DNA of 64,000 nucleotides from Polytrichum commune. Lineage: Eukaryota > Streptophyta > Polytrichopsida > Polytrichales > Polytrichaceae. The notes beneath the pieces were generated by a model, which was not told the origin of the DNA, made no database searches, and was given only the letters and a program-made list of their open reading frames with translations. The stretch spans positions 56,931,554-56,995,553 of the forward strand of contig OX485803.1 in the NCBI GenBank assembly GCA_950295325.1, written 5' to 3'. Positions 1 to 64,000 of the stretch are shown here, piece after piece; the first letter of the stretch is position 1, and the number at the start of each line of letters is the position of its first letter. Both the position numbers and the translations under genes were made by a program.

Positions 1-1984
1 GAGTGAATGAGGATAGGTAAGGAGAACTTGGATTGAGTAGTTAGTGAGTAGGCTAGTACAAATGGATGGAGACAACCAAAGTGACTCAAGAGGCAAGTGC
101 ATTCGAATTGGGATGAATGGAGGATCACATGGAGCGCACAAGTGGACCACCTCATCATGGCCACTTAATGGGGAAGGCCCAAGGAAGAATGCAAGGTGGA
201 GGATAAGCAAATTCTCAAAGCACCAATCAAATCACGAGTTAAGCATCGTGGTTTGAATTAAGTGGTGAGCGACGATTTGGGAAAGTAAGGGGAGAAAGTT
301 ATGGCGGCGGAAAGCGAAGGAGGCTAAGTTTGGGTTGAAGCATCCCAAGTTTGGTAAAGTGTGGTAGGTAGAAAGCCAAGGCTAGTTAAATGTTCGAATT
401 AGGATCCTTGTTGATCATTTGAGGGAGGAAGGCTTAGAAGATAGGATTGGCGCCTACTAAGTAGGAGGAAATCTCAAGGGCTTATCGTGAGCCTTGAGGG
501 TGCTCACCCCCTCAAGCTTACTATATAATCCCTCATTCTTCCCTCACTCATCCTCTCTTTCCTTTGTGCTCCAAGGCACCCCACGAGTTATAAGTGTGGG
601 TGTGGGAAGCCATATTGGAGCACATGTGTGTGCTTAGTTTTTAGTTTGAGAGCCAAGGCTTGTTAGCCTTGAAGAGGGCTTGACCTCTTGGTAGAATTAG
701 TGTTGACGTGAAGGATTTTAAAGTTAATTCATGATTCCAATTTGTGGTACTTAAAGTTCATGTTTTGAATACACGTGGTTGCAAGTTCCATGTTTAAGAG
801 TTGAGCACTTGATGTTGTGATGAGTGCAAAAATATACTTGTGTGGATTAGTTAGTCTTAGTGAAGTTAGGAAATTCTCTCTCCCCCTCTCCTCTCTAGGA
901 TTTTAGGATTTTAGGATTAGAGAAGAATTGTGTGATTAGAAAGGGGTTGTTAGTAGAATTAGGGAAATTAGGTAGGAAGATTAGTTAAGGGCTTGAATAA
1001 TTAGTGAGGTAGTTGGGGATTACAACTACAAAGTTGTGGGTTCATGAAGGAGCTGGGTTTATGAAGGAGCTGGGTTTGTTTAGTTAGAAAGTAAAGAGCT
1101 GGGTTTATGAAGGACCTGAGTTTGTTTAGTTAGAAGCTAAGGAGCTGGGTTCATGAAGGAGCTGGGTTTATGAAGGAGCTGAGTTTGTTTAGTTAGAAGC
1201 TAAGAAGCTGGGTTCATGAAGGAGCTGGGTTTATGAAGGAGCTAGGTTTATGTAATTAGAAAGTAAAGAGATGGGTTCATGAAGGAGCTTAGTAGATAGC
1301 CTACCTAATTAGCTCATAGACAAGTAGTTAGTTACATTATGCTAGTTAGTGTTATGTGTGGCTTTCACAAGTAAATGTATTTGAGATTGACTATAGAGAA
1401 TAGTGTTTTTTTTAACACTTGCATCCTCTCTTTAAAAATAAACCACGTACACAACTTAATGGAGAATGTGGAGCACTCTCGCGATGGCAAAACAAAGGAA
1501 GCAAAGACCAAAGGTGCGAGGGAGAGATTGACATAAGTCACATAAGTATTTCTTAATACTTAAAGGCTTATGTACGGTATGGAGACACCAAGTGAGACCT
1601 CTTATAGTAGCGATACGGAATACACAAGTGATAGTTCAAGTGGTAGTATAGAGTCAACGGCACGGACTTCATTTAGGAGAGGGATATCCTTAAGGGCTTG
1701 TGTAGCTAAAGCGGCCGGATGGACGTTAGAAGCAAACAAAGACAAAATAGCACCCGAGCATAAGGAGGTTAAAATAACATAGTTAACTTGTGCATTCTCC
1801 ACATACGTATTGAAATCGTACATTGAGTTGTTAAAAGTGAAATTCCAGTTAAATCCAAGACCACTTGAAGGGTGAACCTTGCACTATGGACTCATCCAAG
1901 TCCAAATCCAATACCGCGGAGGAATGTGAGCCCAAACCCACTACTCGGACTACGGACGCTTAAGGGTGGAGGGTTTGGCCTCAC
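1..1984 (-). repeat. Dispersed repeat R2, inverted partial copy running off the window start
   Basis: Read on the minus strand, this stretch starts at about 1984 with TGTGAGGCCAAACC and continues with a block (about 1918-1984) that closely matches 19211-19285. A second weaker match is around 430-480, with the shared phrase 'cctcctacttagtagg', against 20430-20450. Like the copy at 19.2-20.7 kb it carries a tandem array in its middle. No long ORF, transposase or reverse transcriptase is visible. The family could be a non-autonomous LTR or DNA element. The other end lies outside the window. Confidence 0.5.
1035..1295. repeat. Minisatellite inside R2
   Basis: About a dozen imperfect copies of a 17-19 bp motif, 'gagctgggtttatgaag', are arranged in a higher-order unit of roughly 65-68 bp that also contains 'tttgtttagttagaagctaag'. 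Copies differ by single bases and by the presence or absence of the second half. It has no coding role that I can see. Confidence 0.85.
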
Positions 1985-2485
1985 ACCAACTTTCTTTGTG
2001 TTTGGCAACCCATCTTCTTAGTTGGCAGCACTCCCTCACACCTGTAATCATCCTCCACCACCCTGCATTGCTTCCCTGGGAGCAGCGCATAGCAACCTTC
2101 TCCCTCGGCCCCCTCGGCCCCCTCACACACCCCGCACACCCACACGGAGATCCCCCTAGGGCGCTCGGCCCACCGAACTGGCAACAATCCCTGGATCCGG
2201 AATTCGGGCAAGGATAACGGTTCTACCCCAAACCCGCCATGCACCTAGTCCTTAATGAACACCCCGTTTGACTTAAACAAACATTAATGCGGCCATCCCC
2301 TCTTCCTTTCAATCAATAATTTCCTAACAAAACCCAACCAAGCCTAACCTTCACACTTAACTCCCCACAATCTAAATAACTAATTCACTATTTTTACTTT
2401 TTGTGTCTTAGGCCGCTCCTACTCATACGAAACCACTACTCTATCTTAATCCAATTAATGTGTAAATTCTAATGCCTCCCGTTTG
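1985..2485. other. Intergenic, no feature recognised
   Basis: The stretch is C-rich at 2040-2200 and then AT-rich. Short ORFs occur on both strands here, but none has a recognisable motif or repeated homologue in the window. It lies downstream of the decayed LRR sequence and next to the R2 repeat. Confidence 0.4.
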
Positions 2486-2795
2486 TTATTGCTTAAACTC
2501 CCCAAGCAACCACACCCGCCAAGGTCTTTTAATGTTAAGAACGCATGTGGGCACAACTTTGGGCTCACAACAAGTCTCCAAACTCATGTCATTCAAAATG
2601 CCCAAACTTATCCTACCGTAAATCAATGATGCTAAGTCTATCATAAAACATTTGAAGTTGAAAGAGCGTGCAACAAGTGAACAAATGCACTCTATGTTGT
2701 TGATAATATTTGATATCTCCTTTTCGTTGCTATGACATGTCAATACGCAAAGTAAGCTCAAGTCTGCAATGCCTCGGATATTGCCCTCAAGCTCC
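2486..2795 (-). pseudogene. Fragment of a second LRR exon (5' part)
   Basis: The minus-strand reading contains ISNIINNIECICSLVARSF followed by NFKCFMIDL. This closely matches ISTVINNMECICTLAIRSF followed by NLKCFMIDL at about 7925-8035, which lies just after the start of the LRR exon of the neighbouring receptor gene. Both are on the minus strand, so this is a direct, truncated duplicate of the region before the LRRs. It stands downstream of the decayed LRR array, and the homology fades toward 2486. It probably arose by unequal exchange in a receptor cluster, or it is the 5' edge of a former neighbouring paralogue. Confidence 0.6.
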
Positions 2796-4825
2796 TCCAT
2801 CATGTCCAACCAAGGGTTGTCAAAAAACTCAAATCCCTCACTTCCTCCTGTATCATTGTCAAGCTCGTACACCATGTCAAATCAAGGGTTGTCAACGAAC
2901 TCAAGTACCCACATTCCTCTGGTATCATTGTCAACCTCGTACAATCTGCCAATTCAAAGGTTGTCAAACAACTCAAGTTCCCTAATTCCTCCCGTATTGT
3001 TGTCAAGGTCACCTCAAATCAAAGAATGTAAAAAAAACTCAAGTTTGCCAATCCCTCTGGTATCATTGTGAAGCTCTTATACCCTCTCAAATCAAGGGTT
3101 AAGAAAGAACTCAAGTTCCCAATCCATTTGGTAACGTTGTCAAGCTCGTACACCTTCTCAAATGAAAGGTTGCCAAGAGGTTCAAATGAATTCCCCAATC
3201 CCTCCAGTATCATTGTCAAGCTCTCACACTAGCTCAAATCCAGGGTTGTCAAAGAACTGGAGTTTCCCAATCCCCAGGAATTGTTGTGAAGTTCGTACAC
3301 CCTCTCAAATGAAGGGTCCTCAAAGAACTCAAGTTCCCCAATCCCTCCGGTATCATTGTCAAACTAGTTACCACGTCAAATGAAAGGTTGTCAAGGAACT
3401 CAAGTTCCCCAATCCCTTTGGTATCGTTGTCAACTTCGTACAATAGCTCAAATCAAGAATTGTCAAAGAAATCAAGTTCCCCAATCTCCGGTATTGTTGT
3501 CAAACTCGTACACTCAATAAAATGAAGGGTTGTCAAAATACTCAAGTTCCGCAATCCATTAAGAATCATTGTCAAGCTCTCACAATAGCTTAAATCAAGG
3601 GTTGTCAAGGAACTAAAGTTTCCCAATCCCTCCACCACCGTTGTCAAGCTCATACACCCTCTCAAACAAAGTGTTAGCAAAGAACTCAAGTTCCCCAAAC
3701 CCTGGGGTATCGCTCGTACACTCTATCAAATGAAGGGTTGTCAATGAAGTCAAATTCCCCAATGCCTCCGGTAACGTTGTCAAGCTCTTATAGTAGCTTA
3801 AATCAAGGGTTGTCAAAGAACTCAAGTCCCCCATTTCCTCCGATATCGTTGTCAACCTCTTACACCCTCTCAAATGAAGGGTTGTCAAAGAACACAAGTT
3901 CCCCAATCCCTCCGGTATTGTTGTCAAGCTCATACACCCCATCAAATGAAGGATTGTCAAGAAACTCAAGTTCCCCAATTTGTTTGGTATGGTTGTCAAG
4001 CTCGTACACCCTCTCAAATGAATGGTTGTCAAGGAACTCAAATTCCCCAATGCCTCCGGTATTGTTGTCAAGCTCATAGAGTTGAACAAATCAAGGATTG
4101 TCAAAGAAGTCAAGTTCCCCAATTCGTCGAGTATCGTCCTCAAGCTCGTACACCCTCGGGGGGTTCACTGGTGAAAATCGTAGAACAACGTGCGATAAAA
4201 AATAGGGTCCAATATATTCATTGTAGATAAATTTTGTAAAAAATGTACATGTAAAATAGGGGACTTTAAAATAGTGAAACATGTTTACATGTAAAATACC
4301 ATCACCTTATAATCTTTTCTACAAGGTAAATAACACCCCCAATAAATAGGTCCCGAACGCACGTATATGCAAAATATAAGAGGGAGTGAACCCCCCGAGT
4401 GTATACCCTCTCAAATGAAGGCTTCTCAAAGAACTCAAATTCCCCAATCCATCCGGTATCGTTGTTGAGCTCATACACCCTCTCAAACGAAGTGTTATCA
4501 AAGAACTCAAGTTCCCCACACCTTGCGGTATTGTTATCAAGCTCATTGAGTGGAGAAAATTAAGGGTTCTCAAAGAACTCAAGTTCCCCAATCCCTCCGG
4601 TATCGTTTTCAAACTCTCACAGTACCTCAAATCAAGAGTTGTCAAATAACTCAAATTCACCAATCCCTCTGGTATCGTTGTCTAGCTTTGAAAATCTTTC
4701 AAATCAAGGGTTTTCAAAAAACTCAAGTTCCCCAATTCCTTCGGTATCGTTGTCAAGCTCTTACACTCACTCAACTCAAGGGTTGTCAAAGAACTCAAAT
4801 TCACCAATCCCTCCGATATCGTTGT
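2796..4825 (-). pseudogene. Decayed LRR array downstream of the receptor stop codon
   Basis: The 72-bp LRR-coding unit (LGNLSSLTTLxLxxCxSLTTIPEG pattern) continues for about 2 kb beyond the TAG at 4826-4828. It is cut by several in-frame stops and frameshifts, and long open runs remain at about 4663-4319 and 4143-3613. The first two stops arise at the same repeat position, a leucine TTG changed to TAG at 4826-4828 and again near 4684, in two neighbouring duplicated units. The tail either is the lost C-terminus of the receptor or belongs to an adjacent collapsed paralogue. A 245-bp MITE sits inside it at 4155-4399. Confidence 0.75.
4155..4399. mobile_element. MITE (hAT-like, 245 bp) inserted in an LRR repeat
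   Basis: The ends are a perfect 15-bp inverted repeat, CTCGGGGGGTTCACT at 4155-4169 and its complement at 4385-4399. The flanks cgtacacc (4147-4154) and tgtatacc (4400-4407) look like an 8-bp target duplication with two transitions. Removing the element and one flank restores the normal LRR unit 'gctcgtacaccctctcaaatg', so the many intact neighbouring units act as empty sites. The interior is AT-rich and non-coding. An 8-bp duplication is typical of hAT and P superfamilies. Confidence 0.75.
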
Positions 4826-7700
4826 CTAGGTTTGACAATCTTTCAAATCAAGGGTTTTCAAAAAACTCAAGTTCCCCAATCCCTTTGGTATCATAGTCAA
4901 GCTCTTACACTCACTCAAATTAAGGGTTGTCAAAGAACTCAAGTTCCCCAATCCCTCCGGTATTGTTGTTAAGCTCCCACAGTAGCTCAAATCAAGGGTT
5001 TTCAAAGAACTTAAGTTTCCCAATCCCTCCGGTATCGTCTTCAAGCTTGTACACCCTCTTAGTTGAAGGGTTCTCAAAGAACTCAAGTTCCCCAATCCCT
5101 CCGGTATCGTTGTCAAGCTCGTACACTTTGTCAAATCAAGGGTTTCCAATGAACTCAAGTTCCCCAATCCCTCCGGTATAGTTGTCAAGCTCGTACACTC
5201 TATCAAATGAAGGGTTGTCAAAGAACTCAAGTTCCCCAATCCCTCTAGTATCGATGTCAAGCTCTTGCAGTAGCTCAAATCAAAGGTTGTCAAAGAACTC
5301 AAGTTCCCCAATCCCTCTGGAATCGTTGTCAAGCTCGTACACCCTCTCAAATGAAGGGTTGTCAAAGAACTCAAATTCTCCAAAGCCTCCGGTATCGTTG
5401 TCAAGCTCGTAGAGTTGAGCAATTTAAGGGTTCTCAAAGAACTCAAGTTCCCCAATCCCTCCGGTATCGTCGTCAAACTCTCACAATAGCTCAAATCAAG
5501 GGTTGTCAAAGAACTCAAGTTCCCCAATCCCTCCGGTATCATTGTCAAGCTCCAACAGTCTTTCAAATTAAGGGTTGTCAAAGAAGTCAAGCTTGCCAAT
5601 CCCTCTGGTGTCCTTGCCAAGCTATTGCACCCTTTCAAATAAAGGGTTGTCAAAGAACTCAAATTCCCCAATCCCTTCGGTATCGTTGTCAAGCTCTCAC
5701 AGTAGCTCAAATCAAGGGTTCTCAAACAACTTAAGTTTCCCAATCCCTCTGGTATCGTTGTCAGACTTGTACACCCTCTTAATTGAAGGGTTTTCAAAAA
5801 AATCAAGTTCCGCAATCCCTCCGGTATCGTTGTCAAGCTCGTACAACCTCTCAAATGAAGGGTTGTCAAAGAGCTCAACTTCCCCAATCTCTCTGGTATC
5901 CTTGTCAAGTTCCCACATGAGCTCAAATCAAGGGTTGTCAAAGAACTCAAGTTTTCCAATCCCTCTGGTATTGTTGTCAAGCTCGTACACCCTGTCAATT
6001 GAAGGTTTCTCAAAGAACTCAAGTTCCCCAATCCCTCCGGTATCGTTGTTAAGCTCTTACATTTTGTCATATCAAGGGTTTTCAAAGAACTCAAGTTCCC
6101 CAATCCCTCCGGTATTGTTGTCAAGCTCGTACACTTTTTCAAGTCAAGGGTTTTCAAAGAACTAAAGTTCCCCAATCCCTCCGGTATCGTTGTCAAGCTC
6201 GTACATTCTATCAAATGAAGAGTTGTCAATGAACTCGAGTTTCCCAATGCCTCGGGTATCGTTGTCAAGCTCGTACACCCTCTCAAATGAAGGGTTCTCA
6301 AAAAGTTCAAGTTCCCCAAACTCTCCGGTATTGTTGTCAAGCTCGTACACTTTGTCAAATCAAGGGTTGTCAAAGAACTCAAGTTCCCCAATCCCTCCGG
6401 TATCGTTGTCAAGCTCGTACACTGTGTCAAATCAAGGGTTGTCAAAGAACTCAAGTTCCCCAATCCCTCCGGTATCGTTGTCAAACTCCTACACCCTGTC
6501 AAATCAAGGGTTGTCAAAGAACTCAAGTTCCCCAATCCCTCCGGTATCGTTGTCAAGCTCTCACACCTTTTCAAATAAAGGGTTGTCAAAGAAGTCAATT
6601 TCCCCAATCCCTCCGGTATTGTTGTCAAACTCTCATTGTAGCACAAAGCAAGGGATGTCAAAGAAGTCAAGTTTCCAAGATTTTCAGGTATCATTGTCAA
6701 CCTTGCACAAAATCTCAAACTAAGGCATCTCAAAGAACTCAAGTTCCCCAATCCTTCCGGTATCGTTGTCAAGCTCCTACACCCCGCCAAACCAAGTTCT
6801 TCCAAAGAACTCAAGTTCCCCAATCCCTCCGGTATCGTTGTCAACCTGTTACAATCCGAGAAGTGAAGGAATCTCAAAGAACTCAAGTTCCCCAATCCCT
6901 CCGGCATCGTTGTCAACCTCTTACACTCCCTCAAATTAAGTGTTGTCAAAGAACTCAAGTTCCCGAATCCCTCCGGTATCGTTGTCAACCTCTTACACTG
7001 TCTCAAATCAAGGTTTGTCAAAGAACTCAAGTTCCCCAATCCCTCCGGTATCGTTGACATGCTTGTACACCCTCCCAAACGAAGTGTTGTCAAAGAACTC
7101 AAGTTCCCCAATCCATCTGGTATCGTCATCAACCTTTTACACCGTGTCAAATCGAGGGTTGTCAAAGAACTCAAGTTCCCAAATCCCTCCGGTAGCGTTG
7201 TCAAGCTCTTACAGTAGCTCAAATCAAGTGTTCTCAAAGAACTCAAGTTTCCCAATCCCTCCGGTATCTTTATCAAGCGTGTACACATATTCAAGTCAAT
7301 GGTTGTCAAAGAACTCAAGCTCCCCAATCTCTCCGGTATCGTTGTCAAGCTCCAACAATCTTTCAAATCAAGGATTGTCAAAGAACTCAAGTTTCCCAAT
7401 CCCTCTGGTATCGTTGTCAAGCTCGTACACCCTCTCAAATCAAAGGTTATCAAAGAAGTTAAGTTCCCCAATCCCTCCGGTATCATTGTCAAGCTTTCAC
7501 ACCCTCTCAAATCAAGGGTTGTCAAAGAAGTTAAGTTCCGCAATCCCTCTGGTATCGTTGTCAAGCTTTTACACCTTGTCAAATGAAGGGTTGTCAAAGA
7601 AGTTAAGTTCCCCAATCCCCCTGGTATCGTTGTCAAGCGCACACAATAGCTCAAATCAAGGGTTGTCAAAGAAGTCAGATTCTCCAATTCCTTTGGTAAT
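4826..7700. repeat. 72-bp tandem repeat array encoding the LRRs
   Basis: The LRR exon is a tandem array at DNA level, with unit length of 72 bp and about 39 units. Adjacent units are so alike that antisense frames also stay open for hundreds of bases, producing Ser/Pro-rich or Gln/Arg-rich readings on the plus strand that are not genes. Near 4680-4830 a 144-bp double unit is itself duplicated, showing recent slippage or unequal exchange. Such homogeneity points to ongoing expansion and contraction of the ligand-sensing region. Confidence 0.9.
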
Positions 7701-10700
7701 GTTGTTAAATTTGAACCATTTAGATCTACTTCTATGAGAGTGGTGATGGAAAACATTTCTTTGGCTATATTATTCAGGAATGAACATCCTCGCAATTGCA
7801 ATACTTGTAATTTCACAATAGATTTCCAGAGATCTGCATTTGTTAATAGATTTGCACAAGTTTTGAAACTCATGTTATCCCAAGGCCTCCAAATCCTCTT
7901 ATGCCAAATCCTCATATTCCTTTCACCCTTAAATGTTGCTTGTAAGTCTATCATAAAACATTTCAAATTGAAAGAACGTATAGCAAGTGTACATATGCAC
8001 TCCATGTTGTTGATGACAGTTGAAATCTTCATGTCTTTACTTTGAAATCTCAATAGGCGAAGATAGCTCAAACTTCCATCTTGGATTTGTTGAACCTTAC
8101 ATAGCTTGTGGCTTATGTCATTGCCAAAGTAAAAACAACCTTCAAGTTTTCCCACATCCTGTTTTTAAGAATACATGAAAGTATTAGCATATTCTACTTG
8201 TGCAATATTTCTAAGTACTAGTACATGACATGAGTTTGTGCTAAGCATCTATAACATCCTAAAAGTTTACCAAATATTCACCCCAAATGTCATTCTAAAT
8301 GAAAGTTTTTCCATCAACCCAATTTTTTTAAGAAATGATTTGCAATTATAATACATAAGACAATGTCTCTATATAGCCAATGTTAATTACATACCAAGCA
8401 ACTTGTTAGTCCGTTTGCGTTCCAAATTCGAGTACCCGCATATTCTTTCTCAGCAATCATTTGTCCCATGGCACGCAGGTGGTCGTGCATTTGCAAAATT
8501 TCATCACCGTCACCATCAATTTCTATGGTTACCAATGCCCGATGGACCAAATTCTCCAATAAGGAAATTGGAGGGACGTTGTTATTGGTCCACATGTGTA
8601 AGGCTCTTTCTTTTGACATGCCACTAAGATGCACATCTCCACCGAAGAAGCAAGCTATGTCCAGAAACATATTTTTTTCTTCTTGAGTTAAACCATCATC
8701 AAAGCTTATTCTCAAGGTATTCCATATCTCATCATCCTCCCCGTCCAAATTTCTTCCCCTTTTCATCCTTTGCAATGCGCGTTCCCAACTTCGCAACTTT
8801 TCTTTTCCACGTAAGTATGCCCCCATGACTTTCAAAATCAAAGGCAAGCCCTTACAAGCTTCCACAATTATGCCGCGCATATCATTAAATTGTGGTGATA
8901 AATGAGATGCTTCCCAACAATAATGAATGTTGAAGAGAGTTTTTGCCGCATCATCATCTAACTTGCTCACATCAAATCTTCTACCAATGGCTCCCACACG
9001 ATTTCTAATTGCACCCCAATTACGCGTTGTTATAATAAGTGTGGTCCCCTTGCTCCGATCTAAGATGACTGTTGGTATAATGTCATCCACTTGAACTTCA
9101 TCCTTAACATCATCCAAGATCAAAAGGACCTTCTTTTTGTCCAACAATTCTTCCATCAACTTGTGCGCATGCACTAAATCCCTAGCTTCTATGTGCATGC
9201 CAAATTTTGATAAAATTTCACATAGGATATCAAGCAAACTCCTACTTTTCAACTGCCCCACAAAGCATGACGCATCGTATGTGGACTTCATATCATCAAA
9301 TATGGCCTTTGCCAATGTGGTCTTCCCTATTCCACCCATGCCGACAATACCCAAGGTATTCACTTCTTTGAGGTGATCTTTCACTCTTGCAAGGTTGTTC
9401 TCGATACTAACCACCATTGGATCATTCAACAATGTTCCATCAAACACCTTTACGTACAACACATATGTATGTCAATAAACACTATTATACCTTACCACCA
9501 AAAATGCATATTCAACTTCAAACTTCCACAATAAATAATCAAAGCAATTGATAACTTGCAAATAACTTTAATAGCAAACACATCGTAATGGAAAGTGGCA
9601 TTTACCTTTTCACTACCATGATTTGTTTCTTCTTTGCAACCTTTCGATGTTGTTGACATCTTATGAGAAAAGTTCTTGACTCCACCAAATTGGGGAACCA
9701 TATCACTCCAATATTTTCCCTTCATGAACATTTTCTTCAAGCCTATAAGTCTCTTGCAAATATCTGAGAATGTTGGCCTTTGTAAGGGATCTTCCCTCCA
9801 ACATTCCTCCATCAATTTGGTAAGTTCCCCACAATTGATAGGTAGCTCTGGCCTTTCACCCTTCTTTATGTTTAAAAGAATTTCGCTCACTTGATTTTTG
9901 TCATGAAATGGTGCCTTCTGTGAAAGAATCTCTGAACATGTCATAGCAAAAGACCATACATCCGCTTGGAAAGGGCATGCCATACAAGCTAGGTTTTTGA
10001 CCATTTGCTCAGGAGCCATATACCTTGGTGTACCAACAATATATTCAACCTTTTGTGTTTGCGGTTTGGTTTGAACTTCCAATTTGGAAGTGCCATAATC
10101 GATCAATTTGACATTGCATTGGTAAGGACTTGTATCCTTTGCTTTATCAATGGTCATGAAGCTTAAAAGCACATTGTCCGGCTTTAAGTCGAGATGGGCG
10201 ACATGCATGTCATGAAGATACCACATGCCGCTTCCAATTTGAAGCATAACATCAATTGCATCAACGTATGGTAAGAGTGTCTTATTGCACTTCTCCAACA
10301 TTTTTGTCAAATTCATGTCCATCAACTCCATCACCAAGTGTAACTCATTTTGTTCTTCGTCTATTCCACAACAAAAGTATTTGATGAGGTTTGGGTGGCT
10401 CAAGCCTGCCAAGATCCCAACTTCTTTGCGAAAACTAGAACAATCATCTGGAACCTTCAACAATTTTGTTGCACTTGGTAAACCCAACCATTCTGATTTG
10501 TACACTGATCCGGATGCACCTACACCCACTTGTTTCACCAACATAGGTTTTGGAAAGTCTTTAGGTATTTCCAAAGCATCCAATTCTCCACCTCTCACTT
10601 GTTGCAAGTCACATTTCAATCTCTTCAACAAATGCTTTGCTAATATGTGTTCTTTGGAGTCCTCCAGCACACCTTCAAGTTCCTTTTGCAAGTGTTGTTC

Positions 10701-11246
10701 ATCGCCTTCAACTTCCTTTAAAGTAGCCACATTCAAATCCTTACACATTGTGCGATTTTGTGGATTTGGATGGTTTGTCGAGTATATCTCATGCACCGCG
10801 TCCCAACAACACTTCAAATCAAACACGAGTTCCCGAAAGGCCTCTTTGTTGTCTAATTGGAAAAGAGTTGCACGACACCAATCTCCACTCCCACATTCGT
10901 TTACCAGTGCTCCCCCTTTTTGTATGATACGACGCAACTCCATCACCACAATGCTTACTTTGAAGGATTGCTTCATGCATGTGATCATCTCAATAATACC
11001 ATGCACGGTTGTAGGAAGCTTGTCCACAAGATTTGTGCATTGTCGCTTATTCAACACATCATCTCGTCGGACAATAGTTTGCATTTTGCTCATTTCTTCC
11101 TCTTCCCATTGCAAAAAATCCGAAAGCTCACATCCATGCGGTTTCTTTTTGTGAACAAGCGTCAAGAAATATACGAAGCAAGTGATGATGAACCGCCACA
11201 GCATTAAAAGTTGCTTCAACAAGAATTGCCCAACTTCGACGGCCAT
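4826..11246 (-). CDS. Kinase-NB-ARC-LRR immune receptor (moss PNL-type), three exons
   Basis: Probable intracellular immune receptor. Proposed exons are 11246-9606, 9447-8395 and 8158-4826 with phase-0 GT-AG introns of 158 and 236 bp (donor AAG|GTAAAT, donor TTG|GTATGT, acceptor ACAG|GAT), giving about 2008 residues. Exon 1 has a helical N-terminus with a hydrophobic stretch (about residues 8-31), then a kinase domain: glycine loop GVGASGSV, lysine in SATKLLK, HLDLKPDN catalytic loop (Leu replaces the usual Arg), DYG instead of DFG, and an APE motif. Exon 2 is NB-ARC: P-loop GMGGIGKTT, kinase-2 KKVLLILDDV, GLPL, and MHD in LQMHDHL. Exon 3 has about 39 near-identical 24-residue LRRs after a roughly 160-residue leader. 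The start is the ATG at 11246. The TAG stop falls inside an LRR whose array continues downstream, so the C-terminus may be truncated. Expression is not shown. Confidence 0.82.
8159..8394 (-). other. Intron 2 of the receptor gene
   Basis: This is a phase-0 intron between the NB-ARC and LRR exons. The donor is TTG|GTATGT (first intron base 8394) and the acceptor AACAG|GATGTG (last intron base 8159). It is AT-rich. In-frame stops lie in it, which supports splicing rather than two separate genes. Confidence 0.7.
9448..9605 (-). other. Intron 1 of the receptor gene
   Basis: This is a phase-0 intron between the kinase and NB-ARC exons. The donor is AAAAG|GTAAAT at 9605 and the acceptor GTAAAG|GTGTTT at 9448. 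Without splicing the kinase frame ends at 9492 and the NB-ARC frame opens separately. Confidence 0.65.
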
Positions 11247-12726
11247 GACGGAATAAAATCTGCATTTTACATCAATTTTGCCAACATCTCATTCTATGAC
11301 TTTTGTAAGCATACACAAAACCCCATACACCCAATTTTACTCAATACGTACAAATTATTTTAACCACCTCTACAAATCACAGTCACAAAATTCATTCTAA
11401 TCGAGAATTCTTGATCTAGGTAAAGCCCTAAAATTTCAAAAAGAGATGGAGAGTGGGCCAACACAAAAGAAGCCTTCAAATGAGCATGTTTCAATTGTTC
11501 TCCTCGTCTAATTGTGCTCATAATGGAATCTCCTCCCTTTCTAGTCTCCCAACATATATAACATGGCCACATGTTTTTGTGTGAGCTCATTTATATTGGT
11601 TGGGGAAGTATTTTTGTGGGAGTTCCCATGCAAATCAAAAACTATTTGTATGCATCACTAATCATTATTAATGACTAACATAGGAAATCTAATGAGTAAC
11701 ATAGCCAACCTCTGCATATAAGCAATAAAGCATGGTGTTCAAAACAAGAACCTTGGATCCTCCTCTCATCTACCATGGTGAAGTTACAGGACTCAAGTAT
11801 TTTGCAAGCACAAAATGCAAAAATTGCCTAAAACAATTCAAACAATAAGCCATATAAGTTGATTTCAATATTGATTGCATCATTGATTCTTATCACAACT
11901 GATGCAGTATAGAGTTCCATCGAAGCTATATGTGGACACTTTGCTATACGTGAGGCTTAGCCTAATGAATTTGGTTACATTCGTTTGTGTTTTTTGGTAC
12001 AATAATACGTCAAGTAGAATAGAAATGGAAAACATTAGTTCATGTCTTAGGCACTTCAAAGAATATTAATCCAGACATTCAATCAAAAGGACAAGGTTAT
12101 GGACAAAAAATCATCGAAGTTCATTGGTTTTCACCGTGGAGTAAAAAAAAAACATGCAAAGTAGGGGGTGTATAAAAATTATCCATAAGGCTTACTAAGT
12201 GAGCCTCATATGAATTATTAACCAATACTAATGCATTCCAAGCACCAAGCATCCTATACTCATGTAACATATATAAAGTCCTTGCCTCTTATAATCATAA
12301 CCCTATGTTATTTTAGAGCTTATGAACTTATTTTTGCATTGTGCCATAACTATGTTATGCCTCTAAATCATATGAGCTAGACACCCTATTGTCTTTATTG
12401 GACATAACTTTTATAAATGAGAAAACGGTCATAGTCCGTATAAATTGAATATTTGTGAGTTTATCCCCAACATCCTCACATTGAGGACGTAAGAAATGAT
12501 TGTTGGAGAGTAATGTAAGGCATATATGCAATTTGTGGATCACAAAACTCGATACATGAATGATTCTCGTCGTCCACACTACAAGGTTCCAAACGTGACC
12601 ATACTTTTGCGACACTTTGTTGCCGACCAAATACAAATGTCACTAGGACTTGTTCTAAGAATATAATAGATAATTTAGCTCACATACTTCCATATGACAA
12701 AACACACATGCAAACTACTTAAACAT
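11247..12726. other. Upstream region of the receptor gene, no gene recognised
   Basis: This is AT-rich sequence upstream of the receptor ATG and presumably includes its promoter and 5' leader. I could not fix a TATA box or transcription start with confidence. Small ORFs at 11360-11590 and 12355-12636 have no recognisable motif. Confidence 0.4.
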
Positions 12727-15594
12727 TCAACATGAAAGTAGTCGTAGGCTCACCTTGAAGTAGTCTTGAATATTCTCCTCAACAATAATTAGTCTTGGCT
12801 CCACGTTAGCATACCTCAATGTGAGCCTAAACACACTGCCAATGAGAAAATCGCAATGAGCACACATGACCACTAGTATATTTGACATGTTGTAATAAGA
12901 GTCAAAGAATTTGGAAGATTTGCAAAATCTCATATTGTGTATTCTTTATTCATCATATGCAAAGTCCTTATTCAACTTCTTATCATACTCTAGGAAGTCA
13001 CTACAACCCCATGTTCCTCCAAACCTAAAAATAAGATTGATTGTCGAGAACCTCACCAACTCAATTGAATGTAAGTGTAAAAGCCACAACATGTTCATTA
13101 ACATATCATTTTTGAAATCCTCATAGCAAAGTATGACGTTCTTTACCCTCAACAAGACAAATTGTTGTTTTCTAATATACTCACTGCCAAATGTCATAAG
13201 CTATCCACTGAGAGCAATGTTGTTGTTCATTCAAAGGTTGTTGGAATTTCATGTTGTAAATTTCTCAAAGACATCAATTAGAGGTGCTTGGTCTAGCAAA
13301 ATGCAAGACATGATTGTAATTCTTTGGTGTTGCTTGGCAGCTTTGTGAAATCAAGCACACACCTTCTACACTCTCTATTCTTCTACACAAAACACATGCA
13401 AGTAACATTGACTTTCAAATTAAATTAGTTGAAAATCCTTGCATTCTAGGCTAAGTATTACTCTAATAACATAGGTGAAGAACAAAGTAGGCACTTTGGT
13501 GTCAAAATGCTAATTCTTCAAGGTGACGCATGAACTTCTATAGAGATTGGACGCTTGATGTGGAGATGAGATATAGATACCAAAGTTGCAAATGCTAATT
13601 GATCAAACATCTGGAAGGCAAGGTCAGGCATGGAAGCAAAAGACAAGAAGCTCCAAAAACATAACGAAAGTAGAATCGCTCAAGACACCACGTGAGGATT
13701 TTGACACATGTTGTGTCGTATTTTGTACGAGAGATCCAAGTGTCTATGAAACGGAGCTACTTTCTAGATTTCTTAATTTGGTCAACATGTTAACAATATT
13801 GGTGTTGGTTGGAAAGAATTGAAGTTCAAATTTTGCGTGTGTGTCTAACCTAACACCTACTCCACTATACACCACTGGACTCTATGATGATAATATACGC
13901 AAGTGACCATTATTGTCAATCCCATACTTGATAAACTAATCCCCCTCCATTTAAAACTTTCAAATTTCAATCTCCAAAATTGTGCATGGTCAGGACTAGG
14001 ATTGGTTGCTTCGAACCAATACAAACTTGGCATTTTAGCTCGTAGTCCACCTCTAAGACTAGTGTTGAATCCTACACAAAGAACTATAACTTATCATGTT
14101 GTTCATCAACCAATACATTGCATTCAGGCAACATTCATAATTAATACAAACTAGGCATTGTTCAAAATTTGCAAACATCACACGATGTAGACATTCACCT
14201 ACATGTTTATTAAATTAGTGAACTTCATTCATGACCACTGTATTCATCCCCAAAATTGTCTAGTTGCTAAATAAATCGACACATAAAACTAAGTTTATCC
14301 AATTGTAGACAGAATAATTTTGTTCGTAGTCTACCTCTTAGACTAGTGTCAATTCCTACAAAAAAGAACTATAACTTATCATGTTGTAGTTCGACCAATT
14401 GGTTGCATTCATGCAACATTCATAAAGACTTCCATGATCTTGATTCTCTACAATTTCTTCAGTAGATGTTTATGAATTCCTTCAAATCTCATAGTACGGA
14501 ACAAACATGATCTTCCCATGTGTATGATTCCCGCTCAACAATGACAGGTATCACTTAAATCGATATCCAAACGATAAAAATTAATAATGCATGTGAGAGT
14601 GAACTAGTTGGCATTGACTTCACTAGCTAGCTAGCAAAGGAGGCAACTATCGTGGTACTATGACACCTTCTAGCACTCCCTTGATTCCGTTGAGCATAAG
14701 AGCATGCAATTGCGACCCCTTTAAGCATCAAATCTCTAAAAATCTCTTGAAATCACAATACAGGATTACCTCAACGGTTAAGTTCTTAGACATTGTCTAA
14801 AATAAGAGATATTGACTACAAGCTTTTGGGTGGAAACCACATCAAAAGATAGACAGAAAGTTTCCTTTTTGCACAACAACATGCCGCTGGAAAAAGGAGA
14901 ACACGTCCTTGAAACAAAGCGGGGTAGAAAAGACTAAACTACATGAGAAGATAAAAGATGAGAGAGTCAAAGAAACCCTTGTCACTCCAAAAACAACGAC
15001 AATCCGAAGGATCTCCATCGAGTAAAAGACAATAACACAAAACGTATAGTCCTTCTTGACTTCCACCTATGTTGTCATACGAAATTCAACCTTGTACAAA
15101 ATGCCAAAATAATGTGAAAGGAAGTAGGAGCTTACACGAATGATGAGGCCAATGAAACTAGGGACGTCTAGTACTTGATCCCCGCAAGCAGAGCTATAAC
15201 TTGGTGCAACATAAAGCTCTACCAGCCTAACATGTAAGCTAAACCTAATGTGTGAGGCTTGGCAATGATTGGGAACTATTTAAACCCAATCCGCATCCCT
15301 TTCACCATAATGAACCTCATCTAACCACCTTAATTGAACCGCCCACTCTAATGCTCTCAATGGAAGGAATCAAACTTCAACATATTGCCAATTTCACCTG
15401 AATGATGCAACATCACCATGTATAACAACTAAGCGTTTTGAAACCTTCAAGTATGTCCCAAGTTCATCACCATACACCGCACCAATAATCAAGTTGCACC
15501 TAAAACAGACAAAATCATCGATGTTGGTTGCATAGACAAGACCTTCAATCATTACAAAACAAACACGTTTTCTCAAATGTTGTCCAATGTCCAA
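12727..15594 (-). pseudogene. Possible degraded multi-exon gene, unidentified
   Basis: Minus-strand frames at 13197-12727 share one reading frame broken by a single stop at 12946-12948 and end at a good donor, TTCAAG|GTGAGC near 12755. Other short exon-like frames follow at 15066-14842 and 15594-15394, the latter ending near TTCAG|GTGAAA. The residues (for example VEPRLIIVEENIQDYFK and LIIGAVYGDELGTYLK) match no family that I recognise. It could be the remnant of a host gene or an old retroelement, and chance ORFs are not excluded. Confidence 0.22.
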
Positions 15595-15599
15595 CTATT

Positions 15600-17954
15600 A
15601 AATTAGGTGTTACATCTAGTGTATCGTGTGTGTGCTCAACATTGAGCAACATGCCTACATGTTCTCGTGCTCAACATCCTGCTAGACACATTTCCAGTGA
15701 ATCAGATCGTGCTCGATACCCACACAATCGAAAGGCCTAATGAATGTCCTACTACTTCTAGGTCTACTGCAAAAATCCTAACTTGCTTTATGTTCCTCCA
15801 TCTGGACTCCATCTAGAGTAGAAGAACTATTTGGTTCTCCAACTTGCACATCGAAAGTCTTTAAAGTGCAACGCCTTAATGTCACTTATATTGGACTCAA
15901 TGGCCTCGGAGAGTTGAATATGGGGCAATAAGTATAGCACCACGAAACATCCGCGAACTCCCCTTTCTTAGGCTCTCTGGTCCGGACTTATCCATCACAA
16001 CATGTTCGCACTTATTTTTTAGTACTAGGGTTGACACATTGCTACGACTAGAAATGAGACCTACACACTACACTAGCCCAACATAGCATCGTGCATTAGT
16101 TCCGGAGAACATTGTCAAGTTCTTTATGCAATGCTTGCAAGAAATCTTAGGCAACCAAGACATCTTCACACAAATGTGCACGAACTGCAATTCAACGTGT
16201 GCACTCCACCAAATCCTTAGTTCCTACAAAAAAAAAAAAGCTTAAGCAAGTACTCGTCCTCGCCGCCGCGGTGCACGAACTGGATCAAAAGCTCTAGCAG
16301 CGCAATACATAACGACGCTCGCCACTGGCAAAGTACTACTCTAAGCTAGAATTCCATCTGATTGCCTCGCAGGAACTCCATTACAAACAAAGCATGAGAA
16401 GTATACTAAAATCCAACGCAAACAGGGCACGTCAAACACCCCGCCTTAACAGCAAAAGAAGAGACGAGTGCTCAAATAGAAGTTCCTCTTGAGCAGCCTT
16501 TTCAAGCAAGGGCGGAGACAAAGACAAAGACACTTCACTTACTCTCAGAAATCATCAGAAAGCACATTCTCCAACGAGAGAACCAAGGGAACCTGACCAA
16601 AAAAAGGCCTGACAGGGCAGCCACCACTTGGAAGCGTCACCATATCGTGCACAGTGGACCAAATCGGGCACCATGGGAGTCGTTCAAAGCGCAGACGAGA
16701 GGGGAGCGTTGTTAGCAGTGTTCAAGAGTGAAGCCCTCATATGAGGTTCATTTTGAAGGGCTCTCAAATTTCAGCTCCTCAGTTGAAGGGCTAGTTCAAA
16801 TCCAAGACGTCAATCCAAGAATATAGAACTTAAATTATGATCGCTTACGCATTTTAAGTGGAGTTAATCAAATTCATAATGCACAAAAGTGGTGAGGATA
16901 TTGGTCTACAATTGGTATTAGAGATAGTGTCCAGTTTTGAAAGATGCATCTACAAGTTACTTGGGTTGCGAAGAATTAGAGATTAACCCACCTCTCAAAT
17001 CCCAATCGCCCACGCAGTTTAGGTGAAATCGATCAAATTCATCGGACTACGAAGTCACTTTGCACAAAATCACAATGCCCAAAAGGGATGAGGATTTCGT
17101 CCAGAGTTTGGTACTGGAATTAGTGATAAGTTTTGAAGATGCGTTCAGGAGCTCGAGTTGTGCAGGATGAGAGGAAACAAACAAACATTGAGAAAGACGA
17201 CCTCACAAATACCAGAGCAACTACTATAGCGAACTAGAAACCTCGGCGAGTTGCCTTTGGCCAGTATACTAGGGGTGCTAAAGATTTTGGAACCGCCCAA
17301 CCTCACCAGCATGACGAAGATGGTGGCGTACTACGAGTTCACCAAACCCCCATATTGTTGTGTCTTGAATGAATGGTTGGTATACTATGGAATTGGTCAT
17401 CTCCAACTTCCAATATAATCCAGGGTGAAATCATTTGTGCACCCCGAAGGCAACCAGCACATAGCTGCTCCTAGCTGCAGTCAGTCTCCTATAAAACCAG
17501 TACAGAAATCCTCCTCCAACCCAAACGAGCAAATCCACCAAGCAAGCAAGCCCCGGATCACCACGCATTCCGACGCCCAAAGCAGAGTAAGATCTGGTAT
17601 CTGGAACACTGGTTGTTAGGATTGTGAGAGGGGAGCAGAGCGGCGATTTCTCTGCCTGTCTATCTGCTAACGGAAGAAGCAGGAGATGGTGCAGAAGAAG
17701 AGTGCGAGGGAGGAAGACGAAGAAGACTACAAAACAGAGCAGCTGAGGAGTCTCGTGTGATGGCAAGGTGCCTATCTATTGACGGTGGCGATGATGACTC
17801 AGCGTCCTTAAATAGGTCCCAAACCACATCCTAATTCACATCCCCAACCACTGGCGCGGTCGCCTTTCTTTCACTCCTTACAGTAGGCCGTACTACTTGG
17901 AGATATTTTACAGCACCGAATATGCTAAGCTTTAGCCACACTAATAAAATAAGC
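15600..17954. other. Unannotated stretch, no gene supported
   Basis: Composition is mixed, with more GC-rich patches around 16230-16720 and 17420-17770. Overlapping ORFs of 64 and 111 residues on opposite strands at 17425-17766 have no family signature. No repeat partner was seen elsewhere in the window. R1 copy A begins at its right edge. Confidence 0.35.
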
Positions 17955-19210
17955 GCCAAGTTCCATGTACAAGTCCCCATCCGTTTTTTAAATGGGTGAG
18001 AAACGGGTGACATCATCCAAAAAATGGGTGATGTCACCCATTTTATGGAGGGGTACTTCTATGTGGGATGCCGGTTTATTTCGATTTCCTACTTTCTAAC
18101 TAAATTTGGTGACTGAAAAGACATGACACTTTATGAAGGTCACCGGCAATGGAGGTCATCATCATTTAACTTTTTATAGTTGATTTGCACATCAATTTCC
18201 ATACATTTATTGAATGAATTCCAAATTAAGTGTTGTTGATATGCGTAGGTTGGTACTACTATCATCTATGGAAATATGTAAATATTTATATATATTATTT
18301 TTAAAGTTGAAATCGTCATTGTACATTGTTTATAAGTGATTTTTGATACATTTTTGTATTCAGCCCGACACGTAACATGGGCCATCATTAGTACATATTG
18401 ACTAGATTTAAGATAATGATAGTCTAGAATGAGTTTATAGTAAAAGCACATAGTTCATTATTTTTGCATTAATAGATTTGCAAAAATAGCATGTGAATAC
18501 ATGGTGTAGGGTTTGTTACATGGTTTGTTACATGGTTTAGGGTTTGCCTCGTAAAACAATTGAATTATTACAGAGGAGAGATTCCTCATGTGATTATCAA
18601 TATGTGGTTTAGCTTATTGACGCAATCCATGAATATTCTGATTACTTTGGCTAAGATTGGGTAAAGGCTATAGCAGGATAACCTAATTTAAAATCATAAT
18701 AAATCTAAGAATGTTGACAATTTTGATGAATGTTGACTACATTGTAAATTTTAAGTTACACTAATTTTTTAAAATCAAATGCAAGAGTATGGACTATACC
18801 CAAATGCCCCCGGTTTTGGTAAGTAAATGGCCTACTCACTGCCGGATTGTTGTTCGGGTAATTAGAGTGAGGCGAGTGACCATCAACATTACATGAACTG
18901 ATACATAGAGATTTTTTAAGTTTATACCCCTAATTGATAATCTAATTGTCAATGTAACCACTACATAAAGTGAAATAATCATGTATTTGTTTTAATAAAA
19001 CTTAATTATGACACCTAAAAGACACCAAAATAATATGTTACATATTTCATGAGAGTTTCCTTTGGTTTGTTTGCCTTCTATATATATATACATATATATA
19101 TAATTGTTAAGATCTAGATTCTAAAAACATCATAAAATACACATTCCCTAGGAGTACTCCTCAAAAGAAAGGACTTGAAGAACAAAGTGGCCTTTAGTAC
19201 CCAAGGGTGT

Positions 19211-20744
19211 ATTGTGAGGCCAAACCACCCACCCTTAAGCGTCCTAGTCCGGGTGAGGGCGTGGGGATCACATTCATGTTCACATAACTCCCTCGTACCA
19301 ATCTTCGTATAATTCCATTTCATTCCCCATCAACTCTTGCACACAAATTTATTCCATAATGAGAGTACAAACATTGAAAAATGCTCTTCTCTATGTATCC
19401 ACTTCTCCCTACACTAAGTTACACACCAACCCTCAGCTCAACACCAAAACCCATTCCCCTAGTATACCTTCTAATTATATGAAGCCAACCCCCCCCCCCC
19501 TAATTCACTAATGCTTTGCTTTGCTAGTTTAATTTCTTTTTCTTTTTCTTTTTCTTTTCCCTACTTGGCTAGCCCTCATAGAAAGCAACCAATTCAGTAG
19601 CTAACTTATCAAAGAGGCCCTTGGCCGGCAGCTTCAGGCCCTTAATGCGGCAGCTGAATCCTCGAAGCCCTCGGCCCAGCTTACCAGCTCCTAATGCGGC
19701 AGCTGAATTCTAAGGCCCCTGGCCCAACTTACAAATTCCTAATGCGGCAGCTGAGTCCTCGAAGCCTTCGGCCTAGCTTACCAGCTCCTAATGCGGCAGC
19801 TGAATCCTTGAAGCCCTCAGTCCCGCTTACAGGCTCCTAATGCGGCAGCTTAATCCTCGAAGCCCTCAGTCCAGCTTACAGGCCCCCAATGCGGCAGCTG
19901 AATTCTAAGGCCCCTGGCCCAACTTACAAACTCCTAATGCGGCAGCTGAATCCTTGAAGCCTTCGGCCCAACTTACCAGCTCCTAATGCGGCAGCTGAAT
20001 CCTTGAAGCCCTCAGTCCCGCTTACAGGCTCCTAATGCGGCAGCTTAATCCTCTAAGCCCTCACTCCAGCTTACAAACTCCTAATGCGGCAACTGAATCC
20101 TTGAAGCCTTCGGCCCAGCTTACCAGCTCCTAGTGCGGCAGCTGAATCCTCGAAGCCCTCAGTCCAGCTTACAGGCCCCCAATGCGGCAGCTGAATTCTA
20201 AGGCCCCTGGCCCAACTTACAAACTCCTAATGCGGCAGCTGAATTCTAAGGCCCCTGGCCCAGCTTACAAACTCCTAATGCGGCAGCTGAATCCTTGAAG
20301 CCCTCGGCCCAACTTACCAGCTCCTAATGGATAACTAAAATCTTTGAGCTCCTTGAGCTCCCCTCATGCTCCACACCAAAAAAAAACAAAAAAACAAAAA
20401 AACAAAAAAACCAAGAGGGCTTAACCCCTCATCTCCCTCCTATTTAGTAGGACCTCACCTTATCCACTAAACCCTCACCCCCTACACCAACACAAACATG
20501 TCCTAAATCAAACGTTTAAACCCAAGGCCCTTCCCCTTGCCTCATCAAACACTACGCCCCTAACCAAAACACTCCCTAATGCCACTAAGCTTCTAATTAA
20601 CCACACAAAATAAGCTTAAGGCCTAAAACATAAATCCAACCAAGCCTCACTCTTTTAATACTTTTTTATATTTCAATAATGACCTCAAATGCAATTCTAA
20701 ATAAATTCTAAACATAAAACAAATATGAGCAACCATTTTGGGCT
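19211..20744 (+). mobile_element. R2 insertion with internal satellite, about 1.53 kb
   Basis: Comparison with R1 copy B (43705-43720, 'gtacccaaaagtgtaccctagg') shows that 19211-20744 is inserted here. It begins TGTGAGGCCAAACC and ends TTTGGGCTCATA, which are imperfectly inverted ends, and TGTA occurs at both junctions as a possible short target duplication. The left 70 bp recur inverted at 1918-1984. No coding capacity was seen, and half of it is a 49-bp array. The superfamily is uncertain. Confidence 0.55.
19630..20335. repeat. Satellite array, about 14 copies of a 49-bp unit
   Basis: The core 'aatgcggcagctgaat' recurs about every 47-53 bp from roughly 19640 to 20280. Each is followed by variants of 'cctygaagccctcggcccagctta' and 'ctaaggcccctggcccaac'. 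The two alternating unit types suggest a higher-order pattern. It lies wholly within the R2 insertion. Confidence 0.92.
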
Positions 20745-20872
20745 CATATGTACCCTAGGTGACCGGCCGATCCGGTCACCGCAGCTTTCTAACCGGCACA
20801 TGTCCTTCTTATGACCATTAGGACCACCGGTCTTTTGGCACCCGTTCATGCACAACACAAAATATGGGACAC

Positions 20873-22088
20873 CGCATCCTTGGGGGTATAAATGTCCGAT
20901 AGAAAAGTCTTTGCTTTGGGAAAATATTGGATTTCTGGCTGTAATGACTTTTGGCTTAAGACATGGGAGGCAAGGATAATGTAAGAAGTATTCATCCTTG
21001 AATACATCATGTATACAAACCCATATAATTCTTGTACATACCTTCAAAACCCTGGATCTCTCTCTAAAATTATAGTCAAATTTTAAATAACCACCAAATT
21101 AGCATAAATATTTCAAATCAAAAGTGTTTTAGCATTTTGGAAAGCTATTAAAGTGTTTAACAAAATATAAGAAAAATTAAAAGTTAATAAGGTACTGACC
21201 AAGGTCCATAGCTCCTCAAAGATCATACTTCCAAATTTGATATCAGTTGTACATCCCTTCACTTCATAGGGCGCTTTGACTTAATATAAGTTTTGCCAAC
21301 GCCAAGTGATAGGTTTTTGGAAAGCTAACAACATCACATAGGTTCTCTCGAAAACTCATCTTCAAAATCTATACTAAAAATTTTCTATGATCTGTTGAAA
21401 TTGGTATACACTTTCATTCTTGAATCTAATTGGCAGCTTAACACCCTCTCACCTTGAAAGCCATAACTCTCTCTTCAACACTCTAAATCAAGAGTTATAA
21501 AGCTCTTTAGAGTGCGGATACAATAACACTTTATTTGTTCAAATCTCATAAACAAAAAATTATAAACAAATTTCTACAAGCTTTTAAAGTATCGGTCTTC
21601 TAATTTTTTTTCACATTAGAAACTGTTCCACTCTAACACTTATAAAAATTACATACAGAGTTCAAATAGAGCGTGCTAAATCATTTCGGAACCACACCAA
21701 CAAGATGTATAAACTGCTAAAATCTCATAGAAAATTCGTAGTACAAATTGAGCTCTCGCTTTCCACACACCACACATATCAAAACTCAAAAAACCCCTTT
21801 AAAGAAAGAGGGGTCCAATCCCTTAGCATCCTCCCAAAATCAACACTAGCCCATACCTATGTCACATCGGCTTCAACAAGTCATTGGTTAACTTCCATTA
21901 GCTTACTCATTCTTATCTATCTTTTATCTTAGCCATAAGGCATCAAAAGTCAACCAAAATAATAAATTATTTCTACCTTTCATTTACCAAACTTCAAATA
22001 CACAAGATGAAGTTTGAAAACATTAAAAATTAAACGTATAACATCAAATATTTGTCTAAAAGAGGTTGAAAAAATTTCCAAGAGGAAA
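20873..22088. other. Intergenic, no feature recognised
   Basis: This is AT-rich sequence with no long ORF, no tandem array and no repeat partner seen in the window, apart from the R1 edge at its left. Confidence 0.4.
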
Positions 22089-22448
22089 TTACTCCAACTG
22101 CAAGAACTTGAGGATGCGTCGAAGCATAAGTGCAACGTAGTCTCCACGATCAGCCTTAGTCAATGAAATAATTGAACCTTCTAGCCAACGTTGATGGCCG
22201 CGATTTCCTTTGACAGACCTAGGACAATAAGAATATTGATCATCATTTAAGCCTTCAAAAATTCCTCCAAACGTCATATCTCGATAGTCAGGTTCAACAC
22301 ACCCAACCTGCAACAAAATCACTAATGCACGAGCATCTTTTTGAAGGTTTTTGTACCACCGCTGCTCCATACGAGGTTTCTTTGATGGTCGAGAAGGCCA
22401 AACTTCTTCTTGTGGACGCTCATGCAGTGGTGCAGGACTAAATGGCAA
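22089..22448 (-). CDS. Hypothetical protein, unidentified
   Basis: A 119-residue frame with balanced composition ends in KFLQLE. A pyrimidine-rich stretch ending in CATTTAG lies at its upstream edge (about 22438-22450), so it may be a terminal exon. An overlapping frame beginning MSNWSVFSESQDEELQLE at 22546 could supply a first exon, but I found no convincing donor. No domain was recognised. It has no visible link to neighbouring elements and could be a captured or decayed host fragment. Confidence 0.3.
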   Translation of the reverse strand: MPFSPAPLHERPQEEVWPSRPSKKPRMEQRWYKNLQKDARALVILLQVGCVEPDYRDMTFGGIFEGLNDDQYSYCPRSVKGNRGHQRWLEGSIISLTKADRGDYVALMLRRILKFLQLE

Positions 22449-22769
22449 AAGAGTACAACTAGGCAGTTAAGATAGAGAAAGTCCAGCTCAAGCTCTAGTT
22501 GAAGTTCTTCATCTTGAGACTCAGAAAAAACGCTCCAATTCGACATGTTAAAAAAAAATCAAAATAACTACATCAAATTGGTGAAGATCTGAAATGGTTT
22601 TTCTTCTTATAACATAAATATTTTCTAGCAAGAAGGCATCATTTTGAAGCTTCTCTAAAATATGTGATTATTTCTTCCAATCAAAATCCACTAAAATAAA
22701 TATAAAATAAATAATATATAAACAATGGATGGGGATATAAATGCCTTCAGCATGCTTTGATAAACGCCA

Positions 22770-23060
22770 AGCCGTGGAAGCCCAACTGGTAAAGTGCTTC
22801 AAGCGCTATAGCACTGGTCCGGGTTCGAAATCCTTTGGACCTGTATGAGCGGGCGAATGGTCAAGTGACTTGGTACTGCTGGTGAAAACTAGGCATGTAA
22901 CTATCAGTTGGCGCTACCTACCCCCTGAGCATGTGAGAAGACGCAGAGACTCCAAATTTCGTGGTTATAACCACGGTTCTTTTTCTTCCCCCTTCATTCC
23001 TCTGATCTCCCCATTGCCTTTTGTTTATTATATTTTTAATACTTTTTTTTATTTGCTTTA
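22770..23060 (+). mobile_element. SINE-like element with tRNA-derived head
   Basis: Positions 22772-22850 contain a pol III A-box-like 'agcccaactggtaaagtg' and a strong B box, 'ggttcgaaatcc', spaced as in a tRNA gene. The cloverleaf is not convincing, so this is not a functional tRNA. An unrelated body of about 200 bp follows and ends in T-rich sequence, as in plant tRNA-SINEs. No target duplication could be fixed. Confidence 0.45.
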
Positions 23061-24970
23061 AACCCTACTCTGAAATTATTTCACACTATATTTACATATT
23101 AAACCATTTTTTGCACGACAAATACCGGACAGATTCTTTAAGACCGGATACATGAATGGACTAAGACCGGTACATGAAACCTTGCCTTAATGTCTAACCA
23201 TTTTAGGGGCTTCATAGAATGGGGACAAGTGCACCAAATGTCCTCGTATCATTAAATATCATTAGAATGGTGGAAAGTGTGTCATAACATTATACAGTTT
23301 TGGATCAATTTTCTGTGGGGTTTGGAATTTGTGGAGTTATATTTTGGGTTTCCCCCATAATTTGGGTATACTCAGTCTCAGTGTAGGGTTGACCACCTAT
23401 AGCTAGCTAAATTCACGTGGGGGAAACATTATCAAATGTAAACCGATATTTAATAATGTTTAAATTGACATGCTTGACGTGTCCAGTTGGAGGAAGTCCC
23501 AGATAGAGTCCCAACTCATATAGAAACTTGCTAACCCAGGGGGTGCTCTTAATTGGAAAATGACATGCATGGGTCACTATGAAATTATTACCCTAAATGG
23601 AAGAAGTCTATAAAGGAAAAAAATGTATGTGCACTCATGGCAGGCTAGAAAATGAACTTGTGTATTTATACCAAGCTTTTCAATTTAATGGGGAAAATGC
23701 CTCCTTTACATACATAAGAATTAAATAGGCCTTTATTACATATGAAATCGGTTTTTACTTTCCAATGAGAAAGTCATGGGATATTTTTTCCATCCATAAC
23801 ATGTAACTCATCGATTGCAATAAACAAACAAAGACAAGAGTACAATAACTTAGCCACAATCTAAAGAGAAAAACTCAAGGGCGCCCTACATGAGTTTGGG
23901 CCCTCCAATTTTGTAAAACCCTAAAACCCAAATGCAAACCCCAACAAAAATAGAAAATGTAGTCAATGAGAACTATTAATATACGACAATAATAGACAAA
24001 AATGTGAATTGGATGAACTCACACATTTATTACCCCCTTGTTGTACATCTACCTTTACTTCAACATTCTTAATAGATTTTTTCAATGTACACAATAGAGA
24101 AAAATAATACCTCTCCCTTGTGTATATTATGTATGTTAATGCCCCAAATATCACCCCTTCTTACACTCACATCAATTCATATGTGGTATGAAGAATCCAC
24201 CCCTTTCCCACCCCCTGCGTCTTGCTAGCCACTAAACACATTGTTAGCTAAATATTGCCCTAGCTACCATGCTACCTACATGTACGTTAGCCTCTCATCT
24301 TCCACTCCCCTTTTAGAAAGGGCATGGACGTGCTAGAGTGAGTAATATTATAGTTTTTCGCTACACAATACAACAAATACTTCGTGGAGCACATGTTCTT
24401 AGAGAAAACTAATTTAAAATAGAATGTTGGGAATCAGAGGAACTTTGCCATGTTAGAAATTCCAAAGAGGGTAATGAGACCGCTTTGCCAAGTGACATTT
24501 TCAAAGGAGAAACAAGCAACTCCCTTTTCCTTGATGCAAAGCATGGGTATTAGGCCATGTTTCCCCTTTACCCTAGAGGGAAAATTTAAGAAGCTTCTTG
24601 TGAACATCAAGTTTCTCAGAATGCTTGGTGCCTTTGCAACGGATTGTGTAAATTGCACAAATACTTGAACCACAACAGATCTCGTCTACCATTTCACACA
24701 ACATGTCAATGAGCGTGTCTCACAAATGGAACCCTCTGCCCACAAGCACAAAGATAGATCCAGGGAAGAAGGCAAAATTTGCATTCTTTGTTGAGCTTCA
24801 GTTGTAAGTGCTTAGAAAAGAAAAAGAAAAAATAACGCCCGTGCTTTAGCACCGGCATGAATGCGAGCCCGTTAACCTTGTATTGATCATAGCGCACCAT
24901 GATGCAATATAAAGTGTTATGCCTCTGTGGGAGGTGGGCTCTGGTGTATTTTTAGGTATATGTAATAATT
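23061..24970. other. Intergenic, plus 3' flank of the LINE
   Basis: This is AT-rich with no supported gene. At 23160-23190 'gaccggtacatgaaaccttgcc' resembles, in inverse orientation, the terminal repeat of R1 (37117-37142). Opposing ORFs at 24434-24673 show no known motif. The LINE coding frame ends at 24971, and its 3' untranslated end should lie just left of it. Confidence 0.35.
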
Positions 24971-27900
24971 TTAAGGTGGGGGGATGGGTGCTTGTTTGTT
25001 ATCTAGTTTCCTTTTATTCAGGATCAGGTATGTGAGGTATTTGATGGCATTTTGGTGTAGATGTTTCATAAGGAGTTTGATGCTTGATTTGGGGATTTTT
25101 AGTTCGGCGAGTTTTTCGATGGAGTGTTCATGGATGGCTCCTCTAACTCCAGCTGTGATGGTAATGATGGGGTTGGTCTTCCAACCATTGTTTTGTATGG
25201 TGTTGATTAATGGATCGTATTTCGTGTGTTTCCGGGTGATTGCTTGTTCTGGGAATCTGTCATGGCAGTATGTAAATTCAATAAATTGGATTGTGTGTGT
25301 TGGGGAGGGTAGTATTGGTGTTTGTGCTTGGTGAGGAGCACCAATTATGCATAGGATGTCCGGTCTTAGTCTAGCTTGGCAATTGCATGGCATTTGTTGG
25401 CATGAGCATTTAATGAGCCAATCAAGAATTGTTTGTTCTGGTGTTGTGTTGTTAATTTTTCCTGCATTGGTTAGTGTGAAATATCGGGTGTTTTTGTTGG
25501 CTTGGAGTGTTTGGGTGATGAGGTGTACCGCGTTGTTGTGTCTTGCAATTCTTAATCCTTTTATGTATGGGTGTTCACATGTGGATAGTAGGTGGGGCCA
25601 TGTGTCTCTGTCGTTTTTGTGGCATAATGTGCAGTTGGGGTTTTGGTGTGTGAGAGGCCAGAAAATGTTTTTCCTATGGTTGCCCATGTATTGGGCGTAT
25701 CTAAATTTTAGTGTTTGGGTAATTTGTGCGTCGCTTATTTTGTCGTTTGTCCAAAAATGGTTAGAGAGTTTTTGGTTTATCTGCTCATTTGAGAGCCATT
25801 TGTCGACATATGGGAATTTATGTTTGGCTATTAGCGTTTCACGGGATTCGTGTTCTTTTGTTATGAATGTGTTTAGGTTGCGTATGGCTCCGTCATGCGT
25901 GGCCGTCGGGCAACTTGCTAACCAATATGGAGTAGAGTGTGCTATGTGTATGTGGGGTGTGGGGGATGGTTTTTCCTTGAGGGTCCCTTCATTGGCTAGG
26001 GCGTCGGCTATTTCGTTTCCGATGATGCCTGTGTGTGCTCGTACCTTGTGTATGTGGATTTTGTGTGGTGTCCAATATATTTGTCGGATGATGGCCGCTA
26101 TGAGTAATTTATCTGGGTGGTGATGTTGTGATGTGGGGTGTTGTATATGGTTGTTGATTAGGAATATGATGTTAAGGCTATCTGTAAATATATGTGTTTC
26201 TGTTTGGGTATTTTGTATGTTTTCGATGGCTATGAGTATTGCATTAGGTTCCGCTCTTAGGATGTTTTGGTATCCGGGTAGTCTTTCTGCTATGTGGGTG
26301 TTGTTGTTGGGACTATATACTCCTGATCCTGCTATGTTGCCTTCTATTTGTCCTTCGGAATTTTTAGTGGGTGGGATAAATGATCCGTCCGTGTATGTAC
26401 ATTTTTGGGGTTGGAATTTAAGGGGGTGGGTGTGATTAAGTTCAATAGGGAGAGGTGGCGTATTATGGTTTGTATGTATTTGCGGGGGGATTGCTTTGGG
26501 TGCATTGTTCCATGAGTTGGAGAATTTGACTTTATAGGGTTTTGTGTTGGGTTTGGTGGGATGGATGTCTATGTGTATGTTAAGTGTTTTCTTTAGGATA
26601 TTTTGTAGTTCTTGTGGGGGTTGTATATTTATTGATAGATGTGCGGGGTTGGATACGCAAATTATGGATGTGAGCGATGGTTCCGCGTATTGATAGTATT
26701 TTGGCCATTCCGGTGTAGGAGCATATTGTATGGTGTGTGGTGGTATTGTTGCAATCGTGTGGATGTCCTCATGAATATTAAGTGGTAGTGATTGTGTTGT
26801 CCAGTCTTTGTGGTTAACTATTAGAATGGTGAGTGTGTGTGTGTCTTCTATGGCTGCCATTATGGCCCAATGAATAGCTTCTAGGGTCGTGTTGTGGTCC
26901 GTGGGGAATGCTAGGCCTATTCCCCTCCAGCGGGAGGACTGTGCGTGTCCCATGGAGCCAAATAGTATATCTCGGCTATGTGGTGAATTGTATTGTGTAA
27001 GTTGCATAGGGCAGGTGAGGGGGGAAGAATAATATGAGTGCGTAATTTTGTAGGATTCTATTAGCAGTTTGGTGATGTCTGGGTGTAGGGTGTGGTGTAG
27101 GTTATTTGGTAGTATGTTTTTGGGTTTTTTCTTGGGGAGTATGGTTATATATCTTTGGATAAGCCATAGTATTTCGGTTTCAAAGTCTTGTGGTGGGGGT
27201 TTTAGGAAGTTGGCGAGGTGTGGGAGATGGTTGTCATAGAAGCGGCTCCATAGCCATTGTAGTCTTTCAGTGTTTAGGGAGGTTATATAATTTCCTTTTT
27301 GATCGTAGATGTTGGATATTGTGGCTTGTATGTGTATGGTTGGTTTGTTGGTAATTATATCTTTGTCCGGGTTGCACTCTTGTGTGGATGTTGTGAGGTT
27401 GGTTATTTGGAGAGGGGGGTGTATAAATCGATTGTCTTTCGATTGGGAGGAATTTAGGAGGTTGGCGTATTGTTGGGTGATTTTTTGTTCTAATATTTTA
27501 CGTTGATGTTGTGTTATGAGAAGTAGGTTGTGATTGAGTAGGATGTTGTCGGGGTGTAGTAGGTCTTCTTCTGTGCGCCATTTTTGTGTGGATCCCTGTG
27601 TGGATTGCCAGTGGCATAGATATGTTCTTCGGATAGCTTGAGCCCCCCATTTATCTTTCCGGGTAGTGGTTTTTACTTGGGTTATGTTGTGTATTGCTCT
27701 CCCAAGGTTGTGTTGTGTGTGTGTATTTGGATGTTGGGTGTGGTTAGGGGATATTGGTTGTTCTAGTGTGGGGTGGGTTCCTTGGAGTGTGGGGGGTGGT
27801 GGTGGGTTCGGAAATAATGTTTTAGCTTGTTGGAGTGCCTCTTTGATGGTTCTTGGTGTATGTCTATATATGGTTTTGAATTCGTCTGGAGTTAATATAG

Positions 27901-30026
27901 CCCTAGTGTCTTTGTTTTGTATTTGTGTTATTGTGGTGATTCCATATGTATAAAGTTTGTCTAGGTATGTTTGGGTTTTCCTTTTTGAGTCGTCTGTAAG
28001 GCTATGATAGGTTGGGTTGTTTTTCCATATTTCCTCAAGGGGGGTGTTTTTTTATGGGAAATGCACGGATTGCGGTGGTGACGTGTATTTCATATTCTCT
28101 TTCTAGAAGAAATAATGTTCTAGCTATTGGTGATCTTGTGCATGCTTGTTGTTTTAGTTTGGGTAGGTGTAGTGAGCCTCCGTATTTGGCCGATGTGTAT
28201 TTGGCTAGGCCTTGGTATATATTACCTAGTTGGCCGGGGTCGTTAAGGGCTTGTATAAGTTGTTGTCCGATACAATGGATGTAGTCGGGGAGAAGTGAGG
28301 TTACATTTATACCAAAGTTTTTGTGTGAGAGTTGTGTGAGGATATTAGCGGAACTTTTGGGTATGTGGCATATATCTTTAGTTAGTTTGCTAATGATTTT
28401 GTCCAACTTTTTGATGTCAGGCTTAGAAAAAGGGACGGCGTAGTATGCGTACGCAATGCGAGGTTTAATGACCGTATTCAATATTTTGATTTTTTGCTTG
28501 AGGCTTGCCGGGGAGAGGGTTAATAGTTTGCTTTGTTGTTTGGTCTTTTGGATTGTGATTTCTCTTTGTAGGTTCCATTTAAGGGACGGTATTAGGTGTA
28601 TGCCTAAGTATGTGTAGGATTCGTTTTGTGTGAGGGTTGGGAAATTTTGGGATTTGTAGGTGATGTTTTGTGATTGGATGAATGCTTTGAAGGTATTTGG
28701 TTTGAGTTTGGATTGGTTAGGGCATCCCATTATTGCACATTTCGAGAGATTTAGGTCCATGTGTGACCATTCTGCGAATTTTTGTAATTTGTTTATTTGT
28801 GGTTGTAGATGTAGATGTTGGATGTTGTCGGTAATGATTGCCAAATCATCCGCGTATGCGGTTGTGGTGCATGTGGTACTTGACGTGTTAAAATGGTAGC
28901 CCAAGTTATCTTTTTCTAGCCATCTTAGGAGTGGTTCAATGAATATGATAAATAAGTATGGACTAAGGGTGTCCCCTTGTATCGTCCCTCGGCTAATTTC
29001 TATGGGTGGTGTTGAGCCGAAATGGTTTCCGGTAAAGGAGGTGGATGAATTTTTGTATATATTACCAACGATGTCGATTGCGTCTATAGGGTATCCTAGG
29101 TCTTCCATTAGAGCTAATAACCTTGCGTGGTCAATGGATCCAAAGGCATTACGGAAATCTATGTAGGTTAGGTAGATGTCCTTGTTGGTAAGTCTTGCGT
29201 CTTCGAGTGTGGCAATAATCATTTGAATTTGTCTTTAGGTGTTACGTTGTGGCCTAAATCCCTCTTGGCTAAAATGTAATATTCTATGTTGTTCTCCGTA
29301 ACTCGTAAGTAGTGTTGTGAGGATGTTTGTGAAGAGTTTGTATATTGTATTGGCTAGGGCGATTGGTCGGTAGTTGGCGATGTAGGTTGGATCATCTTTT
29401 TTGTGCAATAGGATGGTTTTACTGTGTTTCCAGTGGGTTGGTATTTCTTTTTGTTTGTAGTATTGTTTGAAAAATAAAAAGAGTAAATCGTGCCATTGTG
29501 ATGGTAAAATTTTAATTATGTCATTGGGAATGTTATCCGGCCCGGGGGTTTTTCCACGTGTTAGTCTCCAAATCCATGTGTCATATGTTTCTCGAGTGAA
29601 GTGGTTGTATATTTGTGTGTTTGGGGGGGCTCGTTTTTCTAGTAAGATGCCGTTGTGTGTATGCCATGGGTATTTACGTATTGCGCATAGGCATGTAACT
29701 GGGTGGTCCGTGGTGTCTTCGCATAGGGGTGCTTGTCTTCGGAATGATAGTTGTTGTATATAGTGTATCTCTTTGGCTATGTCTTTGGGGTTTGTGAGGA
29801 TGTGGCCTTGTTGGGTTTTTAGGCAATCGAGGGAGTTAGCAGTTGTGGGATGAAATATCTTTTTGTGTATTTTTTTGGATTTTATGTTTAATAGTGCTCT
29901 GTACTTTGTGATGGCAATCTTGCAGTTTATTGCGGTTTGTTTGGTGGTGATTTTGTGGGCTTCATCTTTAGCTTTTTTACCTATATTGATTATTTCCTCT
30001 ATCCATATTGTGAGGTAAGTGCTCAC
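24971..30026 (-). pseudogene. LINE polyprotein: RT, RNase H and restriction-like endonuclease-type C-terminus
   Basis: This is one continuous retrotransposon frame on the minus strand, broken twice: a TAA at 29235-29237 (probably from CAA) and a frameshift near 28035 in adjoining A and C runs. In order it shows RT fingers (GKTPGPDNIPNDII, NYRPIALANTIYK), the palm with YADD (about 28840), a long open linker 28030-27010, and RNase H with TDGS, RAEPNA, FTDSLN and HTGIIGNEIADA (D-E-D-D). Then come a Cys/His cluster CTLCHKNDRDTW..H..TC and a C-terminal block with RPDI, EFTY, KHTKYD and GVRGA, resembling the PD-(D/E)xK endonuclease of R2-like LINEs. No apurinic endonuclease is present, since the frame starts abruptly after an in-frame TAA near 30027 and is probably 5'-truncated. 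Not functional as it stands. Confidence 0.88.
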
Positions 30027-30029
30027 TTA

Positions 30030-30539
30030 AGATATGGATACATGGATATCTAGTAAATATGGCAGTTGAGATGATTATTACTTATTACTTGGGAAGGAGA
30101 GCGCACTCCACCACATGCGGTATCTGGAAGGTGATTTGCAAACCACGAGCGAGGAGTTCTAACTTACGGACACAATATTTAGTTGTCATATGGTATTTAA
30201 TGTCACCCTGGTAACTTTTGGGATGACTTTTCTTATGAATAAGTGAACAATTATTGTCATGGACGATGGATGAGTTCATGCATTGGGCCATAACCCTACC
30301 TTCTCTTGTCAGCAACTTGTGATGAAATATTGTCATGGATAATTACAATTTGGATGAGAAATCCACATAGTAAGTGACAGTAATTGCAACACTGTATATG
30401 TATATTATGTAAACAATTTACAAGGAACGATAAATAATGTTGGGTTAAGATCTAGTGCCGTGACACTATACTGCAATTTATAATTAGGATTGAGCAAACC
30501 AAATAGAATTTAGTGATACTAAATATCGTATTCAGTGTG
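30030..30539. other. Spacer between LINE and hAT remnant
   Basis: This is AT-rich with no supported coding sequence or repeat; it holds the 5' junction of the truncated LINE at its left edge. Confidence 0.35.
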
Positions 30540-32300
30540 GCAGTCGGAGGATGGCAGATGCAACTAGGCCGGCAGACACAATGAATGGGTAGTGCCGGCA
30601 GTTAGTTACAAGCTAGCCGGTTGATTTTGAGAATTTCCGAATGCAATTGGAAAGTTTAGGAAGGGGTTCCGGAAGAAAATCAAGGTTTATGGAAATGGAC
30701 CGATTAGAAGAAAAAAAATGCCGGCATTAAGGCAAGCTGCCCAAGAGTATCCACGGCAAATTACCGATTGAAAATTTATTTTCACGGCGGACAGCCGACC
30801 AAATATATATATTAAGTAATTTCTTCAAAACTATGCATAGTTGGAGACTATGCCTTGTTGGCTTGTGGTTTAGGGTTACTTGCTTCCTGCCACAACTTCC
30901 ATTCCGCAGCGGTGGAGCTTGCATTTTCGTTTGCATTATGAGTTTTTGAGTTCTAGAATTGTTGGATTGTTGAGTAACAATAGCTTCAAGAGGTTTTCGT
31001 TGTTGTTGCTCTACAAAACTGTGAGGTACTGTACTTACAGTGAGACAAAAATATTGTTTGAGGGAGTGCCGACAGTGCACAATACTCGTCCACTTCATCG
31101 CATCTCGTGTTATCACACTCGTGCACTTCGTCGCATCTCCCAAGCTTCAGGTAACTTGCCATTTTGTAGTGTTATCACACTCGTGTGGACATCTTGTGAG
31201 ATCACTTGTTTGAGGGAGTGTCGGGTAGTGCCGGCAGTTACAAGCTAGGAGGAGGAAGAATTAAGTGCACACAGTTTCCATAACCATTGTTCATTCCATT
31301 TCAGATACCCTTATAGGAGAAAAAAGACGGAGAAGGAGAAGGAGAAGACGTGTGAATTTTGTGGACCAAACAGCATGTAAGCGTGATTTTTTAGCCTTCA
31401 GGCTTCAGTGCACTACGGAATGGGGGGATAAGAATTTCAGAGATTTGTGGGGCATAATAACTTAGAATCATGTTTTGCAAGCACGGTACCCCAATCTGCT
31501 TATTCTTGCAGAGTTAGCTCATGTGCAATGTGTTTCTACAGCGACATGTGAGCGTGCTTTCAGTGTGCATAATTTGATCAAGACCAAAGTTAGAAATAGG
31601 TTGGATAGTAAGAATCTCGATGCAATGCTGCGAATTGCCTTGGAAGGGCCAGATGAGGAGGTAGATGACATAATTGGTGACGCTATCCCACTTTGGAAGA
31701 AGGACAATAAGTACCGTTTTTTATATGCTAATCCCTCTTCTTATTTGAATTCTCCTAATACAGTGAGTGTGAGTGATGTGTCTTGTTCGTTTGGGGCAAT
31801 TGATACTAACGGCAATGGTACGCAAATTTCGTGATTTTTCAATACTAACTAGCCTCCGGATAATACTTGGACCCTTTTGTGGTGCTTGTATTTTCCGAAG
31901 GCTAAATCCTTTGCCCTAATATGGTAGGGGCTTTGCCAGGTTCAACTCCTACTAAGGATACTATTTAGACGAAAAAAAATGGAGAGTGAATGCCCACATT
32001 ATTTAATCCTAAACACTTGAAAAAAAAATTAAAAAATGACAATGACACATCCACCACCAAAATATAAAACCAGCCCCACTTTAGACCTTTTGGAAATTGC
32101 ATAAATGAAAAAACAAATGTTGGCTAATTGCCAAAATACATTAGGAAATGGGGGCTATTAACCAATAAATTTTGCACTCTCTAGGTCCACTTCCGGGTAA
32201 AATTTGAAAAATCCGAGCCACCTCTAGAAAGCTCGGCAATTAGTTGTTTTCTCTACATAACTCCCCAGATTCTCGGCAGACAACTGTGCCCCCACTCGGT
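30540..32300 (+). mobile_element. Deleted hAT copy (same family as 37143-42113)
   Basis: The left part (30560-30830) parallels 37143-37390, with shared phrases such as 'gttacaagctagcc', 'gaatttccgaatg', 'gaccgatt' and 'aagtagccga'. The right part carries the transposase C-terminus and the same 3' tail 'ctaaatccttt...aaggata', then 'actccccagattc' at about 32263, which parallels the right terminus at 42100-42113. About 3 kb of interior, including the zinc finger and most of the transposase, is missing. Exact ends and target duplication could not be fixed. Confidence 0.65.
31343..31834 (+). pseudogene. hAT transposase C-terminal (dimerisation) fragment
   Basis: The frame reads ACKRDFLAF, TTEWGDKNFRDLWGIIT, a TAG stop (31463-31465), then QARYPNLLILAELA, VSTATCERAFS and RNRLDSKNLDAMLRIALEG, and ends at TGA. 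This is the hAT C-terminal dimerisation signature (S.ERxFS, NRLxxxxLxxxLRI). It aligns along its whole length with 41271-41723. It is a non-autonomous remnant. Confidence 0.85.
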
Positions 32301-32915
32301 GCATGGGGACACGATCAGTAAACTCCAATTTTTTAAGAGCTTGTGGCAACCCTCCTTCAATGATCCGGGAGAACCGGTTGGGTTGACGTTCAAGAGTGAA
32401 GGAAAATTACTGATCATTTAAGAATAATCTAGAGAATATATCCCAAATTAATAAAGGAAAACCAAAGGATGTTAACATGTAACCGGTTGGACTTGCAAAC
32501 ACTAGGATTTCAACCGATTATGCGCAAAAATCTCCCCGATCATTGCCCTCCTTGCACAACAACCATAATTGTAGCATTGACATGAGCAAACATGTATAAG
32601 TTACTCAATCACATAGTCAACGACATTCTTCAGTCATGCGAGTCGGTTCCATGTTTCTGGACTATGTCAATTGTATTCCATGGGCCCCCAAGAAAATAGG
32701 TCCATTCAATAAATTCACACATTCATTATAGAATTTGTACTATGTCAATTATATTCCATGAGCCCCCCAAAAAATGGGTCCATTCAAAAAATTCGCACAT
32801 TCACTGTCGTGCACCTCTCCATGGGGAGGGCCCAAAACACCATGGGCACAAGGGGGACCCCGGAGTGACACCCGGGACTTGTGATGCCATTGGTGAGAAG
32901 GCCTAAGTAAACACC
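32301..32915. other. Intergenic, no feature recognised
   Basis: There is no supported gene. A local duplication of 'actatgtcaattrtattccatgrgccccc' occurs at about 32661-32690 and 32741-32770. Confidence 0.35.
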
Positions 32916-35900
32916 GAGCATTGTGGTGGCCACCGAGCATAAAGTTCAGATACTTGAAGTAGCACCCAATCTCTCTTTCCAAGCTGCCAATGTTTAAATG
33001 TGGTGTATCTGAAAGCTTGAACTTGAAATTGCAGATGAAGATGCTCAGAAGGAGTTGCATGAACGCCACCCTAGTTATTCTGTTCATTCAAATGGTTGTG
33101 GAGGCTGGTCTTTGAGAAACTTAAGCCTACTTTGGCCACATTGAACAAATCTGTTGGCTACAGTAGTGCTACCAAGCACAATATAAGGTATACGGCCCCA
33201 TTGTGGACACTTCCAACTTACTTGCAGTTTCAAATATCGCACTGGATTAGGAATGTAGTCTCATCAAGTTAGCAATCGCGAATCACATAAATAGTTGATT
33301 AAAGATTCAAATTCTGAGCAGACATGCGAGGTATAGGAGGTCAAAGTGATTTCTATTTTCCTTCTTTAGTGATCAGAAGTTGTCTTCCTAAATGTGTTCA
33401 CAATTGGATGTAAATAATAACTAAAAAACATTTGAGCCCATGGAATTTCGCACCAAATCCATGTCATCAACAAAGAAATTTGAAAATAAGACTGTATGTA
33501 TGTTGGGGTTCTAACTCTTGGGTTTTTAACTCCCTTTTAGCTTCATCGATAATTAGTTGACATACAATGTCTAGAAGATCAAAGCATATGCCAAAGTAAA
33601 ACTAAATCTTTGATTGTATTTAGATACAATTAGATGTTGAAACTCACAGATTTAGTTGTGTTGGTTGCAACGTTGTTCCTGTCAACATGAACTTTTCAAT
33701 GACGACATTGAAATGGATCTCCTAGGTGTGAGATGGCGGGGGGGGGGGGACCATGGACAGGTTTGTTGAAGCCAGAAATCAGTGCCCGTTTGTGATGAAT
33801 ATGGAAACACTCCTAAACCATTTCCCCCACCAAGCCTAGAACATCTCCGGTGTTGCAATGGACACCTGAAATGGAAATGGAAATGGAAATGGGCTGAAGA
33901 CCAATATCCTCCAAAGACCCACGGACGATTGCAGTAGATGTGAGTTTTATGGGATGGATGATGTGGAGGACGAGGAATCTGGCATCTGTGCAACCTAGGA
34001 ATGGAAATGCCAACGCGGAAGTGCAACAGAGGAGTTGCAGGCCCAAGCAAGAATCTGGAATGCGGGTGAAGAAGGCATTGCGAACGATGAAGACAGGCCT
34101 ACCTTCTCCACTGCATTCCTTTTTTTCCTTCTTGGATGCCCATGCTTTTACATACAAGGAAGGTGAACGTGTGGTGCACGAATCTCGTAGCTGGGCTGAT
34201 GTAGGAAAAGGAAACCGATGTAGTCCCTAAGACCCGTAAATTCTAGGTCCCCACCCATTGTCCCAGTGAAAATTACACTAGCATCTTAACATGCTCTCCA
34301 CCCATCATGTGCAACAAACAACAAGAACTCTAGAAACGTATAGTTGCTAGACTTGGCGCTAGAGGCTGGACTGACCAATTGGAAGCCTTGTTCCTTAGGA
34401 GGAAATGAATAACGCTATGTTTTCAGTAAAATTTAGACTTAATCACAAGTTCTGGACATGATGAAATTCTACATACGCAGTTTTATCGGTGGACTTTACG
34501 ATGGAAATAATAGCAACTCTACCTAGATGTGGATTGCATCTCTTGTTGTAGCATACTTTAGTTGCATGCACGCTATGTTGTTTGTGGAAAAATATGCATC
34601 TCTAGAGAATATTTGACCATATTGCTTCTCAAAGTATGAATAATTGGGAGTTTCGTCATATTCTTCTACATAGAATGTTTTACAATGTGCATATCTTAAT
34701 TGTGCAAAAAAATACTTTCTTATGCATTATTTATTTCGGACAAGTCTTTTGTGCAAATTACTTTAATATATCAACAATGTTTTGCTTGATGTGATCGATT
34801 TGGTTCAAGACAAGGTTGCCTAGGGCATGCATGGTACAGTGTAGTACTAACTTTGAATTTTGTGAAGGAAAAATCATAAAAATTTGAAAAACACATTGAT
34901 CCACAAAGCCAAGCAATGTTGACAAAAACAATTTCAAGAAAAGTTTACATATTTTAGAAGACAGTTCAAGTAGATATATTGAACATGTAATTATTTAAAA
35001 ATTGTTTAAAAATTATAAAATTACATTAAATCAATTTTTGTTAGAAATTTTTGTAATGATGCCCTCAAGTTTATAATGAATTCAAGGAATATGAGAAGAG
35101 AATCCAACTTCAAAATGTTTAAGGTCATGAAATCTACGTCCAAAACCAAATTTAGCCATTACCTTTTGAGCAATACTTTTAATAACAAGTTTTGAAGATC
35201 TCATGTTCATATTCTATATTTTGAGTACCTAACACAACAATAGAGGGCACCATGAAAAAATAGGAGGGTTATTGTTAAAGGTGGGGTTTGTATTAGGTAG
35301 GGTGTTCGAAAAGACTGGCTACCCACTTGGAATATGGATCCAAAATTGTTGAGACCGGTGGTAAGTAGGAAGCAAGTTTATCGCACAAAATTGTAGGAAA
35401 TATTTGCATATCTTTCAGAACCAAAGGTCGAAGGTTTTGGTATTGGAGAACTCATCCTCAACACCAATCAAAAATTTGTAACACATCGACAAGCAAAAGG
35501 ACAAAATCAACTACATATGTACATTTAGAATTAACATGTGATATTTTGAATATGTGAGAATAGAATAGGCCCATCATCTGGGTGGAAAATGAAAATTAGG
35601 ATTCTAACCATGAGTGAGAGTATGCACATATTTTGGACGAGTGTATACTATATTTGAGGGTATGATCATCCAAGAAAAAAAATACAAAATTAGGGTTCTA
35701 GCCATGAGTGGGTGCATAAGTACTTCTATATTTGAAGCAATGTGTAATCTTAACATATTTATGCATATTTTTTCCTCACAATTTGTTTTTGTGTATAGAG
35801 AATTGTATAATTTTGCAGGTGATGCATGCACATTATTTTTCATCCTAATGAAGAGTGCACCCCAAGCAAGGTCGGACAAATTTACCTCAAGTTTTGCCAC

Positions 35901-36465
35901 CCTATGTCGATGTGTTAATAATGTAGGAACACAACCTCCAACGGCACAATACTCTCTCGATCTTCCAAAGGATTTGGCCCCTTGATGTTTGGTGTTGATT
36001 GATGGATGGTGTTGATGGAGTTGGAAGAGGGGTGGTTGTATGCTCATTGCTAATAGGCTTGCTCCTCTTAGCATAGATGAAGGCCACCTTGGAGGGAATT
36101 GTTTCATTTACGCTACATTCACATAAAATTTAGGCTCATCAGCCTAGATATTAGACTTGCATACATGATGTCAATGACACCCATGTAAACCGAGCTTTAT
36201 GTCTTGACAAGAGTACCTATTTTCCACAAGGAACTAGGATTTAAGTATATGTGGATTTATGCATGAATTTAGGATAATTCCAACTATCATTATGACGCAC
36301 ACTAGATCGTAAAAACACACAAGTATGGTGGTTGGTGAACATGAAATACAAACATTCAAAATTATGGTTGTTGTGTTGTTGCTTATGTTGTTGTCGTTTG
36401 ATGTTTTTGTCTCTACAAGTGCACATCCCTTATTATTTTTGGACAAGTGATTTGTTCAAATATAC
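32916..36465 (+). repeat. Dispersed repeat R3/R4, copy I
   Basis: Non-coding blocks here recur elsewhere. 32990-33240 matches about 47735-47960 ('aaattgcagatgaagatg', 'tgttcattcaaatggtt'). 34020-34870 matches about 62550-63590 ('gcacgaatctcgtagctggg', 'tctagaaacgtatagttgct'). 36240-36460 matches 50450-50690 in inverse orientation ('ataagggatgtgcac'). ORFs of 120-170 residues inside it are uncharacterised and poorly kept between copies. The block order suggests one large non-autonomous element, but I could not define termini. Confidence 0.55.
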
Positions 36466-36695
36466 TTAAATCTCAGTTGAAGATGGTTGTCAAGCCTTTA
36501 GGTCTAACCTAAATATGATAAACTTGTGCACTTGGGCTCCATGATGCGATGCTTCACACTAATTAACATTGGTAAATTCAAAGATAGCACCCCAAAGAAC
36601 ATAACACTGTTATGGCCACTCCCATGTACTTGCTTCCTTCCACGTTGTCAATGTCCTATCAAATTGTGTATAGACATACTATGTTCTTAGGAGTA
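36466..36695. other. Short spacer, no feature recognised
   Basis: No coding sequence or repeat partner was seen between the R3 block and the LINE fragment. Confidence 0.3.
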
Positions 36696-36699
36696 CCCC

Positions 36700-37085
36700 C
36701 CTTTGGACAAAGCACCCTTCACCCTTCACCCCAAATTTAAAAATACAAATAATTAAATTCACATATTGTAATGATAGATTCCCCATGACCGTGACTTCAC
36801 ACGAACTTGACAAATACACTACACTCAAACCACTATTATCCCAACAAGGTTGGGATATATTACCCCCCATAATCCTCAGAGTGAGAATAAGAAGACCATA
36901 CACAACCACACCATACAAAGCCTCAAAAACCCTAAAGTTGCCCCTCATATATAGCACTCATAAACTATTGGAATTTTTCTCTCAAACAACCATAAGATAC
37001 TTAGCACACATCATACTTAACAAACACAAACTTGAAAAGAAACAATCACCTAGTTCCAATGCACTAAAACCTCCCCCACCACTTG
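36700..37085 (+). pseudogene. 3' fragment of a second, related LINE
   Basis: The plus-strand reading IQIIKFTYCNDRFP ... DKYTTLKPLLSQQGW ... TTIRYLAHIILNKHKLEKKQ aligns with the C-terminal end of the LINE at 24.97 kb (IQFIEFTYCHDRFP ... TKYDPLINTIQNNGW ... NAIKYLTYLILNKRKLDNKQ). It begins inside the endonuclease-like domain, as expected of 5'-truncated insertion. Identity is moderate, so it is an older or different subfamily. It abuts the R1 terminal repeat at about 37117. Confidence 0.75.
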
Positions 37086-37142
37086 TACAACACTACCCCT
37101 CGGTCCACGTACAAAGGCCAAGGTTCCATGTACCGGTCCCGG

Positions 37143-40100
37143 CAATGAACGGGGAGTACCGAACTTTAGTTACGAGCTAGCCAAAATTTTTTGAAGATTT
37201 CCGAATGAGTTTGCAATGATTCGGACGAGGTACCGACTTAAAATTAGAAAGGTCGGAAATTGACCGGTTGAAATGAGAAAATATCGGCAATATAGCTGGT
37301 TGAGGCATCATATTTTAGGATATTTACCGAGCCAATTTTTAAATTTTAGGCAAGTAGCCGAAGGGATTAGGGATAGGGTGGAAATTTTTACTAGGGTAAT
37401 ACTAGAGTCATAACTCATAAGGTTAAGATTCTAAGAACCATGAAGGCTAAGTAATTTAGGGAAGGTTCCGTTCACAAGGCCGATTAGGGTTTTGAGCCGC
37501 TCTAAGCATCCAAGGACCCTCTGTCACCAGTATAAGGAGCTGGAGTCCTTTCTGCAGAGTATCTCACTCCTCCATGGGGATTTCTCTGTGTGTTGAGTGC
37601 TCTCTCTACTGCTCTTCCGCTTCTACTAGATTCATCTTGATTTGGGTGCGAAGAGGAGTTTGTAGCCTTTGGGTAGATCTTTGTGGGTGATGGATCTTTC
37701 TGCTTGATGTGGGTGCTAGCCTGCGAGGAGGAGTTTGTAGCAGTTCGTGGGTGCAATTCGGAGTTTGTGGTGTCCCCGAGGTGAGGAGCAGTTCTCTGAT
37801 ATTTCAACGCCGTTGGCTACTTCGATGCTGTGGATACTTCGCCTTCGCCGCTGGATGCTTCTCGACAATTACCTGGTGAGTTCATGGGTTCGCCGTTCTT
37901 TGTCGATTGTGGCGATTGTCTACGCTACCGGCGTTTCTGCTTGATCGTGTGCCGATGTGGCTGTCTACTGCGCTACCGGCGCTTGATGCATAATCGATCG
38001 CTGTCTACAGCACTACCCGGTATACAGATTGTTCCTGTCTACAATCTGATCGATCCACTGTAGTAAGAACCTGCTAGGGGGGCTGGATCAAAGTTAGCCT
38101 TCCAGACTTCTTCTCCGGTTGCGGATCCCTGCCTTCGTCGACTCGCCTCTTGATTTGAAGCCGCTGAGACTTGCGGCGACTGGACTCGCTGAGACTAGGC
38201 CCTTGCGGTGAGTGGAGGCCAGCCGTGTAGGTCTATTTGTTTTGTTTGTCCATGAGCATCCATGTTTTCTCTTTCGACGAGGATCGATACAAGGGAGCAG
38301 CACCATACTCATACCGCGATGTGTTGTACCTCGAGTCCGCTAGATTCAGTTGGCCGCTGCATAATCTCCGGCTATTGACACTGCTTAAATGGAGACTTGA
38401 AGAAATCTCGAACTCCTTCATCGCCGCCTTCAACGCCTTCATCTGGTCCACAAACCCAGTGACTGCAACCTCCCTGATACCTGTAGTTGAAATCAGAGTA
38501 GTGCTCTCGAAATTGTCGTAGCAATGTACACTCCAGAGCCTCTGTTTGTATGTTTGTATGTTGGGCCTCAATTGCGACCTTGATTTTGTCTTGATTCAGA
38601 GGAGATGTCACCCTTTTGAATATCGGCCTCTTTCTGCAGTTTGTCTGTCTGTTGAGCAACTCTGGCCATTAGTATCCGATATCAGACCATTTGTATTCGC
38701 AGGGGTTTTGAGAGTCGGACAGTATGTGCACGGGCTGTTGTTTGCATGTCTGTCTGTTGGTGGATAGAGGGTGTAACATAATAGAGAGCGATTCACATGA
38801 GGTACTTCATTACATGTCTGTCTGAGCTTTTGGTGGATAGGCAGCGATGCCGAAGCTTGCTGGTTGTTCCCTCATTCTTCTTGGATAGTTAGTAAGTCAA
38901 ATTGCATGGATAGTTAGTAAGTCATTCTTGCATGGAGGTGATCCGGCATTAGATTGTTACAGTCCAGAAGCAGTTACATGTCTAGGCAGGTTTGTTTGTA
39001 GTTAGAATATGACATGATCAAATTTGAGGAATTTTTATTTATTTTGCATTTCTGTATTCTGAATTATACGTGGTGAAGGGTTAATTATGATTTCGATGAG
39101 GTTTTGAGGATACTGCCATGAAGGGTTTCGGCAACAGTTTGTTCTGCTGCAATGAATTCAACTAACCTAATGTGCTTGTTCGCTTACTGGAATGTACTTG
39201 TTCTGCTTTTTTTGTTATTGTAATGTGCTTAGTTCTGTTTGTTCGGTTACAATAACTGAATGTACTTGTTCTTCAAAACTAAGAAGATATGTGATGCATA
39301 CTTGTGAAATGTGGAGGGTACTGCGGAAGTATATATACCGCTATGTGTATTTAGTGACTTAGTGTGTAGTTTAGAAAATTGTGTATGTTATATGATATAG
39401 TTATCATAAGTGTAGCTTCGTTTATCTCTTGATTGAATACGTAGGTCCTCCCAATTTTCTTACATGAAATGTGGGCTTGGAATTAGGAATGGCAAAACGA
39501 CAAAGGTCCTTAAAGGAACATTTTTTGACCACTCCTCGAAATATTGACATAGATGATTTAGCATCTGAAACATGTGCATTGGATGATTTGCCCTCTTCTC
39601 AAGTTCTAAATGTACAAGGTATATGGAAAGACCAATGGTTTAGCCAATTTGATTGGCTAGATTTTTCTCCCGATTCGGGAAGAGTGTGTTGTAAAATCTG
39701 CAAGGAGAAGGGTGGACGTTCGGTATATGCCAAGGAGGGATCCAAAAATCTAAAGGTAAGTGCATTTCATGATCATGCATGTTCTAGTGAACATAAATTT
39801 TTTTTTGGACTTTACAAAGTGGTGGTAAAGTGTTGGAGAAGGCGATCAAACAAGGGCAACATGCATGTGATGAATCATTGTCATCATTGTTTCGTGCTGC
39901 CTACTTTATAGGAAAGCAATTCCTCCTTTATGCAAAATTTCTTCTTTGTGTTCATTGCTTGTTAGTGTAAAGACTCCTATCACTGCATCTTTGTATCATG
40001 ATGAAAAATCATGTGCTGATTTAATTGCATGTATGTCTAATGTCATCCAAAAAAAAATCATATGTAAGGTTTGAAATTCTCCTTTCTATGGTATCATGAT

Positions 40101-42113
40101 TGATGAATCTATGGACATAAGTGTTACCGGTCATCTTGTTGTATTTGTTACAATTATAGAGGAATGTGTGTCTTTGACTGTTCTTTTAGGTTTGTTAGAG
40201 ATTGAGGGTGGAAAAAAATATGCTAGTATTATTTTTGAATGTTTAGTCAATCACTTAAAGATTTGGGAACTTGATTTATGCAAGTGTGTGGCATTTGGCA
40301 GTGATGGTGCAAACACCATGGTGGGATCTCATGGTGGAGTAGCAACAAGATTAAAAAACAACCTAAACCCATTCATTTTGTCTTGTTATTGTGTTGCTCA
40401 TAGGACTAATCTAGCTGCACTTGATGCATCTAAAACATCAGATTGCAAGGTAATATCCGATGAGGTTGATAATATTTTGAATGCAATTGCTTCATATTTT
40501 AATATGTCAAGTAAGCGTAAACATGCACTCACAACCTTGCAAATAATATTTTTTTATGCTAAAAAAACTATGAAACGGTATCATAAGACACGATGGCTTA
40601 GTAGATGGCAAGCTGTGACTATCTTACGTGATTCATTAGAGTATGTTTTGTATTTTTTTCGTGATGTAAAAGATAAAAAAGACCTTTGTCAAATGAAGGT
40701 TGTTTTTGCCAAGTTAAAACAATTTAAATACATATATATTTTGTATTTTCTAACTGATATCTTACATTCCTTAGCATTGTTATCGAAGATTTTTTAAACA
40801 AATTTGTGGATGTCACAACTATTGGTAGTATTGTTAGAACCGAGATAGCACAAATTAGAATGTTGTTTATTGTTGAGCAAACTGATTTGAATGCTTCTAC
40901 ATTTAACGAAAACACTGGCTATCATTTCATTCCCGAATATGGCCCTCTTGGGTGTCATCTTCGAAAGCTTTCAAGTGAAATTCATGGAAAAATGTATCAC
41001 GGTTTTTAAATGGACCGGTCTAGATTAGGATTTGACCTTGAGAAAACACTTAAATTCCAACGTGCCTTTACGGAAGCTGTTTGTGCAGGCTTGGATGCTA
41101 GATTTGTAGACAATGATCTTATTTCATGTTTTAAAATCTTAAATCCTACTGATATGCCTTCAAAGTAGATAGGCCTCCAAAATTGGGGGGTGGTTGAATT
41201 GGAGAAATTACTAGCACACTATGGGCATGATCGCTCCCAATAAGGTTCAAAATTTCCCCCCTTCGTTGATGTGATGGCTTGCAAGCGTGAATTTCTAGCT
41301 TTCAAATTGCAAGCCACCACTGAATGGGGAGATAAGACTTGTAGAGATTTATGGGGCATGATCACATGCAATCATTCTTTGCAAATCCGATATCCTAATT
41401 TGCTTCTCCTTGCTGATTTGGCTAGAGTACAATGTGTATCGACATCCACTTATGAAAGGGCCTTTAATGTCCAAAATTTAATAAAATCACGAGTGAGAAA
41501 TAGACTTGGAAGTAAAAATTTGGAAGCTATGCTTAGAATTGCTTTAGAGGGACCAAATGAGAACTTTGATAATATTATTGAAGAGGCAATTCCTTTGTGG
41601 AAAAGTGGAATTAAATACCGGGTTTTATATGCTAATCCTTCACTTTATGTGTCTTCGGGAAGTGATGCATCTTGTTCAATAAGTTCAACTATGTTTTCTA
41701 ATTCTGAGGATACGGATATCTAAGAGATGCATGTATTGTTGTACTAACTAGCCTCTTAATAAAGTATGAACCCTTTTTGGATTTATACATTTTCTCAAGG
41801 CTAAATCCTTGGCCCCAAGTTGGTGGGGGCTTGGCAAGGTTCAAATCCTTCCAAGGATACTTGGATTTTATATCAACACAAGTTCACCCATTTAAAAGCA
41901 TAATACCAATTTTTTTATAATATAAAAAAAAAACAAATCCGACATACAATACAAATCTTCGGAAACATACCGAATGAGAAAGTTAAATATCGGAATTTAA
42001 CCGACAAAAAAAATTGGATTTAGGTAGCTTCCGATCAAAAAAATAAAAATCCGAATCTTTTCATAAAAGATCGGAAATCTACCGATTTTTGTAAAAAAAC
42101 TCCCCGGACATTG
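37143..42113 (+). mobile_element. hAT transposon with complete ends and 8-bp target duplication
   Basis: The element starts CAATGAACGGGGAGT and ends with the complement of CAATGTCCGGGGAGT, giving 15-bp terminal inverted repeats with two mismatches. It is flanked on both sides by GGTCCCGG (37135-37142 and 42114-42121), a perfect 8-bp duplication as expected of hAT transposition. Removing it rejoins the R1 terminal repeat as ccggtcccggtctg. Its length is 4971 bp. The transposase lies in its right half and is broken; the left 2.3 kb (37143-39470) is long leader or intron-like sequence without a supported gene. Confidence 0.88.
39471..41723 (+). pseudogene. hAT transposase with N-terminal zinc finger, frameshifted
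   Basis: The pieces in order are: 39488 onward, MAKRQRSLKEHF then a Cys2-His2-type zinc finger (CCKICKEKGG ... FHDHACSSEH); a frameshift near 39800 after a run of T; 40096-40797 with the catalytic-core start MIDESMD, FGSDGANTMVG and CVAHRTNLA, typical of the DUF4371/ZNF862-like hAT group; a frameshift near 40795; stops after 41000; and finally 41271-41723 with the C-terminal dimerisation region (STYERAFNVQNLI, NRLGSKNLEAMLRIALEG) ending in TAA. Several disruptions mean no active enzyme. The copy at 30.5-32.3 kb derives from the same family. Confidence 0.88.
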
Positions 42114-43048
42114 GGTCCCGGTCTGTTTTTTAAATGGGTGACAAATGGGTGACATCATCCCAAAAATGGGTGATGTCACCCATTTTATGGAAGGGTACTT
42201 CTATGTGGGGTGTCTGTTTATTTTGATTTCTTGCTTTCTAACTAAATTTGGTGAGTGATAAGACATGACACTTTATGAAGGTCACCGGCAATGGAGGTCA
42301 TCATCATTTAAATTTTTATATTTGTTTTGCACATCAATTCCAAATTATGTGTTGTTGATATGCGTAGGTTGGTACTACTGTCATCTATGGATATATATAT
42401 ATAAAAGTTGAAATCGTCATTGTATATTGTTTATAAGTGATTTTTGATACATTTTTTTATTAAACCCGACACGTAACATGGGCCATCATTAGTACATATT
42501 GACTAGATTTAAGATAACGGTAGTCTAAAATGAATTTAAAGTAAAAGCACATAGTTCATTTTTTTGCGTTAATAGATTTGCATAAATAACATGCGTTTAC
42601 ATGGTTTAGGGTTTGTTACATGGTTTAGGGTGTGCCTCGTAGAAGAATTGAATTATTACAAAGGAGAGATTCCTCATGTGATTGTCAATATGTGGTTTAG
42701 CTTATTGACGAAATCCATGAATATTCTGATTACTTTGGCCAAGATTGGGTAAAAGTCTATAGCAGGACAACCTAATTTAAAATCATAATAAATCTAAGAA
42801 TCTTGACAATTTTGATTAATGTTGACTACATTGTAAATTTCAAGTTACACTAATTTAAAAAAATTAAATGCAAGAGTATGGACTATACCCAAGTGCCCCC
42901 AGTTTTGGTAAGTAAATGGCCTACTCACTGTCGGATTGTTGTTTGGGTAATTAGAGTGAGGCGAGTGACCATCAACATTACATGAACTGATACATAGAGA
43001 TTTTTTAAGTTTATACCCCTAATTGATAATCTATTTGTCAATGCAACC

Positions 43049-43458
43049 CACGGGTAGATCACTCCATTGTCAAGTTGAACACCACGTGCGACCAAAAAAA
43101 ATCTTCTTTTGGTAAGTTGCACCACCAAAATGGGTCAAACTTTTATCAAATTTTTTTCATAAGTAGATATACACAGTACCTATGACATAGTCAAAAGTGG
43201 TAACTAAATTTGATGATTTTTTTTTTTCATAAAACATACCATTTCTAACTAGAATGACACAAAATTGAACTAAAAAATTTACTAAAAAAAATAAAGATGA
43301 CTAAAAATTTCAAAAAAGTATACAAAAGATACTATCAATGGTTATGTATATGTAGAAAAAATATCATAAATTTTAAAATTATATATGACATGTAATATAG
43401 GGGTAGCAAACTTTGTCCGCACGTGGTGTCAACTTGGCAATGAAGTGACCTCCCCGTG
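43049..43458. mobile_element. MITE, 410 bp, with 41-42 bp inverted repeats
   Basis: The terminal inverted repeats are at 43049-43090 and 43418-43458 (starting CACGGGTAGATCACT and CACGGGGAGGTCACT, both ending in CACGTGCG). The target duplication ATGCAACC occurs at 43041-43048 and 43459-43466. R1 copy A carries the empty site with a single 'atgtaacc' (18952-18959), which proves insertion. The interior is AT-rich and non-coding. The 8-bp duplication fits hAT or a related superfamily; the long inverted repeats are more like Mutator-type, so the class is open. Confidence 0.9.
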
Positions 43459-43957
43459 ATGCAACCACTACATAAAGTGAAATAATCATGTGTTTGTTTA
43501 AAAAAAACTTAACTATGACACCTAAATGATACGAAAATAGTCTTTTAAAATAGTCATGAGTGTTTCCTTTGGTTTGTTTTCTTTATATATATATATATAT
43601 ATATATATAATTGTTAAGATCTAGATTCTAAAAATATCATAAAATACACGTTCCCTAGGAGTACTCCTCAAAAGAAAGGACTTGAAGAACAAAGTGGCCT
43701 TTAGTACCCAAAAGTGTACCCTAGGTGATCGGCCGATCCGGTCACTGGAGCTTTCTAACGGGCACATGTCCTTCTTATGACCGTTAGGACCGCCGGTCCT
43801 TTGGCACCCGTTCTTGCACAACACAAAATGTTGGACACCCACTCATGGGGGGTACCAGTCCTTGGGTGAGAGGGATGGGCACATGGCACCACCCTCTTTT
43901 CACTGGCCCACCCATTTATTTAAAAAATGGACCGGGACCGTTAAATGGAACCTTGCC

Positions 43958-46239
43958 CTAGAACATGTATTCAACCATCTTTATACCTCTTGCCCACACG
44001 GATAAAGATGGGAAATGGTGAACGGACATCGCGCATCAAGTGTAATCAAACATTGACATTCCTTTTAGTTATTATGTGTTATGTTGTTCTTGCCATTCTG
44101 TTAGTTATTGTTTTACATGATCCTTGCATAACATTGGCCAAGTTTCAATCCAAATTTTGTTGATGCTATTAATCATAGATTTACCAATGTAAGACAAATT
44201 TTGTTGTGTAAATCTAATTGGTAGAAGTTGCAAGGTCCACATGAAAAACATACGGAATTGTAACACCCACATACCTTCCTATTATTGAGAGAATTGAAGG
44301 TACATTTCTACTTCTAGTCATGTTCTTTACAACGGTTAAACTGCAAATGTTGGTTAAACTATAGACATTGGGTAAATATGGCCCCAACTTAGGGCCCCTT
44401 CACACACAGGTCAAGAGCTCTGATCATAAAATCCAAGGGCCATACTTTGCAATTGATGGGCCTCCAACCTTAATGTAAAGTGAAAGTGGACCATGTTGAA
44501 ACGGGACTATAACATGTTTTATAGAAAATACAAAATAGCAAGTGGTTCAAGTTCCCATCTTAGTAATATAATATTTCTAGAAGCCAAAGACAATTTAACC
44601 ACTTGCAACATCCCCTAGTTTTACATTAGACCCATCTTTCTTCTTCTTCTTCTTCTTTTTCTCTTATCATTGGACCATGAAGGACGCCATATAGATTCCT
44701 CGTTCATTCAAATTTTTTTGGGTCACTCAAACCCTCAATGTCTTATATGAAGTTAATTTGGAACGTCTCTGGGTTGTCAACCAATCACATGATTCACATA
44801 CCACGGGTGAAAGTCCAAGGGCCTCAACCTCTAGTGTAAAGTGGCCCTTATGCAACTTGAGTTAACTCTTAACCAGCAACCCTAGGTGGCCGGTTTAGAC
44901 TACGGTGAAGAAGTATAGGAATGGAGCAATATGATTGGCTACAAAATGGGTTCTTCACCAACTGGAGTTTACACTATGGCCAAGACTTTTCAAGTGGAGA
45001 ACTTCAAGCATGGATGAGAAAATGACATGGTGGCCAACATGACAACACTTTTCGCTAAGCAAGTTCTCTGGAGCTCAAGTTTCTTGGGCAACCTCAAACC
45101 TTTAGACAAAAAGAAATTGACCTCCAAAAAACTCCAACTTGAAGTTTATTTTATTTTATTAATTTTCCCCATCTTGTCCATCACACCAACCATGGGCTCA
45201 AATGACCTTTGTCTTGGGGTGAAATTCTTGACTGACGGGAGCACTTCAGACCTTGGACAATTGCCAAAATAACTATAATTATCTATAATTTTTTAAATAC
45301 ATTTTAGGGAACAACTATAGTCAATGAGAAATTTTTTGAATCGACTTGAAGAACAACTATAGTTAACTCAAAAAATTCCAAGAATTATTAAATATTTGAA
45401 GAAGTACACCTCTTGATGTGCTTTAGTTGAGGGTCTTTAATATGCTCAGGCCACTGAGGATCATTAAGAAACGCCTTTATACGATTACTCATAGTGTTGG
45501 GCTCCGGAACAACCTCCATGTACACCAACACAAATAACACACTACACTAAATAGGATATTTAGTGTTTGATACACTAATTACGAACACATGCACTAAATA
45601 CCAATAACCCTATGAAAGTAAGTAACATTAAATGTAAACTCAAACACTAAATATCAACTATGGTAATATGAGGAAGTTACATGTTTGAATTTAGTGTTAG
45701 TAAGGATATGGAACAAAATTTAAAAATGATAAAAGGAGAATTCCAACATCATATCTTCTAACAAAGCTTCTAGCACTAATTATCAAAAGAATTGAAAATT
45801 AGTGTTGAGCAAGGTACGGTGGTAACAACATTAAATATAATCAAGCACTAAATATCCTATTTAGGGAAGTGACACTACAACACTACAACAAAATTCTGTG
45901 AGCAGACTACATTCAACTTTAGTTAACTACAATTTTCTGGACAACTATAGGTACGGAAGGGCAACTGAGTAAGTAATAGTTGAAATTAAGTTATAGCTGG
46001 TGAGTTGTCCAAGGCCTGGAGGGAGCAGGTCTTGGGCGTGGTCTAAAGGGGGCCTTAACTAACTTAGTCTGTAGGAGAGGAGAGGAGGCAGCAGCAGGAG
46101 TGCAGGCGCTGGTTGGTAGGTCGCAGGGGAGCGTGACAGCAGAGCCTGGGAAGGAGGTGGGTAGCAAAGAAGGGTGGGTGCCACTACTAGTAGGTCGCAA
46201 ACTCATCCAATACAAATCCAGCTGCCACCACTGCGGTTG
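43958..46239. other. Intergenic, mostly featureless
   Basis: No gene is supported. ORFs of 60-80 residues show no motif. It holds a TTC run near 44638-44665 and the inverted repeat described separately. Confidence 0.35.
45535..45880. repeat. Inverted-repeat segment, possible small element
   Basis: The sequence 'ctaaataggatatttagtg' near 45546 recurs as its complement 'cactaaatatcctatttag' near 45846, with 'cactaa' motifs scattered between them. Just beyond is CACTACAACAAAATTC (about 45879), which resembles a CACTA terminus, but no partner end was found. It may be a degraded MITE. Confidence 0.35.
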
Positions 46240-46615
46240 TCATTGTGAGCTGTGCAGCTGCACTCTACATGCTTGTCATTCTTCTTCCTCTCTGGTGCCA
46301 AGTGGTGAGAGAGGCTTGTGATTCTTCTTCCTTTTTGGTGCCGAGTGGTGAGAGAGGCTTGTCATTTTTCTTCCTCTTTTGGTGCCGAGTGGTGAGAGAG
46401 CTTGCCATCTTTCTTCCTTTATGGTGCCGAGTGGTGAGAGAGGCTTGCCATTCTTCTTCCTTTTTGGTGCCGAGTAGAATTTAGAGGCTTGTCATTCTTC
46501 TTCCTCTCTGGTGCCGAGTAGAATTTAGAGGCTTGTCATTCTTCTTCCTCTCTGGTGCCGAGTGGTGAGAGAGGCTTGTCATTCTTCTTCCTTTTTGGTG
46601 CCGAGTGATAAGAGT
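46240..46615. repeat. Minisatellite, about 8 copies of a roughly 43-bp unit
   Basis: The core 'tggtgccgagtggtgagag' recurs about every 42-49 bp, each time followed by aggcttgtcattcttcttcc or a close variant. A sub-variant reads 'gagtagaatttagaggc'. Short plus-strand ORFs through it are a consequence of the repeat. Confidence 0.9.
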
Positions 46616-47689
46616 GCAGCGGCAACTCACCAGGGTTTTCTCATCTGATTCATGGGGACGCTATTGTGGTGTGCGGACGGGAGCGGAGGGAGAGTTCAGT
46701 TGACAAGTCTTGTGAGGCAATTGGAAGAGACACTTTCGAAGCAAGGATTGCTAGCCATTGCTGTTCTCAATCTCACATTCTCATTTTTAGATTGGAGCTC
46801 CCGATTCTGGTTGTGGGCAGGCGTATGTTGAAGTCTCACATGTCATGGAAAGGGCAATGGTTGCCAACTTGAAGCATGTCTTTGCCGAATTCCTCCAATA
46901 TTGTTAGTTGAAGCACGGGCATATTTCTTGAAGTACATTTGTGTAGAAAATGGGTCACTCTTCCTCGTCTAGTACTACACCATCATAGCTAGGCTCTCCT
47001 AACTCAGTGCATTCCCCAGTCACACCTCATGTCTAAGCATGCAACTCCTCTATTATGCTTTTTCCTCGGCAATTCTTTCTTTAGTCGCATGGACATTGGA
47101 TTCTATAGTAGGGAAAGGGAATCCACTCACTTTAGAGTACTCATATTATGAAGGGTTTCGGGGATGACCTCAAGCGATGTGTCAAGATTGCTCTCGTCTC
47201 GCACAGCGATTCCTACGAAAAACAATGTCATTGCTGAATCCTCTTTGTAGATCTTATCCATTGCAAGCTTAAATTGATTGCAAATGTAAGTGGGGTTTAC
47301 GGGAACATTGAGAAGCCTATATCAAGTTTATGTGTCAAACGTAAGACGTGAGATATTGTTGGAATTGGGTGGCTAATGATCTGGCTTTTAGGATTGGTGA
47401 GAGAATGGTTGTAGTTGTCTTTCTTTGATTTGTTTCCATGTTGGTCCCAAAGGGTCGATCATCACATTTTGGGTAGCTTGTGACTTGTCCCGTGCTCCCT
47501 CCATGCCTTGTCTGATCATTCTCTTAGTTATTCCACGAAGATGATCGGGACTTCATTATTCTCAAACATGTAGCCTTCTCCGCCATCGCACACCAAGGAG
47601 ATTGATATCAACAACAAGATTGGTAAATTCTTAATATCATTCTCCTATTTTGTCTATGAAAATTGTTTGTTGTTATATATATACTAGGT
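46616..47689. other. Intergenic, no feature recognised
   Basis: No supported coding sequence or repeat. A 68-residue ORF at 46666-46872 has no family signature. Confidence 0.3.
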
Positions 47690-50600
47690 GCTTGACTAAT
47701 CCCTATTTCCAAGATGTCAATGTGGTCGGCGAATTTGAATGCTTTAAATTGAAATTGCAGACGAAGATGAACGCCGCCTAAGTTATTTTGTTCATTCAAG
47801 TGGTTTTGGAGGCCAGCCAGCACCTGCGGTACTTAAGCTTGCTTTGACCACTTTGAATCAAAAGCTTTAAGAATCCAAAGTCCAACTAAGGTATGTGGTC
47901 CTCTTGTGGGCACTTCCTCCTCTACAGTTGTTTTGAGCATTGGGTTTGATAAGGGATGGTCTTATCGAGTTAGCGATTATGAGCCACAAAGATAAGTCAA
48001 TTCAAGTTTCAAAATCGGATTTAGAGTTGAGATGTAAAAGTTAGAGGAGGTCAAAGTGTTCAAGGTTTCAAGTAGTCACAAGTGGACGTCTTCATTGTGT
48101 TCAACATAGAATGATTAATAAAATTGTCAAGCCCATAGTCTAATCTCATGGTTACACATGTCTTTTGTTGTTTATTCTTAACTATAAACCTTACCATGTA
48201 CCACTAAAAAACAAGTATCCTTTCATGAGGATTGATCCAAAATAAGATTCTCACGTATCAAAATTCAAGGACATATGACAAACCAAAAACTAGGGTGCAA
48301 CTATTTGTAGCATTTGTAGGGGTCACTGTCTTAAGAACTTGATTTGGAGATAAAGCATTGATAGAGAGCTATTTTTATTTCATAAGTATTTTTAATACTT
48401 TGAAATTTAATATCTTTGTAAATTTTCGTAGAAGTGACATCCAACACCTAGGGGGTTTGGATGTGTGACCCTTGTTATAGAATGAAAAAAAAAAAAAAAG
48501 TTTTGAAAATGTCATTTGAAAGTGGGAATTTTTTATAATTAGACACAAATTCAAATCATTGTAATATTTTCAGTGCCCTCTTTCCAAGCACGTTTATTTC
48601 CATTCGAAGTATTAGAGGTGATTTTAAATTAATTGTCCTAGAAGCACGCCTAGCCACTTGGGCTAGAGATTTGAAAGTGATTGAAATGAGGTTATTGCAC
48701 GTCACATTTAAATAGGTTAGACAACTCCAAGAATATTGGATTGTGTCATGTTCCAAGATCCTTCATCTATCCACTGAATTTATCTATGTGATGTTAGTCA
48801 TATGATAGATTTTCTAGGGCTCAATGTATATTTTATTAGTTCGATATCATAATTTGGAAGCAATGGACAATAAATTGTTGTCGACAATTAACATGTATTA
48901 CATTTTTGTTGTCATTACGTCAAGCATCAATCCCATAAAATTTGGCACCATATTCTTAGATTCAATAACCAAGATATTTGAAAACATATTCGTTTACATG
49001 TAGGGTTCATAATTTCATCAATAGTTAGTTGACACACATTGTACAACTATTTTCAATATGCTAAGTTAAGTTAAAAGGTTTGGTTGGATCGAAATATGTT
49101 TTGATGTTGGAACTTACTCCAGATGTTTGTTGTATTAACAACTTCTCATTCATGTTATTGAAATCTATCTCCTAGGCGTCAGATGACGTGTAGAAAGCGT
49201 GTTAGGTGACATCGAAGTCCTATCAAATCACTTTCATGTGATAACTTGGAGGGGGATTGGACAAAGCACGGAGGGATCGGGGACAAGTTTCAACAGAGGA
49301 GCCCGCGATTCTTTGTGACCAATGAGGAAACAATCAAGGAAGGAGAATTTATTGAACCCTTCTCCCACTAAGCCTCAAAGCCTGAATATGAGCCACTCGA
49401 CTCCAACGAAATCAGGTTTACAATCAACACTTGTTAAACTTGGCACGGACTTCCCAGTTTCATGAAGACCCATTTGTAAGTGCAACTAGTTTGAGTTCTG
49501 TGGATGAAGTGGAGGGAGAGAAACACTTGGATAACATTTACAAAAGCTAGGAGCAATCGCACAGTTTCTGGCGTGAATTGGTGTGCGAGAAGAGAGCAAT
49601 GTTAATACATTGCTCGGAAGTCATCCCCAAAATCCTACGTAATTTGGAGTCTTGGAGAAGTGGAATCATGAATTTCTTAACCTCCAGTAGGAAATCCAGA
49701 GTTCCTGCAACCGAACTGTTGAATTGCCAAGGGGGAAGCACGACTTAGGAGTTGTATGTTTGAAAAGAAATGGCATTAGGGATGCAATGAGCAAAACAAA
49801 GTTTGGTTATTGTAACATTTGGTGTGGTAGACAACGAAGAACGACTGAACTTCTCCAATAATTTTGTGTTAACTTACAAGTACTTAAGTAGATCTTATGT
49901 AGAGATATATGAAGTAGATATACTAAGTAGTTCAGTAGGAATTAAGCATGAAAGTCTTAGCTAAAATATCTAGCATGTCATTTTTCATAGGAGAATATTC
50001 ATAACATTTGGCATGCTATTCACCCGTGTTCAAGGAAACAACAATAGAGACCTTTGAAACCCACGGCTTGCTAGAAGACTTGGGCTTAAGAGGACGGACT
50101 GACCAATGGCTTGTGAGCCTTGTTCCTTTGAAAATAAAAGAATCTCAATATAATTTGTTTTGCCTACTTAATTGAAGGTTTGATGGACTATAAAGTTGTC
50201 TGAGGGGTGCACTTTGTGTTGCAATTAACTAAGTTACCCCGTGGGTGTAAACATGGTATTGATTGAACAAGCCTTGCATATCGTACATATTGATGGGATG
50301 TTGAGTTGAAGGTAAACATTATGTGTATATTTAAAAGTTATTATGTCATATTTCTAATGTATGGAAATTCAATAGGCCTATCATGTGGGAAGAAAATGCA
50401 AATCTATTTTGGATTAATGAATATATTTAAGACCATGTGCAATCTTTAAATTGATATTTAAGTACTTTTGGACAAGTGACTTGTCCAAACATAATAAGGG
50501 ATGTGCACATATGGGGACAAAACATCAAACGACAATAGCAAAAGCAACTACACAACAACCGCAACTTCTAATGTTGTATTCCATATTCGCCAACCACCAT

Positions 50601-52300
50601 ATTTGTGTAGTTTTACAATTTAGTGTGTGTCATATTGACAGTTGGAACAATCCAAAAATCATGCATATATCCAAATATACTTATATCCTTGTTTGAACCA
50701 TAATATACTATTGAGGCAAACTTCCTTTTCTTATGTGATTCACGCAACACTTCAAGGTTTTGGTCAATTAGCCACCTACTCCAATGTGAAGCAATTGAAT
50801 TCTCCATTAGAAAATCATTGCAATGGATTTGTAATAAATGTCTTACCATGTTAAAGGAATCTTCTTGAAACAACAAATATGGATGTAAGAATATTGTAGA
50901 TAACATGTTTTCTAGCTATGCTGTTGAAAATGAAGTAAATGGTATACTTTTCATTTTCATTGTTGGCATGAAAAAAGAACCCAACAACTCATGTTTATGC
51001 CTAATGGGTTTAGAGAGATTGATGGGACCATGATTTCCTCCATACATGAGCAAGAATTCATTTTCACACACAATTGTTTTAAGATAAAGTTTCATGGGGT
51101 GAACCGAGGGAGGGAGAGTGAAAACGTTGATTCCTATTGTGGAGCCATGAGATTGCTAGTTAAAATCAAACTAATCCCTAATTGGGGTCAAAGACCCCAA
51201 ATTAGTCTGCTAACATTAAAGTTAGGGATTAATCATCAATTGTATTATAGGGGCCATGTTTTTCCTAGTCTCACTTGGTAGGTGTTATGAAACAAAATCT
51301 TAGGTAAAACCTAGACTCTCAAGCACATCATTCCGTTGTATTTTTGTCAATTGATTTCATAATTATATTCTTAAGCTCCACATGCCAATTACTCTAGGCA
51401 TGAGAATAGTTTGAACAAGGGTTGGGAATAAACATGTTTTGATTTTCAAAAAAGAACATCTTCGGTCTTATGCCACACCAAGGTCTCAATGGAACAAGGC
51501 ATCTATGTGATTTAGAAATAATGAGAGATCATGAGGTTAACTAATTATAAGACCCTATTGTGGGCACTTCCAAGTCCATGTACTGTACAATTTGGATCTT
51601 TGGATCATATTTAGAAATATCTCATCTACTTAGCAGTTGCAAATCATGTTGATTGTCATGTTAAGTTTCAGAATTGGAGTTGAGATGCAAAAGTTGCAAG
51701 AGGTCAAAGTGAAGATTCTCTTCAACTTAATGACCACATAAGTCCTAATTATTATTAAAAAAAATTGGACATATTCTCAAATTTAGACTTTTTGGTTGCT
51801 TCATTTGTATGACGAATTTGTCGATACACTTCTAACTAACCTAATTTCTAATGGGAGATATATGAATCCTCAATGAAAACTTCAATGCTATGATATCAAA
51901 CAATGAAAAATAAAATCTAATTTTTGATGTTAAATTTGTATAATTAAACAATCAATGATCAAATTTTAATCAAAACACCATAAAAAAAACTAGTGTAATA
52001 TAGGTATAATATTATCAGAATCAACTTTGCATATCCTATTGGATGAGTCTACCATACAAATCTATTGGAGGATCATGCAATCAAATTCAACATGTTGTAA
52101 TTTTGGACTTGAACTTATAAGTATGGTTGTACTTATATATCAATTGGCATTCCGATTATGTTTATTATTGATCCTAGAATGGTGTCTATATTTTGAGTGC
52201 ACAGTCCAATCTCATTGTAACACATGTCAAATTAGTGTTTGTTCTTAACTACAAGCCTTACCATATATCCCTCATGTATAGCCTTGTCCAATTAACAAGA
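47690..52300. repeat. Dispersed repeat R3/R4, copy II (rearranged)
   Basis: 47735-47960 matches 32990-33240. 50450-50690 matches 36460-36240 in inverse orientation. 48135-48210 and 52200-52270 resemble each other ('ttcttaactayaarccttaccat'), pointing to an internal duplication. No ORF has recognisable domains. The arrangement is that of old, nested non-autonomous elements. Confidence 0.45.
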
Positions 52301-52360
52301 ATGACCACATAAGGCCCACATACATCAACAATTAATTGGGCCTCTCTATGGAACAAATAC

Positions 52361-52440
52361 ATCTATTTAACCGTTAACTTCTTGATAGGTCCATTGTGGG
52401 CTTATGAATGGGTGGAAGCATGGTAAAGTGGACCAAAAAA
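52361..52440 (+). repeat. 80-bp direct repeat, left copy (overlaps gene start)
   Basis: This is nearly identical to 54706-54784, with one substitution and one 1-bp indel in 'gcatggtaaag' versus 'gcaggtaaag'. It begins 'atctatttaaccgttaactt' and ends 'gtggaccaaaaaa'. It contains the proposed start codon ATGGGTGGAAGC of the HAD-family gene. Confidence 0.9.
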
Positions 52441-53208
52441 AGCGAGGAAGGTAGCGCGATGGTCCCCCCCATTTTACCCGTTCCACCTTTGCCGCCTAAG
52501 ACCCGGTTCCTGGTGTTAGACCTCAACGGGGTCCTCGTCCAATGCGTTCATTGCCCGAGGACCCCCACGGTGGCCTTTTGCAAACCCGAGGACGCGAATT
52601 ACGACGGGCCGCCCACGTTCATAAAGAGCAAGCTAGTTCACCTCCGCCCGTGGCTTCGGACCTTCCTCCAGATCGCCCAACAACGATGGTGGGTGGTCGT
52701 GTGGAGCTCCATGAAGGCCGAGAACACCAATGCAGTCGTGGAGTTCATCTTCAAGGGCATCGAGCCCCCCTGCATGGTCCTAGCACAGGAAGCCTGTAGA
52801 ATATTGTACACACCGGACGGCAAAGTCGTCAAAAAACCAAACAACCCCGCTTCCCCCCAATACCTCAAGGTCTTGAAGCCCATTTTTTGGGACCAGCGTC
52901 TGTCATTGATAGGTGTCCCCTACGACGTCCGTCCCACCCGGGAGAACACGCTCATGGTGGACGACAGCGCCGCAAAGAACATGTTGAACCCGACGGCCAA
53001 CTTAATAGTTTGCCCTACGTGGACGGTCGAGAAGGTCCGGGACCGATTTTTGTTAGACCTTAGTAAATACCTCCAGGCGCTCAGGGGAAGCGGACTACCT
53101 GTAAACAATTTTGTTAGGAATAATCCGATAGGCGAGAGATACTTGGATCCACGAGACCATTTGTACAGAGAGTTGTTCTCTCACGCGAAATTTAACAAGC
53201 TCATTTGA
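52408..53208 (+). CDS. FCP1/NIF-like HAD-family protein (plant type, DxN variant)
   Basis: A 266-residue frame has the fold of NLI-interacting-factor/FCP1-like HAD phosphatases. Motif I is LDLNGVLVQ (about residues 38-46; the nucleophile Asp is kept and the second Asp is Asn), then WWVVVWSSM (motif II region) and TLMVDDSAAKNM (motif IV region). In FCP1 the second Asp of DxDxT is the acid/base, so activity may be low or altered; as I recall, many plant members carry DxN too. The region is markedly GC-richer than its surroundings. The stop at 53206-53208 may be bypassed: CCT|GTAAAC at 53100 is a phase-0 donor candidate that could splice to 53352. The start is the ATG at 52408 inside the direct repeat; an ATG at 52420 is an alternative. 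Confidence 0.78.
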   Translation: MGGSMVKWTKKSEEGSAMVPPILPVPPLPPKTRFLVLDLNGVLVQCVHCPRTPTVAFCKPEDANYDGPPTFIKSKLVHLRPWLRTFLQIAQQRWWVVVWSSMKAENTNAVVEFIFKGIEPPCMVLAQEACRILYTPDGKVVKKPNNPASPQYLKVLKPIFWDQRLSLIGVPYDVRPTRENTLMVDDSAAKNMLNPTANLIVCPTWTVEKVRDRFLLDLSKYLQALRGSGLPVNNFVRNNPIGERYLDPRDHLYRELFSHAKFNKLI

Positions 53209-53216
53209 GGCAGCAC

Positions 53217-53242
53217 GTGTGTGTGTGTGTGTGTGTGTGTGT
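53217..53242. repeat. (GT)n microsatellite
   Basis: Thirteen GT units lie directly after the HAD-frame stop codon. They fall in 3' UTR or, if the 53100-53352 splice is used, inside the intron. Confidence 0.95.
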
Positions 53243-53351
53243 ATGCGCCCGCCCACTTTGTGTAATATATGCTTCATATGTATCTTGATTTTCACGCGCT
53301 CTAGCAAACCCTCTTCCTTTGGGTTTTGTTTCGTTTCCTTTTTTGCGCCAG

Positions 53352-54157
53352 CGTTTGGAGCCCTCGATTGACATCGTCAGCGAGTCAGAGTTGGGGAGCT
53401 TCTTCTACGAGACCGTTTACGACGCCGCGTCAACCATTGACTACTCCAAGGAGCCTATTGACGCCGGCGTCGTCGATAGCCCCCCACCCAAGCAAATCTT
53501 ACGGCGATCTCCGTCCCCGTCGCCGCTCAAGGGCATAAATCGCAAATGCGTCCGGACATCCCCCTCTCGGCCCGGCGGAAGTATTACACCTCAACGGCGG
53601 CTGCGGATGGACACACGGCCAACGAAGAGTGGAACCCTTCCTATTCCTTTGCGGGACGCCTTGCCCCTCCTTGCCAACTCCGATGGGAACGCCCCCGGTG
53701 ACAAGGTGAACCCCCCCCCCTCTCTAAAACATGGTTAACCGCGCATTACAATCATTTTGCACTTAAAAAATGATCGTGTGACACGTTTGGGTCTTCCTCC
53801 CTAAACTAACACATGTGGTCTTGCAATGACGCGTTGCAGGTTGCTCCCACCCGTAAACCTATGCGGTCTAGTGCGTCCATCGAGTTCGAGCGTATGTACG
53901 CCATGACCAGAAATGCGAGACAATCCACTTCATCGTATTCGAATTCTTCGACGTATATTTCGGGCGGCCGACGGACTCCAAAATGTCTTATGGATGGCGG
54001 TCACCCCAAGAATGGCTATAGTCGCGGGGCGGAGATTTTCAGGAATGTTGAAGCAATGCGAGCAAAAGAAGCCGCAGCAAAAGAAAAAGAGGCAAAAGAA
54101 AAAGAGGCAAAAGATAAAAAAGCAAAAGAAAAAGAGGCAATCTCCGAGGCTAGATAG
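53352..54157 (+). CDS. Two downstream exons, probably C-terminal part of the HAD-family gene
   Basis: Exon 53352-53705 starts after a strong pyrimidine tract and CGCCAG, and ends GACAAG|GTGAAC. Exon 53840-54157 starts after GTTGCAG and ends at a TAG. All three boundaries are phase 0, and the joined frame runs about 223 codons. The product is low-complexity: acidic start (SIDIVSESELGSFFYE), Ser/Pro/Arg stretch (RRSPSPSPLK), then a Lys/Glu/Ala coiled or helical tail (repeated KEKEAK). No catalytic domain was recognised. High GC content matches the upstream frame, which supports one transcription unit, although a separate gene is possible. Confidence 0.55.
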
Positions 54158-54241
54158 GCCATAGTAGGCGTAGGGTTTTGGGCCATAGGCAACATCATTT
54201 TGGGTCGCACTATCCAATGTATGTGTGGTGTTAGCATGCTA

Positions 54242-54575
54242 TGCATTTTACATGCCATACTTTGTATGTTTTTTTTGCAATAATATAAGTGTCACATGAT
54301 TTCCCCTTCAATATGGTCCAAGGTTTGGATTGCCCTAACTAAACCATCACAAATATGAGTTTGGAATATTTTGTATGTTATATTATATTGGTTCACATAG
54401 TTCCCCTTCAATATGGTCTAAGGGTTTGGAGTGCCCTACCTAAAACATATTCATACAAGATCTCATATTTTGTGTGCGATAATATGAATGTTTTAAGATT
54501 TCCCCTTCAATTTGGCCTAAGGTTTGGATTGCGCATCCTAAACAATCCCAAATATGAGTTATTAATGGGGTTCTT
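54242..54575. repeat. Tandem repeat, about 3 copies of a 100-bp unit
   Basis: The sequence 'ttccccttcaatatggtc' and the following 'aaggtttggattgcc' recur at 54301, 54401 and about 54499, with related text between ('aaatatgagttt', 'ttttgtatgtt'). It lies just 3' of the HAD-family gene and is likely in its 3' flank. Confidence 0.85.
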
Positions 54576-54705
54576 GTTCTAAATACCCGACACAAAGTGT
54601 TCGCATCTTACAACTTTCTCCAATATGTGTTCCATTTATCCTTGTTCTTATTTATGTGAATGTCTCAAAATGCCCAAAAAGTCTCAATTTAACGAATATA
54701 GTGTT

Positions 54706-54784
54706 ATCTATTTAACCGTTAACTTCTTGATAGGTCCGTTGTGGGCTTATGAATGGGTGGAAGCAGGTAAAGTGGACCAAAAAA
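54706..54784 (+). repeat. 80-bp direct repeat, right copy
   Basis: Second copy of 52361-52440, 2345 bp downstream. It repeats the 5' leader and first codons of the HAD-family gene but continues into unrelated AT-rich sequence. It reads GCAG|GTAAAG where the left copy reads GCATGGTAAAG. Confidence 0.9.
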
Positions 54785-56605
54785 GGGCTCCCGTATACTA
54801 AAACCATATTTTATTGGTCAAAGGCCTAAAAGTACTAGCAAAACGTCATTCAAATTGGATTTTCTTTATGATGACCTCTATTGTTGTGTTAAATACTCCA
54901 ATGTAGAATATAGACCTTCAATACTTAGCATCAAAAGTGATGCTCAAAAGAAAATGGTTGAGCTTGGTTGTGGACGTAAATTTCATGACCTTAACAATTT
55001 TGAAGTTGGAATTTTTTATATTCCTTGAATTCAATCACTTGTTCAATATCACCTACTTGCACACCACTTGCACAATCTTCTAAAATATGTAGACTTTTCT
55101 TGGAATTTTTTTGTCTTCATAAATTGCTTGGCTTTGTAAATCAATATGTTTTTGAAATGTCTATGATTTCTTTCTTCACAAAATTCAAAGTTAGTACATA
55201 AAATTGAATTACATTCACTTAACACTAGGCACGGATCAAGAGTTGTCTACTTTATTGTGTTTGCACCTGAATGACTCTTGAAGTCAAATTAATCTAAAGG
55301 AAGATGCTAGAAAGGTCACAATAGGTATAATTGTGTTCCTCATGAAATTTTCTTGTCAATGGCGATGATCCCATTCCAAATGAAAAGATGGTTGTTCACA
55401 AGATATTTTTAAATTCAATGATGAATTAACATTTCCCTTTGTTGATATATTAGAATATATAGTAACTTCATATTATTTTGATTGAGAATTGCCAATATTC
55501 TGTGCACTCTTTTTCTTACCTCAAAGTGTATAACTATTCTTGATATAATCTTAAAAGTTTGGACTATAATTTTATTGCATAAATTTATCACAATTCTTGA
55601 AGTTTAATGACTCTAAATTGATTATGCAAGAATCATGAAAATTAATAAATATTGCTACCGTATTGATGTGATTCTAACATCATTAGCAACAATTCTCCTA
55701 GGTACAATAAAATTAAGCTCTAGCAAGCTTGCTTTTTAAATGATCTAATGAAACCACACTATGCTCCAAGAAGTGAACAATTAAGCTACATACTTTCATT
55801 TTAGTTAATTGTGTCAAAACAACCCAATCTAAAATCAACTTACTATAGGCATTGTTTGGTTCAACACACAAAATAATTATTTTTGGGAATAAATGTGCCA
55901 TGTGTTGCATCGGCATTGGTCAAGACCATGCTCAATCCAACATGAAATTCAACTTTCAACTCTCCAAGTCATGAACTAGACAAAACTCAACGGTATTCGT
56001 CAAGTGCCCTTTTCAAATTGGTTAAATACCTTAAATTTTATCAAAGTTGTAAGTTCAAATATACAACATGAGTGCCCTTGGATAAAATTACATACTTTGT
56101 ATTTTGATCATTAATGTCACATATGAGTGTATATTTATTTGATCCTTGACAGAAGATAGTACACTTAATAAAGCCTCTAACCCTTGAATATACAAAATGA
56201 ATTGAAGACTTTGTGAGGCTATTAGAAAATACATTCCTACACTAGCTTGGACGTGTGTTGTCATGGCATGTTACACCCTTGCGTATGAATTAATATCCAG
56301 GGGTCAATCCAACTCCATGCAACGATATGCCCCCAATGCCTATTCGTACTCATCATATGCATAAATGTCCATGCCCATGCTCATAAACCTTCATGGCCCG
56401 TCACCATGTCCCCACCTTGCCATGTTGCCACCTTGGCTCCATGCCCACCACCTCATCCAGATTTTCCTTACCAGAACATTCTTCTGCACTTGTAGTCCCC
56501 ACCTTTTCACATTTGTTTCCTCTTTCATTTATCACATATTTGTTTTGAGGAGGAATATTTGGCATGTGGCCCTTTACTATTTGATTCGTTTTGTTTTTAG
56601 GCAAG
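54785..56605. other. Intergenic, no feature recognised
   Basis: AT-rich, with no supported gene or array. It ends at the AAC target duplication (56606-56608) of the CACTA element. Confidence 0.4.
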
Positions 56606-56635
56606 AACCACTACTACAAAAACATGGCTTAATGT

Positions 56636-56960
56636 CTCGGCACAATTGACTATCCATGTTTATTTAACTGAGGTAGCCCGACCTCATAGTCAGGGTGGTT
56701 TTTGTGACTGACCATAGTCCCAAATCACCCTTGGTTTTTTTGACTCAACAATCCAATCGCACTTATTGACTAAACATAGTCCACAAAGTCAGAGGAGGCA
56801 TACATTATTGGGAGCGAGCAAACTATGCATTGAATATGTTTTTTTGACTCAAGACCCAATCACACATTTAGACTAACTATGGTCTTAAAAACTTGAGGGT
56901 TCATACATTATTGGTAGCAAGCAACCTATCTATTGCATATGTTGTTTTTTTTACTCAGTA
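56636..56960. repeat. Left subterminal repeats of the CACTA element
   Basis: A duplicated block of about 120 bp ('cattattggkagcragcaa' followed by 'catatgtt' and 'ttactcag' or 'tgactcaa') sits next to several 'gactaa..atagtc' motifs in both orientations. Such arrays bind TNPA-type proteins in En/Spm. Confidence 0.6.
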
Positions 56961-57094
56961 ATTTGTATGCATGCATGGCACATGATCCTACATAAAGTTT
57001 GGGCATATCAAATACAAATTGAATTAGAAGCATGGCTATGTGCACCTTGTAATAACTACTTTGTACGTATGAGATACACAAGCCGGTATAGCAT

Positions 57095-59664
57095 TCATTC
57101 TTCATCTGAAGATGAAATTCCAAGGTAATCTGAATTGTCCTCTAAGTGTACAGGGTCATTTATGGCTCCAGGTTTTCCCCCTTTAGCAATCCATTCATCC
57201 CGCTCTGTAGCATTTTTTATAATCTCGTCTGTCAAGAGTGCTCGTGGTTTTGTCCTTTTTTCTATCTTGCCATTGAACCAGCTTTTCTTTTTTCAGTAAG
57301 GATGTGGGCGAGCGAGTAGGCGTCTATGACCGGTATAGATCATTTTCCGCATAGGTTTCGAGTACCTTGCAATTGTATTTGGCCCGCAATTTGGACAAGC
57401 CTTGTAACCCTTGGTTACACACCCTGAAACAAGACCTAGGGCTGGGAAATCATGTATGGTCCACATCAAAACAGCTCGCAACAAGAAGCGATGGTTACCA
57501 TTAATTGCAGCAACATCATATGCCCACACTCCTTGCCATAGCTGGAGAAATTCTTCAATGACAAGTGCTAAATAAACATCAAAGTTATGATCCTTAACCG
57601 CATTTTTCCCAGGATTGATGAGAGCCAACATGACGAAAAATCTTTTTGTCACAAGCCATAGAGGTAGATTATAGTTTAAAAGTACCACTGGCCATGGAGA
57701 ATGTTTCAAGTTGAAATCACCAAATGGATTCATCCCGTCTGTAGCTAGACCCAATCGTATGTTACGGGTCTCAACAGCAAAATCCGGCCACATACTGTCA
57801 ATGTGCTTCCAAGCCTTGGAATCTGCTACCGATCGCACCAAATTCTCATTTTCTGCACTTGTTTCAAGAGATCCTGTATCTTTTGGTCGATTATGTGCAT
57901 GATGTTGCATAAGCCCAGCTATGGATTTGCAACGGTACATTCGTTTAAGTCTTGGGATCAAAGGGAAGTGGCGAAGTACTTTTCGCGGGACTGTGGACGA
58001 CCCTTTCACATATCGGCTGCAATCGCACTTTAAGCATTTGTCAAGATCCTTGTGCTCCCCTCGATACAATATGCATCCATTTTCGCAAGCGTGTATAGAG
58101 TCATAGGACAATCCAAGGTTTCTTAGAATTTTTTTGGCTTCATATCTTGATTTCGGCAACAAATTGCCCGGCTCCAATATATCCTCAGAAATGAGAGTTA
58201 ATAACTCATCTACATGGCCATTCGTAGTACCATGCACTGTGCATGTATTAAGAATAAGCAACACAGCCTGTAAGAGCTTCACTTTACTCCCTGGATACAA
58301 AAGAGTGTTAGCCCACTTAAGTAATTCATCCAAATTGGGGTCCACCACAGGATCTCCTGAGTCCAATGTATGCCCATCCTCATCATTTTCCACCTCATCA
58401 GGGATGTCATCTTCGAGTGAGCTATTCCCATGGACTTCGTCATAGCGGATAAATGCTTCATTACACATGCGATGCAACTCAGTTTCAGGATCTATGCTTT
58501 CATTGAATGAACCTGTACAAGGTGCTTGAATTCGATTGTCATGACGATCCAATGTATGGGGATATTCACGATTTGACAGTGAATAAGGATCACAACCCAA
58601 TGGCGCCAACTCGGGATCCGGTCCCTGCCAAATTTTGAAATTAAATAATAAAGTGTAAAGTTCTCAAGTCAACCAAGACAAAAATAAAATGTTTTGAAAT
58701 TTATAGTAAAAAAGGGTTATTTGGTCCATTGCTAACCTCAAAGTCTCAAAAATTTACTTTATAGCATGCAAATAGTTCTTCTCCTGCTTTGATAGGCCTA
58801 GTTGACCTAGTCATTACATATCCCCATTCTTTCTTGTTCCATGATCTAGGATCCACATCATGATATTCCCAAATGACATTCTCAATCTCCTCACGCCTAT
58901 CAATAGAGCTATTGATATAGCCTGCAATATTCTCTTTTTCCACATTCCCATCAATGTAAAATATTTTTTCCGCATTCAATGCATAGCATTTTACTCTTGG
59001 AAAATAACCTTGCATCTTCTTGTATTGGTTGGTTGTGTAGCAAGGCCCCGTAAATGGAATCAATTCTTCTTCTGCTTCCAAATTTTGAAGTGTAAATAGA
59101 CCCCAACCCATGTACGGAAATGTGGATATTCTAATTTCCCATTGACGGTTCCACCATGTGAAGGGGGTCATCCGTGGGATTGGTAGAGTAGGCCATTGGC
59201 CATAGTTCTTCCCCACGTCAAAATTGACCAATTGGGTTATGGCCTTAGGCACAAATGAAGCTGACATTTCTTGCTTGGGAAAGCCTTCCATAAGGAAAGC
59301 CTTTAATGCCAAGCTCATTGATTTTTTCACTTGTGGGCGATGTTTATCCTACACCATACATAAATGCAAAACATCAAGCTTTGATGTCCATGTTATCTAC
59401 ATTATGTTGCAAACAATGAAATTGATCCAACTATCAACATTGCATGAATAAATAAAAATTCACCAGAATTGATTGTGTGAAGAATTCGTCACGCTTGAAC
59501 TTTCGGAGATGTGCTCGTATCGTCGTTCGGTTGAGCACTTGAGAACCATGACATTTGTTGCATGGACAACGATATTCATGCAGCTTAAGACGATTTGCTT
59601 GTAGTTCTTCTCTAGCACAAAGGGCAGCCTCCATGGTGTTGGGATCAAGTTTCCCTTCCACCAT
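57095..59664 (-). pseudogene. SET-Tnp2 fusion transposase (three exons, nonsense mutation)
   Basis: Proposed exons are 59664-59464, 59348-58758 and 58624-57293, joined by phase-0 GT-AG introns of 115 and 133 bp (CTG|GTGAAT, GTAG|GATAAA, TATAAA|GTAAAT, GGCAG|GGACCG). Exon 1 (67 aa) is a Cys/His transposase-associated domain (CPCNKCHGS ... IRAHLRKF). Exon 2 (197 aa) is a SET domain: GWGLFTLQNLEAEEELIPFTG, YIDGNVEKENIAGYINSS in place of the usual NHSC, NVIWE, and the terminal RPIKAGEELFACY. Exon 3 is Tnp2, the CACTA transposase (LGLATDGMNPFGD, CVTKGYKACPNCG, YTGHRRLLARPHPY), ending in TGA at 57293-57295. Reading beyond it stays open for 65 codons (KKKSWFNGKIE ...), so the TGA is probably CGA mutated. 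The remaining transposase core is missing. SET proteins methylate lysines; activity here is unproven. Confidence 0.85.
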
Positions 59665-61129
59665 GTTTGCTGTAACAATTATTAGATAATACCATAATAA
59701 TTATATTGATATATTATGCTAATATACATATTAGTATGCCACAAAATTAATTAAAACACTATTTGCCATGTAGGATATTGCAATACATAGGTCTTTGCCA
59801 TGTACACTAAGGTTAGTCAATAGGTGCTTAATTGACTACATAAGTTACAGATGTGCTTATTGTGAGTCAAAATATAACTTATTGATTACATAGGGTATTT
59901 AAAATTTGAACGTTTAAAAAAAAAGGCGGGAACATGGTTCTATGGAGGCGGGAAAGGCCAGTGAAACAAGTGGAACAAGGAATGCAAGGATGTATTGCAA
60001 GTGAAGCAAGAAATGCAAGATGTATTGCAAGTGAAGCAAGGAATGCAAGAATCGGATATAAGAATCGGATGCAAGAATTGAGGAATGCAAGAATGCAAGA
60101 ATGCAGTGAGGAACAGTAAGGGTGGACAATTGTGGGTTTCCTAGTGAGAGTTTGTAAGTGAGGGTTTGTAAGTGAGGGTTTCCTACTGAAGGTTTCTAAG
60201 TGGTAGTTTGAGGGTTTCAGACAAGGGTTTGAGTTTCAACAAGATAGCAGAAATCATCTCAAACAATAGTTTCAGAAATCATCTCAAGCAAGCAAGGATT
60301 TGAGACAAGGGTTTGAGACATCATCATAAATCATCTCAAGCAAGCAAGGGTTTGAGACAAGGGTTTGAGATCTGAAGTGGTTTGAGACAAGGGTTTGAGC
60401 AAGGGTTTGAGACAAGGTTTCTAAGTGGTAGTTCTAAGGGTTTTAGATTGTGGGTTTCAACAAGACAAACCAGAAATCATCTCAAACAAGAGTTGAACAT
60501 ACAATCAGGCAAGGCAGACAAGGGTTTGAGGACATACAATCAGACAAGGAAACATTAAGGGTGGATAGGGTTTGAGGACATACAATCAGGCAAGGCAGGC
60601 AAGGGTTTGAAGCAAGAGCAGGCAAGGGTTTGAGGCAAGAGCAGAAATCATCTCAAAGAACTTCAAGAGGCAGGCAAGGGTTTGAGGCAGAGCAGACAAG
60701 GGTTTGAGGCAAGAGCAAAAATCATTCCAAATGTGATCCACATGTGATTTTCTTTTGTTAGGTGCCATTTTTTCTCTAGGATTCTTCACTTTGCTCCTCT
60801 TTTTCCAAACGTGCAGAAGCTCCTCCTACAAATCACATACAACTGCTCAATAGATAGTTCATTCAACCACATACCACTCAAATACAGCTGCTCAATAGAT
60901 AGCTCATAGAATGGGAGGCTCTCTACATAAACCCATATACTTTTGTATACTTTGTATTCCTAGCCGTGCTAATTCATATTGATGTTTGTCTTCTAGTTTG
61001 AGAGACAGGCAGAAAGAGAATCAGCTGGGTTATTTCGAGTGTTTGAATACCAATTGCTCAAATATATTGGAAAAAAATGTTCACTTGAAACTAACATGTG
61101 ATTTGTTTGTGGATGTATGCAGTGGAAGG
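59665..61129. repeat. CACTA interior: imperfect tandem repeats, no clear gene
   Basis: At 59980-60110 short units of 'gaatgcaagatgtattgcaagtgaagcaag' type repeat. At 60120-60730 'gacaagggtttgag', 'aatcatctcaaacaa' and 'caggcaagggtttgaggc' recur many times. The stretch lies between the divergent transposase and TNP1-like pieces, so it should include the promoter region of both. Confidence 0.7.
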
Positions 61130-61411
61130 GGTGTGCAAGTGTGGATATAATGAATACGAATTTTAGTTTAGTTGCTCAAGGACAAATTGCAGGTTGTCCA
61201 TGTGACAACTACAACGGAGATGAAATTCCAGAGGGATGTTTTAGTGTTTTGGTAAACAAAGTGTAGGTACAAGATGCGAAGTTGTAATATCCAAACTTTG
61301 CGGGGAATCCTCCACAAGTACGGATGAAGGACTCTCAATTTGCACCAATTTTGTGGAGAAAAGAGGATCTGGTTCTTCTTGGTGGACTAGGGAACTCATT
61401 GTAGACTGTCA
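61130..61411 (+). pseudogene. TNP1/TNPA-like C-terminal remnant in the CACTA element
   Basis: The plus-strand reading NTNFSLVAQGQIAGCPC ... EIPEGCFSVLVNKV, a stop, VQDAKL, a stop, then PQVRMKDSQFAPILWRKEDL resembles the region of plant TNP1/En/Spm proteins that runs 'VA.G ... V.V..V...D..L ... A....WP..L'. Two in-frame stops (TAG after NKV, TAA after DAKL) mark decay. An acceptor-like 'gtatgcag' sits at 61114-61121. It is transcribed opposite to the SET-Tnp2 gene, as expected for a two-gene CACTA element. The family call is tentative. Confidence 0.5.
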
Positions 61412-61589
61412 TGACTTCATATATAGTAAAGGTCCATATACTTTTTTTGTCTACCTAGCCTCATGTTGCAAGTTTTATTGACTCTAATGGAGACTAATTT
61501 CAGTCTTATGAATGTGTTTGATTGGTTTAAAAGACACAACTTGCCATCTTTTCTTAGTCAATTTGCAAAAGAATCCAGTGCAATATGCT

Positions 61590-62227
61590 CATTTTTTACT
61601 GTAAGATGCTGTGATGTTGAAGTTCTTTGCACTCCAAGTAGACAAACGACTAGTCAATTATGCCCAACATCATATATCGTGCACAAACGATAGTCAATTA
61701 ACCATATAAGTCATGTTCTTATTGACTAATAAACCCTATCATAATATAGTCAATTACTATATACCAAGTAGTCAACAACGCCACAACAAACTATGTTTTA
61801 TTGACTAGGAGTAGTCTATTATGTCTCAGAATGTTTGTCAAGATGAATCATCACGGTAGTTTATTTGACCATCCATAGTCTACTTATGTGTGTTTTATTA
61901 ACTACCCATAGTATAATGTCTCTATGTGTTTTGACTACCCGTAGTCTAATGTACTTTGTTACTTGTGACTACATGTAGTCTAATGTACTTTGTTACTCGC
62001 GACTACATGTAGTCTAATGTATCAATGTTTTATTGACTGACTATAGTCTAATGTAAAGTTCAAAAGCATAGTCTAATGTACATACCCAGCCCATAGTCTA
62101 ATGTACACCATGTGTTTTAGACTGCGTAACATTTGACTATGCCTTATTAGACTAACCTGAAACGACTAGGAAGTCAAAAAGTATTTGAGTGTTTTGTAAA
62201 CTCAAAGTAGTCATATGTCCAGTCATA
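61590..62227. repeat. Right subterminal repeats of the CACTA element
   Basis: A dense series of 'tagtctaatgta' and 'gactac(a/c)(t/c)gtagtc' motifs occurs, about every 25-45 bp between 61880 and 62110, many forming small palindromes. Matching motifs occur at the left end. These are probable binding sites for the element's own TNPA-type protein. Confidence 0.75.
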
Positions 62228-62539
62228 TAAGCCATGTTTTTGTAGTAGTGAACGGTGGGGAACAGTGGGACAATGACTTGACCACCATAACCATCATCAA
62301 AGTCTTCCATTGTATATAGATAGTATGGAGCCATGCCATCATGCCCTTACACGTGTACTATGACACATCACTCCCTCATCTTTTTGAAATGATGGGGAAC
62401 GGTGGGGAACGGCCTCACCACACCACCATGTTGTCCATTGTATATAAGGTGGATGAGTCTTAAGTGGCTTTTTCTTAATTAGACCCCTATACATTGATTT
62501 AGTATGTGATTTAGTGAGGATCAAAGATCAAAGTGCAAC

Positions 62540-64000
62540 TAGAGAGCGGACTCACCAAGGGGGCTGTGCAACAGAGAAGTTGCAGGCTCAAGAAAGAATA
62601 TGAATTGGGGAATGCGGGTGAAGAAGGCATTCCGAATGATGAAGAGTGGCCAACCTTCTGATTTGGGCGAAACCAACCCATACACTCGTTCCTTGTTGGA
62701 TGCCTAAACCCTTGCCTCCAAGGAACCAGTGTACGGGTTGGTTCGCCCCAACCCCAACCTTCTCCACTGCATTCCTTTTTTTCTTCCTGGATGCCCATGC
62801 TTTTACTTACAAGGAAGGTGAACATGTGGTGCACGAATCTCGTAGCTGGGCTGATGTAGTAAAAGGAAACCGATGCAGTCCCTAAGACCCGTAAATTCTA
62901 GGTCCCCACCCATTGTCCCAGTGAAAATTACACTAGCATCTTAACATGCTCTCCACCCATCATGTGCAACAAATAACAAGAACTCTAGAAACGTATAGTT
63001 GCTAGACTTGGCGCTAGAGGCCGGACCCACCTTAGGAGGAAATGAATAACGCTATGTTTTCAGTAAAATTTAGACTTCGTCACAAGTTCTGGACATAATG
63101 AAATTCTACATGTGCAGTTCTATCGGTCAACCCTATGATGGGATTGATAGCAAATCTACCTAGATATGGACTGCATCTTTTGTTGTAGCATGCTTTAGTT
63201 GCATGCATATTGTGTTATTTGTGGGAAAATACACATCTACAAAGAGTATTTGATCATATTGCTTTCTCAAAGTATATATAATTGGAGTTTCATCATATTC
63301 TCCTAGTTTCTTCCTCCAAATAAATTGTTTTACAATGTGCATATCTTAATTGCGCAAAAAACACTTTCATAAGCATTATTATTTCGGTACAAGTCTTTTG
63401 TCCAAATCACTTCAATATATCAACATTGTGTTGCTCGATGTGATCAGTTTGGTTAAAGACAAGGTTGCATGGGGGGTGCACTGTGCAATGCAGTACCTAA
63501 GGCGCAAGCACGGTCAGTTACACAACTCCATTACCTTGCACAAGTTTAAGTGAAACTGATTAAAAACTATATACTAACTTTGAATTTTTCCACTGTGCTG
63601 TACAATGTAATACCTACTCATATGGACACATAAATTCGGGTGTTAGATGAAGAGGTCGTGTACATTATACACATAGGAGGGTTATTGTCGACGGTGGGGT
63701 TTGTCATGGCATTAAATGATTGTTTCATTCAAATCGCCAAATCGATCTTCAGATTACATTGTTTATGATAATTGGAGTCATATACACTACTTGTGAACAA
63801 CCAGTAAATTGTCTACAACCCTAGAACATGCCACATCTACTAGATATCAATTTCACATTAGTTGTCGATATAAGGTCATTGTATTGGATTTAATATATCA
63901 TACAAGTTGTTAAAAATGACATTGAAGTATATAATAAAATCTAATTTCTACCAGCCTTATATGCTCAATAATCTTATAATCATAACCAAGACGTGCATTC
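62540..64000 (+). repeat. Dispersed repeat R3, copy III (runs off the window)
   Basis: 62560-63590 matches 34020-34870 closely ('acgtatagttgctagacttg', 'gatgtgatcrrtttggtt', 'aggagggttattgt'). It differs by two insertions, the 95-bp MITE at 62660 and about 80 bp near 63500-63580. There is no protein family signal. Confidence 0.7.
62660..62754. mobile_element. Very short MITE (95 bp), Mutator-like
   Basis: The flanking duplication CAACCTTCT occurs at 62651-62659 and 62755-62763. The inner ends are inverted ('gggcgaaaccaacccataca' against the complement of 'gtgtacgggttggttcgccc'). The R3 copy at 34098-34110 has only one 'ctaccttct', the empty site. A 9-bp duplication is typical of Mutator-like elements. 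Confidence 0.75.

Follow-up and report, generated by a model that had tools for sequence, protein, structure and literature searches.

SETMAR, a single host gene of primates, encodes a SET domain and a DDE transposase of the mariner type in one protein. Two products of one element are known from En/Spm, where tnpA and tnpD are generated by alternative splicing; TnpA is not a SET protein. HarbingerS elements and the SET-bearing MuDR elements of Phytophthora encode a SET histone methyltransferase (Kojima and Jurka 2014, as cited in PMC12730594), and the same article describes transposons of fungi that bear TET/JBP, including EnSpm elements, and whose epigenetic enzyme has been proposed to permit escape from silencing.

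Here we describe elements from Polytrichum commune that resemble the CACTA (En/Spm) superfamily in their CACTA ends, 3-bp target duplication, Tnp2 transposase, Cys/His domain and subterminal repeats, but differ from this superfamily as it is known by a SET exon lying between the Cys/His exon and Tnp2. No report of SET-bearing CACTA elements was found in the open PubMed Central papers searched. HarbingerS and the SET-bearing MuDR are likewise DNA transposons with SET, although they belong to other transposase superfamilies and to oomycete hosts. The TET/JBP transposons are also DNA transposons with their own epigenetic enzyme, this being however a methylcytosine dioxygenase and the hosts being fungi. 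SETMAR shares the combination of SET with a DDE transposase but differs in being one protein of a single host gene and in its mariner origin. The likeness to tnpA and tnpD of En/Spm would lie in the two products; splice sites and phases of the elements described here are compatible with a shared first exon.

Sequences and methods

The window, i.e. the whole stretch of DNA that was analysed, comprises 64,000 nucleotides (C1:56931554-56995553) of the P. commune genome (407.8 Mb). The whole-genome search with the SET exon of the window yielded at least 151 matches, 150 of which were used. Sixty loci were fetched, one of them (L001) being the window itself and another one (L003) lying inside L009.

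The Tnp2 tree omits L001 and rows of less than 230 residues, and the SET tree omits loci without a Tnp2 match (L004, L027, L031 and L035) and rows of less than 120 residues. L003 and L009 are one element but both were kept as rows in the trees. The SET alignment (A1) consists of 22 SET exons without stops. For the comparison of the SET ends, the 37 rows carrying SET were reduced to 34 distinct copies by removing the duplicates W/L001 (the window) and L003/L009 as well as L031, which falls short of the SET end. The splice-donor matrix is approximate, which applies to all donor scores given. In detail, dN/dS was computed for 23 pairs, and three pairs with saturated or near-saturated synonymous sites were set aside; the diverged pairs were W, L010 and L012, each against L011, and L016, L017 and L018, each against L020.

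The element in the window

A scan for inverted repeats and target duplications identified a CACTA element of 5642 bp (56609-62250) holding all three domains (Table 1). Its 23-bp terminal inverted repeats are 100% complementary and start with CACTACTACAAAAA. The first-pass annotation of this DNA had considered positions 57095-59664 as the unit, which do lie inside one element but cover too little of it. Its placement of three domains on one strand is borne out by Pfam matches, all of them on the minus strand and within one element. Exon 1 matches Transpos_assoc weakly (E 9.6e-5, 22.9 bits, below the cut-off of 27.7), the SET exon matches SET (E 1.4e-9, 38.7 bits versus a cut-off of 22.4) and the Tnp2 exon matches Transposase_21 (E 8.2e-59), identifying a transposase of the CACTA type and not of the Harbinger type.

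Table 1. Features of the CACTA element, given as positions in the window
Feature	Position	Strand	Remarks
Target site duplication AAC, downstream end in gene orientation	56606..56608		Read as GTT on the minus strand, here and at the other end
Terminal inverted repeat CACTACTACAAAAACATGGCTTA	56609..56631	+	23 nt, pairing perfectly with 62228-62250
Remainder of the Tnp2 frame	57095..57292	-	Internal deletion junction (~2.1 kb compared with L010), conserved C-terminus DNSDYLGISSSDEE, stop
Tnp2 exon	57293..58624	-	Phase-0 acceptor (GGCAG/GPDPEL) to premature TGA
Intron 2 as first annotated	58625..58757	-	GT donor unconserved among lineages; overlaps the last three SET codons and the stop
SET exon	58746..59348	-	200 codons and TGA stop; most likely the terminal coding exon
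Intron 1	59349..59463	-	115 bp, GT...AG; same position and phase in lineages A-E
Exon 1, Cys/His transposase-associated domain	59464..59664	-	67 codons, phase-0 end at GT donor
Imperfect subterminal direct repeats (GACTAC..GTAGTCTAATGTA)	61863..62105		~34-bp spacing; repeat families D4 and D5
Terminal inverted repeat, other end	62228..62250	-	Partner of 56609-56631
Target site duplication AAC	62251..62253		Matches AAC at 56606..56608

A Tnp2 domain is thus present as annotated, but its frame is broken by an in-frame TGA (57295-57293) and its C-terminal half, encoded by approximately 2.1 kb in L010, is missing. L009 has the same internal deletion. Because of the premature TGA and the missing 2.1 kb the window copy, a defective deletion derivative with open Cys/His and SET exons, cannot make a full transposase as sequenced.

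Among 16 loci scanned for ends, both ends were found in two, the window element and L009, the other loci being cut by the fetched stretch. The CACTA terminal inverted repeats of both are perfect and both copies have their own 3-bp target site duplications (AAC in the window and CTT, in locus orientation, in L009), suggesting that such window-type copies were probably mobilised in trans by full relatives. The 3' ends TAGTG were found in copies of lineages A, B and C (defined below), and the inverted repeat was not reached at the 5' ends of L010, L013, L014 and L015 despite an additional 3.5-3.6 kb upstream.

In the window, the interval separating the gene from the inverted repeat contains dense imperfect AAGGGTTTGAG-type repeats (59973-60730), which may be binding sites of subterminal type or belong to a promoter.

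Distribution and phylogeny

Seventy-seven of the 150 listed SET matches are followed, 0.9-2.6 kb downstream on the same strand, by a listed Tnp2 match, and 73 of the 150 listed Tnp2 matches have an upstream SET on the same strand, while 77 have none; as 150 of 643 Tnp2 candidates were scored, these co-occurrence counts are lower bounds. No SET-Tnp2 pair in reverse order or on opposite strands was found among the listed matches within 6 kb, and the arrangement greatly exceeds what chance would produce. The remaining 73 SET matches lack a Tnp2 partner among those listed; many are fragmentary, some others nearly full-length, and partners may exist beyond the listed Tnp2 matches. From the 150 listed SET matches 87 rows were transcribed, of which 71 cover at least 190 of the 200 residues, 47 of these without a stop.

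Based on SET identity, the copies fall into lineages A (with the window; mostly 77–100%), B (about 47%), C (44–49%) and D (38–46%), and a remote SET-bearing lineage E (L022 and L023, about 32%). SET-less elements exist as well (L024, L025 and L039-L045, the absence of SET being judged on the fetched stretch). In the SET tree (31 rows), B to E were recovered as groups with A as the remainder, and the same lineages were recovered by the Tnp2 tree (39 rows, 30 SET-bearing and 9 SET-less), with weak deep branches in both. SET presence amounts to four changes on the Tnp2 tree, three of which are forced by well-supported branches. Two pairs of SET-less elements, L024/L039 and L040/L041, group with the SET-bearing lineage D in the Tnp2 tree (support 100/98) and are read here as SET losses, a direction that parsimony alone does not give.

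That a CACTA lineage acquired a SET domain, as had been proposed, is supported by this family, in which SET retains both its place and its first intron, and we consider it almost certain that these elements represent an ancient SET-bearing clade of CACTA (En/Spm) transposons. The first-pass annotation had itself named a chance nested insertion as a refuting outcome, to be indicated by family members lacking SET at this position. Such members were indeed found (9 of the 39 rows of the Tnp2 tree, four of the nine grouping with D), yet the chance insertion of a SET fragment into a single element copy is rejected by the co-occurrence in the same order and on the same strand across the family, by five lineages recurring in both the SET and the Tnp2 tree and by the purifying selection (dN/dS) described below, and its probability is vanishingly small.

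Within lineage E, L022 (C3:52943300) and L058 (C5:1790600) are 99.8% identical over at least 8.8 kb. As these copies lie on different contigs, the lineage may have moved or been duplicated recently; the identity runs to the edge of the fetched sequence, and a segmental duplication would explain it equally well.

The SET domain

Pfam SET was matched by all 22 aligned SET exons (listing threshold E <= 1, best 9.5e-12). The positions that are invariant across these sequences include MGxGL, IN, NVxWE and GE.L...Y, and G81, G83 and Y196 are invariant in 22 of 22; we take the two glycines to be the GxG motif and Y196 to be the catalytic Tyr of SET lysine methyltransferases. The residue following the invariant IN is mostly Ser instead of the usual His (NS for canonical NH), the altered position being presumably the His of the RFINHS motif. 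This His is common but not universal, as PR-type SET enzymes depart from it. Given the predominance of Ser at this position, our claim is limited to a SET domain and the methyltransferase is a putative one.

A profile search against solved structures placed MLL1/KMT2A first (E 6.7e-7) and ASH1L next. The AlphaFold2 model is modest (mean pLDDT 58, pTM 0.56, parts of the core 70–90). Foldseek matched it to MLL1 (E 6.0e-6, TM 0.41 by query) and VIA gave a Z of 10.2 (PRDM5, rmsd 3.2, 102 aligned), with numerous SET and PR domains scoring equally, so the predicted fold, as judged on this modest model, is that of a SET domain. An assignment to a subclass was rejected, as MLL1, SETD8, ASH1L, EZH2, SMYD2 and PR domains are tied, and no histone residue is therefore predicted. 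A match to the Legionella SET effector LegAS4 (NCBIfam, 3 of 4 proteins, best E 4.9e-8, 32 bits versus a cut-off of 550) was read only as shared SET ancestry, and a weak Pfam match to Ntox17 in 4 of the 22 members (best E 8e-4) was disregarded.

With respect to the source of SET, eight presumed host matches were compared out of 119 listed matches that include transposon copies. The best host-transposon score was only 38.1 bits (31% identity), indicating that there is no recent donor among the eight tested. Two short-peptide patterns from A1, which constitute weak evidence, gave 57 matches in viral contigs and 24 in prokaryotic/genome contigs, none of which was confirmed.

Selection on the SET exon

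Comparisons of diverged copies show purifying selection on the SET exon, with dN/dS values of 0.17–0.29 in the six diverged pairs (dS 0.41–0.78), the corresponding values for Tnp2 being 0.12–0.16. In closer pairs the SET values were 0.29–0.51 for B, 0.38–0.74 for C and 0.26–1.29 for D; L022-L023 gave 1.05, resting on five changes. Window-type pairs show no SET constraint (W-L009 1.25, L009-L007 0.97 and W-L007 3.79, the last with one synonymous change), and over all comparisons of window-type copies or of the window with L010 the range of 0.91–3.79 reflects few changes and no clear constraint. Constraint in diverged pairs together with its lack in window-type copies suggests that the SET domain looks to be kept along mobile lineages and to decay in defective copies.

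Exon junctions and predicted products

The annotated first junction, from the Cys/His exon to SET in phase 0 (59463-59349), is present and recurs in all five lineages. The phase-0 donor of exon 1 (GTGAGT, GTAAGT, GTATGC and similar) has approximate scores of 6.3–8.8 in 15 of the 15 SET-bearing A-D loci scored, and a phase-0 acceptor precedes SET in A, B, C and D (mutated in L003/L009). In lineage E, a phase-0 donor (GAG/GTCAGT) and an acceptor (TTGCAG/) can join the Cys/His frame to SET. A search with the joined peptide revealed no intronless Cys/His-SET copy, none of the 150 matches listed crossing the joint into both exons free of stops.

The second junction is less straightforward. Two phase-0 GT...AG intervals (59463-59349 and 58757-58625) and a SET exon open up to its donor had been reported, implying one three-domain protein in which the SET exon would be a symmetric phase-0 cassette (Cys/His-SET-Tnp2). 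Both intervals do exist in phase 0 and the frame does reach the second donor, but it ends in TGA (58748-58746) three codons later and the donor is unconserved. In detail, the site reads GTA AAT TTT TGA in A copies (slightly different in L005 and L012), GTG AAT TAA in C copies (GTG AAA TGA in L035), TTG AAC CCG ... TAG in B copies, CTA/TTA AAC/AAT TGA in D copies, TTG AAT TGA in L027 and TTT GCA AAA TAA in E. A GT is found in 20 of the 34 distinct copies, namely 11 of A, with approximate scores of 3.4–5.7, and 9 of C, with approximate scores of -1.5 to 1.9; no GT is present in 14 (five B, six D, L027 and two E), and all 34 have their own stop 2–7 codons past the site.

The SET ends themselves come just after the invariant Tyr plus one codon and read, each followed by the stop, VNF (A), VN (C), LNPHT(T/A)L (B), LN (D) and FAK (E), with the variants VKF, VKFLRL and VK. 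Most A-D copies retain Val or Leu followed by Asn, encoded by differing codons. If the SET end were an intron, p for five lineages reaching a stop so early would be about 0.001 if independent, a figure which is no strict test, given the shortness of the V/L-N ends and the common ancestry of the lineages.

A fusion is compatible with lineage A, to which the window belongs: GT...AG and phase fit, the frame is kept and the window donor, with an approximate score of 5.7, is acceptable, so that a three-domain protein is possible there. Further GTs exist in the last 90 nt of SET. A phase-0 GT 30 nt upstream is found in most C copies, L003/L009 and L029 (approximate scores 5.1–5.6, 5.3 in most C copies), and its use would keep the Tnp2 frame, with loss of the last ten SET codons and the invariant Tyr. 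In B and D the stronger GTs, 64 nt upstream (approximate scores 5.7–9.8), are in phase 2 and would break the frame. As a family trait the fusion is rejected at the proposed site for B, D and E, where it is impossible without a GT. The low C scores and the own SET stops in all copies also speak against it, and it would split the Cys/His domain, which in L025, L043 and L044, all SET-less, runs unbroken into Tnp2. We therefore regard one three-domain protein as an unlikely product, while the SET exon is probably a terminal exon, as judged from its conserved end.

In L025, L043 and L044 the Cys/His domain and Tnp2 form one exon with the joint ..WRGPG.RDSS.., which resembles the SIL/GPDPEL that exon 1 joined to Tnp2 with SET skipped would give. 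A phase-0 acceptor lies before Tnp2 in the A, B and C loci shown, is less clear in L034 and D and is mutated in L008. In lineage A (W, L010 and L011) the Tnp2 frame starts at this acceptor with no ATG before the conserved HRMC stretch, suggesting that it most likely needs an upstream exon, and exon 1 fits in phase. This argues against a separate promoter between SET and Tnp2 that would make them independently transcribed genes of the element, an arrangement which the gaps of 0.1–1.6 kb and the separate SET stop would accommodate but which we consider very improbable.

The unconserved second junction, the own stops in 34 of 34 copies and the SET-skipping joint resembling that of L025, L043 and L044 favour two products of one gene, a reading to which we assign a probability of roughly 0.5; splice forms, activity, targeting and purpose are all predicted from the sequences. 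The gene would open with an exon for a Cys/His domain of DNA-binding type, the conserved phase-0 donor of which would be spliced in one of two ways: either to the SET exon with its own stop, giving a small Cys/His-SET protein of approximately 265 aa, or past SET to the Tnp2 exons, giving an ordinary Cys/His-Tnp2 transposase. The Cys/His-SET protein would then be a lysine methyltransferase brought to the element ends by the same Cys/His domain that guides the transposase, and its most likely use would be to modify chromatin at element copies, acting against silencing or opening ends and targets. That the methyltransferase is active and modifies the chromatin of the element itself is a tentative suggestion.

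The same exon layout would also fit a SET exon that is a regulatory terminal exon, diverting transcripts and thereby limiting transposase output, with a SET protein that has no enzymatic role, and the replacement of the canonical NH mostly by NS makes activity uncertain. The purifying selection and the invariant core over 22 sequences argue instead for a working protein, which makes a purely regulatory exon quite unlikely.

Combining these parts, we cautiously propose an old major CACTA clade in which one gene with alternative terminal exons might encode both the transposase and a self-guided lysine methyltransferase, directed at histones (or the transposase), that could counter silencing or choose sites. 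If this is true, the CACTA clade supplies itself with a methyltransferase of histone type that is maintained by selection, providing a natural, testable system for a transposon that writes chromatin marks on its own copies. Harbinger and MuDR would then be joined by CACTA in having acquired SET genes, a hint that selection has favoured chromatin enzymes on transposons more than once.

Additional observations

L031 (C3:18190300-18194900) is a deletion derivative in which the SET frame and the C-terminal Tnp2 exon form a single long frame (336 aa, one stop). In the window, an open frame of 266 aa with an LDLNGVL motif is located on the plus strand at 52408-53208, and from this motif, recognised by eye, we take it to resemble a phosphatase of the FCP1/SCP type. 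The elements of lineage B (L046+L013 and L047+L014) are longer than 12.6 kb and contain, upstream of the gene, several open frames of 150–190 aa on both strands, among which there may be another gene of the element.
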